DNA from: Paenibacillus sp.
GTDB lineage: Bacteria; Bacillota; Bacilli; Paenibacillales; Paenibacillaceae
Reading direction: 5' to 3'
DNA: 64,000 nt
NCBI GenBank assembly: GCA_031254035.1
Contig: JAIRVF010000153.1
Coordinates: 1 to 64,000, forward strand
Positions 1 to 64,000 of the stretch are shown here, in pieces (the first letter of the stretch is position 1; every line of letters starts with the position of its first letter). The notes under the pieces are model-generated. The model was given only the letters and a program-made list of their open reading frames with translations. It was not told the DNA's origin and searched no databases. The position numbers and the translations under genes were made by a program.

Positions 1-1
1 C

Positions 2-115
2 GCCCGCAAAGCCTTTGAAAAGGGCGGGTTCAGTGCTTTGAAGCCGATAGCCCCGTTTCTTGACGAAGATATTATCGAAAAGTGGATTCGTGCCGGATTT
101 GAACATACGTCATAA
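2..115 (+). CDS. C-terminal end of an unidentified protein (partial)
   Basis: The window opens inside a reading frame that runs without interruption to a TAA at 113-115 and gives about 37 residues. The tail is mixed charged and hydrophobic, with a stretch reading APFLDEDIIEKWIRAGF. That suggests an amphipathic helix pair, but I do not recognise the family. A weak Shine-Dalgarno (AAAGGTGG) for the next gene follows after about 40 bases, so this gene could be co-directional with the WYL regulator. Nothing more can be said without the upstream sequence. Confidence 0.45.
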   Translation, partial: ARKAFEKGGFSALKPIAPFLDEDIIEKWIRAGFEHTS

Positions 116-167
116 CCCCGTAGACATGTGAAATCATTTGAACTCGTAATGATAAAGGTGGAAGAAC

Positions 168-890
168 ATGAAGTTGGAACGGCTAATCTCTATGATTTAC
201 ATGCTGCTCAATCACGAGATTTTATCGGCTTCGGCGCTCGCAGAAAAATATAATGTTTCTCAACGGACGATCTATCGTGATATCGAAGCGATCTGCGCGG
301 CAGGTATCCCGGTAGTTTCCTATCAAGGGGTCAACGGCGGTTACGGGATTATGGAAGAGTATAAAATGGACAAAAGTCTGCTAGGCTCCCATGACGTAAA
401 TTCCATCGTCACACTGCTGCGGAGCATGTCTACTATTTTTGAAGACGAAAAAGCAGAGGAAACGATTCATAAACTGCAGTCCGTGTATCAGGCCGGGAAT
501 CCAAGCATGTCGCTGGATATCGGCAGCTGGAGGCCTTATAACGAAACTCTGCGAGAGATCAAGAACGCCATTGCCAAACAGCTTGTGCTTCAATTTGAGT
601 ATGTGAGCGTCAAGGGTGAGCGGATAAAACGTTCTGTAGAACCGATACACTTAGATTATAAATACGACTCATGGTATTTGTATGCCTTTTGCAGAGTGCG
701 AAAGGGGTACCGGGAGTTTAAGCTGCCAAGGATTTTGTCTCTGGTCGTAACCGGAGAGCATTTTCAGCTCCGGCAACATGATCCGAAACCGGATAATCCC
801 TATGATTATCGCAGGCAGCATACAGTCAAGGATGAGAATGTATTTGATATCAGGCTGCGTTTTTCTCCAGTTTGTATGGCACTTCGGTAA
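168..890 (+). CDS. YafY-type HTH/WYL-domain transcriptional regulator, C-terminally truncated
   Basis: DNA-binding regulator of the HTH_11 plus WYL class. Residues 1-60 form the winged helix (the YNVSQRTIYRDIEAICAAGIP stretch contains the recognition helix), followed by the GGYGI turn. Residues about 135-205 form the WYL domain, with the W-Y-L-Y-A-F-C core at 'DSWYLYAFCRVR'. Family members are usually about 300-320 residues with a C-terminal WCX domain. This one stops at 240, just after the WCX domain would begin (FDIRLRFSP). From there the frame reads out of register into MFS-transporter sequence, so the C-terminus looks cut by a deletion near 870-883. The start ATG has AAAGGTGG upstream. 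Whether the shortened protein still works is unknown. Confidence 0.75.
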   Translation: MKLERLISMIYMLLNHEILSASALAEKYNVSQRTIYRDIEAICAAGIPVVSYQGVNGGYGIMEEYKMDKSLLGSHDVNSIVTLLRSMSTIFEDEKAEETIHKLQSVYQAGNPSMSLDIGSWRPYNETLREIKNAIAKQLVLQFEYVSVKGERIKRSVEPIHLDYKYDSWYLYAFCRVRKGYREFKLPRILSLVVTGEHFQLRQHDPKPDNPYDYRRQHTVKDENVFDIRLRFSPVCMALR

Positions 891-2277
891 ACTGTCGGAT
901 ATGTACGGGAGAAAAAGATTTTTTATATTTGGGATTACGATGTTTATGATCGGCTCGGTGCTTTGTGGAACGGCTCACTCCATTACGCAGCTGGCCCTTT
1001 TCCGGGCGGTACAGGGTATTGGCGGGGGAGCACTGATTCCGATTGCGTTTACAATCATGTTTGATGCGGTTCCGATTGAAAAACGAGGCAAACTTGGCGG
1101 TCTCTTCGGCGCAGTTTTTGGAATCTCAAGTATATTCGGTCCACTTCTCGGAGCCTATATTACCGATTACATTGCCTGGCAGTGGATCTTCTACATCAAT
1201 TTGCCGCTGGGGATCGCGGCGCTGCTTATGATCACGATGTATTACAAAGAATCTCATGAGCATTCCAAGCAGCCGATTGATTGGGCGGGAGCGGTAACCC
1301 TGCTAGGTGCAGTCGTATGTCTGATGTTTGCGCTTGAAATGGGAGGGAAACAGCTGGCATGGGATTCGATTGAGATTTTAAGCTTGCTCGGTAGTTTTGT
1401 CCTGCTGACAGCCGTATTCCTTTACTGCGAAACCAAAGCCAAAGAACCTATTATCACCTTCGGTTTATTTAAGAACAGAATCTATGCTTCTAGCGTTGTG
1501 ATAGGATTTTTTAGTGGCGCCGCCTTTGTGGCTGCATCGGTATATATTCCGATTTTTGTGCAAGGTGTATTGGGCGGTTCAGCTACGAACTCCGGCATGG
1601 TGCTGCTGCCGATGATGGTCGGATCTGTTGTAACGGCGACGATTGCTGGGAATCTGATGATCCGTATTTCATATCGTTCGATCATGTTATCCACGCTGCT
1701 TTTGCTGCTGGTAGGCGTTTTGTTATTGACCACGCTTAGCCCGGCATCTTCCCGGTTTGAAGTGACGATGTACATGGTTCTGGTGGGACTTGGAATAGGT
1801 GCTTCTTTTTCGGTGCTCAGTAATGCATGTATTCATGGTTTGTCCTACCGACAGCGTGGAACGGCCAGCTCAACATTTAATTTTCTGCGTTCGCTTGGCA
1901 TGACTCTTGGCATTACCATGTTCGGAATGATCCAAAACCATGCATTCTCCAATCGCATGAACAAGCTTTTTAGCAGCGGTGCGGCGGTCCCGGGGTCTCT
2001 GCAGATCAACGATCCGCATGTTCTCTTATCGGAGCAGACCCGTTCCTCCATACCAAGTGAATTACTGCATTCGATTTCAGGAGTTTTGTCCTCATCGATC
2101 TCGCAAACCTTTGCTTGGGCAGTTTTTCCCGTTCTACTAGCTTGTGCTGCATCACTTTTCATGGGCAAGGCCAAGCTTGATGTTCCTGTAGGGCAAACCA
2201 CTCTTTCGGAATCTATTGTTCCGTCCGAACATGAGGAGAGCAAGGCAGAACGAACCGAATACTCAACTATGCATTAA
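778..2277 (+). pseudogene. MFS drug-efflux transporter (DHA2/EmrB-QacA type), 5'-truncated
   Basis: Recognisable sequence starts near 883 with FGKLSDMYGRKRFF, the conserved loop after TM2 in the 14-TM DHA2 family. TM1 and nearly all of TM2 (about 70 residues) are missing. Downstream the protein is intact: the RAVQGIGGGALIPI motif, the GP-rich TM5 motif (GISSIFGPLLGAYI), many further membrane segments and a hydrophilic tail. The open frame extends back to ATG 778, but residues encoded by 778-882 are the WYL regulator gene read in another frame and are not transporter-like. The nearest in-family initiator would be ATG 901. Together with the shortened regulator upstream, this points to one deletion that removed the 3' end of the regulator and the 5' end of the transporter. 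Probably non-functional. Confidence 0.7.
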
Positions 2278-2305
2278 ATAGTAAATGTTCATATGCAAGA
2301 GCAAT

Positions 2306-2332
2306 CGAGGGTCGACAACCCTCGGTTTTTTC
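2306..2332 (+). terminator. Rho-independent terminator after the MFS remnant
   Basis: CGAGGGT and ACCCTCG form a 7-bp stem around a CGACA loop, followed by GTTTTTTC. Confidence 0.75.
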
Positions 2333-2416
2333 TTCAGAAGAAACTATCAAACTATCCGTGGTGTTATACGTCCAGCTGCCCTGGGTCCAGCGGCGCTGTG
2401 CTTGGACTCCTAAATA

Positions 2417-2461
2417 TAAAAACTTTGCAAAAGCGATTTGGCGCTTCTGCAAAGTTTTTTG
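2417..2461. terminator. Bidirectional terminator between the MFS remnant and sodA
   Basis: A long stem, AACTTTGCAAAAGCG against CGCTTCTGCAAAGTT, has runs of A on the left and T on the right. It ends just 3' of the minus-strand sodA stop, so it can terminate sodA as well as read-through from the left. Confidence 0.75.
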
Positions 2462-2464
2462 CGA

Positions 2465-3079
2465 CTAACGTATCGCTTCATTATAGAGACGGTTGACCTC
2501 TTCCCAATTGACTACATTCCACCAGGACGATACGAAATCCGGTCTCTTGTTCTGGTATTGCAAATAATAGGCATGCTCCCATACATCAACGACCAGAATC
2601 GGCGTTTTGTTCTCTGCAAGCGGCGTATCCTGATTCGGGGTGCTTGTTACTTCGAGCTTGTCACCATTCACAACCAGCCATCCCCAACCCGATCCGAACC
2701 GGCTGATCGCCGCTTTCGTCAGTTCGTCTTTCATCTGTTCGAAACTCCCGAAATACTTTTCAATTCCTTTCGCGATGTCGCCGTGAGGATTTCCGCCACC
2801 GGTTGGACTCATAATGGACCAGTATAAACTATGACCGTAGTGGCCACCTCCATGATTCCGGACGGCGGTTCGAATCTCTTCCGGTATATCGTCCAGATGA
2901 CTGATCAATTCCTCAATCGTCGCATTTTTAAACTGAGGATAGTTTTCCAGCGCCTTGTTCAAGTTCGCCACATAGGTCGCATGATGTTTGTCATGATGGA
3001 TTTCCATCGTTCGAGCATCCAAATATGGCTCCAACTCATCGTACCCGTATGCTAGTTTCGGTAGAACAAAAGGTTCCAT
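2465..3079 (-). CDS. sodA: Superoxide dismutase, Mn/Fe family
   Basis: Cytoplasmic enzyme that dismutates superoxide to O2 and H2O2. It has 204 residues, normal for the family. The N-terminal helical hairpin carries the first metal ligand in HHDKHH (His28). The second ligand is in the [11 protein letters not shown] segment, where most relatives read GGGHANHS, so Y and G replace A and N. The C-terminal domain ends with [11 protein letters not shown], which supplies the Asp and His ligands, and with the SSWWNVVNW signature. The start ATG (3077-3079) follows a GGAGGAGATAACTGAA site. It is divergent from the L,D-transpeptidase gene. Metal preference (Mn or Fe) cannot be settled by eye; Mn is typical of Bacillales SodA. 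Confidence 0.95.
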
Positions 3080-3128
3080 TTCAGTTATCTCCTCCTACCT
3101 AAATTTAGGTGTTTCGTCTTCAGTGTAC

Positions 3129-3157
3129 ATGATAGAAAATATTTTGTACATATACAA
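3129..3157 (-). promoter_or_regulatory. Candidate sigma-A promoter for sodA
   Basis: On the minus strand, TTGTAT, a 17-base spacer and TATCAT lie about 50 bases upstream of the sodA start. The match is reasonable but not perfect. Confidence 0.4.
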
Positions 3158-3247
3158 TTATTTTTCCCTAGGTAAACACTGATCGAAAAGTTTATTCCAG
3201 TATCAAGCATGTGAAAGTGTGATAGGACATCTGTTCCCCCCCATATA

Positions 3248-4177
3248 ATGGCTAATGAACGATACAAGAAAGGAGGTCCTCTTATTTTAAGTACTCGTCA
3301 TCGCCCATTCGCAGCAATAATACTCATTATGCTATTGGGCTGGATCATCCCCATTCCTGTGCATGCGGACGCGCAGAATGCGGGCAATGACCTCATTATC
3401 ATCAACAAAAAAACGAATAAACTGGCTTTTTTTCAAAATGGTACTTTGATCAAGGTATTTCCTGTAGCCACCGGCAAGACTCCTTCGTTAACGCCGCAAG
3501 GCAGCTTTGAAATCGTCAATAAGATTCAAAACCGTCCGTATTATAAAGAAAAAATTCCGGGAGGAGATCCAAGAAATCCCCTTGGTGACCGCTGGATCGG
3601 GCTTGATGTCAACGGAACGAAAGGGACGACATATGCGGTCCATGGGAACAGTAATAAAAATTCCATCGGGAAATATGTTAGTCACGGATGTATCCGGATG
3701 TATAACGATGATATCCATTGGCTTTTTCCTAAGGTACAGCTTCATACAACAGCCATCATTACTTCATCCAAGCTTTCATTCGAGGAAATTGCCCGAAACT
3801 CCGGATACCATGTAGGTGAACAGAAATTTGAAGGGAGGCTGCTGGTCAACAATAGGGAATCGATACTCGGAAGCGATATCGTCCTGTATGGTTCCCGGAT
3901 TTATGTTCCGTTACGGGCATGCATCGAATTGTTGGGCGGGGAGGTGTTGTGGGACAATCAAACGCAAACAGCGACCCTGAAGATCGGAAGCCGGACCATT
4001 ATTCATAAAGCGTTATCCAATCAAGCAAGTGTGAATGGCAAGACTATCCGAATTACGGCTTCACGGTATCGCAATAATTCCTTGATGCTGCCGCTCAGAG
4101 ATTTCTCGGAGCTTTCAGGTTACTCTGTCGGGTATGATGCTCCTTCAAACACGGTTTCTATACAATCATCAAAATGA
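3248..4177 (+). CDS. L,D-transpeptidase (YkuD) with C-terminal stalk domain
   Basis: Exported peptidoglycan cross-linking enzyme of the YkuD fold. A hydrophobic signal segment (RPFAAIILIMLLGWIIPIPVHADA) is followed by the YkuD domain (about residues 47-170). That domain has YAVHGNSN and the catalytic motif SHGCIRM with Cys148. Residues about 195-308 form a copper-amine-oxidase-N-like stalk repeat (YVPLRACIELLGGEVLWD, LMLPLRDFSELSGYSVGYD), common in Paenibacillus wall proteins. The start is odd. ATG 3248 has no ribosome binding site, while a strong AAAGGAGG (3269-3276) lies inside the frame 7 bases before an in-frame ATT (3284). Either the ATG is used, or the rare ATT start gives a more typical signal peptide. 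A terminator follows. Confidence 0.9.
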   Translation: MANERYKKGGPLILSTRHRPFAAIILIMLLGWIIPIPVHADAQNAGNDLIIINKKTNKLAFFQNGTLIKVFPVATGKTPSLTPQGSFEIVNKIQNRPYYKEKIPGGDPRNPLGDRWIGLDVNGTKGTTYAVHGNSNKNSIGKYVSHGCIRMYNDDIHWLFPKVQLHTTAIITSSKLSFEEIARNSGYHVGEQKFEGRLLVNNRESILGSDIVLYGSRIYVPLRACIELLGGEVLWDNQTQTATLKIGSRTIIHKALSNQASVNGKTIRITASRYRNNSLMLPLRDFSELSGYSVGYDAPSNTVSIQSSK

Positions 4178-4189
4178 TATATTTTCCTT

Positions 4190-4217
4190 AAATCCGCGGT
4201 TTCCGCGGATTTTTTTA
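4190..4217 (+). terminator. Terminator of the L,D-transpeptidase gene
   Basis: AAATCCGCGG, loop TTT, CCGCGGATTT, then a T run. Confidence 0.9.
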
Positions 4218-4278
4218 TAGGTATCAGATCTGGGATCACCGCAAAGTAATCGGAGTAAGCTTCAGAGGCCATACGTCA

Positions 4279-4402
4279 CTGAGTACTTTTGCTCCGCAAG
4301 AGCGCCAATCATTGAGAGGTACCCGGACTTCTTTCTGATACTCTCAGTACTTTTGCTCCGCAAAAGCGCCCTCTTTGAGGACGTCGGACTTCTTTCCGAT
4401 AC
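4279..4402. repeat. Pair of ~62-bp imperfect direct repeats
   Basis: Two adjacent copies, 4279-4341 and 4343-4402. Each contains AGTACTTTTGCTCCGCAA, then AGCGCC, then a TTGAG...ACTTCTTTC.GATAC ending. They lie in the roughly 330-base gap between the L,D-transpeptidase and yitT-like genes. The rest of the gap (4403-4543) holds only an AT-rich presumed promoter region. No coding function is seen. Confidence 0.7.
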
Positions 4403-4543
4403 ATTTTGTGGGGTTATTTTACATCTAGATGAGATTTTCGTGTTGACGAACCTTGGACAAGACTTATAGAATATAAGAGTTATGTCTTTAATTAGGGTTA
4501 TGTATTTGATGAAGAATAATGAAAGCAGAAGGGCATTCTTACT

Positions 4544-5380
4544 ATGAAAAGAAAAATTACAGACATTTTTTTGATCATCTTGGGTTCGTTTATTTTTGCT
4601 CTTGATGTCAACTTGTTCGTCATTCCGCATGACTTGTCCGAAGGCGGCGTGACAGGGCTGACCATCATTTTGTATTATCTGTTTCAATGGTCTCCAAGTA
4701 TTGTGAACTTAATTTTGAACGCGATTTTGCTTGTCATCGGCTACAAATTTTTGGACAAGCAGACGACCTTCTACACGGTCATTGCCATCGCATTTAACTC
4801 TTTATTCCTGCATCTGACCGAAGGATGGACTGTGAATTCGAACGAACTGCTTCTTAACGCGATCTTCGGCGGCGTGTTTGCCGGAGTCGGCATCGGACTG
4901 ATCATACGTGCGGGAGGAACGACAGCCGGCAGTGTTATTTTGGCGCGAATCGCCCATAAATACTGGGATTGGAATATTAGTTATGCCCTGCTCTTTTTTG
5001 ATTTGATCGTGGTATTTTCATCGTTTTTCATTATCGGGGCACAAAGTTTGATGCTGACGATTATCATGCTTTTCGTCGGTACGAAGGTGATGGAGTTTAT
5101 TATCGAAGGGCTTAACCCACGTAAAGCCGTTACGATTATTTCGAAAGAATACGATCATATCGCGCAGGAAATCAACAACACGATGGAACGCGGGGTCACT
5201 GTATTTCCGGGATATGGCTACTATACGAAATCACCGAAAGAAGTATTGTACGTCGTCATAAACAAGCAGGAAGTGCCCACACTCAAAAAGATCGTAAGAG
5301 AAGTGGACAGAGATGCGTTTATTACGATTCATGATGTTAGAGACGTCTTTGGGGAAGGTTTTATTGATCTGTCAAAATAA
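4544..5380 (+). CDS. YitT family membrane protein
   Basis: Multi-pass membrane protein of the YitT/YqfU group (DUF161 plus C-terminal DUF2179). Five or six hydrophobic segments occupy residues 1-185, including the typical LSEGGVTGLTIILYYLF, the glycine-rich GGVFAGVGIGLIIRAGGTTAGS and a DLIVVFSSFFIIGAQSLMLTII helix. Residues about 200-278 form the soluble DUF2179 domain (RGVTVFPGYGYYTKSPKEVL, then VREVDRDAFITIHDVRDVFGEGF). Length and domain order are normal. The molecular role of the family is not established. Single gene with its own terminator. Confidence 0.92.
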   Translation: MKRKITDIFLIILGSFIFALDVNLFVIPHDLSEGGVTGLTIILYYLFQWSPSIVNLILNAILLVIGYKFLDKQTTFYTVIAIAFNSLFLHLTEGWTVNSNELLLNAIFGGVFAGVGIGLIIRAGGTTAGSVILARIAHKYWDWNISYALLFFDLIVVFSSFFIIGAQSLMLTIIMLFVGTKVMEFIIEGLNPRKAVTIISKEYDHIAQEINNTMERGVTVFPGYGYYTKSPKEVLYVVINKQEVPTLKKIVREVDRDAFITIHDVRDVFGEGFIDLSK

Positions 5381-5383
5381 CAG

Positions 5384-5433
5384 AAAACCGCAGCATGTTC
5401 GCTTTGAATAAGAGGGATGGCTGCGGTTTTTTT
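5384..5433 (+). terminator. Terminator after the yitT-like gene
   Basis: AAAACCGCAGC pairs with GCTGCGGTTTT across about 25 bases, followed by TTT. Confidence 0.8.
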
Positions 5434-5530
5434 GCAGGCTAGTAATACATTTTGGACGTTTGTAGGAACGAAAATTAGCTTTAGCTTTCAAGCAAGATAT
5501 TAAAAGAAGCATCGTAATGGAGGCCATTAT

Positions 5531-6007
5531 ATGTCTATTACTCATGAACAGCTTGCAAATTTTCTTGTAGAAGCCAAAAGAAATACGTACGCTTCTCAGG
5601 GGGACGAGGCGTCAGTACAACCCTTATTAAACAATTCGAAACAACTTGAATATCGTAGTGGCGATTTCTTTTATCGGGATATCTATTTTGGTTCGGCTTT
5701 TTTTGTTGGACAAGAAACGGTTGAATTCGAAGAACGTCCAATTTGGTCAATGGTCTATTCAGGTGGTGTCATAATCCCAAACGCAAGTGGGGATATTATT
5801 GGACCAATTCATAGTTTTCTGCGGCAAGCATTAAGATTAGTTGACACAAAATCGATATATCGCGGTCCAAATCGTTTTGAATCTTCCAATTACATCTTTA
5901 AAAATGAGTACGAAGGTACGCTTGATATTTTTTTCGGTAAGGAAGTCATTCTTATGGATAATCAAAAGGTATATGAATTGAAGTACAGTGGCGGCGCAAT
6001 TCGATAA
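5531..6007 (+). CDS. DUF5680 domain-containing protein
   Basis: Soluble 158-residue protein. The opening LANFLVEAKRNTYASQGDEA and the later YRDIYFGSAFFVGQE and IWSMVYSGG blocks match what I know of the DUF5680 family, small bacterial proteins of unknown function that are sometimes linked to an HTH domain. No HTH, signal peptide or membrane segment is present. The start is supported by TGGAGG 8 bases before ATG. It stands alone, with a large inverted repeat immediately 3'. Confidence 0.75.
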   Translation: MSITHEQLANFLVEAKRNTYASQGDEASVQPLLNNSKQLEYRSGDFFYRDIYFGSAFFVGQETVEFEERPIWSMVYSGGVIIPNASGDIIGPIHSFLRQALRLVDTKSIYRGPNRFESSNYIFKNEYEGTLDIFFGKEVILMDNQKVYELKYSGGAIR

Positions 6008-6016
6008 TTCCGCTGA

Positions 6017-6122
6017 TTAGGCGCGATCAAAAAAATAGTGAATCAGATTTGAACGAAAATCGACAATCGTTAGGCTACTTTCGGCAAATCGAATGATCTA
6101 TTATTTTTTTGATCGCGCCTAA
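6017..6122. repeat. GGCGCGATC inverted-repeat element, copy 1
   Basis: Perfect 21-bp arms (6017-6037 and 6102-6122), read as TTAGGCGCGATC then seven A then TA, flank a 64-base centre. The centre has its own short inverted repeat (GATTTG/CAAATC). A related element sits at 36464-36526. TTA/TAA at the outer ends would fit a TA target duplication, as in MITEs of the mariner/IS630 type, but this is inference. Confidence 0.8.
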
Positions 6123-6236
6123 CGATAGTATTTATGCAATAAGCTAAAAAACAAATGAATTATCATTGCGGACAGCTTGTTTTTGCACCTAAAATAAAGA
6201 TACAGTATCAACTCGAAGGGGGATAAAGATACCGTC

Positions 6237-6950
6237 ATGCACAAGCTCAATATAACAGCTTTGGGGGAATCCGCGCTGCTGATCGAATTCGGTAATCACA
6301 TTGACGAGCAGGTTCAAGAATGGATTCAGGCAGCGGCATCCCGGCTCGAAAACGATCCATTTCCTGGTTATCTGGAATGCGTTCCTTCTTTTACGACGTT
6401 AACCGTTTATTATGATTTGCTTCAGGTGAAGAATGTCGGAGGAAGTGGAACGGCTTTTGATTACATCAGCTCGCTAATCACCAAACGGCTTGAGTCTATC
6501 GTGACAGACGGAATGCGGCGCCGTGAAGTGGTTGAGATTCCGGTTTGCTACGGCGGCAGACATGGCCCTGATCTTGCTTATGTAGCGGAAGTGAACGGTT
6601 TGGATGAAAAGGAAGTAATTCATATACATACTAGTCAGGAGTTTTTAGTGTATGCCTTGGGCTTTACCCCCGGTTTTCCTTATTTGGGAGGTCTTCCGGA
6701 CAGCATCAGCACTCCGAGAAGGGCAACGCCAAGGCTTTGCATACCTGCAGGATCAGTGGGGATCGCGGGCAGTCAAACGGGAATATATCCGCTAGAAACC
6801 CCAGGAGGGTGGCAAATTATCGGAAGAACGCCGCTCGCTTTGTTTCAGCCGGAACAAGATCCGCCCGTATTGCTGAAGAGCGGCCAGTCTATCCGGTTCA
6901 AAGCGATAGACTCGTCCGAATATGACCGATTGGCAGGTGAGAGCAAATGA
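6237..6950 (+). CDS. pxpB: 5-oxoprolinase subunit PxpB
   Basis: Subunit of the three-part ATP-dependent 5-oxoprolinase PxpABC, which opens 5-oxoproline (pyroglutamate) to glutamate. The KipI-like C-terminal half is very characteristic: ALGFTPGFPYLGGLP, then TPRRATPRLCIPAGSVGIAGSQTGIYP and ETPGGWQIIGRTP. It has 237 residues, normal length. In B. subtilis the orthologue was first described as the KinA inhibitor KipI. The stop overlaps the start of pxpC by 4 bases (ATGA), so the two are translationally coupled. RBS GAAGGGGGA lies about 13 bases upstream of ATG, slightly far. First gene of a four-gene pyroglutamate operon. Confidence 0.95.
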   Translation: MHKLNITALGESALLIEFGNHIDEQVQEWIQAAASRLENDPFPGYLECVPSFTTLTVYYDLLQVKNVGGSGTAFDYISSLITKRLESIVTDGMRRREVVEIPVCYGGRHGPDLAYVAEVNGLDEKEVIHIHTSQEFLVYALGFTPGFPYLGGLPDSISTPRRATPRLCIPAGSVGIAGSQTGIYPLETPGGWQIIGRTPLALFQPEQDPPVLLKSGQSIRFKAIDSSEYDRLAGESK

Positions 6951-7951
6951 GTATGGAGGTTGTTAAGCCGGGCTTGCATGCTACTGTGCAGGATTTAGGC
7001 AGGAGAGGGTACGGAAAATACGGAATACCCAAATCGGGTGCGATGGACGGTTATGCCCATCGTCTGGCGAACTGGCTCGTCGGGAATAATGCATGCGAAG
7101 CGGCGCTTGAGATTACTTGGTCGGGATTCTCCGTTCGTTTCAATCGGGATATGCTGGTTGCGATCACGGGAGCAAATTTGACGCCGGAATGTGGTGGTCT
7201 TGCCGTTCCAATGTGGCGGCCGATTTGGTTTCGCCAGGGCAGTGAACTTTCGTTCAAACATCCTGTCTCTGGATGCCGTGCTTATCTGGCTGTTTCCGGC
7301 GGATTGGATGTTCCAGAGGTGATGGGAAGCCGAAGCACTTATCTACGGGGAAAGGTTGGAGGTTTGCATGGCAGAGCTTTGCAGGCTCGAGATGTGATTC
7401 CAATAAAGATTACGCCCCATGAGGATAAGCCCCTTTTTGTAGGAACCGCGGGTCCGGAAAGTGAAGCATTTTATGCTCCGACGTGGTCAGCTACTCCCCG
7501 CCATGGCTATGTCGGACCAGACCCGATTGTCCGGGTCACCAGAGGAAGAGAATACGGAGATTTTCAGGAGGAAGCGCTACAGCACTTCATAACGGAAAGA
7601 TATCGGATTCAACCGGATTCAGACCGGATGGGTTACCGGTTATCCGGACCGCCGCTGTTGCTGCATACGCTGCGGGAGTACATTTCGGAAGGGGTGGCGG
7701 ATGGTACCGTGCAGGTTCCAGCGGATGGCCAGCCAATCATCTTGATGGCAGACAGGCAGACGCTTGGCGGGTATCCGAAAATTGCACAGATTATTTCTGT
7801 CGATTTACCGCTGGTAGCCCAGCTTCGGCCTGGGGGCAATATCCGCTTTCGCGAGGTTTCGATCGCCGAGGCGGAGAAACTCTACTATGAAGCAGCCCGT
7901 GAAATGAAGCTTCTGCACCGGATGATAGACTACAAGTTAAAGGAGTCCTAA
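6947..7951 (+). CDS. pxpC: 5-oxoprolinase subunit PxpC
   Basis: Biotin-dependent-carboxylase-like (KipA/AHS2) subunit of 5-oxoprolinase. Key blocks are [20 protein letters not shown] at the N-terminus, [35 protein letters not shown], then [13 protein letters not shown] and the [20 protein letters not shown] block near the C-terminus. It has 334 residues, full length. ATG overlaps the pxpB stop; pxpA begins 2 bases after its stop. PxpB and PxpC form the ATP-using part that phosphorylates 5-oxoproline for PxpA. Confidence 0.95.
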
Positions 7952-7953
7952 CA

Positions 7954-8709
7954 ATGCTTCAGGTAGATTTGAATTGCGATATGGGCGAAAGTTTTGGCCG
8001 CTACCGACTCGGTTCCGATGCTGACCTGTTAAATGAGATGACTTCCGCGAATATTGCTTGCGGATTCCATGCCGGCGATCCCTCAGTGATGAGAACTACG
8101 GTTCGGATGGCGGCTGGCAAAGGCGTATCCATTGGCGCGCATCCGGGCCTACCGGATTTGGCAGGTTTTGGCCGGCGGCGCATGGAAGTAACATCCGAAG
8201 AAGTTTATGACATGGTCACTTACCAGATCGGAGCGCTGCAGGCTTTCGTAAAGCAGGAAGGGGCAGCCTTGAGACATGTGAAGCCGCATGGCGCGCTTTA
8301 TAATATGGCGGCGGTGGAAAGACTGTTGGCGGATGCCATTGCGGAGGCCGTCTACAAAACGGATGCATCCCTTGTTTTATACGGACTTGCTGGCAGCGAG
8401 CTGATTGCCGCGGGCAAAGCCAGAGGGTTGCGTACCGCAGCGGAGGTGTTTGCGGACCGGACTTATTTGGAGGATGGAACACTGATGCCAAGAAGCATGT
8501 CAGGGGCGGTGATCAGTGATCCGGAGCAGGCGGTAAAGCAAGTGCTCCAAATGGTCATGAAAGGGACGGTAACGGCGGCTAGCGGCAAGACCATCGACAT
8601 AACGGCGGATACGGTATGCATTCACGGCGACGGTGAGCATGCCCTTTCATTCGCTCAAACGTTGAGAGCAATGCTTGAAAAGGAAAATGTGGCGGTTCGT
8701 TCTTTATAA
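7954..8709 (+). CDS. pxpA: 5-oxoprolinase subunit PxpA (LamB/YcsF family)
   Basis: LamB/YcsF family protein, the hydrolytic subunit of 5-oxoprolinase. It begins with the signature [14 protein letters not shown], followed by [30 protein letters not shown] and VKPHGALYN, and ends with the [10 protein letters not shown] motif. It has 251 residues, normal. RBS AAAGGAG precedes ATG, and the gene is spaced 2 bases from pxpC. Completes the PxpABC complex in the unusual but common order B-C-A. Confidence 0.95.
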
Positions 8710-8758
8710 CTATATAAAGTCATAGTTCACTTTTAATCGACCAGGGGAGGAAATAGAA

Positions 8759-9376
8759 ATGAAGATATTGATTACTGCGTTTGAACCATTTGGCGGCGAC
8801 ACCATCAATCCGACAGAGAGGCTGCTGGAGGACATTGGGAAAGAGGGGATTGCCGGTACTGAGATTCAGACGCTGCTGCTGCCGGTTGTTTTTGATGAAT
8901 GCGCGGACAAGCTGCTTGCGGCAGTGGAAACGATCCAGCCTGATGCCGTGATCTGTTGCGGGCTTGCTGCCGGGCGAACTTCGATTACGCCGGAACAAAT
9001 TGCAATCAATTTGAAAGAAGTACCGAGAAATTCCAGCGTTGCTGATAATGACGGGAATTGTCCGTATGACGAACTCATTAATCCGGATGGACCTGACGGT
9101 TTGTTCAGTCTGCTGCCGGTACGCAAGATGGTGGATCGTATGAAGGAACAAGGTGTCCCAGCTTCGATCTCGTATTCGGCGGGAACCTTTATTTGCAACA
9201 ACACGATGTATGCCTTACTCGACAATATCCGCACCAAGCAGTTACCGATGATCGGTGGATTCGTACATTTTCCCGCTTCGGAAGAGATGGCTACAGCCAA
9301 ACCAAGTCTACCTTCTTTGTCGCATGAGACCATGCTGAAGGGCTTGCGGATTATGATACATACACTGTTGCACTAA
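8759..9376 (+). CDS. pcp: Pyroglutamyl-peptidase I
   Basis: Cysteine peptidase (family C15) that removes N-terminal pyroglutamate from peptides. ITAFEPFGGDTINPT is the family's opening signature. The catalytic Glu lies in TPEQIAIN, the catalytic Cys in SAGTFICNN and the catalytic His in GGFVHFP. It has 205 residues, normal. It sits 49 bases after pxpA in the same direction with a good GGGGAGGAAAT site, so it probably belongs to the operon. Pcp releases free pyroglutamate and PxpABC turns it into glutamate. No terminator follows directly; the first clear one is at 10045, beyond an inserted repeat element. Confidence 0.95.
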   Translation: MKILITAFEPFGGDTINPTERLLEDIGKEGIAGTEIQTLLLPVVFDECADKLLAAVETIQPDAVICCGLAAGRTSITPEQIAINLKEVPRNSSVADNDGNCPYDELINPDGPDGLFSLLPVRKMVDRMKEQGVPASISYSAGTFICNNTMYALLDNIRTKQLPMIGGFVHFPASEEMATAKPSLPSLSHETMLKGLRIMIHTLLH

Positions 9377-9460
9377 TCATGTAAATGATCCAATTATTTA
9401 TAACCTTTTTCCTGAGTTAATTAGCGAACTGTTAAAATTATTTGTCAATTGATGTTTAAA

Positions 9461-9993
9461 AGGGACTGTCCCAAAAGCGATATGCTCCCCTTACGGTAGA
9501 CAGGTGAAATAAATTGACCTGCTACTGTAAGGGGAGCTTTTTCATGCTTAATAAAAAATATTGTGCGTAAGAAAAATGTTATCGACGTGCTCTCATAGAG
9601 GACAGACCGCGTTTAGCGGTGATTTTTCTTGCGATAAAAGGATGCGAGATGGATGCGAGATCTCCGAAGTTTATACTTTCTTATATCTTCAGAACAACTC
9701 TCTATCCCCGAGTTTCTCTCTATCCTGGAGTTTCTCTCTATCCTCGAGTTTTGAAGTCGAATACAATTGTTGCGATTGTGCAACCTTTTCAGGCGTTTCG
9801 TGGTGTGGGAGGCAGAATTGATGCGAAAGTGCATCCTTTTGACCATGAATGACCTAATTGCGCTCAGCAAAAAGAAAAAGCTTGCACTTTCGCAAGCTTT
9901 TTATCCAAGTCAAGCCGATGTGTCGTAAATAGATGCACTATTGCATCAATTTCGCTACTTGGCGGGGTGCAGTTCACCTTTTGGGACAACCTC
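9461..9993. mobile_element. ~530-bp degenerate element with TGTCCCAAAAG ends
   Basis: The left end GGGACTGTCCCAAAAG (about 9463-9478) and the right end CTTTTGGGACAACCTC (about 9978-9993) form imperfect terminal inverted repeats. A strong hairpin (GCTCCCCTTAC...GTAAGGGGAGC then TTTTT) lies just inside the left end. There is no transposase. It fills most of the gap between pcp and the next gene and probably separates pcp from its terminator. The right half is the ~270-bp repeat described separately. Confidence 0.5.
9700..9753. repeat. Three 18-bp tandem repeats
   Basis: CTCTATCC(C/T)(C/G/T)GAGTTT(C/T)T-type units at 9700-9717, 9718-9735 and 9736-9753. The last unit runs into the start of the dispersed 270-bp repeat. 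Confidence 0.7.
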
Positions 9994-10005
9994 ATTTTTT
10001 TACAT
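9738..10005. repeat. Dispersed ~270-bp intergenic repeat, copy A
   Basis: This matches 42496-42767 almost base for base over its full length, from CTATCCTCGAGTTTTGAAG to the TTTACAT end. Inside are small hairpins such as GATGC-GAAAGT-GCATC, AAAAAGCTTGC-ACTTTC-GCAAGCTTTTT and GATGC-ACTATT-GCATC. No open frame is conserved between the copies, so it is unlikely to be coding. Confidence 0.85.
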
Positions 10006-10044
10006 ATATTTATCAACATAAGAATCAATGACCCTGACTCATCC

Positions 10045-10084
10045 ACTCCACCTATGGGATTCATCCCTATAGGTGGAGTTTTTG
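10045..10084 (+). terminator. Terminator, probably the original end of the pxp-pcp operon
   Basis: ACTCCACCTATGGGAT pairs with ATCCCTATAGGTGGAGT (one bulged base), then TTTTT. It has no gene directly before it. The likely explanation is that the repeat element inserted between pcp and this terminator. Confidence 0.7.
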
Positions 10085-10243
10085 CAATAGCAGGTCCAGG
10101 TTCTTGTTCCCACGCTTTGGGTCGGGGGAACCTATCGACCAAGGTCCAGGATCAAGTCCGGTCCCCGGATGGAGGTTCAAATTCCAAATTACCAATAAAA
10201 TACAGTTAAATTTAAATTGTATTGGATGGGGGAGATTAATTCT

Positions 10244-11149
10244 ATGAAGATGGAAAGGAACGAAGGAACAAGTGAGGAGATTCGCTTATTTAAAGGAGAA
10301 AAATGGCTCGTGCTTACATCTATTCTTGGTTTTTTTCTAGCGGCATTTTGCGGGCTTTGGGTTGTGGTGTTTGGGAAGGATGTGGCTCCAGGGGGCAACG
10401 TTTTAAATGCATTTTCCTTTAATGCCGCGATTGGCATCTTTTTGCTGTCCACTGCGGCGATTCTGCCATATTCGGGACTAGGGAGGAGAGGCAGAGCGTT
10501 CATCCGCTATCCGTATATCATTCTCACGTTGTATGCCTATGCGGCTGAAACCGTGCAAAATTTTCGGGGTATGAATCCAAGGTTTCCCAAAGAAGGTTCG
10601 CCCTTCGATGTGACAGTCGGCATGATTTTCGGTGTCGTAGCTCTACTGCTCGTTGTTTTTTATCTGGTTCTGGCCATCATGTACTTCCGTCCAAAGGTAT
10701 ACCAGACCCAACCAGAGATAATCACGGGGATTCGCTATGCGATGGTTGCCGTCATGCTGTCGTTTGCAGCGGGAATATGGATTTCGATGATTCAGAGCCG
10801 GATGGTAGGCCTTCACGGGAACATTATTTGGCTGCACGGTCTGGGATTTCATGCGCTTCAAGCCGTCCCACTCGTCGCTTGGCTGGCGGCTCGTTCCTCC
10901 CTTTCAGCGGCTTCGCGGATCCGGATGATTCATTTGACCGGAATAAGTTACATTTTGGGCTTGCTTGCAATCGGCTGGCAGACGGTACTTGGCCACACTG
11001 TTCTTGAATGGTCGTCCCTTCCGGTAGCGGCCGGCATCTGCTTCCTGATCTCGCTCTCCGCAGGAATTTTCGTGCTTCGTAAAACGGAGGCGGACCGAAT
11101 ATTCAAGAACACGGCAACACCAGCCTCTAGGCGGCCTGGTTCTATGTAA
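10244..11149 (+). CDS. Multi-pass membrane protein of unknown function
   Basis: About 301 residues with seven or eight predicted membrane segments: LVLTSILGFFLAAFCGLWVV, then NAAIGIFLLSTAAILPY, YPYIILTLYAYAAE, GMIFGVVALLLVVFYLV, YAMVAVMLSFAAGIWI, the GNIIWLHGLGFHALQAVPLV helix, ISYILGLLAIGWQ and VAAGICFLISLSAGIFV. The segment HGLGFHALQAVPL, with two His in a helix, looks like a conserved functional spot, possibly metal or heme binding, but I cannot name the family. GGGGGAG sits 9 bases before ATG 10244; an earlier in-frame ATG (10217) lacks a site. It stands alone. Confidence 0.7.
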   Translation: MKMERNEGTSEEIRLFKGEKWLVLTSILGFFLAAFCGLWVVVFGKDVAPGGNVLNAFSFNAAIGIFLLSTAAILPYSGLGRRGRAFIRYPYIILTLYAYAAETVQNFRGMNPRFPKEGSPFDVTVGMIFGVVALLLVVFYLVLAIMYFRPKVYQTQPEIITGIRYAMVAVMLSFAAGIWISMIQSRMVGLHGNIIWLHGLGFHALQAVPLVAWLAARSSLSAASRIRMIHLTGISYILGLLAIGWQTVLGHTVLEWSSLPVAAGICFLISLSAGIFVLRKTEADRIFKNTATPASRRPGSM

Positions 11150-11218
11150 CCTTCAAAAGCGACCTTTTCTCCAGAAATAGAGTCGGGGTCGCCTTATTGA
11201 AACATATGATACTCGCTG

Positions 11219-11248
11219 AAAAAGCCTGACGCCACGTGTCAGGCTTTT
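11219..11248 (-). terminator. Terminator overlapping the AraC gene stop
   Basis: Read on the minus strand, AAAAGCCTGAC and GTCAGGCTTTTT pair around ACGTGGC; the stop codon lies inside the stem. Confidence 0.75.
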
Positions 11249-12129
11249 CCTTTTTTGCGGAATTGGCGGGGGGAAATATCTTTGTATTGTCTGAACTGCT
11301 GGATGAAATAGCTGGAGCTCGAAAAACCAACTTCCAGCGCGATCTCCGTCATGCTTTTCTCTGTCGTCAGGAGAAGCTTCTCCGCTTCGGTAATCCGGAT
11401 GTAGCTCAAATAATTGGTGAATGTTTTACCCATGATCGCTTTGAATCTTCTGGAAAAGTAACTATAGCTCATATTGCACAGACGCGCGGCGGTTTGGGCA
11501 TTGATATCGTTCATATAGTTATAGTCGATATATTCGAACACCTTCTGCAGCATCTGGTACTCGCTGTCATTCAGTGAATGCGCCACCTCCCAGCTCCAAT
11601 GCTGGTGACGGGATTGGCGCAGAAACCATAAAAAAACACGGCAGATGAGGGTACGAACGGCAAGCTCGAAACCAAAACTCTTGTCGTTGAATTCGGTGTA
11701 GATCTCTTGGATCATGTCAGGAATGGGCGTGTCTCTGATATCAGGGTCGGTAAAGACGCGCTGACTGCTGGATTCGGCAAGGGTAAACGGCAGAATATAC
11801 TTCGATTCCAGTATGGTCCGTGAGGTCGAATACAGTATCTCGGGGTCAAATTTGACGACGATATAAGAGACCTTTTCATCCAGTGAATAAATAGAATGTG
11901 TTTCATGGGAATGGATCAGGATCAGATCACCTTGGCTGAGAAGATGGGATTTGCCTCCCAAATAGACCTTGGCAGAGCCCGAAAGGAAATACAAGATTTC
12001 AATATACAGGTGCCAGTGAGGTTCCACAAGGCAGCGCGGCTCTTTACTGGAGTGGATCATGCTTTCATAAGGATAATGGATCGACCCGGCTGCGGACCGG
12101 TTGGATTCGAAATACGGCTCGGACATCAT
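11239..12129 (-). CDS. AraC family transcriptional regulator with cupin sensor domain
   Basis: 296 residues. The N-terminal cupin domain (about 35-110) has PHWHLYIEILYFLSGSAKVYLGG and QGDLILIHSHETHSI, typical of sugar-sensing AraC proteins. The C-terminal double HTH (about 195-293) has INAQTAARLCNMSYSYFSRRFK and MTEIALEVGFSSSSYFIQQFRQY then SPRQFR. It is divergent from the sugar-phosphate isomerase-like gene with about 120 bases between them, so it most likely controls that gene and the dehydrogenases beyond it. The inducer is unknown. Confidence 0.92.
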   Translation of the reverse strand: MMSEPYFESNRSAAGSIHYPYESMIHSSKEPRCLVEPHWHLYIEILYFLSGSAKVYLGGKSHLLSQGDLILIHSHETHSIYSLDEKVSYIVVKFDPEILYSTSRTILESKYILPFTLAESSSQRVFTDPDIRDTPIPDMIQEIYTEFNDKSFGFELAVRTLICRVFLWFLRQSRHQHWSWEVAHSLNDSEYQMLQKVFEYIDYNYMNDINAQTAARLCNMSYSYFSRRFKAIMGKTFTNYLSYIRITEAEKLLLTTEKSMTEIALEVGFSSSSYFIQQFRQYKDISPRQFRKKGKA

Positions 12130-12252
12130 GTTTGCACCTCGATTTTACCATGACAAATATTTTATATTTTCGAATAGCTTCATTGTATTACTTCTACGCC
12201 GATTTTGGTATCCTTACCTTACTTGTTAATGGGAGGAGGCATTTCAATTTCA

Positions 12253-12999
12253 ATGGAAAATGTAGCGCTGCAGCTCTATTCCATCAAAGAACTTATGAGC
12301 GAGGATTTTTTTTGGACGCTGAAAAAGGTGGCGGATATCGGGTATGACGGCGTTGAGTTCGCCGGATATTTTGGCACAGCAGCGGCGCAGCTGAAGACGG
12401 CTTTGGACGAATACGGACTGCGGGCCGCGGGAAGCCATATCGGCATGCCTGATCTTGTGGGGCGGCTAGAAGAAATGATCGAATATTCGCTTACCATTGC
12501 GAGTCCTTACATTGTTTGTCCAGGGCTTCCCGAGGAATTTCGTGAAAACGCTGACAGCTATAAGCGGGCCGCTGAGATCCTAGATCGGATCGGTGAGCGC
12601 TGCAAAGAACAGGGCCTTCGCTTTGGATATCACAACCACGGCTTCGAATTTCAAAATCATGATGGCCTAACGGGACTCGAACTGCTTGCAAGCCATACCC
12701 AGCCTGAGCATATGTTCCTGGAACTGGATACATACTGGGCTCAGTATGCGGGATTCCGTGCCACGGATTGGATTGAATCTTTCAAGAACCGCTGTCGGAT
12801 TTTGCACATTAAGGATATGAAAAGCGAGTTGGATAAGCGAAACACGGAGATTGGCTCCGGCATCTTAGACTTCAAAGCGATTACGGCGGCTGGCAAGCGC
12901 TGTGGTGTGGAATGGTATACGGTGGAGCAGGAGGAATACGAGATTCCCCAACTGGAATCGATCGAAACCAGTCTTGCCTTCCTTCGACAAATATTATAA
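12253..12999 (+). CDS. Sugar phosphate isomerase/epimerase family protein
   Basis: Xylose-isomerase-like TIM-barrel protein (AP_endonuc_2 fold), about 248 residues. The opening VALQLYSIKELMSEDFFWTL and DIGYDGVEFAGYFG are standard for the family. YHNHGFEF supplies His residues, FLELDTYWAQYAG the metal-binding Glu and Asp, and HIKDM a further ligand near the C-terminus. The start is placed at ATG 12253 with GGGAGGAGG about 14 bases upstream; the in-frame ATG 12205 has no site. The exact substrate is unknown; neighbours suggest keto-sugar or inositol-type chemistry with the Gfo/Idh/MocA enzymes. Confidence 0.88.
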   Translation: MENVALQLYSIKELMSEDFFWTLKKVADIGYDGVEFAGYFGTAAAQLKTALDEYGLRAAGSHIGMPDLVGRLEEMIEYSLTIASPYIVCPGLPEEFRENADSYKRAAEILDRIGERCKEQGLRFGYHNHGFEFQNHDGLTGLELLASHTQPEHMFLELDTYWAQYAGFRATDWIESFKNRCRILHIKDMKSELDKRNTEIGSGILDFKAITAAGKRCGVEWYTVEQEEYEIPQLESIETSLAFLRQIL

Positions 13000-13110
13000 A
13001 TAAAACGTCTATCGATGTAACTTCACAGAAGCCAGACCGCATTTAAATGTAGTTTTCTTTGCGATATAAGGAAGAAGGCTGATGAGGCTAATTCTTTCTT
13101 ATTGCACTAA

Positions 13111-13344
13111 TATAAGTTGAACTAAAGAAAATGGAATAGGCTAGAGGGTTCAATATTCTAAAGAAGCTGCCTTTAGAATATTGAACCTAGGGGAAATGAT
13201 TCTGATGAAGCGTCAGCGTGCGCCTTTGTGAGCGGATTTTAACCATGAATGAGTTGTAATCATAGAAATCCGTGAACAACAGCGATCGGAAGAACATTTC
13301 ACCCGGCTGCCTCCATCCATTTATATTAAATGGTTCAACTTATC
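13111..13344. mobile_element. MITE-like element with 11-bp ATAAGTTGAAC terminal inverted repeats
   Basis: ATAAGTTGAAC (13112-13122) is exactly inverted as GTTCAACTTAT (13333-13343). The ~234-bp body contains a perfect 17-bp hairpin (13147-13163/13171-13187, loop AAGCTGC). The right end, CCCGGCTGCCTCCATCCAT through GTTCAACTTAT, recurs alone at 16955-16997 and 52507-52543. There is no coding potential. It fills most of the gap before the next gene; 13000-13110 holds degenerate repeat-like sequence only. Confidence 0.65.
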
Positions 13345-13378
13345 TAAAACAATGAGAACCAAGGAGATGACTAAGCCA

Positions 13379-14473
13379 ATGACTGCACAGGAACAACAAA
13401 TATTGCGTGTCGGCATTATCGGCTGCGGCGGGATCGCTAACGGCAAACATATTCCGAGTCTGAGTGCTCAGAACAATGTCGAATTGGTGGCATTCTGCGA
13501 TATTATGGAGGAACGCGCAATCGAGTCTGCCCGCAAAATCGGCCGAGAGGATATCGCCATTTATACGGATTATAAAGAATTGCTGAAAGATGAAAGCATC
13601 GATTTGATTCATGTATGCACACCTAACCAATCCCATTCCTTTATAACGATCGATGCTCTGGAATCTGGAAAACATGTTATGTGCGAAAAGCCTATGGCTA
13701 AAACGGCCAAGGAAGCCAGAGCAATGCTGGAAACCGCTAAGCGCACGGGCAAAAAGCTCACCATCGGTTATGACAACCGCTACCGGCCAGATTCGCTGCT
13801 GCTGAAAAAAATAGCAGAACGTGGCGATTTGGGCGATATTTATTTTGCCAAAGCACATGCAATTCGCAGACGCGCCGTACCGACCTGGGGTGTATTCTTG
13901 AACGAAGAGGAGCAGGGGGGCGGTCCGCTGATCGACATCGGCACGCATGCGCTTGATCTGACCTTATGGCTGATGGACAACTATAAGGTAAAAAGCGTTG
14001 TCGGGAACGTATACCATAAGCTCGGCAGCAAAAAAGACGCTGCGAATGCATTCGGTCCTTGGGATCCAGAGAAGTTTACGGTCGAAGATTCGGCATTTGG
14101 TTTCATTACGATGGAAAACGGTGCAACCGTTGTGCTTGAATCCAGCTGGGCGCTGAATACGCTGGACGTAGGCGAGGCCAAAGCAACGCTGTGTGGTACC
14201 GAAGCTGGCGCGGATATGCGTGATGGTCTGCGGATCAACGGGGAAGAGTTCGGCCAATTGTATACGAAACTACCTGAACTCAATACGGGCGGAGTCGCAT
14301 ATTTTGACGGGAAATCGGAAAGCCAAGCTGGCCGCGAGTGCAGACTTTGGATCGAAAGCATCCTAAGCGATACCGAACCGATGGTGCAACCGGAACAGGC
14401 GCTTGTTGTGACGGAAGTGCTGGAAGCAATCTACGAATCAGCGCGAACGGGGAAAACAATCTATTTTGAATAG
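13379..14473 (+). CDS. Gfo/Idh/MocA family oxidoreductase (1)
   Basis: NAD(P)-dependent sugar or cyclitol dehydrogenase family. Rossmann motif VGIIGCGGIANGKHIP near the N-terminus; EKPMAKTAKEA, the conserved EKP with the catalytic-region Lys; then GGPLIDIGTHALDLTLWLM, which carries the catalytic-type Asp and His. About 364 residues. AAGGAG (13361-13366) points to ATG 13379, although ATG 13352 and 13367 are also in frame. It lies directly after a MITE-like element, which may supply or replace its promoter. Terminator at 14486. Confidence 0.88.
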   Translation: MTAQEQQILRVGIIGCGGIANGKHIPSLSAQNNVELVAFCDIMEERAIESARKIGREDIAIYTDYKELLKDESIDLIHVCTPNQSHSFITIDALESGKHVMCEKPMAKTAKEARAMLETAKRTGKKLTIGYDNRYRPDSLLLKKIAERGDLGDIYFAKAHAIRRRAVPTWGVFLNEEEQGGGPLIDIGTHALDLTLWLMDNYKVKSVVGNVYHKLGSKKDAANAFGPWDPEKFTVEDSAFGFITMENGATVVLESSWALNTLDVGEAKATLCGTEAGADMRDGLRINGEEFGQLYTKLPELNTGGVAYFDGKSESQAGRECRLWIESILSDTEPMVQPEQALVVTEVLEAIYESARTGKTIYFE

Positions 14474-14485
14474 CGGTGAATACGG

Positions 14486-14525
14486 AAAAGCTCACCTAAA
14501 AATGTAAGAGAGAGTGAGCTTTTTC
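14486..14525 (+). terminator. Terminator between dehydrogenases 1 and 2
   Basis: AAAAGCTCAC and GTGAGCTTTT form the stem, ending TTTTC. Confidence 0.8.
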
Positions 14526-14581
14526 ATTTTGAGCAGATCCATAACGTAATATCCAAATCTTAAACCATGAGGTGGCTGAAA

Positions 14582-15583
14582 ATGATCAGAATCGGAAAAA
14601 TTAGTTATTGGCATGTTCATGCATGGGATTATACCAAACAAGCGGGGGCGCATCCCGACGCAGAGATCGTAGCGGTTTGGGATGAAAATCCGGAGCGTGG
14701 AAAAGAAGCTGCTGATCAGCAAGGTGTAGTGTTTTATGCTTCTTTGGATGAAATGCTCGCGCAGGATAATATCGATGCGGTTATCGTCGATGCTCCAACC
14801 CGTATGCACCGGGATGTTATGCTGAAGGCGGCTGCGGCAGGCAAACATATTTTCACTGAAAAAGTACTGGCGTCAACGCTGCATGAAGTAAATGAAATAT
14901 TGGAGGCGGTAAACCGCAGCAAGGTGAAGTTGACCGTATCACTGCCTAGGCTAAATGACGGTTACACGCTGGCGATCCGCGACATTCTTGAGCAAGAGCT
15001 GCTCGGTCAAGTAACTCAAGTGCGCGTCCGCTTGTCGCATAACGGGGCAACTGCAGGCTGGCTTCCGGAGCATTTTTACAATCTGGAAGATTGCCAGGGT
15101 GGAGCCTTGATTGATCTGGGATGCCATCCGATGTATTTGACACGGTTGTTCTTGCAGCAAGAACCCGTAGAGGTCAAAGCGGAGTACGGCTATGTGACTG
15201 GCAAAGAGGTGGAGGATAATGCCGTAGCGACTCTTTCGACACCATCGGGTGCAATCGGAATTGTGGAAGCAGGTTTTGTAAACAATTTCTCTCCATTCTG
15301 TATCGAAATTCATGGAACGGACGGTACGATTTTGTATGGAACACCAGATGATAAACTGTTGATCCGTACTTCACGGAAGGAAGATTACAAGGACGCATGG
15401 GTAGAGCTTCCGATTCCGGGACCACGTAAGAGCGCGTTTGAGCAATGGATCGGCCATATCCAGCAGGATACGAATGCCGATGAGAACTTGGCTTTTGCTG
15501 TTGAGTTGACCAGACTCATGGAAGCTGCCAACCAGTCTGCGCGTGAGCATCGTGGTGTTCGGCTTTCCGAGCTGCAAGACTAA
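14582..15583 (+). CDS. Gfo/Idh/MocA family oxidoreductase (2)
   Basis: About 333 residues. It opens with IRIGKISYWHVHAWDYTKQA, where the usual GxGxxG Rossmann glycines are replaced by SYWHVHAW; this divergent subgroup may bind nucleotide differently. EKVLASTLHEV stands where EKP is usual (V replaces P), and QGGALIDLGCHPMYLTR holds the D/H catalytic region. GAGGTGG lies 6 bases before ATG 14582; the in-frame ATG 14567 overlaps that site. The substrate is not predictable. It is separated from dehydrogenase 1 by a terminator, so it may have its own promoter. Confidence 0.85.
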   Translation: MIRIGKISYWHVHAWDYTKQAGAHPDAEIVAVWDENPERGKEAADQQGVVFYASLDEMLAQDNIDAVIVDAPTRMHRDVMLKAAAAGKHIFTEKVLASTLHEVNEILEAVNRSKVKLTVSLPRLNDGYTLAIRDILEQELLGQVTQVRVRLSHNGATAGWLPEHFYNLEDCQGGALIDLGCHPMYLTRLFLQQEPVEVKAEYGYVTGKEVEDNAVATLSTPSGAIGIVEAGFVNNFSPFCIEIHGTDGTILYGTPDDKLLIRTSRKEDYKDAWVELPIPGPRKSAFEQWIGHIQQDTNADENLAFAVELTRLMEAANQSAREHRGVRLSELQD

Positions 15584-15603
15584 AATGTTACGAAGTAAGG
15601 AAG

Positions 15604-15779
15604 ATGAAAGCTTATCAATATCAGATCGTTTTCTGCCACAGATTGGTGGAAAGCAAAGATATAATCGATGTGGTCGCTGCTTTCGAGGGGTTCTCCAGTG
15701 GCAGCTATCTTCATACGGTATTCCGGAAAAACTCGGGATAACCCCTACAGAATACCGGAATATACACGTGAAAATATAG
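15604..15779 (+). pseudogene. Frameshifted remnant of an AraC-type C-terminal HTH
   Basis: The frame from 15604 reads ...GFSSGSYLHTVFRKNSG and stops at TAA 15739. Shifting frame by one base at that point continues ITPTEYRNIHVKI to TAG 15777. Joined, this is the second helix-turn-helix and the PxxYR ending of an AraC family protein (GFSSxSYFxxxFRKxxGxTPxEYR). The sensor half and first HTH are missing. It lies in the 211-base gap between dehydrogenases 2 and 3, so an AraC gene once sat here. Confidence 0.75.
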
Positions 15780-15794
15780 GAGGATGGCTTATAC

Positions 15795-16883
15795 GTGGAA
15801 AAAATGATACGAATAGGGATCATCGGAAGCGGGGGAATCGCGGGAGCGCATGTCCGTGCTTACAAAGGTATTGAAGATGTTGAAATTGTTGCCGTGGCCG
15901 ACATTCTGCCGGATCGCGCGGACCAATTTATTGAACGCTGGGATTTGAAGCAGACCAAAGGTTTTGACGACCATAGGCGGATGTTGGAGATGGAACTGGA
16001 CGGGGTGAGCATCTGCACACCGAATGTAGCGCATTATCAAACAACGATCGATGCACTGCATGCGGGCAAACATGTCATGGTTGAAAAGCCGATGTCGGTA
16101 ACGCTTGAGCAGGCGGTCGGCATGGTTCAAGCATCGAAGCAGACTGGTAAAATGCTCAATATCGGCTTTCAGCCGCGTTATGATCCGAATATGGGCATCA
16201 TCAAGGATCTGGTGCAGAATGGCCAGCTTGGAAAAGTATATTATGTAGAAACCGGCGGCGGACGCCGACGTGGAATGCCTGGCGGAACCTTTATCCGTCA
16301 GGATATTGCGGGTGCGGGGGCCATGGCCGATATCGGCTGTTATTCGCTGGATCTAGCGCTTAATACGTTGGGTTATCCCAAACCGCTGACTGTATCGGCC
16401 TATACATCGAATTATTTCGGCACCAACCCGAAATACCATCCTGAAGCCGAACGGTTTGATGTGGAGGATTTTGGTGTAGCGATGGTCCGTTTTGAAAATG
16501 ATCTTGTGCTTAATTTCAAAACATCATGGGCGATGCATATGGATACGCTCGGGGCGACCATGTTCCTTGGTACAGAGGCGGGCATGAAAGTGCTTCCCCA
16601 AAGCCAAGGGCCGTGGGGCGGTGTATGGGACGGCAAAGTTGGCGCTATTTCTCTCTTCCACGATATTCAGGGGCATCACACAGAAAGCGCCATCCCCCTC
16701 GTCGAGCATCATATCAATGTTTTCGATGAGAAAATCAAGGATTTTGTCCGAGCTCTCCGTGAAGGAGGTCCCGCTCCGATTCCGGGTGAGCAGATTCTCC
16801 GCAATCAGGCGATCCTAGACGGGATTCAACGCTCGGCGGAAACGAAAAGAGAAGTCGAAATCCATATTCCGGACATCGGTTAG
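15795..16883 (+). CDS. Gfo/Idh/MocA family oxidoreductase (3)
   Basis: About 362 residues with a clean Rossmann motif (IGIIGSGGIAGAHVRAYK), the EKPMSVTLEQA active-site motif and GAGAMADIGCYSLDLALNTLG with the conserved Asp and downstream Tyr/His region. The GGRRRGMPGGTFIR loop resembles inositol and myo-inositol-like dehydrogenase relatives, but substrate assignment is unsafe. GTG start with GGAGG 11 bases upstream; the internal ATG at 15804 is less well placed. Last gene of the sugar region; terminator at 16904. Confidence 0.9.
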   Translation: MEKMIRIGIIGSGGIAGAHVRAYKGIEDVEIVAVADILPDRADQFIERWDLKQTKGFDDHRRMLEMELDGVSICTPNVAHYQTTIDALHAGKHVMVEKPMSVTLEQAVGMVQASKQTGKMLNIGFQPRYDPNMGIIKDLVQNGQLGKVYYVETGGGRRRGMPGGTFIRQDIAGAGAMADIGCYSLDLALNTLGYPKPLTVSAYTSNYFGTNPKYHPEAERFDVEDFGVAMVRFENDLVLNFKTSWAMHMDTLGATMFLGTEAGMKVLPQSQGPWGGVWDGKVGAISLFHDIQGHHTESAIPLVEHHINVFDEKIKDFVRALREGGPAPIPGEQILRNQAILDGIQRSAETKREVEIHIPDIG

Positions 16884-16903
16884 CTTCGGTCCTTTCTTAA
16901 GTC

Positions 16904-16937
16904 CGCTTCCTGATTTTTCAGGGGAGCGTTTTTTTTA
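16904..16937 (+). terminator. Terminator after dehydrogenase 3
   Basis: CGCTTCCTGA and TCAGGGGAGCG pair, then a run of eight T. Confidence 0.8.
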
Positions 16938-16954
16938 TTTTCAATAAAATATCC

Positions 16955-16997
16955 CCCGGCTGCCTTCATCCATACAATCATTAGTTCAACTTATATA
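16955..16997. repeat. Solo right end of the MITE-like element
   Basis: CCCGGCTGCCTTCATCCAT, a short spacer, then GTTCAACTTATAT, matching the right end at 13302-13344. An AATTTCTGTATTGAG relic of another repeat follows at about 17009-17023. Confidence 0.65.
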
Positions 16998-17106
16998 GTA
17001 ATTATGAATTTCTGTATTGAGTCTGCTTGGATGTTATCTTTTTCCGATAAAAAGGCAACCCTGTGAAAAGAAACCGAAAACATCTACAGGAGGAAGAATA
17101 ACCACA

Positions 17107-17646
17107 ATGAAAAAACAAGCTATCTGCCTGAGCGTTCTCAGCACACTAATATTCGGGGCTGCACCAATGAGTCCGGCTGCATGGGCAAAGTCGGAGGAAC
17201 TGCAAATTAAAACGACGATCATCGATACCAAGGGGGTAGAGGTAGGAACGGCGGTTTTGACGCAAAAAGCAGACGTTGTTCATATCCATGTTGAAGCGAA
17301 AAGCCTCCCTCCAGGAGAACATGGGATCCATTTCCATGAAAATGGAAAATGTGATCCGCCGGACTTTATGACTTCCGGGGCCCATCTAAATCCGGAGAGC
17401 AAGGAACATGGATTCAAAAATCCCAAAGGTTTTCATGCGGGTGACCTGCTTAACTTGGTGGTCAAAGCCGATGGAACTGTGAATCAGGATCTGGAAAGCA
17501 AAACGGTTACGCTTAAGAAGGATCTCCCCAATTCTTTGTTGAAGTCGGGTGGAACTTCGCTGATGATTCACGAAAAAGCTGATGACTACGTAACCGACCC
17601 AACTGGAAATTCTGGTGCACGTATCGCCTGTTCGGTCATTCGTTAA
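17107..17646 (+). CDS. Cu/Zn-type superoxide dismutase family protein, secreted
   Basis: About 179 residues. Signal peptide (KKQAICLSVLSTLIFGAAPM...AWA-KS) without a lipobox Cys, so secreted rather than a lipoprotein, unlike B. subtilis YojM. The SodC fold follows: GEHGIHFHENGKCDPPDF with copper-ligand His residues and the disulfide Cys, then SGAHLNPESKEHGFKN and the closing GNSGARIACSVI. GDLLN is seen where GDLPN is usual. Some Bacillales relatives lack full metal sites and are weakly active, so activity is uncertain. The true start is ATG 17107 with AGGAGGAAG upstream. It has its own terminator. Confidence 0.88.
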   Translation: MKKQAICLSVLSTLIFGAAPMSPAAWAKSEELQIKTTIIDTKGVEVGTAVLTQKADVVHIHVEAKSLPPGEHGIHFHENGKCDPPDFMTSGAHLNPESKEHGFKNPKGFHAGDLLNLVVKADGTVNQDLESKTVTLKKDLPNSLLKSGGTSLMIHEKADDYVTDPTGNSGARIACSVIR

Positions 17647-17666
17647 ATATTTCAATATGGTTTCAT

Positions 17667-17706
17667 AAAAAAAGCAGCTAAAACCTTGGTTTTGGCCGCT
17701 TTTTTG
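17667..17706 (+). terminator. Terminator of the Cu/Zn SOD gene
   Basis: AGCAGCTAAAACC/GGTTTTGGCCGCT stem, then T run. Confidence 0.85.
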
Positions 17707-17742
17707 CATCTTTTTTAGTTCTCCGAATTCCAGCGCATACGC

Positions 17743-17781
17743 AAAAATCCGCCCAGCAACGACGCTGCAGCGGATTTTCCC
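17743..17781 (-). terminator. Terminator of the minus-strand MFS unit
   Basis: On the minus strand GAAAATCCGC pairs with GCGGATTTTT across about 17 bases. Confidence 0.7.
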
Positions 17782-17794
17782 TTTATCCTGTAAA

Positions 17795-17971
17795 TTATTC
17801 TTTATCCGTATCGATAAATGCGGCCGGCTTGGCGACCCATTCATCAGCTTCCGGCTCAATATCGACACCTTGCTCCATTTTCGCTTTTTCTTGCAAAGAA
17901 TCTCCTGCAGAGTCCAATTTATTCCGGAGTTTTGCTTCATCTTGTGTATGATCTTGATTACTGCTTGTCAT
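17795..17971 (-). CDS. Small acidic hypothetical protein
   Basis: 58 residues, hydrophilic and rich in Asp, Glu, Gln and Lys (SSNQDHTQDEAKLRNKLDSA, then MEQGVDIEPEADEWVAKPAA), with no membrane segment or signal. A good GAGGAGG precedes the ATG at 17971, which supports a real gene. Possibly a small soluble protein with a short helix, of a type often seen in spore-formers. It is followed by a minus-strand terminator. Function unknown. Confidence 0.65.
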   Translation of the reverse strand: MTSSNQDHTQDEAKLRNKLDSAGDSLQEKAKMEQGVDIEPEADEWVAKPAAFIDTDKE

Positions 17972-17995
17972 TGCTCGTTCCTCCTCTATGTGCAT

Positions 17996-18256
17996 TTACG
18001 CATTGTGATTGATATTGATCATTCGAATGTTTTTATTATTTTCAGAAAATGTAATATTATGCAAGCCTAAAAGAATCGTGCTCCAATCAACAACTTGCAT
18101 TTGAACCTCGTGCAGCTTATCTCTAAGTTCCATTCCCATCATGAAGTTTCGCCGCGTCATATGAAAAAAGTTCAAAAGTGCATCTTTTTCCTGCTCATTC
18201 ATCGCTCCACATGGAAAAGGTTGCAAATCTGCAGAGGCGTAAAAAGTTAGTTTCAT
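17996..18256 (-). CDS. Small hypothetical protein coupled to the MFS gene
   Basis: 86 residues: FYASADLQPFPCGAMNEQEK, then a helical region DALLNFFHMTRRNFMMGMELRDKLHEVQMQV. Its ATG overlaps the MFS stop (ATGA), suggesting translational coupling, but no strong ribosome site is visible. Family not recognised. It could be a real accessory protein or a chance frame. Confidence 0.45.
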   Translation of the reverse strand: MKLTFYASADLQPFPCGAMNEQEKDALLNFFHMTRRNFMMGMELRDKLHEVQMQVVDWSTILLGLHNITFSENNKNIRMININHNA

Positions 18257-19485
18257 TCCGGATGGATTCGAAACAGCTGAATATAAAGCAGTACACTAAT
18301 GAATGAAAAAACGAGAATAATACTGAATACCCCCATAGGTGGCAACCAACCGGAGAGGAAAACCGTTACCGGTGCCAAAAACCTTCCGACCGTATACTGT
18401 AAATTGTCGGCACCCATATATTGCCCTCGGGCATGCTCTGGCGCATAACGGCTAATGAAGCTTTGCGTCACCGGAGACCGCACAATTTCCCCAAAAGTAA
18501 AGATAATGGTAACGAAAAACAAATACCATATGTTTGTGTTCAGTCCTAAGGCGAATGTGCCTACACCCGCAAGCAGCGTGGACAAAATAAAAACATTCCG
18601 TTCTTTCCAATTCCGGAACCATTTCGTAACCGGCAGAATAAATAGGACGAAAAGCAATCCGTTCAATCCCAATAAGAAACCAAAGATATCTTTGCCGGAT
18701 AGAACCAAGGCATGATCATGCCAATTGAAAAGCGTCTGGGCGGGGACATAATTGGTCACATAAACCGCGAAATAAAGATCCAGCTGCATGATGGTGACAA
18801 GCGCAAAGATACCTGCCAATATATAAACCAGAAACACCTTATCACGGAAAATAATGCCGTATCCTTTCCATTGTTCTTTGAACATGTGGCGAATCGAAAC
18901 CGAATGCTCCTCATGTTTTTCCGATTGCGGCAATGTTTCATGAACGATGAAATATATTGCGATAAAATAAAGCAGCAGCACAAACGCGCAGGACCATAGC
19001 AGCTCATGCCGGTAATGAAAGAAGAAAACGGCTCCCAAGGCAGGACCTAGCACCGCGCCGATGTTGTTGGCTGTCGTAAAGGTGGCGAACACCTGGCGAC
19101 GCTCTTGTGCCGGAACCAGATCGGCAATCATGGCGGAGCTGGCAGGCCTAAAAATGGCTCCTCCTAGTCCGATGCCGATAAATGCTGCATAATCCATCCA
19201 ACGTGAAGGAGACAGGGCAAACATGGCAAACATGACTGTTTGGATCGAGGCTCCAAACAGCATGACGGGACGGCGTCCTAGACGGTCTGCCAAAGCTCCT
19301 CCGACCAGACTGCCAATAATGCTGAAAATCGGCGGAGCTGTCATTAAAATACCGGCAATTTGGTTGCCGAATGATGATCCGAAATAAACGGTTATAAAAG
19401 GGAAGTACATCCAAAATAGCATATTGAACAGCGCTTCACCAATTAACCGGACTTTTAAATTAATATCCCATAAACGTAATTTCAC
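18253..19485 (-). CDS. MFS transporter, multidrug-efflux-like (MdtG/YttB type)
   Basis: 410 residues with twelve membrane segments. The loop motif after TM2 is GGALADRLGRRPVMLFG; TM5 has the antiporter-type NNIGAVLGPALGAVFF; the central loop is charged (HETLPQSEKHEEHSVSIRHM). This pattern fits DHA1 drug exporters. GTG start at 19485 with GGAAGAGGG upstream. The substrate cannot be deduced. It is divergent from cysJI, with a 388-base gap holding a palindrome and a terminator. Confidence 0.88.
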   Translation of the reverse strand: MKLRLWDINLKVRLIGEALFNMLFWMYFPFITVYFGSSFGNQIAGILMTAPPIFSIIGSLVGGALADRLGRRPVMLFGASIQTVMFAMFALSPSRWMDYAAFIGIGLGGAIFRPASSAMIADLVPAQERRQVFATFTTANNIGAVLGPALGAVFFFHYRHELLWSCAFVLLLYFIAIYFIVHETLPQSEKHEEHSVSIRHMFKEQWKGYGIIFRDKVFLVYILAGIFALVTIMQLDLYFAVYVTNYVPAQTLFNWHDHALVLSGKDIFGFLLGLNGLLFVLFILPVTKWFRNWKERNVFILSTLLAGVGTFALGLNTNIWYLFFVTIIFTFGEIVRSPVTQSFISRYAPEHARGQYMGADNLQYTVGRFLAPVTVFLSGWLPPMGVFSIILVFSFISVLLYIQLFRIHPE

Positions 19486-19597
19486 AACATTCCCTCTTCC
19501 TTTAGATGCATTACAATGTTACGAACCGTACAGCTGCACAACGTTCCCCGGCCGGGTATTTCAAACTTTAGAACACTTTTCCGGTAAAATATAGACT

Positions 19598-19623
19598 TAT
19601 AATAATCATTAGTTTATACTAAT
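19598..19623 (+). promoter_or_regulatory. Candidate -10 box with overlapping palindromic operator upstream of cysJI
   Basis: TATAAT (19598-19603) is followed immediately by the palindrome ATTAGT-TTAT-ACTAAT (19608-19623). The position over the start of transcription would suit a repressor, for example a CymR-type cysteine regulator, but the regulator is not identified. The -35 is weak. Confidence 0.4.
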
Positions 19624-19694
19624 AATATGGAAGTCGAATACAGATCGATTTAGTTTCGATGTTCCACAAAACGAACATTTGTTCTGAATAGTAC

Positions 19695-19721
19695 AGCCGC
19701 TCCTCCGGGGGCGGCTTTTTT
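19695..19721 (+). terminator. Terminator-like hairpin in the cysJI leader
   Basis: AGCCGCTCC and GGGGCGGCT pair, followed by TTTTTT. There is no gene in the 90 bases before it on this strand, so it may end a short leader RNA or act as an attenuator 150 bases before cysJ. Confidence 0.6.
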
Positions 19722-19873
19722 GTATGTTCCATTCCCCTGAATTTTTGGAAAAATACTGAAAGTTCGTCGTTGACCTCATGCTCATGCTGTGATAGATTCA
19801 AGAAAGTATAACAAGGTGGATGTACTTAGTCGGGATTAAAAGTAAAAAGCATGATGACGTGAGGTGGATAGGG

Positions 19874-21703
19874 TTGGAGCTTCAAGTATCAAACAGTCCT
19901 TTTAATCAAGAGCAGGCTGAATTGTTGAATCGTTTGCTTCCGACGCTCAGTGGAGTTCAAGCCAGCTGGCTCAGTGGTTATTTAACAGCACTGCACGCCC
20001 AGGCAGGGGGCGTAGTTATTTCGTCGCAGCCAAATACGGATGCACCAGAAGTTCAGCTAACTTCGGCATCCCGAGAGATCGCGATCCTTTTTGGTTCGCA
20101 GACAGGCAATTGCAGCGGGCTCGCCCGGAAACTATCCAAAAAGTTGACGGAGCAAGGTGCACAAGTCACGGTCTCATCTATGAGCGATTTTAAGCCAAAT
20201 AACCTCAAGAAGGTCGGCAATCTTCTGATTCTCGTGAGCACGCACGGAGAAGGGGAACCGCCCGACAATGCAATATCCTTTTATGAATTCCTGCATAGCA
20301 AGCGAGCCCCGCGTTTGGAAGGTTTGTCTTATTCCGTACTTGCGCTTGGCGACACGTCGTATGAATTTTATTGCCAAACGGGTAAGGATTTTGATCAACG
20401 CTTGGAAGAGTTGGGCGGCAAAAGGATTGTCTCGCGCGTAGATTGCGACGTGGACTTTGATGAACCGGCTGCCGAGTGGATGAACGATGTTTTGGAGGCA
20501 TTTCATGCTGAGCAATCTCCAAAAGCGTCAGATACCCCGGTTATTGGCGGCATAACGACAAACGAAACTGAATCCGAATATTCAAGAACGAATCCCTTTC
20601 ACGCCGAAATTTTGGAAAATATGAATCTCAACGGGCGCGGCTCCGATCGTGAAACCCGGCACATTGAAATATCGCTTGAAGGCTCCGGCCTTCAATATGA
20701 ACCGGGCGACAGCCTTGGAATTTATCCCGAGAACCACTCACAATTGGTGGATGGGCTAATCGGATTTATGGAATGGAGCCCGGAAGAAGCCGTTACCATC
20801 CATAAACAAGGGGATCAGTTGACACTGCGGGATGCGCTATTACGGCATTTTGAGATCACGGTATTGACCAAACCATTGCTGGCACAGGCTGCCGAGTTGT
20901 CTACCAGCGAGCGACTTCAGGAACTTATCGCACCCGGGCACGAGCAGGAGCTCAAAGGATATCTCGTAGAGAGGGATCTGCTTGATCTTGTCCAGGATTT
21001 TCAGCTGAAGGGAATAGCTGCTCAAAGTTTTGCCGGCATTCTCCGCAAGCTTCCGGCTCGGCTTTATTCTATCGCTAGTAGTTCGAAGGCCTATCCGGAT
21101 GAAGTTCATGTCACGGTCCGTGCAGTACGTTACGAGTCGTATGGACGGGATCGTTATGGCGTCTGCTCTGTGCAGCTTTCGGATAGATTGCAGTCAGGTG
21201 ACGCCTTGCCTGTGTATATACAGCATAATCCGAACTTTAAGCTTCCAGCGAACCCGAACACTCCCGTGATTATGATCGGACCGGGTACCGGTGTCGCACC
21301 GTTCCGCGCCTTTTTGAGTGAACGAGAAGAGAGCGGGGCTGAGGGGAAAACGTGGCTTTTTTACGGGGATCAACATTTCACCACGGATTTCCTGTATCAG
21401 ACTGAGTGGCAGCGTTGGCTTAAGGACGGGGTACTCACCCGCATGGACGTCGCGTTCTCGAGAGATACGGATAAGAAGGTATATGTACAGCATCGGATGC
21501 TTGAAAAGAAGCGGGATCTTTACGAGTGGCTGCAGGAAGGCGCCTGTGTTTATGTTTGCGGGGATGAGAAAAAAATGGCTCATGACGTTCATGCTACTCT
21601 CGCGGCTATTCTTGAACAGGAAGGCGGGTTGAGTCCGGAAGAAGCTGGGGAGTATTTGCTCCGGATGCAGCAGGAGAAACGTTATCAGCGGGATGTTTAT
21701 TAA
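19874..21703 (+). CDS. cysJ: Assimilatory sulfite reductase (NADPH) flavoprotein subunit
   Basis: Passes electrons from NADPH through FAD and FMN to CysI for reduction of sulfite to sulfide. About 609 residues. The flavodoxin domain starts with FGSQTGNCSGLARKL and has STHGEGEPPDNA and ALGDTSYEFYCQTGKDFD. The FAD domain has RLYSIASS and the NADPH domain GPGTGVAPFRAFL and YVCGDEKKM, ending in RYQRDVY. TTG start at 19874 is chosen because GAGGTGG lies 6 bases upstream and the protein then begins LELQVSNSPFNQEQ, as in relatives; ATG 19820 adds an unlikely 18-residue extension. cysI follows after 39 bases. Confidence 0.95.
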   Translation: MELQVSNSPFNQEQAELLNRLLPTLSGVQASWLSGYLTALHAQAGGVVISSQPNTDAPEVQLTSASREIAILFGSQTGNCSGLARKLSKKLTEQGAQVTVSSMSDFKPNNLKKVGNLLILVSTHGEGEPPDNAISFYEFLHSKRAPRLEGLSYSVLALGDTSYEFYCQTGKDFDQRLEELGGKRIVSRVDCDVDFDEPAAEWMNDVLEAFHAEQSPKASDTPVIGGITTNETESEYSRTNPFHAEILENMNLNGRGSDRETRHIEISLEGSGLQYEPGDSLGIYPENHSQLVDGLIGFMEWSPEEAVTIHKQGDQLTLRDALLRHFEITVLTKPLLAQAAELSTSERLQELIAPGHEQELKGYLVERDLLDLVQDFQLKGIAAQSFAGILRKLPARLYSIASSSKAYPDEVHVTVRAVRYESYGRDRYGVCSVQLSDRLQSGDALPVYIQHNPNFKLPANPNTPVIMIGPGTGVAPFRAFLSEREESGAEGKTWLFYGDQHFTTDFLYQTEWQRWLKDGVLTRMDVAFSRDTDKKVYVQHRMLEKKRDLYEWLQEGACVYVCGDEKKMAHDVHATLAAILEQEGGLSPEEAGEYLLRMQQEKRYQRDVY

Positions 21704-21742
21704 CCTGACGGAATCCTTAGATGGCGAGAGGAGAAGTGTGAA

Positions 21743-23467
21743 ATGTCCGAAAATAATCTGTTGTCGAAAAACAGCGCTCCACACAGTGACGTAGAGGATA
21801 TCAAACGCCGCAGCAATTACTTGCGTGGAAGTTTGAGTGAAACTTTAACAGATCCGATCACGGGCTCGATTCCTGAAGACGATAACCGGCTGATGAAACA
21901 TCACGGCAGCTATATGCAGGATGACCGCGATTTACGCAATGAGCGCCAGAAGCAGAAGCTTGAACCAGCCTATCAGTTTATGCTAAGAGTCCGCGCATCG
22001 GGAGGCGTAGTCACGCCGGAGCAGTGGCTCACGCTAGATCAGCTCGCACAGCAATACGCAAGTGGTTCCATACGTCTGACCACACGGCAATCCATACAAT
22101 TCCATGGCATACTCAAGTGGAACTTGAAAAATACGATCCGTGAAGTAAATGAGGCATTATTAACTACACTTGCCGCCTGCGGTGATGTGAACCGAAACGT
22201 GATGTGCAATCCGAATCCACATCAGTCGGAGATCCATTCAGAGGTGTACGATTGGGCTTGCCGCGTCAGCCTTCATTTAGATCCTAAGACCACGGCGTAT
22301 CACGAGATTTGGCTGGATGGGGAAAAGGTGATTTCCAGCGAAAATGAGACGTTAGAGCAGGAGCCGATTTATGGACGCGTTTATCTGCCGCGTAAATTTA
22401 AAATCGGCATCGCCGTTCCCCCCTCCAATGATGTGGATGTTTTTTCACAGGATCTCGGGTTTATTGCGATCATGGAAGATGGACGTTTGGCAGGTTTTAA
22501 CGTTGCCGTTGGCGGCGGCATGGGAATGACACATGGCGATCCGAAGACCTATCCGCAAATCTCCAAAGTGATCGGATTCTGCACACCGGAGCAAATGATC
22601 GATGTCGCTGAAAAAACCGTGACGATACAACGTGATTATGGAGACCGTGCTGTCCGTAAGCACGCCCGTTTTAAATACACGATCGACGACCGGGGAATCA
22701 GCTGGTTCACGGATGAGCTGACCGCACGCCTCGGTTGGAAGCTCGAGGAAGCTAGACCCTTCCAATTTGAGAGCAATGGGGACCGGTACGGCTGGGTAAA
22801 GGGAAGCAACGGCAAATGGCATTTTACTTTGTTCATTCAAAACGGACGCGTGAAGGATCAAGAGGAATATCAACTGATGACAGGACTTCGAGAGATCGCC
22901 AAGGTCCATAAGGGGGATTTCCGTTTAACGCCCAACCAAAACCTGATTATTGCCAATATAGGCACACAGAGCAAGAAGGAAATCGGTTCCTTAATTGGAC
23001 AATATTGCTTAATGGACGGCGCTCACTTTTCGTCATTAGGACGGAATTCAATGGCATGCGTCGCGCTACCAACCTGCGGCCTTGCTATGGCTGAGTCCGA
23101 GCGCTATTTGCCATCATTGCTGGATAAAATTGAAGGAATACTTGAAGAGGTAGGTCTCTGGGAAGAAGAGATCGTGATCCGCATGACCGGCTGTCCGAAC
23201 GGATGCGCCCGGCCGGCGCTGGCTGAGCTTGCGTTTATTGGCAAGGCCCCTGGAAAATACAACATGTATTTGGGCGGCGGCTTTGCTGGTAACCGACTAA
23301 ATAAACTGTACAAAGAAAACATCGGGGAAACGGAGATTCTCGATTCGCTCCGGCCGATTCTTGCACGTTACGCTGTTGAGCGGGAGGCAGGGGAGCCCTT
23401 TGGCGATTTCGCCATCCGAGCTGGGTATGTTCAGGAAGTTCGCGATGGGCAGGAGTTTCACGTGTAA
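21743..23467 (+). CDS. cysI: Assimilatory sulfite reductase hemoprotein subunit
   Basis: Siroheme and 4Fe-4S enzyme reducing sulfite to sulfide. 574 residues, normal. [15 protein letters not shown] is the conserved siroheme-binding stretch of the first half. The cluster cysteines appear in [13 protein letters not shown] and [18 protein letters not shown] site before ATG. It forms an operon with cysJ and is followed by a terminator. No other sulfate-assimilation genes are in the window, so sulfate activation must be encoded elsewhere. Confidence 0.96.
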
Positions 23468-23473
23468 TAAATC

Positions 23474-23518
23474 AAGGAGCCGTCCCAAAAGTCACTTGAC
23501 CCAGGGCGGCTCTTTTGT
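23474..23518 (+). terminator. Terminator of cysJI
   Basis: GAGCCGTCCC pairs with GGGCGGCTC across about 17 bases, then TTTTG. The CCGTCCCAAAAGTCA segment also resembles insertion-sequence ends, as at 9463. Confidence 0.65.
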
Positions 23519-23543
23519 CTGCTATAAGGACGCTGCGGAATTA

Positions 23544-23585
23544 GCGGCCACCTCGAATAATGTAAAGAACTAATTTGAGTATTAA
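23544..23585. repeat. Intergenic repeat, AAGAACTAATTT type, copy 1
   Basis: GCGGCCACCTCGAATAATGT followed by AAAGAACTAATTTGAGTATTAA. Close copies lie at 27564-27604 and 32350-32376. It sits just 3' of the shortened AraC gene. Confidence 0.65.
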
Positions 23586-23617
23586 CTATGATCAAACTCG
23601 AGGAGTTCAATTACATT

Positions 23618-24118
23618 TCAAAACGGGTCCGGAATGGGATGGGGGAATAAGCCGACAAAAATGATGCCGCGAAAATCATCGGGAGCTTTGATATGACAGC
23701 GAATTTGCTGCGGAACCGGCAAGTCCGTACCATGATCGTCCAACTGCAGCTCCCGGTCTTCATACTGCTTAACGAAACTGGACAGGGAAAGTGAGGCAGT
23801 GCCGAACTTGCGCGGTGATATACCAACGTTTTGTTTGAAGCGTGTATTGAAAGAACCTGCACTGCGGAAGCCAATCGATAAAAGGATTTTCATAAGCAAA
23901 GATGGTTCTTTAAGCAGCGCCGTTTTTCCCGCTTCGATCCGGAGGGCGGACAAAAAATGACGGGGCGAAATGCCCGTGGCACTCTTAAATATTCGTATAA
24001 AATGAAAAGAGCTGTAACCGACGTAAGAAGCAAGGAAATCGGAGGTAATCTCTTCATCCAGATGCTCTTTCATATAATGGATTGCCTTTTCCGCTGCGGC
24101 GATATGTTCTTTATTCAT
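23618..24118 (-). CDS. AraC family transcriptional regulator, possibly 3'-truncated
   Basis: 166 residues. The double HTH is at the N-terminus (about 5-105): EEITSDFLASYVGYSSFHFIRIFK, split here by helix order, then GISPRHFLSALRIEAGK, and LLMKILLSIGFRSAGSFNTRFKQ with GISPRKF. Then come about 60 residues of an effector domain (IRCHIKAPDDFRGIIFVGLFPHP) ending abruptly. Relatives I know with this layout continue for about another 100 residues, so the 3' end may be lost, next to a dispersed repeat. AAAGGAT precedes ATG 24118. Divergent from the VanW gene. Confidence 0.8.
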   Translation of the reverse strand: MNKEHIAAAEKAIHYMKEHLDEEITSDFLASYVGYSSFHFIRIFKSATGISPRHFLSALRIEAGKTALLKEPSLLMKILLSIGFRSAGSFNTRFKQNVGISPRKFGTASLSLSSFVKQYEDRELQLDDHGTDLPVPQQIRCHIKAPDDFRGIIFVGLFPHPIPDPF

Positions 24119-24266
24119 TGGGGTTTGGATCCTTTCACTTAGTCCTTGGATGCAGCACATCTTTCCATTTCCACTTGTATGTTATCATAAAACCAAGATC
24201 AATTTGAACGGGATGCGGGGACCTTTTGAAAGCTCCTTGTGTACATGTATCTATGAGGTTGGGGGG

Positions 24267-25109
24267 ATGAAAACAATAGGGAGCGTGGGAAACGTGGAAG
24301 CTATTCAAAAACCTGTGCACAGGTCCAAATGGAGACTCAGGCTTGGGACAGCGTACTACAGGGGAAAACGGTACATGGAGTGGATGTTCGGTACAGCACG
24401 ATTTGCGAAAACAAGAAAACATGAGCTTTTGCCTTACCAGATTTCTAAACATCGGACACCGATGCTCAGACAGCTGAAAGATGTGGACATGTGGCTGCAG
24501 CATAATAAAATCATCAATCTGAAAATAGCGATGAAACGGCTTCATGGCATTATGATCATGCCTGGAGAAACCTTTTCCTACTGGAGACTTATCGGCAAAC
24601 CTACCCGCAGAAAGGGATATGTCGACGGAATGGTGCTCTTCTATGGCGGCTTCAAGCCGGGCGTTGGCGGAGGGTTATGCCAGCTCTCTAATTTACTGTA
24701 CTGGATCACGCTGCATACTCCGCTTGAAGTGACTGAAAGACACCGTCACAGCTATGACGTTTTTCCTGACTCGAACCGGACACAGCCTTTTGGCAGCGGG
24801 GCGACATGCGCCTATAATTATCTGGATTTTCGAATCAAAAATAATACGAATGAGCCTTATCAGCTTTATCTCGATATGGAAGATGGCGATCTGACCGGAG
24901 AGTGGAGAACAACCCAGCCGCCGCTGCACAGTTATGAAATTTATGAAAAGGAACACCGCATTTCCCAGCATTATTGGGGCGGCTATGAGCGTTACAACAG
25001 CATTTACCGCAAGGTTTTTAATCAGGGTGGCGAGCTGATCGCGGATGAATTTATTACGGAGAATCGTGCACTAATGATGTATCAACCATTTTTAGAATCA
25101 GGAACTTGA
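24267..25109 (+). CDS. VanW family protein
   Basis: About 280 residues. The VanW domain (about 110-240) is clear: IMIMPGETFSYWRLIGKPTR, then GYVDGMVLFYGGFKPGVGGG with LCQLSNLLYWITLHTPLEVTERHRH, and FGSGATCAYNYLDFRIKN with the usual NNT. Despite the name, VanW proteins are found well beyond vancomycin-resistance clusters and their role is not settled; no other van genes are nearby. The start is ATG 24267 after GAGGTTGGGGGG; upstream in-frame codons are not supported. Confidence 0.9.
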   Translation: MKTIGSVGNVEAIQKPVHRSKWRLRLGTAYYRGKRYMEWMFGTARFAKTRKHELLPYQISKHRTPMLRQLKDVDMWLQHNKIINLKIAMKRLHGIMIMPGETFSYWRLIGKPTRRKGYVDGMVLFYGGFKPGVGGGLCQLSNLLYWITLHTPLEVTERHRHSYDVFPDSNRTQPFGSGATCAYNYLDFRIKNNTNEPYQLYLDMEDGDLTGEWRTTQPPLHSYEIYEKEHRISQHYWGGYERYNSIYRKVFNQGGELIADEFITENRALMMYQPFLESGT

Positions 25110-25244
25110 AGCGGCAGGATATCGGCCCGGGCAATTTGCAGCGGACATCCGCTCGGTTTTGCTTGACTCGGTTCGGTGGGGATTTTTACAGAGCAGATTC
25201 CTGTTCATGTGATTACGGCGCTGAAGTAATTTTAGGGATTGGAT

Positions 25245-25272
25245 TTGTTTACCCCTGGATGCTGAGTATAAT
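25245..25272 (+). promoter_or_regulatory. Promoter of csoR-like gene
   Basis: TTGTTT, a 16-base spacer, TATAAT. The spacer begins ACCCCTGG, which resembles one half of the CsoR-type operator rich in C/G runs, so autoregulation is possible but not shown. Confidence 0.55.
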
Positions 25273-25309
25273 AGTAGTAATAGTAGTAAAGAAAAAGGAG
25301 GCGAGTCGC

Positions 25310-25660
25310 TTGAATAAGGTACCGGATGTGATGGATCAGAATACGGAACCGGAGGCAGATGCCTGCTGTGGTGACCATTCGGAGCGAAAGAGCCATCATT
25401 CAGACAAGGTTAAAAATAGCTTGGTAAGTCGTCTGAACCGCATCGAAGGTCAAGTGCGGGGCATTAAAGGACTGATCGAGAAGGATACGTACTGTGATGA
25501 TGTGCTGAACCAGATTGCTTCCGTACAATCCGCTTTGAACGGTGTGGGGAAATTGCTGCTCGAGCATCATATGAAAGGCTGTGTGGTCCAGCGAATTCAG
25601 GAAGGCGATCAGGAAGTGCTCTCGGAATTGATGACTACGATGAACAAATTGATCAAGTAA
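25310..25660 (+). CDS. csoR: CsoR-type metal-sensing transcriptional repressor
   Basis: All-helical DUF156 repressor that releases DNA on binding Cu(I) (or a related ion). About 116 residues. The core LVSRLNRIEGQVRGIKGLIE is followed by the ligand set Cys in TYCDDVLNQ, then His and Cys in LEHHMKGC, matching the Cys-His-Cys pattern of copper sensors. An N-terminal extension holds CCGDHSERKSHH, a possible extra metal site. TTG start (25310), 8 bases after AAAGGAGG (25294-25301), is preferred. No copper ATPase or copZ follows here, so its target lies elsewhere or it only regulates itself. Confidence 0.88.
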   Translation: MNKVPDVMDQNTEPEADACCGDHSERKSHHSDKVKNSLVSRLNRIEGQVRGIKGLIEKDTYCDDVLNQIASVQSALNGVGKLLLEHHMKGCVVQRIQEGDQEVLSELMTTMNKLIK

Positions 25661-25671
25661 TACAGTAAAGC

Positions 25672-25697
25672 TGAAGCTGCCCATGGGTGGCTTTTTT
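25672..25697 (+). terminator. Terminator of csoR-like gene
   Basis: AGCTGCCCATGGGTGGCT hairpin followed by T run. Confidence 0.7.
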
Positions 25698-25897
25698 ATA
25701 TGCTGCCTCAAGTCATCTAAGAAGGCTGACGCACCCAGTTCGTCTTTAGTTCGATGGCAGTCGGCTGTTTTTAGTCATATGGAGATCAATAGGGAAAACC
25801 GCTTCCTTTTTCATATTGAAAACTTTTTTAGACCCGACCGGGTAACCTCATACATGTTAAAATAAAGAAAATATACTTTAAAGAAAGCGGTGGAAAC

Positions 25898-26941
25898 ATG
25901 GGATTTACGCAGCAGGAGATCGGCAGCATTCGTAACCAATCGAGGCAAATGGAGCTGGAAGGTGAAATCACCTCGGAAGCATTACAGTACATATACGATA
26001 AAAAGTTATTTCATTTATTTGTTGCGAATGATCTGGAGGGGAATATGACACCTTTGCCGGAAGCCATTCGCATTTTTCAGGAATGTGCACGCATTGACGG
26101 CAGCTTTGGATGGTTGGTAACGATCGGTGCAGGTGGCGGTTATTTTGTTCCTTTCATGACGGAAGAGATCGGACGTACAGTTTTTGCACGCCCGGAAGCG
26201 GTTATTGCAGGGAGTGGGGCGACTACAGGGACGGCGCGCAGGGTTGAAGGCGGCTATATCGTAAATGGGCGTTGGAAATATTGCAGCGGCTCGACACATG
26301 CCACAACATTTACAGCAAACGCGATCCTGGAAACGGAAGATCAGTTGGAATCCGGAGAAGTTCCGCAGCTTGTCACCTTGATCATGCAGCCTGACCAGAT
26401 TCAGATTCATAAGGACTGGAATACCTTCGGGCTTAAAGCAACGGCCAGTCACAGCATGGTGGTGACCGATGCCTTTGTACCAGATGAAATGACCTTTTCG
26501 TTTTCGGAATACCGTTCCCATGAGGATGAGCTGCTGTATAAATACCCGTTCCTGGCGTTTGCGCAAACTTCGTTCGCAGGTGTAGCTATGGGACTGGCAG
26601 ATCATTTTCTTGAAGCAGCCGAAGAATATCTGCGGGGACGTGGGAACGAATACGGACTTGAAGAACTATATAAGCAAAAGAAGGAATTTGCGCACCCAAA
26701 AGACGCGTTTTATATGGTCCTAGACAAATCTTGGGACGTTTTGAGTCAAAAGGAAAGTTTATCGCCTGAAATGGAGCAGCGAATCTCTAGTGAGTGCATG
26801 ACGGTGGCGAAAGCATCGCTGGGATGTGGCTTTAAGCTGTTCCCGATTCTTGGTCTGTCGGCTTGCATGGAGGATACGGATGTTAACCGAACCTGGAGAG
26901 ATTTGCAAACGGCTTGCCAGCATGCGCTGCTGCGTGGATAA
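25898..26941 (+). CDS. Acyl-CoA dehydrogenase-like flavoprotein (monooxygenase-type)
   Basis: 347 residues with the acyl-CoA dehydrogenase fold. ARIDGSFGWLVTIGAGGGYF in the N-terminal helical domain, GARR-like GTARRVEGGYIVNGRWKYCSG in the beta domain (flavin region), and GLKATASHSMVVTDAFVPDE. The C-terminus RTWRDLQTACQHALLRG resembles the R...RD...QH ending of the group D flavin monooxygenases (DszC/HsaA-like), so it may be an FMN/FADH2-dependent hydroxylase rather than a beta-oxidation enzyme. It is shorter than usual at the C-terminal end. Stands alone. Confidence 0.82.
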   Translation: MGFTQQEIGSIRNQSRQMELEGEITSEALQYIYDKKLFHLFVANDLEGNMTPLPEAIRIFQECARIDGSFGWLVTIGAGGGYFVPFMTEEIGRTVFARPEAVIAGSGATTGTARRVEGGYIVNGRWKYCSGSTHATTFTANAILETEDQLESGEVPQLVTLIMQPDQIQIHKDWNTFGLKATASHSMVVTDAFVPDEMTFSFSEYRSHEDELLYKYPFLAFAQTSFAGVAMGLADHFLEAAEEYLRGRGNEYGLEELYKQKKEFAHPKDAFYMVLDKSWDVLSQKESLSPEMEQRISSECMTVAKASLGCGFKLFPILGLSACMEDTDVNRTWRDLQTACQHALLRG

Positions 26942-26973
26942 GAAGCTGGAAAGATGGCGGTAAGCCATCTTCG

Positions 26974-27005
26974 GGCTGTCGAGAAAGTTCTCGGCAGCTT
27001 TTTTG
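26974..27005 (+). terminator. Terminator of the flavoprotein gene
   Basis: GCTGTCGAGA/TCTCGGCAGC stem then TTTTTT. Confidence 0.85.
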
Positions 27006-27221
27006 ACTCGGGCCGGAGAGACTCTCTACGGGATGGCAGCGGATATTTTCCTAACAATGTCTGTGGTAGGTCGAATAATGATATCTGTGGCGGGCGAACA
27101 GGGGATTCTAATTCCATCATGTTAATGGATGAGATTTGTTGGATCAACACAAACGTATGAACGGGCCAAGCCGGCGCTCCGAAAAATGGCACAGTCCCAA
27201 GTACTGTTTTAATGATTCTCA

Positions 27222-27420
27222 AGCAAAAGGTTGCGAAAGTGCAGTTTTTACTGGCTTAATCGGTTGATTACAACTAAAAGCGTGCGAAAGTGCATCTTTT
27301 CTCACTTCATTCGGCTCAAAGTCACGTTGAGTGGTGAAATAAATGCACTTTTGCAACAATTTTCCTGAAAACGAATATATAGCAAAAAAAGGTTGCACAA
27401 TCGCAGGCTTTTGTACTTCT
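27222..27420. repeat. Cluster of GCGAAAGTGCA intergenic repeats
   Basis: Units in both orientations: GTTGCGAAAGTGCAGTTTTT, then GTGCGAAAGTGCATCTTTT, the inverted AATGCACTTTTGCAACA, and GGTTGCACAATCGCAGGCTTTT. They are related to the hairpins in the 270-bp repeats at 9738 and 42496. The surrounding gap 27006-27754 has no gene; 27006-27221 shows nothing recognisable. Confidence 0.65.
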
Positions 27421-27532
27421 GTCAATTATAGTAGACACACAATGAAGGAACCCCCTCGAGTTAAACCGCTCTCAGTTCACAATACATCTGTTCAAATCGA
27501 TAAGGCAATAAAATCAAGAGATTTGGAGGCGG

Positions 27533-27605
27533 GCAGCGATCGTAAGAACGATCCGTAACCAAAGCGGCCACCTCAAAAATGTCAAGAGCTAATTTCAGTA
27601 TAAGC
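27533..27605. repeat. Intergenic repeat, AAGAACTAATTT type, copy 2
   Basis: AAGAACGATCCGTAACC (identical at 32313-32329) is followed by GCGGCCACCTCAAAAATGTC and AAGAGCTAATTTCAGTAT. Confidence 0.7.
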
Positions 27606-27754
27606 CGAAAATAATTGCAATCCCGAAGGTTCCGGGTTAAAAATTCCCTTGCCCTTTACAAAATATGCTTGCGAGCTTAACGGGTAAATAATATTTCATC
27701 TTTATGATAAAAGAAGGATGAAATCATTTTGATTTGCCGGAGGGAGAGGGAAGG

Positions 27755-28603
27755 ATGAAGTTGGCGTTGCTGGGAGATTTGCATTATCACGAGATCGATC
27801 AGTCAATACCGGGGCTGTCAGAAGCCCGGACTGAATTTTATCACAATGTGCTGGAACAGTTTCTGAATTTGGATGCGGATTTGTATATTTCGCTTGGGGA
27901 TCTTACCAACTTTGGACTGGTATCGGAACTTGAGGACGTATATAGGCTTCTGTCACGTGAGAATAAAAAATTCATCCATGTTCTTGGCAATCATGATCTC
28001 TACGGACAGACAAGGAAGGAAGTATTGAAAGTTACGGGGCAGCGGCGGTATCATATGATCGAAACAGAAGAAGTCATGTTGGTATTTCTCGATACTGCCA
28101 AGGAAATGGATTTTAAAGATTGGGGAGGCTGGCTCGATGAAGAACAGCTGGAGTGGCTGGAAAGTATGGTCATGGCGTCCAGTCAGAGACCTCTGCTCGT
28201 TTTTGGCCATCATCCGGTATACCGCACAACCGCGGGCTCGGAGAGAGAAAAGGGCTCGATACACCCAAGCATTGATATGTGGAGTATCCTAAATCGGAAC
28301 AAAGGGATTGGGATCTATTTTAACGGGCACACCCATAGGGATTCGATCGTGCAGCAGCAGGATTGGTCATTTGTACAATTGTCGGCCTGCCTGGATCAAC
28401 CGGGTTTCCGGCTTGTGGATATCGGGAATGAAGTGATCCGGATTTCGGCAATAGATGTCACCGATCCGGCAGTCATTGAAAATGCGCCGCTACTACACAA
28501 ACATATGATGCACTTTTCTCCTACACCGGGCGCCCGGGGAAAAGAGGAGGACCGTGAGCTGGTCGTTCCGTTATTAGGTGCTGCACAATTGAAATTGAAA
28601 TAA
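27755..28603 (+). CDS. Metallophosphoesterase
   Basis: About 282 residues, calcineurin-like phosphoesterase fold. Metal-binding motifs in order: GDLHYHE (D-x-H), LYISLGDLTNFG (GD), HVLGNHDLYG (GNHD), VFGHHPVYR (GHxP) and NGHTHRDS (GHTH). Mostly single-domain and cytoplasmic, no signal peptide. The substrate could be a nucleotide, phosphodiester or phosphoprotein and is not predictable. ATG 27755 follows GGAGAGGGAAGG. Convergent with the broken epoxide hydrolase gene. Confidence 0.9.
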   Translation: MKLALLGDLHYHEIDQSIPGLSEARTEFYHNVLEQFLNLDADLYISLGDLTNFGLVSELEDVYRLLSRENKKFIHVLGNHDLYGQTRKEVLKVTGQRRYHMIETEEVMLVFLDTAKEMDFKDWGGWLDEEQLEWLESMVMASSQRPLLVFGHHPVYRTTAGSEREKGSIHPSIDMWSILNRNKGIGIYFNGHTHRDSIVQQQDWSFVQLSACLDQPGFRLVDIGNEVIRISAIDVTDPAVIENAPLLHKHMMHFSPTPGARGKEEDRELVVPLLGAAQLKLK

Positions 28604-28675
28604 TAGAATTCAGCAGCTTCAGATCACGTAAATGACTGGCCCATTTTATGAATATACCGAATAAATTCAAATATA

Positions 28676-28717
28676 AAACAAGCTGATGCCATAGATTTTT
28701 TTGGCACCAGCTTGTTT
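28676..28717. terminator. Bidirectional terminator between the convergent genes
   Basis: AAACAAGCTGATGCC pairs with GGCACCAGCTTGTTT (one mismatch) around a T-rich loop. Confidence 0.7.
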
Positions 28718-28779
28718 GGCTTTTTCGTTTCATGAGTGTAATCCCGGATTTAGAACCTGCACCGAAAATGATCTTCATC

Positions 28780-29770
28780 TCAACGCAGCTTCTTGAAAAA
28801 AGCCCGTATATTTTCGGCAACAAGTTGTGGTTCTTCGGAGGTTACGAAATGCCCCCCTTTGTTTAATTCTTCCCAGCTCAGAATGTTTGGAAATAGTCTT
28901 GCAACGTATTCCTTGGGCGGGCGCTCATTGGCCTGAGTTGCATTCAAGGAAACCCCGATAGGAATTTGCGAAATATCGTTTTGACCAGGCCATATCGTAT
29001 GTCTTCCCTCATAATAATAGCGGTTCGACGAGTTGATCGTTTGGGTAAGCCAATAGATCGAAACGTTGGCCATGAGTTCCTCTTTGCTAAAATGCCGCAG
29101 CAGATTCCCGTTTGTAGGACTTGTCCACAAGTACCATTTTTCCAGTATAAATGCCGCTAGACCAGCCGGAGAATCATGTAAGGAGTAGGCGATGGTTTGA
29201 GGTTTCGTACCAAGGATATGAGCGTATCCCCCGTCCTCGCTGTACCACTTCCTGCAAGTGTTTAGATACTTTTGTTCAGCATCCGATAACTCTTTGCCTG
29301 GAGCAAGATAAGGACTCGGATTGCCTGGAGAGGTCGTGTGGTACCCAATGACTTTGTCCGAATAATCCAAGCACATCAAACGAATCTTCAGGATCCCCGC
29401 CGAATCGCTCTGGATGCGTCAGATAGGGAATGAGATCCAGTATTTCATAAAAAGTGCTCGGCCATCCGTGCGGAATCAGAATTGGTAAAGGGTTGGCCCC
29501 GTTTCCACGCGCATGAATGAAATGAATGTCCAATCCATCAATGTGAGCGATGTAATTGGAATAGGAGTGGATCTTTTTCTCAACCTGCCTCCAATCGAAA
29601 TCATCTCTCCAATAACGGACCATGTCCTTCACAAAATCGAGCGGGATGCCATACTCCCAATTTGAACCTGGGATTTGATCAGGCCAACGTGTGAAATCCA
29701 AACGGCGGTTAAGGTCCTCTATTTCCTTTTGGTCTATGTGGATTGTAAAAGGTTTGATCGGCATGCACAT
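28780..29770 (-). pseudogene. Epoxide hydrolase with internal deletion and frameshift
   Basis: The upstream part (29770 to about 29375) encodes the N-terminal EHN domain and the start of the alpha/beta hydrolase: DFTRWPDQIPGSNWEYG, the oxyanion HGWPSTFYEI, then RFGGDPEDSFDV. The downstream part, in another frame (about 29370-28780), continues at a late point (DKVIGYHTTSPGNPSPYLAP) through the cap and the C-terminal GGHFVTSEEPQ with the catalytic His. The stretch that should lie between, with the PGYGFS motif and the nucleophile Asp in GGDWG, is missing: about 50 residues plus a frame change. Whole length is 991 bases against about 1,150 for an intact gene. It cannot make an active enzyme. Confidence 0.85.
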
Positions 29771-29958
29771 GGCTCCTTTAGCAATGTTTTATTTTGAGTA
29801 CTCGTTCGTATGGACTGGATATCGCAGCGCACGCTCTGATAAACTGGATAACGTTAGTATATGGGCAGTGATTCCATTTCAATTTCAATTAGAGTGAGTG
29901 TAATGATGAAAAAATAGAGACGTTTTTCTTACAAGTATGTTCGGAATAATCATGACCG

Positions 29959-30009
29959 TTAAATCTATTATAAAGGTTAGCTAACTGTTAAATGTATTTT
30001 AAAGGTTAT
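29959..30009. repeat. 22-bp direct repeat upstream of the CGNR gene
   Basis: GTTAAAT(C/G)TATT(A/T)TAAAGGTTA occurs at 29959-29980 and 29988-30009, separated by GCTAACT. The centres are 29 bp apart. It overlaps the likely promoter or leader, so it may be a pair of operator sites. Confidence 0.6.
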
Positions 30010-30037
30010 GGAAAAATTGGTCAATAGGAGCGTTAGA

Positions 30038-30631
30038 ATGGGAACGGATTTTGAAGAATTGGAAATGATCGCTGATTTTTTTAATACCCATGATCGGCGT
30101 ATGCGTTTTGAAAATGATCCAGGTGTCGAGCATTTGAATCAGGCTGAAGCTCTTAAGCATTGGTTACTGCTTCATCATCTGATCTCAAAAGAAGACGAAG
30201 TGAACGATGAGAATCTAAATATAGCGATTCAACTTCGAAATGAAACAAGGAAATTGATTGTAAATAATGTATTTGATGGTCAAGGGAATGTGACTGATCC
30301 GTTAAAAGAACTGAATGAACTGCTTCACAGCTTTAGCTTTACTTTTCGTTTTACAGGAGAACATGAGGAACTGCTGCCAATGCAGGATGGCGGAAGGAAA
30401 GGGCTTGGACATTTGCTTGTTTTGATCTTTGAGCTGAGAAGGAACAAGATGTGGAATCGGATTCGGGTATGTTCAGCAGCGGATTGCCAATGGGTGTTTG
30501 TGGACCGATCACGGCCAGGGACGGGAAAATGGTGCACCATGAAAGCATGCGGGAACCGGGCGAAAAATAAAGCATTCAGGGAGCGTAAAAAAACGAAGGG
30601 CATTAAAGCTAACGAAACTACAGATCTATGA
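30038..30631 (+). CDS. CGNR zinc-finger (ABATE domain) protein
   Basis: About 197 residues, probably a stress-type DNA- or RNA-binding regulator. The N-terminal ABATE domain carries IADFFNTHD and IQLRNETRKLIVNN. The C-terminal zinc finger is RVCSAADCQWVFVDRSRPGTG then KWCTMKACGNRAKN with the name-giving CGNR. AGGAG lies 7 bases before ATG 30038. The last codons (ANETTDL and stop) come from a TCTAACGAAAC-type intergenic repeat unit, so the C-terminal tail may be acquired. Regulated, if at all, by the direct repeats upstream. Confidence 0.88.
   Translation: MGTDFEELEMIADFFNTHDRRMRFENDPGVEHLNQAEALKHWLLLHHLISKEDEVNDENLNIAIQLRNETRKLIVNNVFDGQGNVTDPLKELNELLHSFSFTFRFTGEHEELLPMQDGGRKGLGHLLVLIFELRRNKMWNRIRVCSAADCQWVFVDRSRPGTGKWCTMKACGNRAKNKAFRERKKTKGIKANETTDL
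30608..30626. repeat. Single TCTAACGAAAC-family repeat unit inside the 3' end of the CGNR gene
   Basis: GCTAACGAAACTACAGATC here matches the four-unit array at 52314-52500 (unit 2 over 18 bases) and encodes the last residues of the CGNR protein. Confidence 0.65.
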
Positions 30632-30839
30632 AAATAACGCTTTCAGAATAAGACGTTTACCTCAGGAAATGTGCAGGGAACGATTGGAATCGCGAGTAAT
30701 CTGGAGGAATTCTGGCTTGATACTGAAATTCATTTTTGACATTAGCCGAAATTTTCATTTGTTTTTAATATTTCTTTTGTAAGGTGAAAACGTCTGGTTT
30801 AATCCGGGGCGAGTTATTATTTGTATAAGGAGAATGAAG

Positions 30840-31472
30840 ATGAGTATCGATCAATTGGATTATCAGCTGTTTAATGCAATAAATCAGTGGGGGGAATCGG
30901 CTTCCTTTTTAAATCCGGTGATGCGTTTTTTTGCGAAGGATGCATTTTATCTGTTTTTTGTTGGATTATTGGTTTATTGGTTTATTAGAAATGAGAAAAA
31001 CCGAAAGATGGTCGCAGAAACCTTCATTTCGGCTTGCGTAGGACTTACTGTCAGTTGGGTTATCGGGCATCTATTTTATCGCGATCGTCCTTTTGCCGCT
31101 CATACGGTGAATCAACTGATTGATCATGCGGTGAACGCGTCTTTTCCTAGTGACCACGCGCTCGGTGCCTTCGCAATCGCAACAGCGTTTGTCATGTATC
31201 GGAAAAAAGATGGTATCCTGTGGTATATCCTCGCGGCTTTGATTGCTTTTTCGAGGGTTTGGACAGGCGTGCATTATCCCACGGACATTCTTGGTGGGGC
31301 GATAATCGGGATTTTGGTTTCCATAGGCGTGCATCGGCTTGTTCTCAAATCCCAATTCGTATCCCGTTGGCTGCATATTTGTATCACATTTTATGAAAAC
31401 TATGAAACGAAGATTTGGCCTCGGCCACGGCATACGAGAAAGGAAAAACAAACCGCTGCACAAGGGAAGTGA
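30840..31472 (+). CDS. PAP2 phosphatase, undecaprenyl-diphosphatase (BcrC-like)
   Basis: Membrane enzyme that would dephosphorylate undecaprenyl diphosphate for the cell-wall lipid cycle, a known cause of bacitracin tolerance. About 210 residues, five or six membrane segments. PAP2 motifs: FYRDRPFA (the K/R-x-RP motif), NASFPSDHALG (PSDH) and SRVWTGVHYPTDILGG (SR...H). The basic tail KIWPRPRHTRKEKQ is unusual but plausible. AAGGAGA precedes; ATG 30840 is better spaced than ATG 30834. Confidence 0.9.
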   Translation: MSIDQLDYQLFNAINQWGESASFLNPVMRFFAKDAFYLFFVGLLVYWFIRNEKNRKMVAETFISACVGLTVSWVIGHLFYRDRPFAAHTVNQLIDHAVNASFPSDHALGAFAIATAFVMYRKKDGILWYILAALIAFSRVWTGVHYPTDILGGAIIGILVSIGVHRLVLKSQFVSRWLHICITFYENYETKIWPRPRHTRKEKQTAAQGK

Positions 31473-31479
31473 AAGGATT

Positions 31480-31608
31480 TTGCCTAAATTACCTCTGGTA
31501 TTGATGTTGCTTTTCCTTTTATGTTCTTGTACTAGTCAGCAAGATAGCACCGCAACGGAAGCTGAACAAAGCTTTCGATGCTACGTACGTATACCCATTT
31601 TAATATAG
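31480..31608 (+). CDS. Short lipoprotein-like fragment
   Basis: From TTG 31480 a 42-residue frame encodes a lipoprotein signal (LPLVLMLLFLLCSC, Cys after Ser) and TSQQDSTATEAEQSF, then diverges and stops. It begins 7 bases after the PAP2 stop, with AAAGGA in between. The abrupt end suggests the 5' remnant of a larger lipoprotein gene that has lost its body. A terminator follows at once. Confidence 0.45.
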   Translation: MPKLPLVLMLLFLLCSCTSQQDSTATEAEQSFRCYVRIPILI

Positions 31609-31618
31609 ATAAAAAAGG

Positions 31619-31676
31619 AAATCGCCCTTTGGTTAAATGGAAGTACTTTAGCAACCATTAAAAGGGCGATTTTTTG
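31619..31676 (+). terminator. Long terminator hairpin
   Basis: AAATCGCCCTTTGGTTAAATGG pairs imperfectly with CCATTAAAAGGGCGATTT, then TTTT. Confidence 0.8.
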
Positions 31677-31687
31677 CATATTTACAC

Positions 31688-31701
31688 GGAACGTACGTTC
31701 C
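31688..31701. promoter_or_regulatory. Perfect 14-bp palindrome GGAACGTACGTTCC
   Basis: GGAACGTACGTTCC lies about 80 bases before the isochorismatase-family gene, so it could be an operator. TACGTACGTA in the lipoprotein scrap at about 31581 shares the core. Confidence 0.45.
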
Positions 31702-31782
31702 TGATATTATGAAAGAAATAAGAAACCTCATCCTAGATTGAGCAGATAAAATATCGGCAGTGAATAGGGAGGAGAAGTTTGA

Positions 31783-32307
31783 ATGAGTAAACAGGCGCTT
31801 CTTGTTATTGATATACAGGTTGGCATGTTCTCGGAATCCGATCCGGTATATGATGGTGCTGCCCTGCTAGGGCGGATTAATGTATTGCTGCATAACGCTA
31901 GAACTAGCGGTATTCCCGTCATTTACGTGCAGCATAACGAAGGACCAGGTGAGCAATTGGAAACAGAAACTGTCGCATGGGAGATCCATCCGTCCATTGC
32001 GCCAGAACCGGAAGACACCATTATCCAGAAATTTATGCCGGATTCGTTTCATGAAACTAGTCTACAGGAAGTGCTATCGAGTAGAGGCATCGAAAACCTC
32101 GTTATTGCGGGAATTCAGACGGATTGTTGCGTTAATGCGACCAGTCGGCGTGCCGGAGAGCTGGGATATGATATCACCGTTGTGGAAGACGCCCATAGCA
32201 CATGGGGACAAGGGGAGAAAACCGCAGCGGAAATCATCGCAGAACATAACGAGCAGTTCCAGAAATTTGCTGAAATAAAGAAAACGCAGGACATTACATT
32301 TAGTTAG
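31783..32307 (+). CDS. Isochorismatase-family cysteine hydrolase
   Basis: 174 residues, normal for the family. LLVIDIQVGMF holds the catalytic Asp, a Lys of the triad lies in IIQKFMPDSFHET, and the nucleophile Cys in VIAGIQTDCCVNATSRRA. ITVVEDAHSTW is the usual late strand. Substrates of relatives include nicotinamide, carbamoyl-sarcosine and isochorismate, and nothing nearby picks one. GGGAGGAG precedes ATG. Confidence 0.9.
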   Translation: MSKQALLVIDIQVGMFSESDPVYDGAALLGRINVLLHNARTSGIPVIYVQHNEGPGEQLETETVAWEIHPSIAPEPEDTIIQKFMPDSFHETSLQEVLSSRGIENLVIAGIQTDCCVNATSRRAGELGYDITVVEDAHSTWGQGEKTAAEIIAEHNEQFQKFAEIKKTQDITFS

Positions 32308-32310
32308 TTC

Positions 32311-32376
32311 GGAAGAACGATCCGTAACCGCAGAACTCTTCTCGCACAATGCCAAGAACTAATTTCAGTATTGAGC
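32311..32376. repeat. Intergenic repeat, AAGAACTAATTT type, copy 3
   Basis: AAGAACGATCCGTAACC then, after 20 bases, CAAGAACTAATTTCAGTATT and GAGC. Same order as in copy 2 at 27533. Confidence 0.7.
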
Positions 32377-32412
32377 CTTTCATGCCATACTAATCAAAGG
32401 GAGATGATATCA

Positions 32413-32928
32413 ATGTCTACACGTCCAATCAGTACAGAGTACAATCCGTATTTTAAGAGATACATAGATTTGGTTCCCGAGGGGGATATCATCGATATTC
32501 TGGAAAAGTCACTTGATGCAACAAGCGAACTCTTTGGAGCACTTACGGAGGAGCAAGCCAATTATCGGTATGAACCGGGGAAATGGAGCATGAAGGAAGT
32601 ACTCGGCCATATCTCGGATAATGAACGGATTATGAGCTATCGCTTGCTCCGGATTGCTAGAGGGGATCGGACTTCCCTCTCGGGTTATGACCAGGATGAA
32701 CTGATGTGTGGAGCCGCGTTTGACGCATGTCGGTTGTCCGATTTGTTGGAGGAATATCAGTTGATCCGCAAATCTACGCTGGCTCTCCTTCGCGGATTGC
32801 CCGAAACCGCTTGGTCCAGAATCGGATTGGTCGACGAGAGTGAATCATCGGCCAATGCATGGGCCTACATTATAGCCGGGCATGAACTTCATCATGTGAA
32901 GGTAATACGGGATAAATATCTTTCTTAG
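32413..32928 (+). CDS. DinB family protein
   Basis: About 171 residues, four-helix bundle of the DinB/YfiT type. LTEEQANYRYEPGKWSMKEV with GHISDNERIM supplies the first metal His, and AGHELHHVKVI the later pair of His. Members include thiol-dependent S-transferases such as bacillithiol transferase, but assignment here is not safe. ATG 32413 follows AAGGGAGA. Terminator at 32955. Confidence 0.88.
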   Translation: MSTRPISTEYNPYFKRYIDLVPEGDIIDILEKSLDATSELFGALTEEQANYRYEPGKWSMKEVLGHISDNERIMSYRLLRIARGDRTSLSGYDQDELMCGAAFDACRLSDLLEEYQLIRKSTLALLRGLPETAWSRIGLVDESESSANAWAYIIAGHELHHVKVIRDKYLS

Positions 32929-32954
32929 AATTGCAGCAACGGTGATAAAAAATG

Positions 32955-32989
32955 AAACGGGACACTGGTATCGGTGAATCCCGTTTTTC
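32955..32989 (+). terminator. Terminator of the DinB gene
   Basis: AAACGGGA/TCCCGTTT with inner CACTG/CGGTG, then TTC. Confidence 0.75.
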
Positions 32990-33080
32990 TTTCAGACAAT
33001 GCCACAATTTTGCTTTTATATTCCCCAATTCCTTCTTCCCGCTCTAAAAGAGGGTATACTGTGCTTGAAGAGGTGATTAA

Positions 33081-33653
33081 ATGAGGGACAAATATGAATC
33101 AGCACCGCTGACGGAGGAGAAATGGAAGGCAATCATCGGAAATGACAAATCGTATGATTTCAAATTTTTTTATGCGGTAAAATCCACTGGGATTTTTTGC
33201 AGACCTTCCTGCAAATCCAAGGCACCTAACCGGGAAAATGTACGAATCTTCATGAGCGCTGAGCAAGCGCAAAGGGAAGAGTTCCGTCCATGCAAGCGAT
33301 GCAAACCTACGGGGGAACGTCTGCCTGACCACGAGTGGGTAGAAGTGATGACCCGGTATATGGACCGAAACTTCACCGAACCTATAAACTTGGGCTTACT
33401 TGGCGAGATTTGCCACGGAAGTCCATATCATTTGCACCGGACCTTCAAGAAAATCATGAACATAACTCCCGTTGAATATTTACAGCGGCTCCGGTTGGAT
33501 CATGCTAAGGATTTGCTGACACAATCCGACCTTCCCGTGGCTGCTATTGGAAAGCAGGTCGGCTTGCCAAACACATCCTATTTAATCTCGTTATTCAAAC
33601 GGAGATTCGGGTACACGCCATCCGAGTATAGAAAGCGAACATTGCAAAATTAG
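33081..33653 (+). CDS. adaA: AdaA: methylphosphotriester-DNA--protein-cysteine methyltransferase and activator
   Basis: 190 residues. The N-terminal Ada zinc domain (about 20-85) has FFYAVKSTGIFCRPSCKSKAP and RPCKRCKP, the four Cys, one of which accepts a methyl from DNA phosphotriesters. The C-terminal AraC-type HTH (about 95-187) has LGEICHGSPYHLHRTFKKI and KQVGLPNTSYLISLFKRRF then YTPSEYRK. Methylated AdaA would activate the adaptive-response genes, here presumably itself and the five genes after it. The -10 TATACT (33055) has a poor -35, as expected for an activator-dependent promoter. Confidence 0.95.
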   Translation: MRDKYESAPLTEEKWKAIIGNDKSYDFKFFYAVKSTGIFCRPSCKSKAPNRENVRIFMSAEQAQREEFRPCKRCKPTGERLPDHEWVEVMTRYMDRNFTEPINLGLLGEICHGSPYHLHRTFKKIMNITPVEYLQRLRLDHAKDLLTQSDLPVAAIGKQVGLPNTSYLISLFKRRFGYTPSEYRKRTLQN

Positions 33654-33677
33654 GATTACGCCATGGAGGTGTTTGTG

Positions 33678-34232
33678 ATGAAAAATCATCAAATTCGAAC
33701 GATATATTGGTCCTTACTTGAATATGAAGACTGGATCCTGCATCTTGCTGCGACAGCAGACGGGCTTTGCTATGTAGGCTCGGCAAATAAGCCGTTTGAG
33801 GAGATGGAAGAGTGGGTCCGCAAACATTTAGGTTCCTGCACCCTGGTAAGAGATGATCAAGCTCTGATGCCTTACAAAGACGAACTGGCAGCTTTCATGG
33901 CAGGAAAACTTGACCGTTTTACGGGTCCATGTGATTTGGTGGGGACTGACTTTCAACGATCGGTTTGGGATGCGCTTTGTAAAATTCCTTACGGAGAGAC
34001 GCGTTCTTATTCCGAAATCGCCGATCTGATCGGTAAACCGGCTGCCGTTCGGGCAGTTGGTTCGGCCATCGGCGCCAATCCAGTTCTAATGTCGGTGCCT
34101 TGTCATCGTGTCATTGGCAAAAATGGAGCCTTAACCGGTTTCCGCGGCGGTCTGGACATGAAAACAAAGCTGCTGGCATTGGAGAAAAGCGCGGCAGTTT
34201 CCCGAAATTCAAAGGCCAACTGCCATGTTTAA
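33678..34232 (+). CDS. ogt: Methylated-DNA--[protein]-cysteine S-methyltransferase
   Basis: Suicide repair protein removing O6-alkyl groups from guanine (AdaB/Ogt type). About 184 residues. GTDFQRSVWDALCKIPYGET (DNA-binding and Tyr region) and the active-site MSVPCHRVIG with the acceptor Cys; GFRGGLDMKTKLLALE follows as usual. GGAGGTG before ATG 33678 makes this the likely start. The 3' end overlaps the next gene by 8 bases, so the genes are coupled. Confidence 0.94.
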   Translation: MKNHQIRTIYWSLLEYEDWILHLAATADGLCYVGSANKPFEEMEEWVRKHLGSCTLVRDDQALMPYKDELAAFMAGKLDRFTGPCDLVGTDFQRSVWDALCKIPYGETRSYSEIADLIGKPAAVRAVGSAIGANPVLMSVPCHRVIGKNGALTGFRGGLDMKTKLLALEKSAAVSRNSKANCHV

Positions 34233-34938
34233 AGGGATAACCGAGCGGATTGTGGACATGGATTGGTCCGCCATACAGTGCAGTTTGGATGAACAGGGAT
34301 TCGCCGTCTTTCCACCGATATTAGAGCCAGAGGAATGTGCTGATTTTATAACGTCTTATGATGCAGAAAACCTGTACAGAAAAACCATCGACATGAAAAG
34401 GTATCGGTTTGGTATCGGGGAGTATAAATATTTCCAATCTCCGCTTTCAGAAACTGTGCAGCAGTTTCGGGAGGGCTTTTATCCGCAGCTGGCTGTAACT
34501 GCAAACCTCTGGATGGAGCGGCTTGGTAAGGAAACGTCCTATCCAACTGCATTAACTGATTTTCTGAGCAAATGTCATGAGGCAGGGCAAAGCCGACCAA
34601 CACCCCTAATTCTTAAATATGAAGCTGGAGGATATAATTGTCTTCATCAGGATTTGTACGGCGATGTATTTTTTCCGTTCCAGGTTGTACTTGTTCTGAA
34701 TCAAAAGGATGTGGATTACGAGGGCGGCGAGTTTTTACTGGTCGAGCAGCGTCCACGCGCACAAAGCAGGGGGCATGTGATCCGGCCGGAGCGTGGAGGC
34801 GGTTTGATTTTTCCAACAAGCTTCCGACCTGTTCAAGGCACAAGGGGATATTACCGGGCAACGCTCCGCCATGGGGTAGGAACCATATCGGCAGGCACGA
34901 GATACAGCTTGGGGATTATTTTTCACGACGCGACATAA
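34225..34938 (+). CDS. 2OG-Fe(II) oxygenase family protein (damage-linked)
   Basis: 237 residues, double-stranded beta-helix dioxygenase. YNCLHQDLYGDVFFPFQVVL gives the His-x-Asp iron pair, then YEGGEFLLVEQRPRAQS, and LRHGVGTISAGTRYSLGIIF holds the distal His and the 2-oxoglutarate-binding Arg. It resembles the PF09859 oxygenases that sit with Ada genes in other bacteria and are annotated as acting on damaged DNA, though not AlkB itself. It overlaps ogt by 8 bases; CAAAGG lies about 9 bases before ATG. Probable role: oxidative removal of an alkyl lesion (inference from context). Confidence 0.85.
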   Translation: MFKGITERIVDMDWSAIQCSLDEQGFAVFPPILEPEECADFITSYDAENLYRKTIDMKRYRFGIGEYKYFQSPLSETVQQFREGFYPQLAVTANLWMERLGKETSYPTALTDFLSKCHEAGQSRPTPLILKYEAGGYNCLHQDLYGDVFFPFQVVLVLNQKDVDYEGGEFLLVEQRPRAQSRGHVIRPERGGGLIFPTSFRPVQGTRGYYRATLRHGVGTISAGTRYSLGIIFHDAT

Positions 34939-34983
34939 GCCGATTTTTTCGTTTAAATCTAAGAAAAGGAGGAGAGGGGCTCT

Positions 34984-35802
34984 ATGGCCTACACGACTGA
35001 ATACAAGACACCTAAATCGATGCTGAACAAAGGTACAGGTTTTTTGTCTGGATATACACATTCACTGAATCCCTACACGGGCTGCTCTTTTGGCTGTTCT
35101 TACTGTTACGTGCGACAGATGCCAGTTTCGACATTTCGCGGCAAACCTTGGGGCACTTGGGTGGACATAAAGCAGGGCGCTGCCGATGTATTCCGCAAAG
35201 AACTGCGCAGAGCCAAAAGCAAAGGACCGGTGACGATTTTCATGTCTTCGAGTACAGATCCGTATCAGCCGGAAGAGGCCAAAACTTGCGTAACCCGCTC
35301 CCTTCTTGAAGTCATGACGGAAGATCCCCCGGATTTTTTGCTTGTCCAAACTAGAAGTCCTCTTCTTAAGCGGGATATTGATTTACTGCTCCGATTGGGT
35401 AACCGGGTAAGAGTCAGCATGACGGTGGAAACCGATCTGGAGGAAATTCGCCGCCACTTTACGCCAGGAACACCACCCATTGAAGCGAGGCTCAGGACAT
35501 TGAAGCTGCTCAAGGAGGCTGGGGTTCCCACACAAGCCACGATTGCACCTGTTCTGCCGAGTAGTGGTGAATTTCCTGCTAGGTTGCGTCCGCTTGTTGA
35601 CCGCATCTGCATTGACGATTATTTTATGGGGGATGGTAGCGGGGGAAAGCGCACACGAAGTTTAGGCATCGAGCGGCTTTATCAGGACTTGGGCATGGAG
35701 GAGTGGTACAGCCGGGAGGCATACCAGAAGGTTTACGAGCGGTTCGTCCAGATATTCCCGGAAAACAACGTGTTCGTCAGTCAAAAAGGTTTTGAACCAT
35801 AA
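34984..35802 (+). CDS. SPL-family radical SAM protein
   Basis: 272 residues, related to spore photoproduct lyase. The [4Fe-4S]/SAM motif is CSFGCSYCYVR (Cys-x3-Cys-x2-Cys) near residue 33. SSSTDPYQPEE is the conserved SAM-loop region, and VRVSMTVETDLEEIRRHFTP and ATIAPVLPSS follow. No DNA-damage substrate is known for this short subgroup, but its place between an Ada-linked oxygenase and an AlkA-type glycosylase suggests lesion repair. GGAGGAG precedes ATG. Confidence 0.88.
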   Translation: MAYTTEYKTPKSMLNKGTGFLSGYTHSLNPYTGCSFGCSYCYVRQMPVSTFRGKPWGTWVDIKQGAADVFRKELRRAKSKGPVTIFMSSSTDPYQPEEAKTCVTRSLLEVMTEDPPDFLLVQTRSPLLKRDIDLLLRLGNRVRVSMTVETDLEEIRRHFTPGTPPIEARLRTLKLLKEAGVPTQATIAPVLPSSGEFPARLRPLVDRICIDDYFMGDGSGGKRTRSLGIERLYQDLGMEEWYSREAYQKVYERFVQIFPENNVFVSQKGFEP

Positions 35803-35837
35803 AGTGAAATGTTGGATTCGACTGTAAGAAAGGCGGT

Positions 35838-36464
35838 ATGGCGGATATGTCAATCATCAAAACCAAGTTTTTTGAATATGGCGACGCAGAAACGAATGTG
35901 CTGAAAAAAGCGGACCCTGTCCTTGGTGAAGCGATCACAAGATTGGGGAAAGTAGATCGTGCCACCATGCCGGATCTGTTTCATGCATTGGTTTATGCGG
36001 TCGTTGGTCAGCTGATTTCGGCCAAAACTGCACAATCGAGTTGGGAGCGGATGCAAATCCGGTTCGGATCTATGGATCCTCGTACCATTGTGAAACAAAC
36101 CCCGGAACAAATCCAAGCCTGCGGACTGACTATGAAAAAGGCGGTATGCATTCATCAGATTGCCACCAAGATTGAGTCGGGGGAGTTAGATCTGGATGAA
36201 CTCATTTATATGCCTGACCACGAGGTCATCCACAGGTTAACATCCCTGAATGGTATCGGCAAATGGACCGCCGAAATGCTGCTGTTTCATGCCTTGGAGC
36301 GGCCTGATGTAATGAGCTGGGGAGATATTGCGATTCGGCGGGGGATGATGAAACTGTATGGGCTGGACAGCATAACGAAAAAGCAATTTGACCAGTACAG
36401 GGAACATTATTCCCCCTACGGCTCTGTAGCATCCATTTATTTATGGGAAATATCGTTTGAGTAG
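35838..36464 (+). CDS. DNA-3-methyladenine glycosylase, AlkA type (HhH-GPD)
   Basis: Base-excision enzyme removing alkylated purines. 208 residues. ALVYAVVGQLISAKTAQSSW is the HhH-GPD entry helix; LTSLNGIGKWTAEMLLFHAL is the helix-hairpin-helix; MSWGDIAIRRGMMKLYG carries the catalytic Asp. It lacks the N-terminal beta domain of E. coli AlkA, like many Bacillus relatives. Its TAG stop is made by the first bases of the inverted-repeat element that starts at 36464. 35 bases after the radical SAM gene. Confidence 0.92.
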   Translation: MADMSIIKTKFFEYGDAETNVLKKADPVLGEAITRLGKVDRATMPDLFHALVYAVVGQLISAKTAQSSWERMQIRFGSMDPRTIVKQTPEQIQACGLTMKKAVCIHQIATKIESGELDLDELIYMPDHEVIHRLTSLNGIGKWTAEMLLFHALERPDVMSWGDIAIRRGMMKLYGLDSITKKQFDQYREHYSPYGSVASIYLWEISFE

Positions 36465-36526
36465 GCGCGATCAAGAAAATAACAATCAATTTCTTGATCG
36501 CGCCCTGTTATTTTTTTGATCACGTC
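36464..36526. repeat. GGCGCGATC inverted-repeat element, copy 2
   Basis: GGCGCGATCAAGAAA (36464-36478) pairs perfectly with TTTCTTGATCGCGCC (36490-36504). The longer arm 36464-36484 can instead pair with 36506-36526 (three mismatches), so two exclusive hairpins are possible. Related to 6017-6122. It lies between the AlkA-type and AlkD-type genes and touches the first one's stop codon. Confidence 0.75.
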
Positions 36527-36543
36527 TGAGAAAGGAGATTCAT

Positions 36544-37233
36544 ATGGAAACGGTTATTCGGGAGAAATTGTTGGAACTTGCAGACGATGAATACCAAAAA
36601 TTCTCGGCGTCATTAATTCCGGGGATATCAAACATGCTTGGCGTACGGATTCCCGAGCTGCGGAAAATGGCCAAACAGATCGCCAAAGAAGACTGGCGCG
36701 CCTATCTTCAGCATGCGGAAAGCGATTATTTTGAAGAAATTATGCTGCAAGGCATGTTGATTGAATATGTTAAAGCGGATGTGGACGAGAAGCTGGAATT
36801 GACGTCCTCTTTTATTCCCAAAATTGACAACTGGTCCGTGTGTGATAGTTTTTGTACAGGATTGAAATTCACAAAAAACTATCAGGATCTGGTGTGGGAG
36901 TTTCTGCAGCCCTACCTGCAATCCGACAAGGAATATGAAATCCGGTTTGGTGTGGTTATGCTGCTTAATTATTATGTGAATGAAACCTACATTGAACGTG
37001 TGCTACACATCCTGGACAACATCCGGTATGATGCCTATTATGTCAGAATGGCTGTAGCCTGGGCGTTATCCATTTGTTACGTAAAACAGCCTAAACCGAC
37101 CATGACATATTTACAGCAAAGTTCCGTTGATGATTTTACATATAATAAGGCGCTGCAAAAAATCACTGAATCTTTGCGTGTTGATGCCGAAACCAAGAGA
37201 TTAATCCGAAGCATGAAGCGGTTAAATTCGTAG
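36544..37233 (+). CDS. DNA alkylation repair protein (AlkD-like)
   Basis: 229 residues of HEAT-like helical repeats. GISNMLGVRIPELRKMAKQI is the usual opening; KIDNWSVCDSFCTGLKF carries the conserved D-W-x-x-x-D region; YYVRMAVAWALSICYVK closes the superhelix. AlkD proteins excise bulky or charged N3/N7-alkyl bases without flipping them out. AAAGGAG sits 6-7 bases before ATG, just outside the repeat element. Sixth gene in the alkylation block; terminator at 37269. Confidence 0.9.
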   Translation: METVIREKLLELADDEYQKFSASLIPGISNMLGVRIPELRKMAKQIAKEDWRAYLQHAESDYFEEIMLQGMLIEYVKADVDEKLELTSSFIPKIDNWSVCDSFCTGLKFTKNYQDLVWEFLQPYLQSDKEYEIRFGVVMLLNYYVNETYIERVLHILDNIRYDAYYVRMAVAWALSICYVKQPKPTMTYLQQSSVDDFTYNKALQKITESLRVDAETKRLIRSMKRLNS

Positions 37234-37268
37234 AGTCGCATCGTGGTTAGCCTATAATCCTATTCTTT

Positions 37269-37314
37269 CAAAAGGGTAATTCTTCAGAAGAGCTGAAGAT
37301 TTATCCTTTTTTGC
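37269..37314 (+). terminator. Terminator of the alkylation-repair block
   Basis: AAAAGGGTAATTCTTCAG against CTGAAGATTTATCCTTTT, then TT. Confidence 0.7.
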
Positions 37315-37407
37315 TATGAAATAATATAGGTTATTTTTGAGATTTTAATGTGTTTTTAAGATAATTGTCGTATACTATTCGCCTAGAATAGATGGGAGAG
37401 GATATTC

Positions 37408-39216
37408 GTGCGTCTTTTTTTTAAGCCATCAAAGAGGTTGGGAGTTGCGCTACTCTCACTTTTTCTTGGCGGTTTTATACTAAATTTCATCATGCAGGCA
37501 GCTTCGCTGAATATGGATATCGGTAGCGTCTTTGCTTGGATCTCACAATATTACTGGCTTTATATTTCAGGAAGTATATTTTTCTTTTTCGTTTTGGTAT
37601 TGTTTGCGGCAATCATTCCGAATGTATATTCAGGTGCGTTGATTGCGTTTCTGGCTTGTTTTATCCTGGCGGTAGCCCACTTCAAGAAGCTCGGTACGAC
37701 AGGAGAGCCCTTATTTCCCTGGGATTTGCTGCAGGTGAAAAATGCAAAAGGGATGAGTAAAATAACCAAAGGCATGATATCGCCGCTAGAGGTAGCGGTC
37801 GTCATCATTTTGATTGCGGCGTTGGTGTACCTGATTTATAAGCTGCCGAAAGTCAAAGTTCAGCTGCCGCTGCGATTTACGATGGTTATTGTTTCGGGTA
37901 TTATGATTTCCTGTTTTATCCAAATGGTTGGCGGTCAGAATGTGCTGGCTACTTCCATGAAATATCAAAGCATTCCCTGGAACCAGAAGGTGAATTATTC
38001 TCAAAACGGGTTTGTGTATGCTTTTACAGGCAATCTACTTCAAGATTTGATGGACAAGCCGGAAGGGTACAGTCAAGAGGCTATCACGGCAATCGCCAAG
38101 AAATACAGCGGTTTGCCAGACAACGGTACCGGGAACGCACCCGCCGAGCAGCCTAATATTATGTTTATAATGGACGAGGCTTTCTTCGATCCAACTCGGC
38201 TCCCAACCTATACGTTCAGTGAAGATCCGCTCCAGTTTATTCATCAGGTGCAGGATTCGACTCCCTCCGGATACATGCTGTCGCCTGAATTTGGCGGGAA
38301 TACAGCCAACATTGAATTCGAGGCTTTAACCGGCTTATCGATGTATTTTTTGAAGGACGGCTCGATCCCTTACCAGCAGCGGCTTGTTAAAATGTCATCT
38401 CTGCCGTCGATTGTGAGCATCCTCAAAGAGAGAGGTTACCAGACAAAAGCACTTCATCCTTTTGACGAAACCTTCTACAACCGTAATCGCGTATATCCGA
38501 TTCTTGGTTTTGATCAATTTACGAGTGAAAAAGAATTGCAGAATGCTGACCGTTTTACGTCAAACGGATACATCTCGGACATGTTTGCGGTGAAGGAAGC
38601 TGTAAGCGAACTTAACGTATCGGACAAGCCAACGTTCCTTCATCTGGTGACTATGCAAAACCACTTCCCGTTTACCAAAGGACTTAATGGGCCGAACACC
38701 ATTACAGTGGACGGTGTGAAGCCGGAGTACAAGGATGAGCTCGAAACTTATGTGCATGATACCAAATTGACGGATGATGCACTTGCATATTTGAGCGAGG
38801 AACTGAAAAACATCAAGCGGCCGACGGTCGTCGTATTTTGGGGAGATCACCTACCTGCTTTGTCCGCAAGGATTTATACGCAAGCGGGATGGGATGATAA
38901 TCCAAGATTAAAACATGAAACCAAGCTGCTTTACATGGCGAATTTCGACATTGGCAAACAATCGGTTGGCACCCTTAGCCCCGCATGGCTCGGACCGACC
39001 GTTTTCCAGCTGAGTGGACAGAAGATGCCGCCTTATTACAGATTGCTTGAGAAAATCAAAGCGGAGATTCCGGGACTGAATAAACATGTGCTAATCGGTT
39101 CTTCGGGCGTGATCCCTGAGCTTAATGCCAAGCAACAAGAGCTACTAGACGATTATAAAATGGTAGAATATGATCTGCTTGAAGGCAAACAATATGCGGC
39201 CAACCTGCTATTTTAA
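37408..39216 (+). CDS. LTA synthase family protein (sulfatase-type phosphoglycerol transferase)
   Basis: 602 residues. Five N-terminal membrane segments (about residues 10-180), then an extracellular alkaline-phosphatase-like domain. QPNIMFIMDEAFFDP holds the first metal ligand; GGNTANIEFEALTGLS has the catalytic Thr; LHLVTMQNHFPF and VVFWGDHLPAL carry the remaining metal ligands. LtaS enzymes polymerise or prime glycerol-phosphate chains from phosphatidylglycerol; it could equally add phosphoglycerol to another wall glycan. GTG start after GGGAGAGG. Single gene with terminator. Confidence 0.92.
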   Translation: MRLFFKPSKRLGVALLSLFLGGFILNFIMQAASLNMDIGSVFAWISQYYWLYISGSIFFFFVLVLFAAIIPNVYSGALIAFLACFILAVAHFKKLGTTGEPLFPWDLLQVKNAKGMSKITKGMISPLEVAVVIILIAALVYLIYKLPKVKVQLPLRFTMVIVSGIMISCFIQMVGGQNVLATSMKYQSIPWNQKVNYSQNGFVYAFTGNLLQDLMDKPEGYSQEAITAIAKKYSGLPDNGTGNAPAEQPNIMFIMDEAFFDPTRLPTYTFSEDPLQFIHQVQDSTPSGYMLSPEFGGNTANIEFEALTGLSMYFLKDGSIPYQQRLVKMSSLPSIVSILKERGYQTKALHPFDETFYNRNRVYPILGFDQFTSEKELQNADRFTSNGYISDMFAVKEAVSELNVSDKPTFLHLVTMQNHFPFTKGLNGPNTITVDGVKPEYKDELETYVHDTKLTDDALAYLSEELKNIKRPTVVVFWGDHLPALSARIYTQAGWDDNPRLKHETKLLYMANFDIGKQSVGTLSPAWLGPTVFQLSGQKMPPYYRLLEKIKAEIPGLNKHVLIGSSGVIPELNAKQQELLDDYKMVEYDLLEGKQYAANLLF

Positions 39217-39230
39217 TTGATGGTCATACA

Positions 39231-39257
39231 AACCCGCCTGAACTGGCGGGCTTTTTG
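39231..39257 (+). terminator. Terminator of the LTA-synthase-like gene
   Basis: CCCGCC-TGAACT-GGCGGG then CTTTTTG. Confidence 0.85.
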
Positions 39258-39346
39258 TTGTTTATACATATTTTGGGGAACCGGACAACCGGACAGCTCA
39301 TTTCTCCATCTAATGTTTAAATGTAGAGAGAGGAGTCGTGTTTTGA

Positions 39347-39880
39347 TTGAGTAGCATACAAACCGTGCTGGCTGCCATGAGCGGCTCGCGCGAGGCTTTT
39401 ATTTGCTTGATCCATGAAAGCGAGCAAATGATGTACGCAATGGCTAAGGGATTTTTGAAGTCGGATGAAGACGTGGCAGATGCGATCCAAGAGACAATCC
39501 TTAAAGCCTATAAAGGAATCATCAAACTGAGAGAACCGGCGTATTTTCGAACCTGGCTAATCCGGATTCTCATTAATGAATGCAGGCAATTGATCAGGAA
39601 AAACGGCAAAGTGATTCCGATGAAGCATATCGTCGAGAGGGCTGACCCATCCAATCGCATCGAAGCCGCTTCACAGCTTGAACTTTATGATTTATTAGGC
39701 GGTCTGGATGTCGAACATAAGGAGGTTGTCATATTGCATTATCTGGAGGACTTTTCCGTTAAAGATATAACGCAGGCATTAGGGATTTCGGAATCCGCAG
39801 TCAAATCCAGGCTGTACCGTGCAAGGGCAAAATTGGCCATATTGTTCAAAGAAACGGAAGGAGAGGTGAAGCAGCAATGA
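39347..39880 (+). CDS. RNA polymerase sigma-70 family (ECF-type) factor
   Basis: 177 residues. Region 2: SGSREAFICLIHESEQMMYAMA with DVADAIQETILKAYKGI. Region 4: LDVEHKEVVILHYLEDFSVKD and LGISESAVKSRLYRARAKL. TTG start at 39347 with AGAGAGGAG 12 bases upstream. The stop overlaps the start of the DUF4179 gene (ATGA), the standard layout for a sigma factor and its membrane anti-sigma partner. Confidence 0.92.
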   Translation: MSSIQTVLAAMSGSREAFICLIHESEQMMYAMAKGFLKSDEDVADAIQETILKAYKGIIKLREPAYFRTWLIRILINECRQLIRKNGKVIPMKHIVERADPSNRIEAASQLELYDLLGGLDVEHKEVVILHYLEDFSVKDITQALGISESAVKSRLYRARAKLAILFKETEGEVKQQ

Positions 39881-41022
39881 AGCGGTCGGTTTTGGATGAA
39901 CGGATTAAAGGGAATATGCACAAGAGCCTGCGTCCCATCCCAGATGAGGTAAGGCGGCGCATTGATGAAACATTGGACGAACTGCCGCATGATCGAGCAC
40001 ATAGGCGAAGAGATGGGGTTCGCATGGGCAAAGTGGTAGCCGGCTTCGCGGCATGTGTGCTATTGGCTTTATCCATCACAGTGCTTTCCAAAAGCACCTT
40101 TGCCGACACCATCAAGCCATGGGTTCACTCCATTTTCTCATGGATGGGAGATGGGGGACTTGTTTCCGACAAAAACGATTCAGAGGGAACCATGCTGCCA
40201 GTGCTGGCTCAAATAGAAGACAAGGGCTATATTTTAAAGATTCATGAGACGAGTTTCGATGGAATGAGACTTTCTTTTAGTTATTCCCTTGAGAAAAAAG
40301 AAAGCGTATGGTCCAAGGATGTCCATGTCATCCCGGATTTCAAGCTGGATGCAGCCATCAAACAATTGGATCCTGCAGTCTTGAAATCAGATTCGGGAGG
40401 TGTGCTGAATCAGGGCAAAGCGGGAATCGTCAACTATTTCTTTCAGGCCAAACTTCCGCAAAAATTCAAGCTTCAGGTTCATGTTCCTGTGCTTGGAGTG
40501 GTGGACACAAATTCAGATACAGCGGGGCAGCAAATGGTGCTAGGGAACTGGGATTTTGCCGTTGATATCCAACAAACCGGGGGCGACATTGCAAGCGATA
40601 TCTTACAAGAAAGCGCAGCCCGCGAATATCAGCAAGTCCGGTTTGGCGTGGTTCAATCCCGTTTTTCGGATACAGCATCCGAATGGAAGCTTCACTGGGA
40701 AACGCCGTGGAGCTTGATTGAGGCTAACCGGAAAGCTGAAAAGACCTCTTACGGGATCAGATATTTGATTAAAGCGGATGGGAAGCCCCTTAACATCGTG
40801 ACCTCGATGAATTCCAGCCGAATCAAAGACCGCAAGCTCCCTGAAAACCAATGGAGCCAACTGGAAGATGTGTGCCTATATTCCGAACCGGTTCCAACAG
40901 AAGCCGAGAAGGTCATGATTGTACCTGTCCTTATGAAATTTCCGGTTCATCCAGAGGATGGAGATTATGCCGAACAAGAGCTAGATCAGCTGGCGGTGGA
41001 GATTCCGGTCAATCGAAAATAG
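39877..41022 (+). CDS. DUF4179-domain membrane protein, probable anti-sigma factor
   Basis: 381 residues. An N-terminal cytoplasmic stretch of about 50 residues, one membrane helix (GKVVAGFAACVLLALSITVL) and a large extracellular part (about 75-381) of the DUF4179/DUF5643 type (FADTIKPWVHSIFSWMGDGG and later FSYSLEKKES). Its location directly behind and overlapping the sigma gene indicates that it holds that sigma factor inactive and responds to an envelope signal. No zinc-binding HxxxCxxC motif is seen in the cytoplasmic part. Confidence 0.85.
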   Translation: MKRSVLDERIKGNMHKSLRPIPDEVRRRIDETLDELPHDRAHRRRDGVRMGKVVAGFAACVLLALSITVLSKSTFADTIKPWVHSIFSWMGDGGLVSDKNDSEGTMLPVLAQIEDKGYILKIHETSFDGMRLSFSYSLEKKESVWSKDVHVIPDFKLDAAIKQLDPAVLKSDSGGVLNQGKAGIVNYFFQAKLPQKFKLQVHVPVLGVVDTNSDTAGQQMVLGNWDFAVDIQQTGGDIASDILQESAAREYQQVRFGVVQSRFSDTASEWKLHWETPWSLIEANRKAEKTSYGIRYLIKADGKPLNIVTSMNSSRIKDRKLPENQWSQLEDVCLYSEPVPTEAEKVMIVPVLMKFPVHPEDGDYAEQELDQLAVEIPVNRK

Positions 41023-41141
41023 GGGATAAACAACGAATCTCAACCGGATCATTATCTTCCTGGTAATAGTAGAAATGGCATCCGGACTAGTGATATAGTA
41101 AATCTAGTAATCTATGAGTTGAAATATTGCTAGTCTAACAG

Positions 41142-41222
41142 AGCTCAATACCATCATTAGTTTATGAAAAGCGAAGATAGCGGTCAACTCGTATTTTATC
41201 AAGAACTAAATTTAGTATTGAG
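41142..41222. repeat. Inverted pair of AAGAACTAATTT-type repeat units, copy 4
   Basis: GAGCTCAATACCATCATTAG (41141 on) is an imperfect inverse of AAGAACTAAATTTAGTATTGAG (41201-41222). The right unit contains the perfect palindrome ACTAAATTTAGT. It fills most of the gap before the GH18-like gene and ends about 20 bases before its start. Confidence 0.55.
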
Positions 41223-41242
41223 TTTTATAAGGAGAGCCGAAT

Positions 41243-42490
41243 ATGAAAATACTAGGAAGAATTCTTTTGAGTTCCGCCATACTCGCCGGATCATTTTCCG
41301 CAATTCCGTTACATAGGGCAGAAGCGGCTGCAGGGAAAGTTAGCATTATGCTAGACGGATATCCGCTTTCTTTTCCGGTGCAACCAACCGTAATGAAGGG
41401 GACGACGATGGTTCCATTCCGGGCCATTTCGGAGGCGCTAGGAATTACTGTTCTATGGAATCAGAAGGAGCAAAAAATAACGGCTACAAAAGCAACCGGG
41501 GGAGAAACCAAACAGGTGGTGCTCACCATCGGCGGTAAGAATGCCCTAGTTGACGGGCAGTCCGTCCCCTTAGCCAATGCACCGCAAACGATCCAAAACA
41601 GTACGATGATCCCGCTCAGTTTTTTCAGTCAACAGTTCGGGGCGGACGTTTCATGGGATCAATCCACACAGACAGTATCGATTACCTCCCCGCAAAAGGA
41701 CATGTACACCATGGGTTTTTACGCGCTTTCTTCCTTCGATGAACGAGCATATATTCCATCCTTTAGTTCCATCGCTTTTGGCTGGAGCCGGATTGATGCA
41801 AACGGACAGTTTACGGTGGAGGGAAAAGAGTATAAATGGCCGCAAGCAGCCGGCGAGATCACACCGGAATCGATCATCCAGGATGCGGCGCAGCAGGGAA
41901 CATCGCCTTACCTGATGGTCTATTCGGTCGATTCCAACCTTGAGCTGACGAAAAATTTGGCGGACGCTTCACTACAGGAAAATACGGTAACACAAATCGT
42001 TGAGACCGCATCCAGTAAGGGGTTCAAAGGCATTGCGCTGGATCTGGAGGGGCTTGGTCTCACCGGGGACAAAAACAAGGTAAAGTCGGATTACAATGCA
42101 TTTATTAAAAATCTTTCCGGTAAAGCTCATCAGGCAGGATTAAAGCTGACTGTCATCCTTCATCCGCTAAACAGTTCATATTTCGGGTACGACTACAAAA
42201 CATTGTCCAGCCTGGCAGATAATCTGGTAATTATGGCGTATGCATTCGAGCAGGAGAAAGGTCCAGAGCCGCTGAACAAAGTCGATGAAGCTATTCGCCT
42301 TGCGCTTAAGGAAACCAACAAGGATAAGCTGATCCTAGGAATTTCACTCGGAAGCGAAAACGCTGCAACAGTAAGCTCTAAAATCGGCCTAGCCAAGCGA
42401 TATGATCTCAAAGGCGTTGCATTTTGGCGCTTGGGGCTGGTCGGTAATCCCGCTTGGGCACAGATTAATCAGTCAATTAAGATGAAATAG
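41243..42490 (+). CDS. Stalk-domain protein with GH18-like glycoside hydrolase domain
   Basis: 415 residues, exported (signal peptide ending RAEAAAG). Two copper-amine-oxidase-N-like stalk segments (MVPFRAISEALGITVLWN and MIPLSFFSQQFGADVSWD, about 30-150), then a GH18-type TIM barrel (about 155-415). GFKGIALDLEGL stands at the DxxDxDxE active-site strand with D-L-E, as in SleL/YaaH-type spore or wall glucosaminidases. LVIMAYAFEQ is the later Met-x-Tyr strand. Likely acts on peptidoglycan. AAGGAGAG precedes ATG. Confidence 0.88.
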   Translation: MKILGRILLSSAILAGSFSAIPLHRAEAAAGKVSIMLDGYPLSFPVQPTVMKGTTMVPFRAISEALGITVLWNQKEQKITATKATGGETKQVVLTIGGKNALVDGQSVPLANAPQTIQNSTMIPLSFFSQQFGADVSWDQSTQTVSITSPQKDMYTMGFYALSSFDERAYIPSFSSIAFGWSRIDANGQFTVEGKEYKWPQAAGEITPESIIQDAAQQGTSPYLMVYSVDSNLELTKNLADASLQENTVTQIVETASSKGFKGIALDLEGLGLTGDKNKVKSDYNAFIKNLSGKAHQAGLKLTVILHPLNSSYFGYDYKTLSSLADNLVIMAYAFEQEKGPEPLNKVDEAIRLALKETNKDKLILGISLGSENAATVSSKIGLAKRYDLKGVAFWRLGLVGNPAWAQINQSIKMK

Positions 42491-42495
42491 AGTAA

Positions 42496-42767
42496 CTATC
42501 CTCGAGTTTTGAAGTCGAAATACAATTGCTACCGATTGTGCAACCTTTTCAGGCGTTTCGTGGTGTGGGAGGCAGGCAGAATAGATGCGAAAGTGCATCC
42601 TTTTGACCATGAATGACCTAATTGCGCTCAGAAAATAGAAAAAGCTTGCACTTTCGCAAGCTTTTTATCCAAATCAAGCCGTTGTGTCGTCAATAGATGC
42701 ACTTTTGCATCAATTTCGCTACTTGACGGGATGCAGTTCACCTTTGGGGACACCCTCATATTTACAT
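42496..42767. repeat. Dispersed ~270-bp intergenic repeat, copy B
   Basis: Nearly identical to 9738-10005, from CTATCCTCGAGTTTTGAAG to TTTACAT. It begins 6 bases after the GH18-like stop and ends 2 bases before the PIG-L stop, filling the whole space between convergent genes. It lacks the left half present around copy A. Confidence 0.88.
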
Positions 42768-42768
42768 G

Positions 42769-43470
42769 TTAAAGAAATTGCACGCGCTTGTTCAAAGCTC
42801 CCCGTGGGACCATGAACGCCTGAGCGCGTTTGAAACCAGCTGGAGCGCCCCGTACGATCGTTAGTGCCTTATAGTATTCAATGAATGGAAAGCCGGACGT
42901 TTCGCCGCGTGCATATGCATATACGTTCATAGCCTTAACCCAAGTTTCGTACGCTTCATCAGGAATATCAACAAAAATTTCAGGAACGAAATCGTACGGA
43001 TCTTCCCAGTTGTCGGCGTAATAGACCTGTCCCGGCCAATGGCCCGGCAGTTCGCGCTGGATTGTTTTGAGCGCCGCGTAGAAGCGCGCGTCTTCCATGA
43101 TGTAGTGCGTATTCGTATGGTCTTTGTGAATAGAGCCTTTCCAGTGTGTGATGAGTAAGGTAGGTTTCACTTCGCGAATGATGTCCGCCACTTGATATTT
43201 GACTTCCTCGTCCACAGGCAACTCGGCGTCCTTGTAAGCAAGGAAACGAACGTCGGCGCCGACAATTTCGGCGAATTTATGGGCCTCTTCGATTTTTTGC
43301 TTCGCGTAGTCGTCCGGGGACAGGCGTGGATGCCCTTTTTCTCCCGGGGTCAAGTGCAGGAACGTTGCCTTATGTCCCGCTTGCACGTATTTGGCGATAA
43401 CTGCACCTGCTGTCAAGTCCATGTCGCCGGCGTGTCCACCGATGGCGAGAATGTGCTGCTGCTTTTCCAT
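42769..43470 (-). CDS. PIG-L family deacetylase
   Basis: 233 residues, zinc-dependent N-acetylglucosaminyl-type deacetylase (LmbE/BshB fold). ILAIGGHAGDMDLTAGAVIAK gives the His-x-x-Asp (here GHAGDMD instead of the usual AHPDD), THWKGSIHKDHTNTHYI has the second His pair and ARGETSGFP follows. It is the last gene of a sugar ABC operon. The pairing suggests that an imported N-acetylated amino sugar or glycan is deacetylated (inference). Confidence 0.9.
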   Translation of the reverse strand: MEKQQHILAIGGHAGDMDLTAGAVIAKYVQAGHKATFLHLTPGEKGHPRLSPDDYAKQKIEEAHKFAEIVGADVRFLAYKDAELPVDEEVKYQVADIIREVKPTLLITHWKGSIHKDHTNTHYIMEDARFYAALKTIQRELPGHWPGQVYYADNWEDPYDFVPEIFVDIPDEAYETWVKAMNVYAYARGETSGFPFIEYYKALTIVRGAPAGFKRAQAFMVPRGALNKRVQFL

Positions 43471-43533
43471 GTAGGTTAGCTCCTTTCGGTTATCAAAACT
43501 TCAATATTTTAAAAAAATAGCGCCGCTGTAATG

Positions 43534-44409
43534 CTACTCCTTCAAGCCAGAATTCATCATGCCGCGTACATAGTACTTCTGTAAGACCAGGAAGACGACC
43601 AGGATTGGCACCGTCGAAATCACAAGGCCGGCCATCAGAAGCGGTTGTGTCATCTCCGGATCGAGATGATCCTTCAGCATCTGCACACCAACCGGCAGGA
43701 CTGCCAGGTCCGGGTTGACTGAGTTGATGATCAAGGCCCAGATGAATTCGTTCCACTGGCCGATGAATTCGAATATTGCCAGCGTAGCCAGGGCCGGGCC
43801 GGTCATTGGCAGGATTAGCCGGAAGAAAATCCGAAACTCGGAAGCCCCGTCGATCCGGGCCGCTTCGATATAAGCATCATTGATCGTTAAGATGAACTGG
43901 CGCATGAGGAAGATGCCGTAGGCACTCACCGCGAAAGGCAAGATCAACGATAATATCGATGTCGCTAGACCGCCTTCGCCGCCATTACCGAAAATATCAT
44001 TGCCACCGACGAGCGGAAAGTGGGTGATGATATAGAAGTTCGGAATAAAAAACAGAAAGCTTGGAATCATCATTGTCGACAGAATGAATTGGAAAATGCG
44101 GTTGCGTCCGCGGAACCGAAGTTTGGCTAGCGCATAAGCGGCCATCGAACTCGTCAGGAGCACCAGGATCGTTGAAACGACAGATTTAATGATACTGTTT
44201 TTAAACAGTAATGCGATGTTCAAGCTTTCAAACGCCCGTTGGTAGTTATCGAAATAAAATGTTTCCGGACGAAAATGATAGTACAGGCTATTGTATTCGG
44301 CGGAGCCTTTAAACGAACTTAATATCATATCGAGAAAAGGGAATACCATGACGATGGAACCGACAAGGATGATCAGATACGAAATCCAAGGTGTTTTTTT
44401 CCTTCTCAT
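43534..44409 (-). CDS. Carbohydrate ABC transporter permease (MalG type)
   Basis: 291 residues, six membrane segments. The binding-protein-dependent transport signature EAARIDGASEFRIFFRLILPM sits in the cytoplasmic loop that contacts the ATPase. Its start overlaps the stop of the other permease by one base. No ATPase gene is in the cluster, so a shared MsmX-like ATPase encoded elsewhere is expected. Confidence 0.93.
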   Translation of the reverse strand: MRRKKTPWISYLIILVGSIVMVFPFLDMILSSFKGSAEYNSLYYHFRPETFYFDNYQRAFESLNIALLFKNSIIKSVVSTILVLLTSSMAAYALAKLRFRGRNRIFQFILSTMMIPSFLFFIPNFYIITHFPLVGGNDIFGNGGEGGLATSILSLILPFAVSAYGIFLMRQFILTINDAYIEAARIDGASEFRIFFRLILPMTGPALATLAIFEFIGQWNEFIWALIINSVNPDLAVLPVGVQMLKDHLDPEMTQPLLMAGLVISTVPILVVFLVLQKYYVRGMMNSGLKE

Positions 44410-45308
44410 CAGTAGCTTTCCACTCCTCCCCGTTTAAAGAATTTCAACTGGATCGCCGTGACGATCATTACGCAGACGAACAACACGAACGCCATGGCGC
44501 TCGCCAGTCCCCAATTCCCGAATGAAAAGGCTTGTTTATACATCTCTAATCCGGCTACGTTCGTCGAATCGCCAGGCCCGCCCGTCTTTGTCATGACCAT
44601 CGTCAGAGTGAAAGACTGCAATCCCCCGATAAATGACGTGATCAGTACGAACGTGATGGATGGCTTTAATAGGGGCAGCGTAATGCCGGTGAACACTTTC
44701 CGGAGGCCTGCGCCTTCCAATTCTGCAGCTTCATAGAAATCCTCCGGGATGGCCTTGAGTCCTGCAGACAAGATCAGCATCGAGCTACCGATGCCTAGCC
44801 ATCCGCCAACCACGATGATGGAGGAAAGGGCGATGTTCGAATCCTGCAGGAAATTTTGCTGTGGAATGCCAAACCAGGTAAAAATTTCGTTGATTAACCC
44901 ATTCGTTGGATTGTATAGATATAGCCAAATGTTCCCGATCGCTACGATCGTCGTAACGGCCGGCAGGAAATACAGTGTCCGCCACAGCCCTTCCCAGCGA
45001 AGCCTCGTTATCAGATACGCGACGCCGAGAGCGCAGACAAATGAAATCAATACTGTGCCGAAAGCAAAGATGAATGTATTGGTCAAGATCGGGTACAGAA
45101 ACGTCGAATCCGGCGAGAAGATGGCCTTGTAATTCGCGAAACCGACCCACTTGATTTCCGCAAGATCGAACCCGCCCCATTCCGTGAAACTCAAGAACAG
45201 GGAGAAGAAGAATGGAATCACCAAGAAGATCGAGTAGAAGACGAACACAGGCGAAAGGAATAAGAAGCCGACCGCACTTTCCCTTTTTGCTAAACCGCTC
45301 CTCTTCAT
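44409..45308 (-). CDS. Carbohydrate ABC transporter permease (MalF/UgpA type)
   Basis: 299 residues, six membrane segments. The EAA loop is EAAELEGAGLRKVFTGITLP, followed by LLKPSITFVLI. GGFDLAEIKWVGFANYKAIF is typical of the N-terminal periplasmic loop. Forms the heterodimeric channel with the second permease; 12 bases after the binding-protein gene. Confidence 0.93.
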   Translation of the reverse strand: MKRSGLAKRESAVGFLFLSPVFVFYSIFLVIPFFFSLFLSFTEWGGFDLAEIKWVGFANYKAIFSPDSTFLYPILTNTFIFAFGTVLISFVCALGVAYLITRLRWEGLWRTLYFLPAVTTIVAIGNIWLYLYNPTNGLINEIFTWFGIPQQNFLQDSNIALSSIIVVGGWLGIGSSMLILSAGLKAIPEDFYEAAELEGAGLRKVFTGITLPLLKPSITFVLITSFIGGLQSFTLTMVMTKTGGPGDSTNVAGLEMYKQAFSFGNWGLASAMAFVLFVCVMIVTAIQLKFFKRGGVESY

Positions 45309-45320
45309 AGTCAGTTCACC

Positions 45321-46646
45321 TTATTTCCCTAGTTTTGCTTGGATGTCTTTTTGGGCGTTCGCTTGCGCGTCTTCATTCGTCGTCTTCCCAGCCCACATGT
45401 TTTCGATCTGCTTGTAAAGAATGTCCTGCACCTCGGAAGCAGTTGGTGGGCTTTGCTCCGGCTGCGCGTACTGCAGCGCGTCCGAGAACACTTTAGCGAT
45501 TGGATCGGTTGAGAGCTTATCTTGGACCGATTTCGATGCGATGTCTGATTTGCGCGTTGGAACGGTATTGAAGCCTTCGAGAAGGAAGTTCGCTTCGGGT
45601 GTCATGTCGTTTTTGATCGGTTGTGAGTTGAACCATTTCAGGAACTTCCAGGCAGCTTCCTTGTTTTTGGATTTGCTGTTGACACCCCATGCCCATGAAT
45701 AAGCCAGAGTGCCTTGCGCCCTGCCATCCGGTGATGGCAGCGGTGCCGCACCTACGTCGCTGTATTTGTCCTTCATCAAGGTTTTTAGGGAGCCTGCCCA
45801 CCAGCCCGCTTCGATCGTTATGCCGACCTGATTCGCGCCGAACCCTTTAGTCGTCTGGAAGCCGATGTCGGAAATGCCGTCCTTGCCGTACACTTTACTG
45901 TACAGCTCGATCGTTTTTTTCGCCGCTTCGTTATCCAGGTTTGCTTTTTTTAGGTCGTCGCTAAACAGCGTGCCGCCAGCTGTTGCTATCAGGCCCATGA
46001 ATGGCTGTACAATTTTGCCGGCGTAGCCGCGTAGAAATCCGAAGCCTTGTACGATCGTTTTTCCGTTCGAATCCTTCTTCTCGATCTTTTTCGCCATTTC
46101 GATCAAATCGTCCCACGTCTTCGGCGGGTTGTCGTAGCCAGCGTCTTTCAATAACCTTTTGTTGTAGAACAAGCCATACGCCTGCACTTCCGTTGGATAA
46201 CCATATATATTGCCGTCAATCGTGGCCGCCGATACTGCGGATGCTGGATAGTTGGATTTGATGTCTGCTGCGATGTCGCCCGGTGCCGGAGCAAGCACTT
46301 TGTTTTTGGACAGCTGGCCGCCCCAAAGCGTATACGTGTGTACGATGTCCGCGACTTGGCCTGCCGTTTGCTTGGTCATCATCGTGCTAAGCAATTGGTC
46401 GAATTCGACCGGTGTCAGTTTCACTTGGATATCTGGATTCTCTTTATTCCATTGGTCGATATATGGCTTAATGAACTTCTCGTTTTCACCTGTGTAATGT
46501 GAGAGAAGCGTTAGGGTCACTTTTCCTTTTGGTACTTCGGAATTCGTTCCATCTGGGGAAGGGGAGCCCGATTTGCTGCTCGAGGAACATGCCGTCATGC
46601 TGATGGCGAGCATGGCTGCTATCACGATTGTAAATATTTTTTTCAC
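45321..46646 (-). CDS. Extracellular sugar-binding lipoprotein (ABC substrate-binding protein)
   Basis: 441 residues. Lipoprotein signal KKIFTIVIAAMLAISMTAC with the lipid-modified Cys20, then a Ser-rich linker. Family 1 solute-binding fold: VTLTLLSHYTGENEKFIKPY, PTEVQAYGLFYNKRLLKDAGYD with PPKTWDDLIEMAKKI, later SWAWGVNSKSKNKEAAWKFL. AAGGAGG upstream. It captures the substrate for the two permeases; the sugar is unknown. Confidence 0.94.
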   Translation of the reverse strand: MKKIFTIVIAAMLAISMTACSSSSKSGSPSPDGTNSEVPKGKVTLTLLSHYTGENEKFIKPYIDQWNKENPDIQVKLTPVEFDQLLSTMMTKQTAGQVADIVHTYTLWGGQLSKNKVLAPAPGDIAADIKSNYPASAVSAATIDGNIYGYPTEVQAYGLFYNKRLLKDAGYDNPPKTWDDLIEMAKKIEKKDSNGKTIVQGFGFLRGYAGKIVQPFMGLIATAGGTLFSDDLKKANLDNEAAKKTIELYSKVYGKDGISDIGFQTTKGFGANQVGITIEAGWWAGSLKTLMKDKYSDVGAAPLPSPDGRAQGTLAYSWAWGVNSKSKNKEAAWKFLKWFNSQPIKNDMTPEANFLLEGFNTVPTRKSDIASKSVQDKLSTDPIAKVFSDALQYAQPEQSPPTASEVQDILYKQIENMWAGKTTNEDAQANAQKDIQAKLGK

Positions 46647-46703
46647 TTAAGCTTTGCCTCCTTAATAAAAGGTTCAGGTCTTAGCTCTATTCACGATCGC
46701 AGC

Positions 46704-47657
46704 CTAGAGGTTTTTAAACATAATGTTAAACGATCTTGTGATGGAAAAGCCTACAGCCTTATACAGATGTCCTGCGGCGCTTTGTTCCCCGGTCCATAGG
46801 AACCAGGCTCCATGAAGTGCGTGTGCGCGCATGTTGGCCAAACAATCATGCAGCAATATTTTTCCTATACCTTTGCCACGCTGATCCGGGTGTACGCCAA
46901 ACGGGCCGAACCGCTCTCGAATGCCTTCGTAACCGCCGTTCATGCAGAAGCCGACGAGTGTATCCTTCTCGCGGGCGACCAGGATTTGATCGAGCGGCAG
47001 TCCTTGCAGCACGCCTTCGCGGATGGCGCGGCCCCAGTCGGGGTTAAAGATTTCGTTGTTAAAACGAATCAGCTCGACCAAGTCGGAATCCTTCGCCAAC
47101 TCAAAGGTATATCCTTCTTTGATACGCTTTTCTTTGAGTGTTCTAACTTCCGATGGGACTTCATAGTCGACGAGTGTACGATCCATAGCTACAGCCGAAT
47201 ATTGAACTGTAAAGCCGTACTTTTTCAAGAAGGCGTCCCCGCTCGGATAATTCGCCCGATCTATGCCCGGCACGATATAATTCGGCGCGTAAGAGGAGAA
47301 GAACACTCTTGTTCGGCTGTTTTCCAGCAGAAATCGTTCCACGCCTGCGAGGAGGTTGCCGCCGATTCCTTGTCTCTCGTACTGTGGAGCGATGAAGAAA
47401 AACGGAATCCATCCGTTGTCCGGCTCAAGATCGGTTCCATACATAGGCAGCAGCCTGCGCACCGCATACACGCAGCCAACGAGCTGCTCGTCGTCGAATG
47501 CCAGCCGCATGCCAGCCGGATCGAAATTGGCATCGAGCAGAACCAGATTGCGGAACCGCTTCATAGTTACCAAATCCTTCAGTAGTGTATCGTTCCAAAG
47601 CGCTATGATTTGCTTTTCGTCACCAGGTTCATAATGTCTGTAAGATATTTGGGTCAC
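46704..47657 (-). CDS. GNAT family N-acetyltransferase, two GNAT domains
   Basis: 317 residues, two tandem GNAT folds. The first has FFIAPQYERQGIGGNLLAGVE (CoA-binding Q/RxxGxG/A); the second has FGVHPDQRGKGIGKILLHDC. The pair resembles mycothiol-synthase-like double GNATs. First gene in the minus-strand operon that continues with the sugar ABC genes and PIG-L deacetylase, so both an acetyltransferase and a deacetylase accompany this transporter. Promoter and palindrome upstream at 47748-47810. Confidence 0.88.
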   Translation of the reverse strand: MTQISYRHYEPGDEKQIIALWNDTLLKDLVTMKRFRNLVLLDANFDPAGMRLAFDDEQLVGCVYAVRRLLPMYGTDLEPDNGWIPFFFIAPQYERQGIGGNLLAGVERFLLENSRTRVFFSSYAPNYIVPGIDRANYPSGDAFLKKYGFTVQYSAVAMDRTLVDYEVPSEVRTLKEKRIKEGYTFELAKDSDLVELIRFNNEIFNPDWGRAIREGVLQGLPLDQILVAREKDTLVGFCMNGGYEGIRERFGPFGVHPDQRGKGIGKILLHDCLANMRAHALHGAWFLWTGEQSAAGHLYKAVGFSITRSFNIMFKNL

Positions 47658-47747
47658 TTTTAAAGTTCCTCCAGTCTTTGTTTATTGCCAATCGTATTCA
47701 GTTGAAATGTTCCGGTAAGAACCGAAATCGCCTTATGAGAGTCACCT

Positions 47748-47765
47748 CGATTTCAATTGAAATCG
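47748..47765. promoter_or_regulatory. Perfect 18-bp palindromic operator
   Basis: CGATTTCAATTGAAATCG lies just downstream of the presumed transcription start of the GNAT-ABC-PIG-L operon, a place where a repressor would block transcription. A half-like CCGAAATCG lies at about 47722. The regulator gene is not in the immediate vicinity. Confidence 0.65.
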
Positions 47766-47781
47766 CCTTCTTCTCAGGCAC

Positions 47782-47810
47782 ATTATAAAATGGGTGAAAT
47801 ATAATTTCAA
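47782..47810 (-). promoter_or_regulatory. Strong sigma-A promoter for the GNAT-ABC-PIG-L operon
   Basis: On the minus strand TTGAAA, 17 bases, TATAAT: near-consensus. Confidence 0.75.
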
Positions 47811-47863
47811 CGGAATGTTTTGTCGAGAAATAAAAAAATGAAATTTAGTTAATTGGTGTATAG

Positions 47864-47909
47864 AAAAATCCCCCTGATTGTTGTGAATCAACAAAACAGG
47901 GGGATTTTT
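47864..47909. terminator. Terminator of cls (bidirectional hairpin)
   Basis: AAAAATCCCCCTG pairs with CAGGGGGATTTTT; inner TGTTG/CAACA. Confidence 0.85.
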
Positions 47910-47942
47910 CAGTGCTGTCCCATGTGGAACAACTTCTTTTGT

Positions 47943-49391
47943 TTATAAAATTGGCGACAACAATCTTGAAATCGATTCCTTGATCCGGATCCGCCTCGGG
48001 CGCTGTTCGTATTCTTGCAGCGTGAGCTGCCTGGATACTCGCAGATCCTCATCAAATACCTCGGTCAATTTTTTCGAAATCAGGTCATCATACAAAAATG
48101 CGTTGACTTCAAAATTTAGCTTAAAGCTGCGGAAGTCAATATTGGCCGTTCCTACCGAGGAAATCTCCTCATCAATCACAATGGTCTTGGCGTGGATAAA
48201 TCCGTTATTGTACAGATACACGGTAGCTCCGGTTTTTAGCATCTGTCCAATGTACGAATACGTCGCCCAGTATACAAAGATATGATCGGGTTTATCGGGA
48301 ATCATGATCTTTACCTCGACGCCGGACAAAGCGGCGATCCTGAGCGCATCGAGCAAACTCGAATCAGGAATAAAGTAAGGGGTTTGGATATATATCGACT
48401 TTTTTGCTGAAGATATCATTTTGATATAACCGTTTTTGATATGCTCAAACTCGCTGTCCGGTCCACTTGTAACAATCTGCATCCCGATTTTCCCTGCTGG
48501 GCCTACACGGGGAAACAAATTGGGAGTATATGTAATGTGATGATGATGTGACGCTTGATTCCAGTCCAAAATAAACCGAATTTGCATCGCATAAACGGCT
48601 GAGCCTGTGATCCGGAGATGAGTATCTCTCCAATAGCCGAATTTCGATTTGAGTCCCAAATATTCGTCACCTACGTTAAAACCGCCGACATAACCGATGT
48701 CTCCGTCAATAATGACAAGCTTGCGGTGATTGCGGTAATTCAATCGTAAGTTGATAAGTCTGAGCCGCGAAGGGAAGAAGGCCTCAGCGAACCCACCAGC
48801 CGCACGGAATTCTCGGAAAAACCGTTTCGTTAATTTCTTGGATCCCAGTTGATCATATAACACTCTTACTTTGACGCCTTCTTTTGCTTTTTGAGTGAGA
48901 AGGCTGATAAGTTTCTTACCTAAGTTGTCATTTTGGATGATGTAGTACTGGACGTGGATATAATCTTTTGCAGCATGAATGTCCTCGAAAAGCTTGTCGA
49001 ATTTTTCCTTACCGTCCGTAATGATATCAACCGCATTTTTTTCCGTGAAAATAGAATGGTTGTTATTCAAATGCATGTAAATCAAATCACGATTTTTACT
49101 CGCCGATTCGTTGTGAAATTGGTATTTGCCTGTCTGGATTTGGTCCAATTGTTCCAAGATCGTTTCTTCTACGCCAATTTTCTTCAGATCGCCCCAATGG
49201 AACAGCCGTACATGTCTAAAGTTCTGGGCGAACAAGAGGTATAGCAAAAATCCAGCGATTGGAATGAACGTAAGAACCAGTAACCAAGCCCATGTTGTTC
49301 CGGCATCTCTGCGTTCTTTGAAAACGACGACCAAAGCAAATACAAAGTTTAGGAAAAGAATCAATTCTAAAATATAAGTTGAATAATTCAT
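47943..49391 (-). CDS. cls: Cardiolipin synthase
   Basis: 482 residues, normal. Two N-terminal membrane helices (LELILFLNFVFALVVVF; WAWLLVLTFIPIAGFLLYLLF) followed by two phospholipase-D domains. The HKD motifs are NYRNHRKLVIIDGD and GFIHAKTIVIDEE, each with a downstream GG/GTANID strand. It condenses two phosphatidylglycerol molecules to cardiolipin at the membrane. TAGGAGGAA precedes ATG. Single gene. Confidence 0.95.
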   Translation of the reverse strand: MNYSTYILELILFLNFVFALVVVFKERRDAGTTWAWLLVLTFIPIAGFLLYLLFAQNFRHVRLFHWGDLKKIGVEETILEQLDQIQTGKYQFHNESASKNRDLIYMHLNNNHSIFTEKNAVDIITDGKEKFDKLFEDIHAAKDYIHVQYYIIQNDNLGKKLISLLTQKAKEGVKVRVLYDQLGSKKLTKRFFREFRAAGGFAEAFFPSRLRLINLRLNYRNHRKLVIIDGDIGYVGGFNVGDEYLGLKSKFGYWRDTHLRITGSAVYAMQIRFILDWNQASHHHHITYTPNLFPRVGPAGKIGMQIVTSGPDSEFEHIKNGYIKMISSAKKSIYIQTPYFIPDSSLLDALRIAALSGVEVKIMIPDKPDHIFVYWATYSYIGQMLKTGATVYLYNNGFIHAKTIVIDEEISSVGTANIDFRSFKLNFEVNAFLYDDLISKKLTEVFDEDLRVSRQLTLQEYEQRPRRIRIKESISRLLSPIL

Positions 49392-49429
49392 TGCAATGAG
49401 TTCCTCCTACGACTTCGTTCCAATCCAGA

Positions 49430-50344
49430 TTACATCATTAGTTGCAAATCGGATATATCATGTTTCAGACGCTCAAGGAAATGCCGTGAAATGACTGAAG
49501 GCGAGCGGTCTTTACGATGGATGACCCCTAGATAGACTGGGCTTTGTTGCGGAAGATCCAAGTCCAAAATGATGGTATCGTCTTCAGCAAATAAAGGTTC
49601 CGTAATAAAAGAGTAATTTAGTCCTAATGTGACCGCCAAATAATTCACGCAAGCTCGGCTGATCAATGCCCGGTTATTGGTCGTGTACAGGATGTCAACA
49701 TTTCCGTATTTTTTCTGGAACTCGTCCATAAACCATTTTACATAATCATCATTATACAGGACAACGGGCTGCTTTATAAGCTCCTCCGGTGTGATGGTCT
49801 TTTGAAAGGCTAGCGGGGAGTGGAGGCTAGTTGCGGCCACCATCCGAACTTTTAACAAGCGTTCGAAGTTCAATCCTAAATGCTTAACCAACCTGTTCTT
49901 AAATAAAATGATGATGCCCAAATCGCATTTATCGTTTAAAACATCGTCGATGATATCCTGCGAGCCCTGCTCGGCTATTTCGACTTTGACCTGCGAATGT
50001 TGTTTTTTAAAATCAAGCACAGCTTTTTCCAGGAGAAACATAGGCCCGGGAATCGTCGCTACTCTCAATCTTCCTTCGATCGTATCGGAATGCCCTTGCG
50101 CCACTTTTTTTAGTTCATCGTATTTTTGCAGCAGTTCAACCGCTTTTTTGATAATGGCTTCACCTTCGACCGTTGGAACGGCTCCCGCCCGGGATCGTTT
50201 GAGAAGGGTGACTCCCCATTCTTCCTCAATGCTAGAGATCGATTGGCTTATGGCTGAGATCGTGACATGCAGATTTTGCGCCGCTTTTGACATGGAGCCT
50301 GTCTTGGCAGCCTCGACTAAATATTCTAACCGCTCTATATTCAT
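49430..50344 (-). CDS. LysR family transcriptional regulator
   Basis: 304 residues. The N-terminal winged HTH (1-60) is standard: LEYLVEAAKTGSMSKAAQNL, then ISQSISSIEEEWGVTLLKRS. The effector domain (about 90-300) includes LRVATIPGPMFLLEKAVLDF. Divergent from two SDR genes with a LysR-box-like palindrome between, so it probably controls them and itself. Confidence 0.93.
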   Translation of the reverse strand: MNIERLEYLVEAAKTGSMSKAAQNLHVTISAISQSISSIEEEWGVTLLKRSRAGAVPTVEGEAIIKKAVELLQKYDELKKVAQGHSDTIEGRLRVATIPGPMFLLEKAVLDFKKQHSQVKVEIAEQGSQDIIDDVLNDKCDLGIIILFKNRLVKHLGLNFERLLKVRMVAATSLHSPLAFQKTITPEELIKQPVVLYNDDYVKWFMDEFQKKYGNVDILYTTNNRALISRACVNYLAVTLGLNYSFITEPLFAEDDTIILDLDLPQQSPVYLGVIHRKDRSPSVISRHFLERLKHDISDLQLMM

Positions 50345-50361
50345 CTCAATCCGCCCCTGAC

Positions 50362-50376
50362 TTAAGAAATGCTTAA
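50362..50376. promoter_or_regulatory. LysR-type operator (T-N11-A) in the divergent promoter
   Basis: TTAAG-AAATG-CTTAA is a perfect interrupted palindrome containing the T-N11-A LysR motif, 18 bases upstream of the LysR start. Expected to mediate autoregulation and SDR control. Confidence 0.6.
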
Positions 50377-50530
50377 GCTGAATTAAAAATGTTTAAATTT
50401 CCTTTAATTTATATTGATGATACCATAGAAGCGAAGATTCTGGTACCAACGAACTAGAATTGCAATAAAATTTGTCACATGAAGCTATGATCTTGATCTA
50501 TCATTAATATGGATGAAAGGAAGTTGTCAT

Positions 50531-51286
50531 ATGCGACTGGAAGGCAAAGTAGCACTGATAACAGGTGCAGGAGCAGGTATCGGGAAGACGACAGCACTTC
50601 GTTTTGCGCAGGAAGGCGCTAAGGTAATCGTGACGGATATCAATTTGGAGAGCGTTCGCCAAACGGCGGCGGAGATCGAACAGGCAGGCGGTGCGGCTGC
50701 GGCATTCAAACATGATGTTAGCAGCGAAGAACAATGGAAAAGTATCGTAGAAGAATCATTAAATACATATGGCTCTATTGATGTGTTGTTCAACAACGCC
50801 GGCATTTATTTTATCAAACCGATTGTAGAGATCGGCCTGGACGAGTGGAACCGGATGCTTTCAATTAACGTGACGGGTGTTTTCCTAGGCATGAAGCATG
50901 TTCTGCCTGTCATGGCCAAGCAAAAGGGTGGTTCAATCATCAACGCCTCTTCCATTGCCGGACTGATCGGGGCATCCGGGCATTTGGCCTATGGCGCCTC
51001 TAAAGGGGCTGTACGGACAATGACCAAAGATGCGGCGATTGAATATGCTTCCGCTAATGTTCGGGTCAATTCGATCCATCCGGCATATATCAACACGGCT
51101 ATGGGAGATTATGCGACGCAAATGAGCCAAATGTCCGAAGCAGAGCTTGGAAAACGGGTGGCACCAATGGGACGGTTTGGTACGGTTGAAGAAGTATCCA
51201 ATCTGGTTCTATTCTTGGCTTCCGACGAGTCGTCTTATTCGACTGGTTCCGAATTCGTTATCGACGGTGGCGCGACTGCAAACTGA
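50531..51286 (+). CDS. SDR family oxidoreductase (1)
   Basis: About 251 residues, classical short-chain dehydrogenase. Cofactor motif GAGAGIGKTTA preceded by ALIT; NNAG at VLFNNAGIYF; active site Ser in INASSIAG and Tyr-x3-Lys in YGASKGAVR; SIHPAYINTAMG follows. ATG 50531 is chosen since AAAGGAAG lies upstream and the protein then begins RLEGKVALITG. Adjacent to a second SDR gene 16 bases later. Confidence 0.93.
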   Translation: MRLEGKVALITGAGAGIGKTTALRFAQEGAKVIVTDINLESVRQTAAEIEQAGGAAAAFKHDVSSEEQWKSIVEESLNTYGSIDVLFNNAGIYFIKPIVEIGLDEWNRMLSINVTGVFLGMKHVLPVMAKQKGGSIINASSIAGLIGASGHLAYGASKGAVRTMTKDAAIEYASANVRVNSIHPAYINTAMGDYATQMSQMSEAELGKRVAPMGRFGTVEEVSNLVLFLASDESSYSTGSEFVIDGGATAN

Positions 51287-51302
51287 TAGGGAGAGAGAAA
51301 TC

Positions 51303-52046
51303 ATGAGATTTGAAAATAAAGTAGCTATCGTAACGGGTGGAGCAAGCGGCATCGGAGAATCGACCGTGAGATTATTTGCGGCAGAAGGGGCAAAGGTTGT
51401 TATTGCGGATTTTTCCGACCGTGGACAAGCTGTATCGGAAGAGTTGAATCAGCAAGGCTTCGACACGCTGTTTGTGAAAACCGATGTGACGAAGGAGCAG
51501 GATGTCATCCGCATGATTGAGCAAACTGTGGAGAAATACGGTAAGTTAGACGTCTTGTTTGCGAATGCAGGTATCGCCAAGGACGCTCCGGCAGATCAAT
51601 TGTCTTTCGAAGGTTGGCAGCGGACGATCGACATTAACTTGACTGGAGTTTTCCTCTGCGATAAATATGCCATTAAGCAAATGTTGGAACAAGGCACTGG
51701 CGGCGCGATCGTAAACTGCGGATCCATTCACAGCCATGTCGGCAAATCGAGAGTAACCGCTTATGCCTCTGCCAAGGGTGGTGTGAAACTGCTGACCCAA
51801 AGCTTGGGCGCAGACTATGCAACCAAAGGCATCCGCATTAACGCCGTTTGCCCAGGTTACATTGATACTCCGCTAATTAGCGGCAGAACCGAGGAAATTA
51901 CAAATCATCTGGTCGGACTTCATCCAATGGGCCGCTTGGGCAAACCGGAGGAAGTTGCAAAAGCCGTCCTGTTCCTCGCCAGCGATGATGCATCGTTCAT
52001 CACCGGCACTAGCTTGCTTGTGGATGGTGGATATACAGCTGTGTAA
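51303..52046 (+). CDS. SDR family oxidoreductase (2)
   Basis: About 247 residues. GGASGIGESTVRL cofactor motif, NAG at LFANAGIAKD, Ser in IVNCGSIHSHVG, Tyr-x3-Lys in YASAKGGVK, then NAVCPGYIDTPL. It is distinct from its neighbour, so the pair is not a recent duplication. GGGAGAGAGAAATC precedes ATG 51303. Both are expected to reduce or oxidise related alcohol/ketone substrates under LysR control; the substrate is unknown. Confidence 0.93.
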   Translation: MRFENKVAIVTGGASGIGESTVRLFAAEGAKVVIADFSDRGQAVSEELNQQGFDTLFVKTDVTKEQDVIRMIEQTVEKYGKLDVLFANAGIAKDAPADQLSFEGWQRTIDINLTGVFLCDKYAIKQMLEQGTGGAIVNCGSIHSHVGKSRVTAYASAKGGVKLLTQSLGADYATKGIRINAVCPGYIDTPLISGRTEEITNHLVGLHPMGRLGKPEEVAKAVLFLASDDASFITGTSLLVDGGYTAV

Positions 52047-52098
52047 TTGGGGTAATTTCTCAAGATGGACCATAGAACTATATAGGTGATAGACAATC

Positions 52099-52146
52099 AA
52101 AAAAAGGAAAGTACTTGTTTTCATAAGTACTTTCCTTTTATTTTTA
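52099..52146 (+). terminator. Terminator of the SDR operon
   Basis: AAAAGGAAAGTACTT pairs with AAGTACTTTCCTTTT, then ATTTTT. Confidence 0.88.
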
Positions 52147-52157
52147 CGGATCGTGCA

Positions 52158-52289
52158 AGTTCCTCGGAAGCACATACTAGTTCCTTGGAAGCACATACTA
52201 GTTCCTCGGAAGCATATACTAGTTCCTTGGAAGCATATACTAGTTCCTCGGAAGCATATACTAGTTCCTCGGAAGCATATACTAGTTCC
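52158..52289. repeat. 21-bp tandem repeat array, six units plus part of a seventh
   Basis: Each 21-bp unit begins AGTTCCTCGGAAGC and ends ATACT. Unit 8th base alternates C/T/C/T/C/C and CACAT changes to CATAT after unit 2, so the array grew by copying pairs. Each unit has a near-palindrome TTCC-TY-GGAA. 21 bp equals two helical turns. Confidence 0.9.
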
Positions 52290-52313
52290 CCCTAAAAGCT
52301 TCCCCTAGAAAAC

Positions 52314-52500
52314 TCTAACGAAACTACAGAACGCTATTGCCTCAAAAACAAGAGCAAATTAAATCTAACGAAACTACAGATCGTTATTTAGGATAAAACC
52401 GGCTTAGAAGGCACTTATTTAGCTTAATAGCGATACCTGGTTTCGTTAGAATTTCGGAAAGTCATTTTTGCTGCAAATAGCGATGTCACGTTTCGTTAGA
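52314..52500. repeat. Symmetric array of four 25-bp TCTAACGAAAC units
   Basis: Two direct units (52314-52338, 52364-52388) face two inverted units (52426-52450, 52476-52500). Unit starts are exactly 50 bp apart within each pair. Common ends are TCTAACGAAAC and CGYTATT with a variable middle. A single half-length unit occurs at 30608. Confidence 0.8.
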
Positions 52501-52506
52501 GAATCA

Positions 52507-52543
52507 CCCGACTGCCCTCATCTTAAATGTTCAACTTATATAG
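52507..52543. repeat. Solo right end of the MITE-like element
   Basis: CCCGACTGCCCTCATCTTAA then ATGTTCAACTTATATAG, as at 13302 and 16955. Confidence 0.6.
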
Positions 52544-52547
52544 AAAG

Positions 52548-52634
52548 AATAATCGTCTTCTTGCCTTCGGTATGGGAATTCACTTCTGTCTGGATGCTCC
52601 TCTAGCGCGACTTGAAGGTGAGATTACCCTTCTC
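52548..52634 (+). pseudogene. Fragment of a cytochrome P450 heme-binding region
   Basis: Encodes [20 protein letters not shown] followed by LEGEITLL. This is the P450 signature FGxGxHxCxGxxLAR with the heme-ligand Cys; G is replaced by D. Only about 29 residues remain, bounded by repeat sequence on both sides. A P450 gene once stood here. Confidence 0.75.
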
Positions 52635-52636
52635 AG

Positions 52637-52880
52637 GAAAGCTTGCGAAAATACATCTTTTCACCTTCGGTTTTACTCATTTCAGCGGAAAGCCTGCAAA
52701 AATGCAGGCTTTTTTGACTGTTTGAACCGATTCTAGGGTAATACACGTAAAAGGATGCACTTTCGCAACAATTCAACCCAATAGCGTGGGTACACGGGAA
52801 AGGATGCATTTTCGCGGGCAATTGGCTAAATAAGTAGTTGTATCAAGTGAAAAAACGCTACTTTTTTGCAGCAACAGGAA
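52637..52880. repeat. Cluster of GCGAAA/TGCA intergenic repeats
   Basis: Units include AAGCTTGCGAAAATACATCTTTT, split as TTGCGAAAATACATC, then AAGCCTGCAAAAATGCAGGCTT (a hairpin), AAAGGATGCACTTTCGCAAC and AAAGGATGCATTTTCGCGGG. Same family as 27222-27420. Nothing coding between here and 52954. Confidence 0.6.
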
Positions 52881-52953
52881 GGAGGTAAGCGGCTGAGTAT
52901 GGAAAAGTACATAAAGAAGCTTTGATATCGATAAAGGAGAGGAACATCATCCA

Positions 52954-53742
52954 ATGAATTCATATCATTCGCAAATTTCGGAGCGTGCCGTCGCTTACCT
53001 GGAGCGGATCGGATATACCGGGTCGATCAACCGCTCAGCGACCGTATTGGCAAACCTCCATGAGCATCACATGTATGCTGTGCCGTACGAAAACATGGAC
53101 ATTTTAAATGGCATTCCTCTGTCACTGGATTTGGATGATTTATACGATAAAATCGTAATTCGCAGCCGCGGTGGGTACTGCTTCGAGCTGAATGCGCTTT
53201 TCGGCTGGTTACTCGGAGAGCTTGGATTTCAGGTAACAAGCTATTTTGGAAGGTTTTGGCGCGATGAGCCTAACCCGCCGCCGCTACGCAGGCATCATAT
53301 TTTGCGGGTAAAGGCGGAAGGGCAGTCCTATATTTGCGATGTTGGTGTTGGAGGGATTGTACCAATCCGGCCGCTGCTGCTTGTTGAGGGTCTGGAGCAA
53401 CAGCTTGGCGGGGAATATTATCGGTTGGATAGGGATCCTTTTTATGGCTGGATATTAAGTGAGCGTAAAGCTGGGGAATGGAGCCGGATTTATTCCTTTA
53501 CGGAGGAACCACAGCTACCGCGGGATTTTGAGATGGCTTCCTACTGGTGTGAGCATGCCCCCGAATCGATTTTTACAAAGTCGGCTATGGTGTTCATACG
53601 CACGCGGGAGGGGCGGAATACGATGGCGGGTGATGAATTCAGAATTTTTACCTCCGAGGGGGTAGAGACATTTACACCAAGCACGCAGGAAGAATACCGA
53701 CAAGCGATGCAAACCTATTTTGGCATATCTATTTCCGACTGA
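52954..53742 (+). CDS. nat: Arylamine N-acetyltransferase
   Basis: 262 residues, NAT/Nat family transferring acetyl from acetyl-CoA to arylamines or hydrazines. Catalytic triad: Cys in RSRGGYCFELN, His in RRHHILRV, Asp in YICDVGVGG. The N-terminal YAVPYENMDIL is typical. AAAGGAGAGG precedes ATG. Stands alone after the repeat-rich gap. Confidence 0.94.
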   Translation: MNSYHSQISERAVAYLERIGYTGSINRSATVLANLHEHHMYAVPYENMDILNGIPLSLDLDDLYDKIVIRSRGGYCFELNALFGWLLGELGFQVTSYFGRFWRDEPNPPPLRRHHILRVKAEGQSYICDVGVGGIVPIRPLLLVEGLEQQLGGEYYRLDRDPFYGWILSERKAGEWSRIYSFTEEPQLPRDFEMASYWCEHAPESIFTKSAMVFIRTREGRNTMAGDEFRIFTSEGVETFTPSTQEEYRQAMQTYFGISISD

Positions 53743-53845
53743 TCGGATATCCAATGGATTCGTCTTCTAAAGCTGCGTAATATTAATCCACCTTTTGGAC
53801 AATGAAATACAAGTGTTGCGCGAAACAGAAAGTACTTGCTAGTGA

Positions 53846-53893
53846 AAATACACCCCAATGGTTAGATCTTACTAACTAATTGGGGTGTATTTC
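53846..53893. terminator. Hairpin, possible terminator after nat
   Basis: AAATACACCCCAAT pairs with ATTGGGGTGTATTT, inner GTTAG/CTAAC. It lacks a strong T run and lies 100 bases after nat. Confidence 0.5.
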
Positions 53894-54025
53894 GTATGGG
53901 CTATGTGTCCGAATGCTTTCCTAAAATTTTTAATATTCAAATCTGTCGGATGTTGTAGTTTTTCGTTGTTCCTCTGTTAACTTGGTAAAACCATATATTT
54001 GATTCTGACAAAAAGGGGGAAAGCA

Positions 54026-54754
54026 ATGATTCATTTCCATCAGATCAATAAACATTACGGTAAATTCCACGTGTTGAAGGATATTAATCTATCGATTAAA
54101 CAAGGTGAAGTTGTGGTCGTTATCGGACCAAGTGGTTCCGGAAAAAGTACAATGGTACGTTGTATTAACCGGTTGGAAACGGTTACGGACGGCGAGCTGA
54201 TTGTAGACGGCATACGAGTCAACGACAAGTCCACCGATATCAATCAATTGCGACGGAATATCGGGATGGTGTTCCAGCATTTCAACTTGTATCCGCATAA
54301 AACAGTGCTGCAAAACATTACTCTCGCACCCACAAAAGTAGCCGGAACGTCTAAACAGGAAGCGGAAGCAGCGGCGATGTTTTACCTTGAGAAAGTAGGT
54401 ATCGCCGATAAAGCACACGCTTATCCGTCCCAGTTGTCCGGTGGCCAGCAGCAGCGGGTCGCCATCGCGCGGGGGCTTGCGATGAAGCCTAAAATTATGC
54501 TGTTTGATGAGCCTACTTCGGCACTGGACCCTGAAACTATTGGAGAAGTTCTGGATGTAATGAGAACGCTTGCGCGGGAAGGCATGACGATGGTTGTTGT
54601 CACTCATGAGATGGGCTTTGCCAAAGAAGTGGCGGACCGTGTCGTGTTTATGGATCAAGGCAGGATTGTTGAAGAGGCGGCCCCGGAACAATTTTTTTCC
54701 AACCCGCGTGAAGAACGGGCACGGTTGTTCCTTAGTCGGATATTAAACCATTAA
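54026..54754 (+). CDS. glnQ: Glutamine-type amino acid ABC transporter ATP-binding protein
   Basis: About 242 residues. Walker [11 protein letters not shown]-loop [15 protein letters not shown], signature [14 protein letters not shown], Walker [14 protein letters not shown], switch His in [10 protein letters not shown]. The sequence is of the polar amino acid subtype. GGGGGAAAGCA precedes ATG 54026. First of four transporter genes in glnQ-H-M-P order, next to glnK/glnL. Confidence 0.94.
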
Positions 54755-54775
54755 TGTTGAGAAGGAGAGTTATGT

Positions 54776-55582
54776 ATGAAACGTTGGAGTAAAGTAATCG
54801 GTATCGCATTAGCTTTCACATTGATTGTAAGCGCTTTAGCTGGGTGCGGAAAACAGTCCGCCGAAGAAGGAGGAACGATTGCCAAGATTAAAAAACATGG
54901 GAAAGTCATTGCAGGCGTGAAATATGACTTAAATCTATTCGGATTAAAGGATCCATCTTCCGGGCAAGTTCAGGGCTTTGACATCGATATTGCGAAGCAG
55001 ATTGCAAAGAAAGTTCTCGGGGACGAAAATGCAATCGAGTTTATGGAAGTTACATCAAAAACTCGGATCCCAATGCTTAAAAACGGTGATATTGATATGA
55101 TCGTTGCGACAATGACGATTACGGATGAACGAAAAAAAGAAATTGATTTCTCGGATGTTTATTTTAAGGCAGGCCAATCGCTGCTTGTGCCTGTTGACAG
55201 CAAGGTTAACTCTATCAAAGATTTAACGAAGGATTCAAAAGTACTGACCGCAAAAGGTTCAACATCCGCAAAAAATGTTCGCGAGGCGGCGCCGGATGCG
55301 CAAGTACTTGAATTTGAAAACTATGCCGAGGCGTTTACAGCATTAAAAGCAGGCCAAGGCAACGCATTGACAACAGATAATGCCCTGCTGTACGGAATGG
55401 CACAGCAAGACAATAACTTCCGCGTTTTGGATGAGACTTTCACAGAAGAGCCTTATGGCATCGGAATCCGAAAAGACGATAAGGAATTTACACAATTGGT
55501 CAACGATACATTAAAAGAGTTAAAGGACAGTGGCGAATACGCTCGGATTTATGAGAAGTGGATCGGCAAAAAACTGGACTAA
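54776..55582 (+). CDS. glnH: Glutamine/glutamate ABC transporter substrate-binding lipoprotein
   Basis: 268 residues. Lipoprotein signal IGIALAFTLIVSALAGC, then the type 3 solute-binding fold: GKVIAGVKYDLNLFGLKDPS, GFDIDIAKQIAKKVLG, NGDIDMIVATMTITDERKK and TDNALLYGMAQQ. Gene follows glnQ by 21 bases. It captures glutamine or glutamate outside the membrane; ligand identity is inferred from the GlnK/GlnL neighbour. Confidence 0.93.
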   Translation: MKRWSKVIGIALAFTLIVSALAGCGKQSAEEGGTIAKIKKHGKVIAGVKYDLNLFGLKDPSSGQVQGFDIDIAKQIAKKVLGDENAIEFMEVTSKTRIPMLKNGDIDMIVATMTITDERKKEIDFSDVYFKAGQSLLVPVDSKVNSIKDLTKDSKVLTAKGSTSAKNVREAAPDAQVLEFENYAEAFTALKAGQGNALTTDNALLYGMAQQDNNFRVLDETFTEEPYGIGIRKDDKEFTQLVNDTLKELKDSGEYARIYEKWIGKKLD

Positions 55583-55661
55583 ACGCAAATGCCGAGGGGA
55601 TTAGCGCTGGCCGCTCGTCTCCTCTTTTCTTTCAAACTGATGAATCCAGGGAGGTAGAAAT

Positions 55662-56333
55662 ATGTTTATCCATTTTTCGATCCTTGCCGATAATCTTGAT
55701 CGCTACTTGATCGGATTGGGTGGGACCGCTGCAGCGAGTATTATTTCTCTCATTGCGAGCTTTATTCTTGGCGTAATCATTGCAATATTCCGCATTACCC
55801 CAGTTAAACCACTACAATGGATCGGTACTGCCTATGTCGAATTTATCCGTAATATTCCGCTCATGCTGATCGCATTTTTTGTTTTTGTTGGGCTTCCGCT
55901 CTTGACTGGTGCTGTTTTTGTACCATATGTATCCGGTCTGATCGCCTTGACTGTGTACACCTCCGCCTTTATTGCTGAAGCGATTCGCGCCGGAATTCAG
56001 GCTGTTCCCAAAGGACAAATGGAAGCTGCCCGTTCTTCAGGATTAACCTATATTCAAGCTATGCGGCACGTTATCATGCCTCAAGCCGTCAAATTGGTTA
56101 TTCCGCCACTTGGAAACCAATTTTTGAATCTGGTAAAAAACTCTTCGATTTTTACGATATTATCAGCGTCAGATCTAATGTATCAAGCCGATTTAATTAA
56201 TGCGGATACATATGACACATTCAGCACATACATTTTTGCCGCAGTGTTTTATTTGCTCTTGACGGTCCCGCTTAGTTTCGGCATCCGCTACTTGGAAAAG
56301 AGGTTTCATAACGTAAAGGGAGTTGAGGTGTAA
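55662..56333 (+). CDS. glnM: Amino acid ABC transporter permease (GlnM-like)
   Basis: 223 residues, about five membrane helices. YVEFIRNIPLMLIAFFVFVG and EAIRAGIQAVPKGQMEAARS with GLTYIQAMRHVIMPQAVKL are the polar-amino-acid permease signatures. Its stop overlaps the next permease start by one base (TAATG). Confidence 0.92.
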   Translation: MFIHFSILADNLDRYLIGLGGTAAASIISLIASFILGVIIAIFRITPVKPLQWIGTAYVEFIRNIPLMLIAFFVFVGLPLLTGAVFVPYVSGLIALTVYTSAFIAEAIRAGIQAVPKGQMEAARSSGLTYIQAMRHVIMPQAVKLVIPPLGNQFLNLVKNSSIFTILSASDLMYQADLINADTYDTFSTYIFAAVFYLLLTVPLSFGIRYLEKRFHNVKGVEV

Positions 56334-56986
56334 TGGATTTTATCGGAGCGTTGTCCCCTGTTAATATTCAGTTTTTGCTGAATGGGTTTCTTATTACAAT
56401 CGAAGCTGCCCTTATTTCCATCGTCGCTAGCTTTATCATCAGCGTGCTGGTGGGTACGGTCCGCTATGCAAAAGTGCCTGTACTCGGCAAGTTATTCGCC
56501 ATTATGGTAGAGACCATTCGCAACCTGCCGCTTCTTTTGATTATCTTTTTTACCTACTTTGCTTTGCCGGAGGTTGGTATTAAGTTAGATAAATTTACTG
56601 CTGCGGTCATTGCGCTTGTTATTTTCGAGTCAGCTATGATCTCCGAGATCGTGCGCGGAGGACTGAATTCAGTCGAGAAGGGCCTCATTGAAGCGGGGCG
56701 TTCTTCCGGATTAACGGCTGTGCAGACACTTAAGAATATCGTAATCCCGATCGCTTTACGCCGCATGGTACCTCCAATGGTAAGTCAATTCATCTCGCTG
56801 CTGAAAGACACGTCTTTAGCTGTTGTTATCGCTCTGCCGGAATTGATGAACCATGTGCAAATCATCAACGGGCATAATGTCAATTACGTCATACCGACGT
56901 TTCTATTCGCCGCTTTGCTTTATTTTTCAATCAATTATGTGCTCTCGATCGCTTCGCGCAAGCTTGAAAATAAACAACATTCCTAA
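56333..56986 (+). CDS. glnP: Amino acid ABC transporter permease (GlnP-like)
   Basis: 217 residues. ETIRNLPLLLIIFFTYFALP, then EIVRGGLNSVEKGLIEAGRS with GLTAVQTLKNIVIPIALRRM. Partner of the preceding permease, translationally coupled to it. No strong terminator separates it from the histidine kinase gene 95 bases on. Confidence 0.92.
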   Translation: MDFIGALSPVNIQFLLNGFLITIEAALISIVASFIISVLVGTVRYAKVPVLGKLFAIMVETIRNLPLLLIIFFTYFALPEVGIKLDKFTAAVIALVIFESAMISEIVRGGLNSVEKGLIEAGRSSGLTAVQTLKNIVIPIALRRMVPPMVSQFISLLKDTSLAVVIALPELMNHVQIINGHNVNYVIPTFLFAALLYFSINYVLSIASRKLENKQHS

Positions 56987-57081
56987 CAGGTTTGAATTTT
57001 TTTGGGACAAAATGTATTTTTTTCGGTACGATAGAAGAAGGGCCGTGGGGATACATAAGTTGAGAGGAGCGCCAAATCAGG

Positions 57082-58359
57082 ATGCGGGACCATAGACTGT
57101 TCATTTGGATTACGATTTTATTGTCGACGGGACTGCTTGGGGAAGTGAAAATTACTCCGTTTGGCGGTGATTTTCGGTTTTCCATCGGTATTATGGCGTT
57201 TTTTTTTGGGTTGTTATGGTTTTCAGTTCCTGTGCTGGGGACAGGCATTTCCGCGGGAATATTCGTCGTTTTGTTCCGGACTGCGATGGGCGGGCTGCTA
57301 CATGGTATCCCTTTGGACGAAGGGTTTGTGCAGCATATGCCCGTATTTTTCTATTATATCACGTTCGCGGTTGTCATCTTGCTGCTTAAAATCAAAACGA
57401 ATGTTGAATATCACTTGAAAGTCGCATTTTTTGGTGCGTTTGCAGATATGGCATCCAATGCATCGGAAATACTCATTCGGATGGTTTCTGGCGAAGTGCC
57501 GATCGTGACACCTCATGATGTGATGTTGATCATTCTCGTAGGTTTACTCCGCAGTTTCTTTGTCGTAGGACTGTGCAACATGCTGGCGATTCGTCAGGTT
57601 CGGGCGCTAGGAGAGCAGAGGCGATTGGAATTAGAGCGTTTAATGATGATCAATGCGGATTTATTTGAAGAGGCTTTCTATCTTCGCAAGTCCATGTCCC
57701 ATATTGAAGAAATTACACGTGAAAGCTACGGCTTATATAAATCACTCAAAAACCAGTCTTATCCAGACGCGGCGCAGGCACTTCATATTGCGGAAAATGT
57801 GCATGAAATCAAAAAGGATTCAGAGCGAATTTTATCCGGATTATTTAAGATCATAGAGCAAGAACGGATGTTATCCAAGCGCATCACTATTTCAGATCTA
57901 TGTGCAATGGTCAAGCGGGCTAATATGAATTATACGCTGCTGCTTGGAAAAAAAGTCGAGATTGATGTCAGATGTGACATCAATCTTTCAACCGACGAAA
58001 TTTATCCACTTCTCTCCATATTAAACAACATCGTGTCTAATGCTGTGGAGGCGATTCCATATGAAGGTCAGATCCAAATACAGGTTGATCTCCATGATGA
58101 CTCTATTTTGTTCACTGTAACGGACAACGGTCCGGGCATATTCGCTGATGAGCTGGAATTGATTTTTCATCCTGGTTTTACGACCAAATTCGATGCTGAA
58201 GGAAACTCGTCAACAGGCATCGGTCTTTCGCATGCTGCGGATATCGTTCGTTTGCTCGGCGGTAACATTAGCGTTTGCAGCAGTCCTGGAGCTACGAGCT
58301 TCGAAATCCGAATTTATGTGGAACGTTTAACTGAGAAAGAGGGTGCCTTGAAATGCTGA
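57082..58359 (+). CDS. glnK: GlnK-like sensor histidine kinase
   Basis: 425 residues. Five or six N-terminal membrane helices (1-185), no obvious extracellular sensor, then a cytoplasmic part with the phospho-acceptor-type helix MSHIEEITRESYGLYKSLKN and an ATPase domain: N-box LNNIVSNAVEAIPYEGQ, G1 TVTDNGPGIFADE, F-box GFTTKF and G2 STGIGLSH. The layout fits B. subtilis GlnK (YcbA/GlnJ), which reports glutamine availability. The stop overlaps the response-regulator gene by 7 bases. Confidence 0.88.
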   Translation: MRDHRLFIWITILLSTGLLGEVKITPFGGDFRFSIGIMAFFFGLLWFSVPVLGTGISAGIFVVLFRTAMGGLLHGIPLDEGFVQHMPVFFYYITFAVVILLLKIKTNVEYHLKVAFFGAFADMASNASEILIRMVSGEVPIVTPHDVMLIILVGLLRSFFVVGLCNMLAIRQVRALGEQRRLELERLMMINADLFEEAFYLRKSMSHIEEITRESYGLYKSLKNQSYPDAAQALHIAENVHEIKKDSERILSGLFKIIEQERMLSKRITISDLCAMVKRANMNYTLLLGKKVEIDVRCDINLSTDEIYPLLSILNNIVSNAVEAIPYEGQIQIQVDLHDDSILFTVTDNGPGIFADELELIFHPGFTTKFDAEGNSSTGIGLSHAADIVRLLGGNISVCSSPGATSFEIRIYVERLTEKEGALKC

Positions 58360-59270
58360 AATTTTATCTTGTTGAAGATGATCATGCCGTCCGTAAAATG
58401 TTATCGCGTATCGTAAACGAAAGTGGTCTTGGCGAGGTAATCGGCGAAGCGGGGGACGGAGCTTACGCGACTCTGAAAGAGGTTCGAGATGCGGATGTCG
58501 TGATCATTGATCTTTTGATGCCAGGTCGCGACGGGATTGAGACCGTTAAAGCGCTGCGGGAAGAAAATTACGAAGGCAGATTCATCATGGTTTCCCAAGT
58601 GGAGAACAAAGAAATGATCGGTGAAGCTTACCAGAATGGAGTCGATACTTTTATCCAGAAACCTATTAACCGCCTGGAAGTATTGGCTGTGCTGCGGCGA
58701 GTGTCCGATCACTTGATGTTGGAGAAATCCATGCGGACGATCCGCAATTCCCTTAGCTTGCTGGAGGTATCCGCGACCACGGGAGTTAAGTCGGGAAAGA
58801 TGATGCAAAAGGAAAAATCAATCGAACAACAAGCCCGCTCCTTGCTATTGCAATTGGGAATTGCTGGTGAAGCGGGCACCTCTGATCTCATCCGCATTAT
58901 GAAATGGTTGAAAGAGCAGGAGCAAGGGAACAGTATGCTGCAGGACTTGCCGCCTCTCAAAACCATCTACGAACAAGTGGTAATAAGTGATCCCCAGCAG
59001 TCTGAGGCAAATTTCCACAAGGCTGCGCGCGCAATTGAACAAAGAATACGCCGGTTGGTTTTGCAAGCGCTTACCCATATATCGTCCATAGGTTTAAGCG
59101 ACTACGGGAACCCAACTTTTGAATATTTTGCTTCACGGCTGTTCGATTTTCAGGAAGTGCGTCTCCGTATGCTAGAGCTAGAGGAACAAAGCAAGACATC
59201 TGCTTCCAAATTAAACCTTCGCAAGTTTTTGTATGTTTTTTACATAGAGTCTTGCTCTCCCAATCATTGA
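58353..59270 (+). CDS. glnL: GlnL-like response regulator (YcbB domain)
   Basis: 305 residues. Receiver domain (1-120): EDD acidic pocket at FYLVEDDHAVRKML, phospho-Asp in VVIIDLLMPGRDG, Lys in FIQKPINRLEV. The C-terminal YcbB-type domain (about 160-300) contains QRIRRLVLQALTHISSIGLS and YGNPTFEYFASRLFDFQEVR. Known GlnL activates a glutamine uptake/utilisation gene; here likely targets are glnQHMP and perhaps the POT transporter downstream (inference). Confidence 0.9.
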   Translation: MLKFYLVEDDHAVRKMLSRIVNESGLGEVIGEAGDGAYATLKEVRDADVVIIDLLMPGRDGIETVKALREENYEGRFIMVSQVENKEMIGEAYQNGVDTFIQKPINRLEVLAVLRRVSDHLMLEKSMRTIRNSLSLLEVSATTGVKSGKMMQKEKSIEQQARSLLLQLGIAGEAGTSDLIRIMKWLKEQEQGNSMLQDLPPLKTIYEQVVISDPQQSEANFHKAARAIEQRIRRLVLQALTHISSIGLSDYGNPTFEYFASRLFDFQEVRLRMLELEEQSKTSASKLNLRKFLYVFYIESCSPNH

Positions 59271-59509
59271 TATGGTTGTAAAATATACATGAATTTCTAA
59301 CCTTGCAGCACTTATTTTGACATACTTAAGCTCAGATTTGGGCATATTGAAAAAGAAAAGAAGGTATGAAAAAAGGGTCAGATCTGCAACGAGGATTTAT
59401 CAAAAAGGCAATGGATGGATGTCTGTGATTGAGGCGAATTAAACGTATCTATAATAAGCAGAACATTACCAATAAAATTTAACTGTATTATATTGTCAAT
59501 CCGTAAACA

Positions 59510-59539
59510 TTGCGATCTAACCGTAAAGGGTATTATAAT
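59510..59539 (+). promoter_or_regulatory. Candidate promoter of the POT transporter gene
   Basis: TTGCGA, 18 bases, TATAAT about 60 bases before the start codon. The rest of the 325-base gap (59271-59509) shows nothing I recognise. Confidence 0.45.
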
Positions 59540-59595
59540 AAAAAAACATCGGCTTTATTACATTAAAGGATAATAGACATCAAAGGGGAATTATT

Positions 59596-61086
59596 ATGCC
59601 GAATTTTGACAGAAATAAGATCGTGGAGAGTGTTCCTCAAAAGGGGTTTTTTGGACATCCCAAAGGACTATTTACCCTCTTTTTCACCGAGTTCTGGGAG
59701 AGGTTCTCTTATTATGGAATGAAGGCCATCCTCGTATTTTTCATGTACTACGAAGTGTCAAGGGGCGGACTCGGGTTTGAAGAGAGCACCGCGCTCGCCA
59801 TTGTATCTATCTACGGATCACTTGTGTACATGTCTGGTATTATCGGGGGCTGGTTGGCTGACCGGATCTTTGGCACGTCGAAGGCTATTTTTTATGGCGG
59901 GATCTTGATCATGTTCGGCCATATCGTGCTGGCCGTACCGGGAAATGCTACGCTATTTTTTATGTCCATGATCTTGATCGTGCTGGGTACCGGCCTGCTG
60001 AAACCTAATGTATCCAGTTTAGTAGGGGAAATTTACAGTGAAGAAGATAGCCGCCGGGATGCGGGCTTCAGTATTTTTTACATGGGGATCAACCTCGGGA
60101 GCTTTCTCTCTCCGCTAGTTGTAGGAACCGTCGGGATGAAGAATTTCCACTTGGGTTTCGGTCTTGCTGCTATCGGGATGTTATTCGGTTTGATCGTTTA
60201 TGTAGTGACTCGTCCTAAAAATCTGGGTCTTGCCGGTACGGTTGTAGTCAATCCGCTTTCACCAGCCGAGAAGAAAAAAGTGTTCACCATTCTGGGTGTG
60301 GGCGTCGCTGTTGTCGCTGTCTTGATCGCGATTGCAATTCCATTTGGTATTCTGACTATTCAAAACTTCATCAAATTGGTTGGGATTTTAGGTATCTTAA
60401 TTCCTACCCTGTATTTCGTGGTCATGTACCGCAGTCCCAAAACAACGCCTGTCGAGCGTTCTCGGATTATCGCGTACATTCCATTGTTTATCGCTGCGAT
60501 TATGTTCTGGGCGATTCAGGAGCAAGGATCTACCATACTAGCCAATTACGCAGACAAGCGTACCCAATTAGAGTTCGCGGGCATCCATATTTCTCCCGCT
60601 TGGTTTCAGTCATTGAATCCGCTCTTTATCATCATTTTCGCGCCTGTATTCGCTTGGTTGTGGATAAAGCTTGGAAAACGCCAGCCGACCATCCCTCAAA
60701 AATTCTCGTTGGGATTATTGTTTGCCGGTCTGTCTTTCTTGATCATTTTGCTGCCGGCTTACTTTGGCGGAGCCGATTCACTGGTTAATCCATTGTGGCT
60801 CGTTCTTAGCTATTTCGTCGTTGTACTAGGGGAATTATGCTTGTCGCCGGTTGGCCTCTCAGCTACGACCAAGCTCGCTCCTGCGGCTTTCTCGGCTCAG
60901 ACAATGAGCTTATGGTTCTTATCCAATGCTGCGGGCCAAGCCCTCAATGCTCAAATCGTCAAGTTCTACACCCCGGAAACCGAAATGCAATACTTTGGGG
61001 TTATTGGAATGGCAGCCCTTGTGCTAAGTCTTCTACTCTTCTTGTTTTCTTCAAAGATTCAAAGCTATATGAAGGGTGTAAGATAA
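59596..61086 (+). CDS. POT family proton-dependent oligopeptide transporter
   Basis: 496 residues, 14 membrane helices as in bacterial DtpT-type POTs. The TM1 proton/peptide motif is FFTEFWERFSYYGMKAIL (ExxERFxYYG). GGWLADRIFGTSKAI follows TM2; LGTGLLKPNVSSLVGEIY and FSIFYMGINLGSFLSPL are PTR2 signatures. FWAIQEQGSTILANYAD (QxxS/T) is the TM7 region. Imports di- and tripeptides with protons. AAGGGGAA site. Fits the nitrogen-acquisition theme of the genes before it. Confidence 0.95.
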   Translation: MPNFDRNKIVESVPQKGFFGHPKGLFTLFFTEFWERFSYYGMKAILVFFMYYEVSRGGLGFEESTALAIVSIYGSLVYMSGIIGGWLADRIFGTSKAIFYGGILIMFGHIVLAVPGNATLFFMSMILIVLGTGLLKPNVSSLVGEIYSEEDSRRDAGFSIFYMGINLGSFLSPLVVGTVGMKNFHLGFGLAAIGMLFGLIVYVVTRPKNLGLAGTVVVNPLSPAEKKKVFTILGVGVAVVAVLIAIAIPFGILTIQNFIKLVGILGILIPTLYFVVMYRSPKTTPVERSRIIAYIPLFIAAIMFWAIQEQGSTILANYADKRTQLEFAGIHISPAWFQSLNPLFIIIFAPVFAWLWIKLGKRQPTIPQKFSLGLLFAGLSFLIILLPAYFGGADSLVNPLWLVLSYFVVVLGELCLSPVGLSATTKLAPAAFSAQTMSLWFLSNAAGQALNAQIVKFYTPETEMQYFGVIGMAALVLSLLLFLFSSKIQSYMKGVR

Positions 61087-61156
61087 GCAGAAAACCTCAG
61101 GCGCATAACAAATTGAGTGTCGTCAGCAACGCTCAAACATATGTATTGGCATCCCG

Positions 61157-61190
61157 ACCGTCAGGAAAGTGACTTTTTCTGGCGGTTTTT
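61157..61190 (+). terminator. Terminator of the POT gene
   Basis: ACCGTCAG pairs with CTGGCGGT across about 14 bases, then TTTT. Confidence 0.65.
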
Positions 61191-61567
61191 GGCGAGAACA
61201 TAAATATGGCAATTTAATGAAAATGAAGATTCCGTATGATCATACCATGCTTTTTATGTTTCATCAACTCTTTATTATCAACTCTTTATTACGATATAAA
61301 AAGGCTGTTAGCTGACGGGAAGTTGTTTATTCGGATGGTACGAAAATAATCTGGCAAACTCCGAGGAATTTGAGATTGTGAGCTGGCGTCGGGATAAAGA
61401 ACGAAGGGGGTTTTTTCCTGCTTACGGTTCTAACATCATTTTCGTCGTAATATGAAAAAGTAAGCGTTTCAATTTTACGACAAGCTATTGCATTGAACGT
61501 ACTTTTTCCTGTTCCAGTTATCATGTCAAAGGTCTTTCACATGAGATGAAAGGAAGTGAAGGGACTT
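61191..61567. other. Gene-free leader region before the secreted protein
   Basis: It contains a 14-bp tandem duplication (ATCAACTCTTTATT twice, about 61263-61290) and a GC-rich stretch 61308-61410 with potential pairing. I could not match it to any riboswitch class I know. No coding frame is convincing. Confidence 0.4.
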
Positions 61568-63883
61568 ATGGTAATAAAACAAGGAGAGATTAGGAAACGG
61601 TTCCGAAAGCGGATGACGGGTTATGTGTGGGTGAGCCGTTTAGTCTTGTCTTTTGTACTGGTGTTTGTTCTTGTTTCTCCGTCGCCCGCTGCGGCATCTC
61701 CGCAGATTACGATCAATCCTCCAGATCTGACTGGACCGCTTGGACCGGGAATAACGCATCTGACGGGGACGTATAACGGTGTCTATGACATCAAAATCGT
61801 GATCAATGGTAATTCGCAGGTAGATGCGCATATGGAAGGCGGAGATGCCGGCAGCTGGTATGCTGACGTTAATTTTTCGAAGTATGACGGCCAAGTTGAA
61901 CTGGTTGCCAGGGGAGTGGATGCGGTTACCCGATACAATTCATGGTCTCCTTTTTTGCAAATCGAAGTGGATAATCCGGGTGCGAACATACCGCAGGTGC
62001 GGGTGATGAGCCCAACGGAACAGAATGTGCTGCAAGGGCAGGTAACGGTCGAAGTTGAAACATCCGGGAAAAATAACATCAGCGGCGTTCAAGTAAGGAT
62101 TAACGATGGGGAATGGCAGGACGCTGCCCCATCCGCTTCAAGGTATGTATTCCAATGGAAAACAGACTCATGTTCAGGACGGATTAACAGCCTGGAGGCG
62201 AGGGCCAAAGATGTGAACGGAAATATCGGGTACAGTCAGACCGTATATGTCAAAGCTGGGATTTCCACAGGTAATGGAAACAACGGAACGGATGCCCCTG
62301 AAGCAGTGACGCAAAACGTATCCCCTCAAGACAGGGCGCTATGGATTTGGGAAAATGAATCTTACCCCCTGATCCTGAACCCCGGCTCCAGAACGGTGCT
62401 GGATGCCATGTCATCAGATACTGCCACATTCGGCCAAGATCAGATCCACACTTGGTATGTGGCTGTTGGGAAGTACAATGGAATTCGGATGCTAGAAGAC
62501 AAACGGGCTGAGGTCCGTGATTTTATCCGTTGGGCCCATGACCGTGGTTATCGGGTGCAGGCATTGATAGCAGGCGGAACGACGCCGCCATATTTCGGTG
62601 CATATTCCCGGTACCGGAAGCAGGCCGTAGCCGAATTCGAAGGGATTCTAAATTACAATTTATCCTCCAAAGAAAGCGAACGGTTTGACGGGGTCAATAT
62701 TGATACCGAGCCGTATAGTTTACCCGATTTTAAAAGCAATAAGCCTTCCGTCCAGATCCAATACCTTGAAATGCTGAAAACGTTGATGGAACGCAAACAA
62801 GCCTCCGGACTTTCGCTTCAAGTCGGAGCGGCGATTCCCCGTTGGTTTGACACCTCACCGGACGCAAGCAACATTCCTTGGAACGGTTCGGTGAAACCAC
62901 TTTCTGAGCACATACAGGATATGCTCGATTATATTTCCATTATGGATTATCGTGATCAGGCGGAAGGAAGTGCTGGGATTATTGAACAGGCGCGTGGGGA
63001 GATTGAATACGCTAACCAAATAGGAAAGCCTTATTCTGTCATTATCGGCGTTGAAACAAAGGATATTGCAGATGGGGGTGACCCCGCGACGATCACCTTT
63101 AATGAAGAGGGAAGGCTGTATATGGAAGCCGAGCTTGAAAAAGTGTATGCCGCATTTGACGGCAATGCCGCTTTCGGGGGAATAGCGATCCATCACTATG
63201 AGTCCATCCGCAATCTTCCTTCGATCTGGGGGCCGGATTCTGTCTTTTGGCAGGCGCCGCCGGACACTGAGCCGCCGACCGCAGTTACAGGGAATCCGCG
63301 GGCGACCGCATATGATTACCAGCGGATTGATATTTCATACGGCCCTGCTGCGGACAATGGCACTGTCGAGGAATACCGCATTTATCGCGGGACCAGCCCG
63401 AACTTTGCAACCGATGAAGCGCATCTCGCCGGAATTTCAAAGGGACTAAGCTTCCGGGATATTGGACTGCTGCCGGCTACAAACTACGTATACAAAATCA
63501 CGGCTGTCGATACGTCCGGGAATGAGGGGCCGCCAAGCAATCCGATCCAGGCCCAAACGGAACATACATCGTTAAAACCGATGATCGTATCGAAGATGCA
63601 GCTTGGATTTAACGGTACCAAAGCCACCGTTACGTTGCAGGTTGCCGATCTGAAGACCGGGGCTGGAATAACTGCCAATGTATCTGGACGTTTCACGTAT
63701 ATGGCAGGTAAGTATGTGAACGGTACTTCCACCGCTACCAGTTCCTTTACCGCGAGCTCCGAAGCCGTTTCTTTCCCTTCCGGGGAAATAGGCTTTGCCG
63801 CAAGACGGATTACAGCTCCCGGATATTATTGGGCACAAGCATATGACACAAAGGAGGTTTCGACCGTTCGTTGGGGAGGTTGA
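61568..63883 (+). CDS. Large secreted protein: Ig-like, TIM-barrel glycosidase-like, fibronectin III
   Basis: About 771 residues. Signal peptide (LVLSFVLVFVLVSPSPAAA). Residues about 50-140 and 145-235 are two Ig-like beta domains (NNISGVQVRINDGEWQDAAP). Residues about 255-575 look like an alpha/beta barrel: RALWIWENESYPLILNPGSR, HTWYVAVGKYNGIRM, then RFDGVNIDTEPYSLPDF, with a D-x-E at the end of a strand as in GH18-like enzymes, YISIMDYRDQAEG and IAIHHYESIRNLPS. Residues about 580-670 are fibronectin III (RIDISYGPAADNGTVEEYRI), then a final beta domain. Probably a surface glycoside hydrolase; substrate unknown. Start taken at ATG 61568 after GAAGGG; GTG 61556 is possible. Confidence 0.8.
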   Translation: MVIKQGEIRKRFRKRMTGYVWVSRLVLSFVLVFVLVSPSPAAASPQITINPPDLTGPLGPGITHLTGTYNGVYDIKIVINGNSQVDAHMEGGDAGSWYADVNFSKYDGQVELVARGVDAVTRYNSWSPFLQIEVDNPGANIPQVRVMSPTEQNVLQGQVTVEVETSGKNNISGVQVRINDGEWQDAAPSASRYVFQWKTDSCSGRINSLEARAKDVNGNIGYSQTVYVKAGISTGNGNNGTDAPEAVTQNVSPQDRALWIWENESYPLILNPGSRTVLDAMSSDTATFGQDQIHTWYVAVGKYNGIRMLEDKRAEVRDFIRWAHDRGYRVQALIAGGTTPPYFGAYSRYRKQAVAEFEGILNYNLSSKESERFDGVNIDTEPYSLPDFKSNKPSVQIQYLEMLKTLMERKQASGLSLQVGAAIPRWFDTSPDASNIPWNGSVKPLSEHIQDMLDYISIMDYRDQAEGSAGIIEQARGEIEYANQIGKPYSVIIGVETKDIADGGDPATITFNEEGRLYMEAELEKVYAAFDGNAAFGGIAIHHYESIRNLPSIWGPDSVFWQAPPDTEPPTAVTGNPRATAYDYQRIDISYGPAADNGTVEEYRIYRGTSPNFATDEAHLAGISKGLSFRDIGLLPATNYVYKITAVDTSGNEGPPSNPIQAQTEHTSLKPMIVSKMQLGFNGTKATVTLQVADLKTGAGITANVSGRFTYMAGKYVNGTSTATSSFTASSEAVSFPSGEIGFAARRITAPGYYWAQAYDTKEVSTVRWGG

Positions 63884-63925
63884 TCAACTGAAATTATGAT
63901 GTTGGAAAATTTTTTTATGTCTTTT

Positions 63926-63952
63926 AAAACTTTTTGCTTCATCTCCTGCGTC
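63926..63952 (+). promoter_or_regulatory. Candidate ECF-sigma promoter at the window edge
   Basis: AAAACT, 17 bases, CGTC resembles the ECF pattern (AAC...CGTC). AAAGAGAG and ATGATGGA at the very end suggest a gene beginning at 63993 or 63996, perhaps an autoregulated sigma factor. Confidence 0.3.
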
Positions 63953-64000
63953 TTAGCCAACGAGTGTGATCGTGAGGCACAGAAAAAGAGAGATGATGGA

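Follow-up and report, generated by a model that had tools for sequence, protein, structure and literature searches.

Adaptive-response genes in a Paenibacillus-type genome (soil bacterium) enclose two genes, for a PF09859-type oxygenase and a radical SAM protein, and the locus raises the question whether both belong to the alkylation response. Ada, Ogt, AlkA/AlkD and AlkB are often taken to make up the whole of DNA alkylation repair, and we know of no lesion besides the spore photoproduct that is repaired by 5′-deoxyadenosyl radical chemistry. All positions refer to the window, the whole stretch of 64,000 nucleotides that was analysed.

Genes and transcription units of the locus

An extended Ada (adaptive-response) operon of six intact same-strand ORFs, none interrupted, was found at 33081..37233 (Table 1). 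Gaps from adaA to alkD are 9, −8, 45, 35 and 79 bp, bearing out the earlier note's description of a same-direction island with small gaps and one overlap, and each of its family assignments (AdaA, Ogt, PF09859, radical SAM, AlkA-type, AlkD-type) was matched by a Pfam model. AdaA matched Ada_Zn_binding (PF02805, 3.5e-29) and HTH_18/AraC (8.2e-23) and carries the four zinc-domain cysteines (CRPSC...CKRC) of an Ada-type operon; Ogt matched DNA_binding_1 (MGMT; PF01035, 1.9e-34) around a PCHRV active site. Judging by a GGAGGTG seen by eye upstream, Ogt probably starts at the ATG at 33678 rather than at 33663. For the AlkA-type protein, HhH-GPD (PF00730; 7.3e-11, 42.8 bits vs 26.2) was the sole Pfam match at E 0.001, and the AlkD-type protein matched DNA_alkylation (PF08713; 9.6e-20, 71.6 bits vs 21).

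Table 1. Features of the locus, in window coordinates
Feature	Position	Strand	Evidence or detail
Hairpin followed by TTTTTC	32954..32987	+	Fold −17.1 kcal/mol; not listed in consensus scan
Conserved Ada operator	33000..33038	+	Core TTGCTTTTATATT at 33010-33022, inverted AAT-N6-GCAA
−10 box TATACT	33055..33060	+	Read from sequence; good −35 absent
AdaA, Ada zinc domain and AraC-type HTH; sensor and activator	33081..33653	+	Pfam; four cysteines in sequence
Ogt/AdaB-type O6-methylguanine-DNA methyltransferase	33663..34232	+	Pfam; PCHRV
PF09859 2OG/Fe(II) oxygenase	34225..34938	+	Pfam; H141, D143, H216, R226
Radical SAM protein, SPL-type fold	34984..35802	+	C34-x3-C38-x2-C41, Y40, Y42, C209
Short AlkA-type HhH-GPD glycosylase	35838..36464	+	Pfam
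Short dispersed-repeat copy, terminator-like hairpin	36464..36527	+	Between alkA and alkD; stem 36464-36478 / 36490-36504
AlkD-type DNA alkylation repair protein (PF08713)	36544..37233	+	Pfam
Hairpin with T run	37270..37310	+	Fold −21.0 kcal/mol; shorter stem 37281-37299 in consensus scan

The first hairpin likely ends transcription of the upstream DinB_2 gene, which would place the beginning of the Ada unit downstream of it, and the last is likely a terminator 3′ of alkD. The reading of the island as one unit holds for six adjoining same-strand genes, but alkD is preceded by a terminator-like hairpin with a 15-bp perfect stem and a T run (−29.9 kcal/mol, z −4.57), and because alkD sits 3′ of so strong a hairpin, it is doubtful that the six genes are all transcribed together. 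A separate alkD transcription unit in this genome, outside the Ada unit, is a substantial possibility though the less probable reading: the hairpin speaks for it, as does the lack of a site before alkD with the operator matrix (see below), whereas alkA and alkD lie 14-79 bp apart in 15 relatives with no comparable hairpin (best fold in 15 other alkA-alkD gaps −12.1 kcal/mol, four being too short to fold), no promoter-like site was listed from the hairpin to alkD, and an operator match was seen ahead of alkA in nine alkA-alkD pairs that are not part of the Ada operon. The idea of an attenuator was dropped because the alternative pairing (36463-36484/36506-36527) lies within the dispersed repeat.

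Ada operator and recurrence of the gene order

The E. coli Ada box has a six-base spacing between its A box and B box. At the present locus an Ada box precedes adaA, as in an Ada-type operon. Among 70 AdaA upstream regions, GGTATACT was found in 30, GTTATACT in 15 and TATAATGT in 14. The operator matrix was trained on 43 sites, the window site being one of them, and 19/70 regions were left out (exact core absent or too close to the edge). When the window was scanned, 33000..33038 scored 29.8 bits and was the sole position above 5 bits; it was still top (12.3 vs 2.5) after eight related sites, itself included, had been removed from the matrix. The exact genus pattern misses the window box because of a one-base difference. 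The absence of a good −35 fits the expectation for an activator-dependent promoter.

Across 1.75 Mb of collected DNA, 124/125 operator matches precede AdaA, Ogt, PF09859 oxygenase, short AlkA or AlkD genes, the AdaA genes among them being the matrix training set. Outside the AdaA group, a radical SAM gene followed the box at 0/57 box sites. On nine non-Rhizobium plasmid loci, the window matrix gave no strong site (best 9.0 bits, L148).

The order AdaA-Ogt-oxygenase-radical SAM was present in 28 of the best 80 oxygenase loci; the box was absent at seven of the 80, one of which (L006) has the full four-gene order. Where the oxygenase gene stands alone, a separate box accompanies it in 17 of 22 loci, and in nine genomes with no oxygenase detected the radical SAM gene comes after AdaA or Ogt. 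A 68%-identical radical SAM copy, carried by a Paenibacillus plasmid, lacks both a box and Ada neighbours. Some genomes are present in two collections, which makes part of the loci non-independent. L036, which carries a stop codon, was dropped from set A1; duplicates and rows containing stops were left out of the tree, in which the linked share of the clade is inflated because most rows entered via the oxygenase search. Since the four-gene order recurs, with a common box, a chance cluster was ruled out. Phage cargo was likewise rejected: no match was found in phages, and the 16 stretches that two peptide patterns picked up in IMG/VR included no relative.

Because of their common operator and their recurrence without each other, the oxygenase and the radical SAM protein appear, from sequence, to belong to the alkylation response. 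Gene contexts, mostly outside the Bacillota, and an induced Caulobacter oxygenase, the probable orthologue described in PMC10957082, argue for the same membership. The evidence that both proteins belong to the Ada unit is what is new here; the open-licence literature yielded no earlier report of Ada operons with these enzymes.

Properties of the oxygenase and the radical SAM protein

The oxygenase matched PF09859 with 262 bits (2.5e-78, cut-off 26.2) and, more weakly, the general 2OG-FeII_Oxy_3 model (29.6 bits, cut-off 27). Its HxD...H...R residues H141, D143, H216 and R226 are present in 36/36 sequences. The AlkB family model PF13532 gave no match to the protein at E 0.001, and AlkB was not found in this genome; the same search gave a match in 3/14 control genomes. 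A Bacilli replacement for AlkB, acting as a 1meA/3meC demethylase with no new chemistry, is suggested by the counts in the class (AlkB 0/299 genomes, the oxygenase 25/299), but is the less likely reading: of ten annotated plasmid loci viewed, with gene contexts mostly outside Bacillota, nine have the oxygenase with Ada/Ogt and four (Acetobacter, Paracoccus, Roseateles, Tsukamurella) have it in one cluster with AlkB, so that the oxygenase is not just an AlkB stand-in. Its predicted fold most resembles those of prolyl hydroxylases and further P4H/PHD2-type oxygenases. The 50 fold matches listed for the model did not include AlkB, an absence that excludes nothing, and solved structures offered no sequence relative by single sequence and one chance row by profile.

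The radical SAM protein matched Radical_SAM (7e-19) and combines CxxxCxxC with a fold nearest to that of spore photoproduct lyase (SPL; PDB 4fhf/4fhc), with which it shares both tyrosines neighbouring the motif. Unlike SPL it has 272 aa (vs a 368-residue chain), scores under the SPL model cut-offs (PF20903, 19 vs 27 bits; photo_TT_lyase, 27.8 vs 400) and has Ser90 aligned with Cys140 of 4fhc, as read from C140S and C140A chains. Cys140 is the H-donor cysteine of SPL; at position 90, Ser was found in 27/30 sequences and Ala in 3/30. The description "SPL-like" therefore applies to the fold and the cluster motif but not to the H donor or the family model. The nearest sequence models, PA0069, Rv2578c and mobile pair B (NCBIfam), gave 126.8, 97.7 and 99.6 bits, far under their curated cut-offs of 360, 430 and 410. 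A conventional spore photoproduct lyase that serves UV repair and is located here by chance is a highly improbable reading of the protein, given Ser90, the sub-threshold SPL scores and close homologues that adjoin AdaA or Ogt.

It is also possible, if rather unlikely, that both proteins are co-induced with Ada and act elsewhere than on DNA, on alkylated RNA or free nucleotides, in protein modification or in detoxification of the agent. The predicted P4H/PHD2-type fold of the oxygenase, its acidity (charge −4) and the folds that come after SPL for the radical SAM protein, among them lipoyl synthase, NifB and viperin, would suit such targets; on the other hand, the remaining operon members come from DNA-repair families, and SPL, whose structure is the nearest one solved, is a DNA-acting enzyme. 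In 40 of 56 ORFs flanking radical SAM genes, mostly of non-Ada relatives (L107, L108, L119-L138 scanned; full set to L144), no common pathway was found, and the only DNA-repair family seen more than once was O6-methylguanine methyltransferase (3/40), which also stands against non-DNA targets.

Known Ada systems and the proposed regulon

In B. subtilis, according to PMC1839093, sensor and methyltransferase come from two separate genes, adaA-adaB, as here; AlkA, AlkD, the radical SAM protein and the PF09859 oxygenase of the present unit go beyond that pair. In the E. coli regulon of ada-alkB, alkA and aidB, a single activator controls methyltransferase, glycosylase and 2OG oxygenase (PMC3788762, PMC4437013), and the box consists of A box AAT and B box GCAA (PMC10957082). 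The present locus has the same box elements and the same three activities together; in contrast, its oxygenase belongs to PF09859 and not PF13532, its box is inverted, AidB is not among the six genes, and a radical SAM protein and AlkD are added.

A further parallel is the Caulobacter Cada2 regulon, where, according to PMC10957082, the 2OG oxygenase gene ccna_00745 shares an operon with an Ada-like gene and is the gene that methylation damage induces most. This gene, probably an orthologue of the PF09859 oxygenase, is named only twice in that paper, with no deletion phenotype seen for it. The grouping of oxygenase and Ada-like gene is shared, whereas no radical SAM gene is named in the passages covered and the activators and boxes differ, Cada2 having no A-box domain and using a B+X box. 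That neither protein has a proven substrate, as the earlier note stated, agrees with the literature covered: no on-topic paper on PF09859/DUF2086, and none linking Ada operons with radical SAM proteins, was found in the open-licence literature, which is weak evidence of absence.

Starting from the observed genes, common operator, recurrent linkage and conserved catalytic residues, we consider it probable that the locus is an expanded Ada regulon on one promoter, with an oxidative dealkylase and radical SAM lesion reversal; induction, DNA as the substrate and the chemistry are what we infer. Against this model stand the acidity and P4H-type predicted fold of the oxygenase, its co-occurrence with AlkB, the oxygenase loci that have no box, the lack of radical SAM genes behind box sites outside the AdaA group, the unlinked plasmid copy, the inflated linked share in the tree, the one-base mismatch of the window box and the hairpin before alkD. 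By analogy with the Ada family, AdaA would accept the methyl group of a DNA phosphotriester at a zinc-bound cysteine, and the methylated protein would bind the inverted Ada box and activate adaA-ogt-oxygenase-radicalSAM-alkA, with some read-through past the hairpin into alkD. Ogt would reverse O6-methylguanine, and AlkA and AlkD would excise N3/N7-alkyl purines. The PF09859 enzyme may be an oxidative dealkylase that uses Fe(II)/2OG to hydroxylate an alkyl group of damaged nucleic acid, the group then leaving as an aldehyde; it would form the only oxidative branch of the regulon. The radical SAM enzyme may use a 5′-deoxyadenosyl radical to reverse a lesion beyond the reach of the other members, in the manner of SPL with different H-atom handling. 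Of the two extra chemistries for alkylated DNA proposed earlier, membership in the response is thus backed by operator, recurrence gene contexts and Caulobacter induction, and alkylated DNA is the putative substrate of both.

More tentatively, and with the odds somewhat against it, the Ada response of many Bacilli may comprise radical-SAM direct reversal of alkylation damage and a second, AlkB-independent class of oxidative dealkylase, kept in Ada clusters of several bacterial groups, some beside AlkB. Thanks to the operator and the compact loci, the question of the extra enzymes is open to direct test, and Bacilli such as those sampled, which yielded no AlkB, are the natural place to ask what the PF09859 enzyme does. 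Two more catalysts under one operator imply either lesions of unrecognised importance or targets other than DNA; if the model is true, the radical SAM enzyme would repair the first lesion known to us, besides the spore photoproduct, to be handled by 5′-deoxyadenosyl radical chemistry.

The six-gene locus and its operator

Reading of the window for open reading frames (ORFs) gave six intact ORFs on the + strand, separated in order by 9, −8, 45, 35 and 79 bp, which bears out the same-strand run described in the earlier note; its gene family identities were likewise recovered using Pfam. The genome holding the window (G000; 5.9 Mb in 157 contigs) contained a single PF09859 match, and family searches of this genome found no member of the AlkB family or of the spore photoproduct lyase (SPL) family. 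Among the GTDB-contig matches listed, the closest oxygenases in named genomes came from Paenibacillus species, which points to this genus for the window. Isochorismatase-type and DinB_2 genes lie directly upstream of the unit; as both also precede the Ada unit in three fetched loci (L002, L005, L170), a detoxification role is possible.

Features of the window
Feature	Position	Remark
Dispersed repeat, long copy	6020-6119	form of ~100 bp
Isochorismatase-type and DinB_2 genes	31783-32925	directly upstream of Ada unit
Terminator-like hairpin	32954-32987	closes upstream DinB_2 gene
Operator	33000-33038	
Six-gene Ada locus	33081-37233	+ strand
Dispersed repeat, short hairpin form	36464-36527	terminator-like hairpin between alkA and alkD
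Terminator-like hairpin	37270-37310	downstream of alkD

The sequence ATCTTGCT was common to 57 of 70 regions upstream of AdaA. An operator matrix was built from 43 distinct sites, resulting in TTTCGnTATCTTGCTtTTacATTCcaAAAtgCGTACA, with TATACT or TATAAT observed by eye ∼18 bases downstream. Read on the opposite strand, TTGC-N6-ATT becomes AAT-N6-GCAA, and the A and B boxes of the E. coli Ada box are spaced by six bases. For E. coli Ada, the A box is AAT and the B box GCAA (PMC10957082).

When the window was scanned with this matrix, the operator was the only position above 5 bits (29.8), and it still ranked first (12.3 vs 2.5) after eight related sites, itself included, were left out of training. 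Scanning 1.75 Mb of fetched loci at a threshold of 12 bits yielded 125 sites. Sixty-eight precede AdaA, a largely circular count as these form the training set; the others precede Ogt (26), the oxygenase (20), short AlkA (9), AlkD (1) and nothing named (1), counts that are non-circular, though the loci are related. A radical SAM gene with an operator of its own was not seen among these 57 non-AdaA sites. Within the oxygenase locus set (best 80 of 351 relatives in GTDB contigs), the operator was present in 73/80 loci: 43/44 with AdaA and 30/36 without (solo oxygenase 17/22, Ogt-first 12/12, oxygenase-radical SAM 1/2). It was not found in L006, L017, L018, L019, L021, L075 and L081.

An exact 17-base pattern matched 32 times in 81 genomes of the genus, vs 2 for the reversed control. 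In the 30 loci inspected, the site stood by AdaA in 24, by Ogt in 1, by an AlkA-AlkD pair in 1 (L180), by a divergent AlkA-like ORF in 1 (L193) and by other genes in 3. G000 is missing from these matches because its box differs by one base; a looser pattern found two sites there, the window site and one within an unrelated ORF.

Gene order and radical SAM linkage

Among the best 80 of 351 oxygenase relatives, the order AdaA-Ogt-oxygenase-radical SAM occurred in 28 loci, followed by solo oxygenase (22), AdaA-Ogt-oxygenase (15), Ogt-oxygenase (6), Ogt-oxygenase-radical SAM (6), oxygenase-radical SAM (2) and AdaA-oxygenase (1). AlkA or AlkD relatives of the window's kind (at least 50% identity) were present in 16/80, either in line as in the window (e.g., L002-L005) or convergent (e.g., L034, L052). 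The oxygenase was detected in 25/299 genomes of the class and patchily within the genus (16/81); the radical SAM profile at E 1e-50 was found in 91/299. Judged from match coordinates, both lay ≤2.5 kb apart in 18 of the 25 oxygenase-bearing class genomes.

The radical SAM gene is also linked to Ada independently of the oxygenase. The oxygenase adjoins 18 of 42 close radical SAM homologues (E below 1e-146). Fourteen of the remaining 24 were fetched, and 11 of these lie directly downstream of AdaA, AdaA-Ogt or Ogt, nine in genomes without detected oxygenase (one, G068, with a stop codon inside the radical SAM match) and two in genomes with the oxygenase on another contig. Linkage to oxygenase, AdaA or Ogt thus holds for 29/32 homologues examined (18 + 11). 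The exceptions are L107, L108 and L110, the last having AlkD beside the radical SAM gene and an operator-like site. A further 51 matches were weaker; among the 26 of them that were fetched, three adjoin an Ogt-type gene (L135, L137, L138); these represent a distant radical SAM clade, with no AdaA match nearby.

A quick maximum likelihood (ML) tree of 88 rows, midpoint rooted and with long branches including a Staphylococcus row, contained one clade (SH-aLRT 97) with 58/61 rows ≤2.5 kb from AdaA, Ogt or oxygenase, the majority of its rows having been gathered via the oxygenase. The protein encoded on the Staphylococcus plasmid branched outside this clade, as did the L135/L138 pair, so the linkage may have more than one origin.

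alkD and the dispersed repeat

The alkA-alkD gap carries a 15-bp perfect stem followed by a T run (z −4.57); among 15 other such gaps, no fold is more stable than −12.1 kcal/mol. The hairpin arm belongs to a dispersed repeat with ends GGCGCGATCAARAAA, and exact arm matches numbered 102 in G000, 34 in G310 and 0-1 in 39 other genomes of the genus. The repeat is perhaps a young, MITE-like element, and its insertion may reduce alkD expression in G000. An operator match precedes alkA in nine alkA-alkD pairs located apart from the Ada operon, so alkD seems to be part of the Ada regulon as a rule; the L043 pair has no operator match before alkA.

The oxygenase in other bacterial groups

Oxygenase matches were found in 88 plasmid records. 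Ten plasmid loci with annotated genes were inspected, together with an eleventh stretch without annotation. Ada, Ogt or both accompany the oxygenase in 9/10 annotated loci, Rhizobium being the exception, and AlkB shares the cluster in Acetobacter, Paracoccus, Roseateles and Tsukamurella. A 26-kb Staphylococcus saprophyticus plasmid (L148) clusters oxygenase, radical SAM, DNA glycosylase, Ada and Ogt, with no strong site by the window's matrix. On an Acetobacter pasteurianus plasmid (L145, 2099-5899), a single run of genes comprises ada, a tandem pair of 2OG oxygenases, alkB and the gene for a DNA-3-methyladenine glycosylase I. On a Tsukamurella plasmid (L151, 2366-5324), a Sigma-70 family factor flanked by two methyltransferase genes is followed by the oxygenase and an AlkB-type gene, perhaps a sigma-controlled version of the alkylation response. 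Alignment of 14 oxygenases (11 from plasmids, three from Bacilli loci) showed H141, D143, H216, R226, Q175, R178 and R182 to be invariant.

In Caulobacter, the predicted 2OG dioxygenase gene ccna_00745 is co-operonic with an Ada-like gene and is the most induced gene upon methylation damage (PMC10957082). It is likely the PF09859 gene, since C. vibrioides has a PF09859 match (a control in the family search), AlkB is a separate locus, CC0009 (PMC1839093), and a 2OG dioxygenase role is predicted.

The alkylation-response island proposed in the earlier note stands in part: comparison of operators and linkage supports placing the oxygenase and radical SAM protein in the regulon, and alkD is possibly cut off by the repeat hairpin. 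On comparative sequence grounds, membership of the Ada regulon is strongly supported for the oxygenase and well supported for the radical SAM protein. The locus represents a genuine extension of the Ada response, one that recurs and is tied to the operator.
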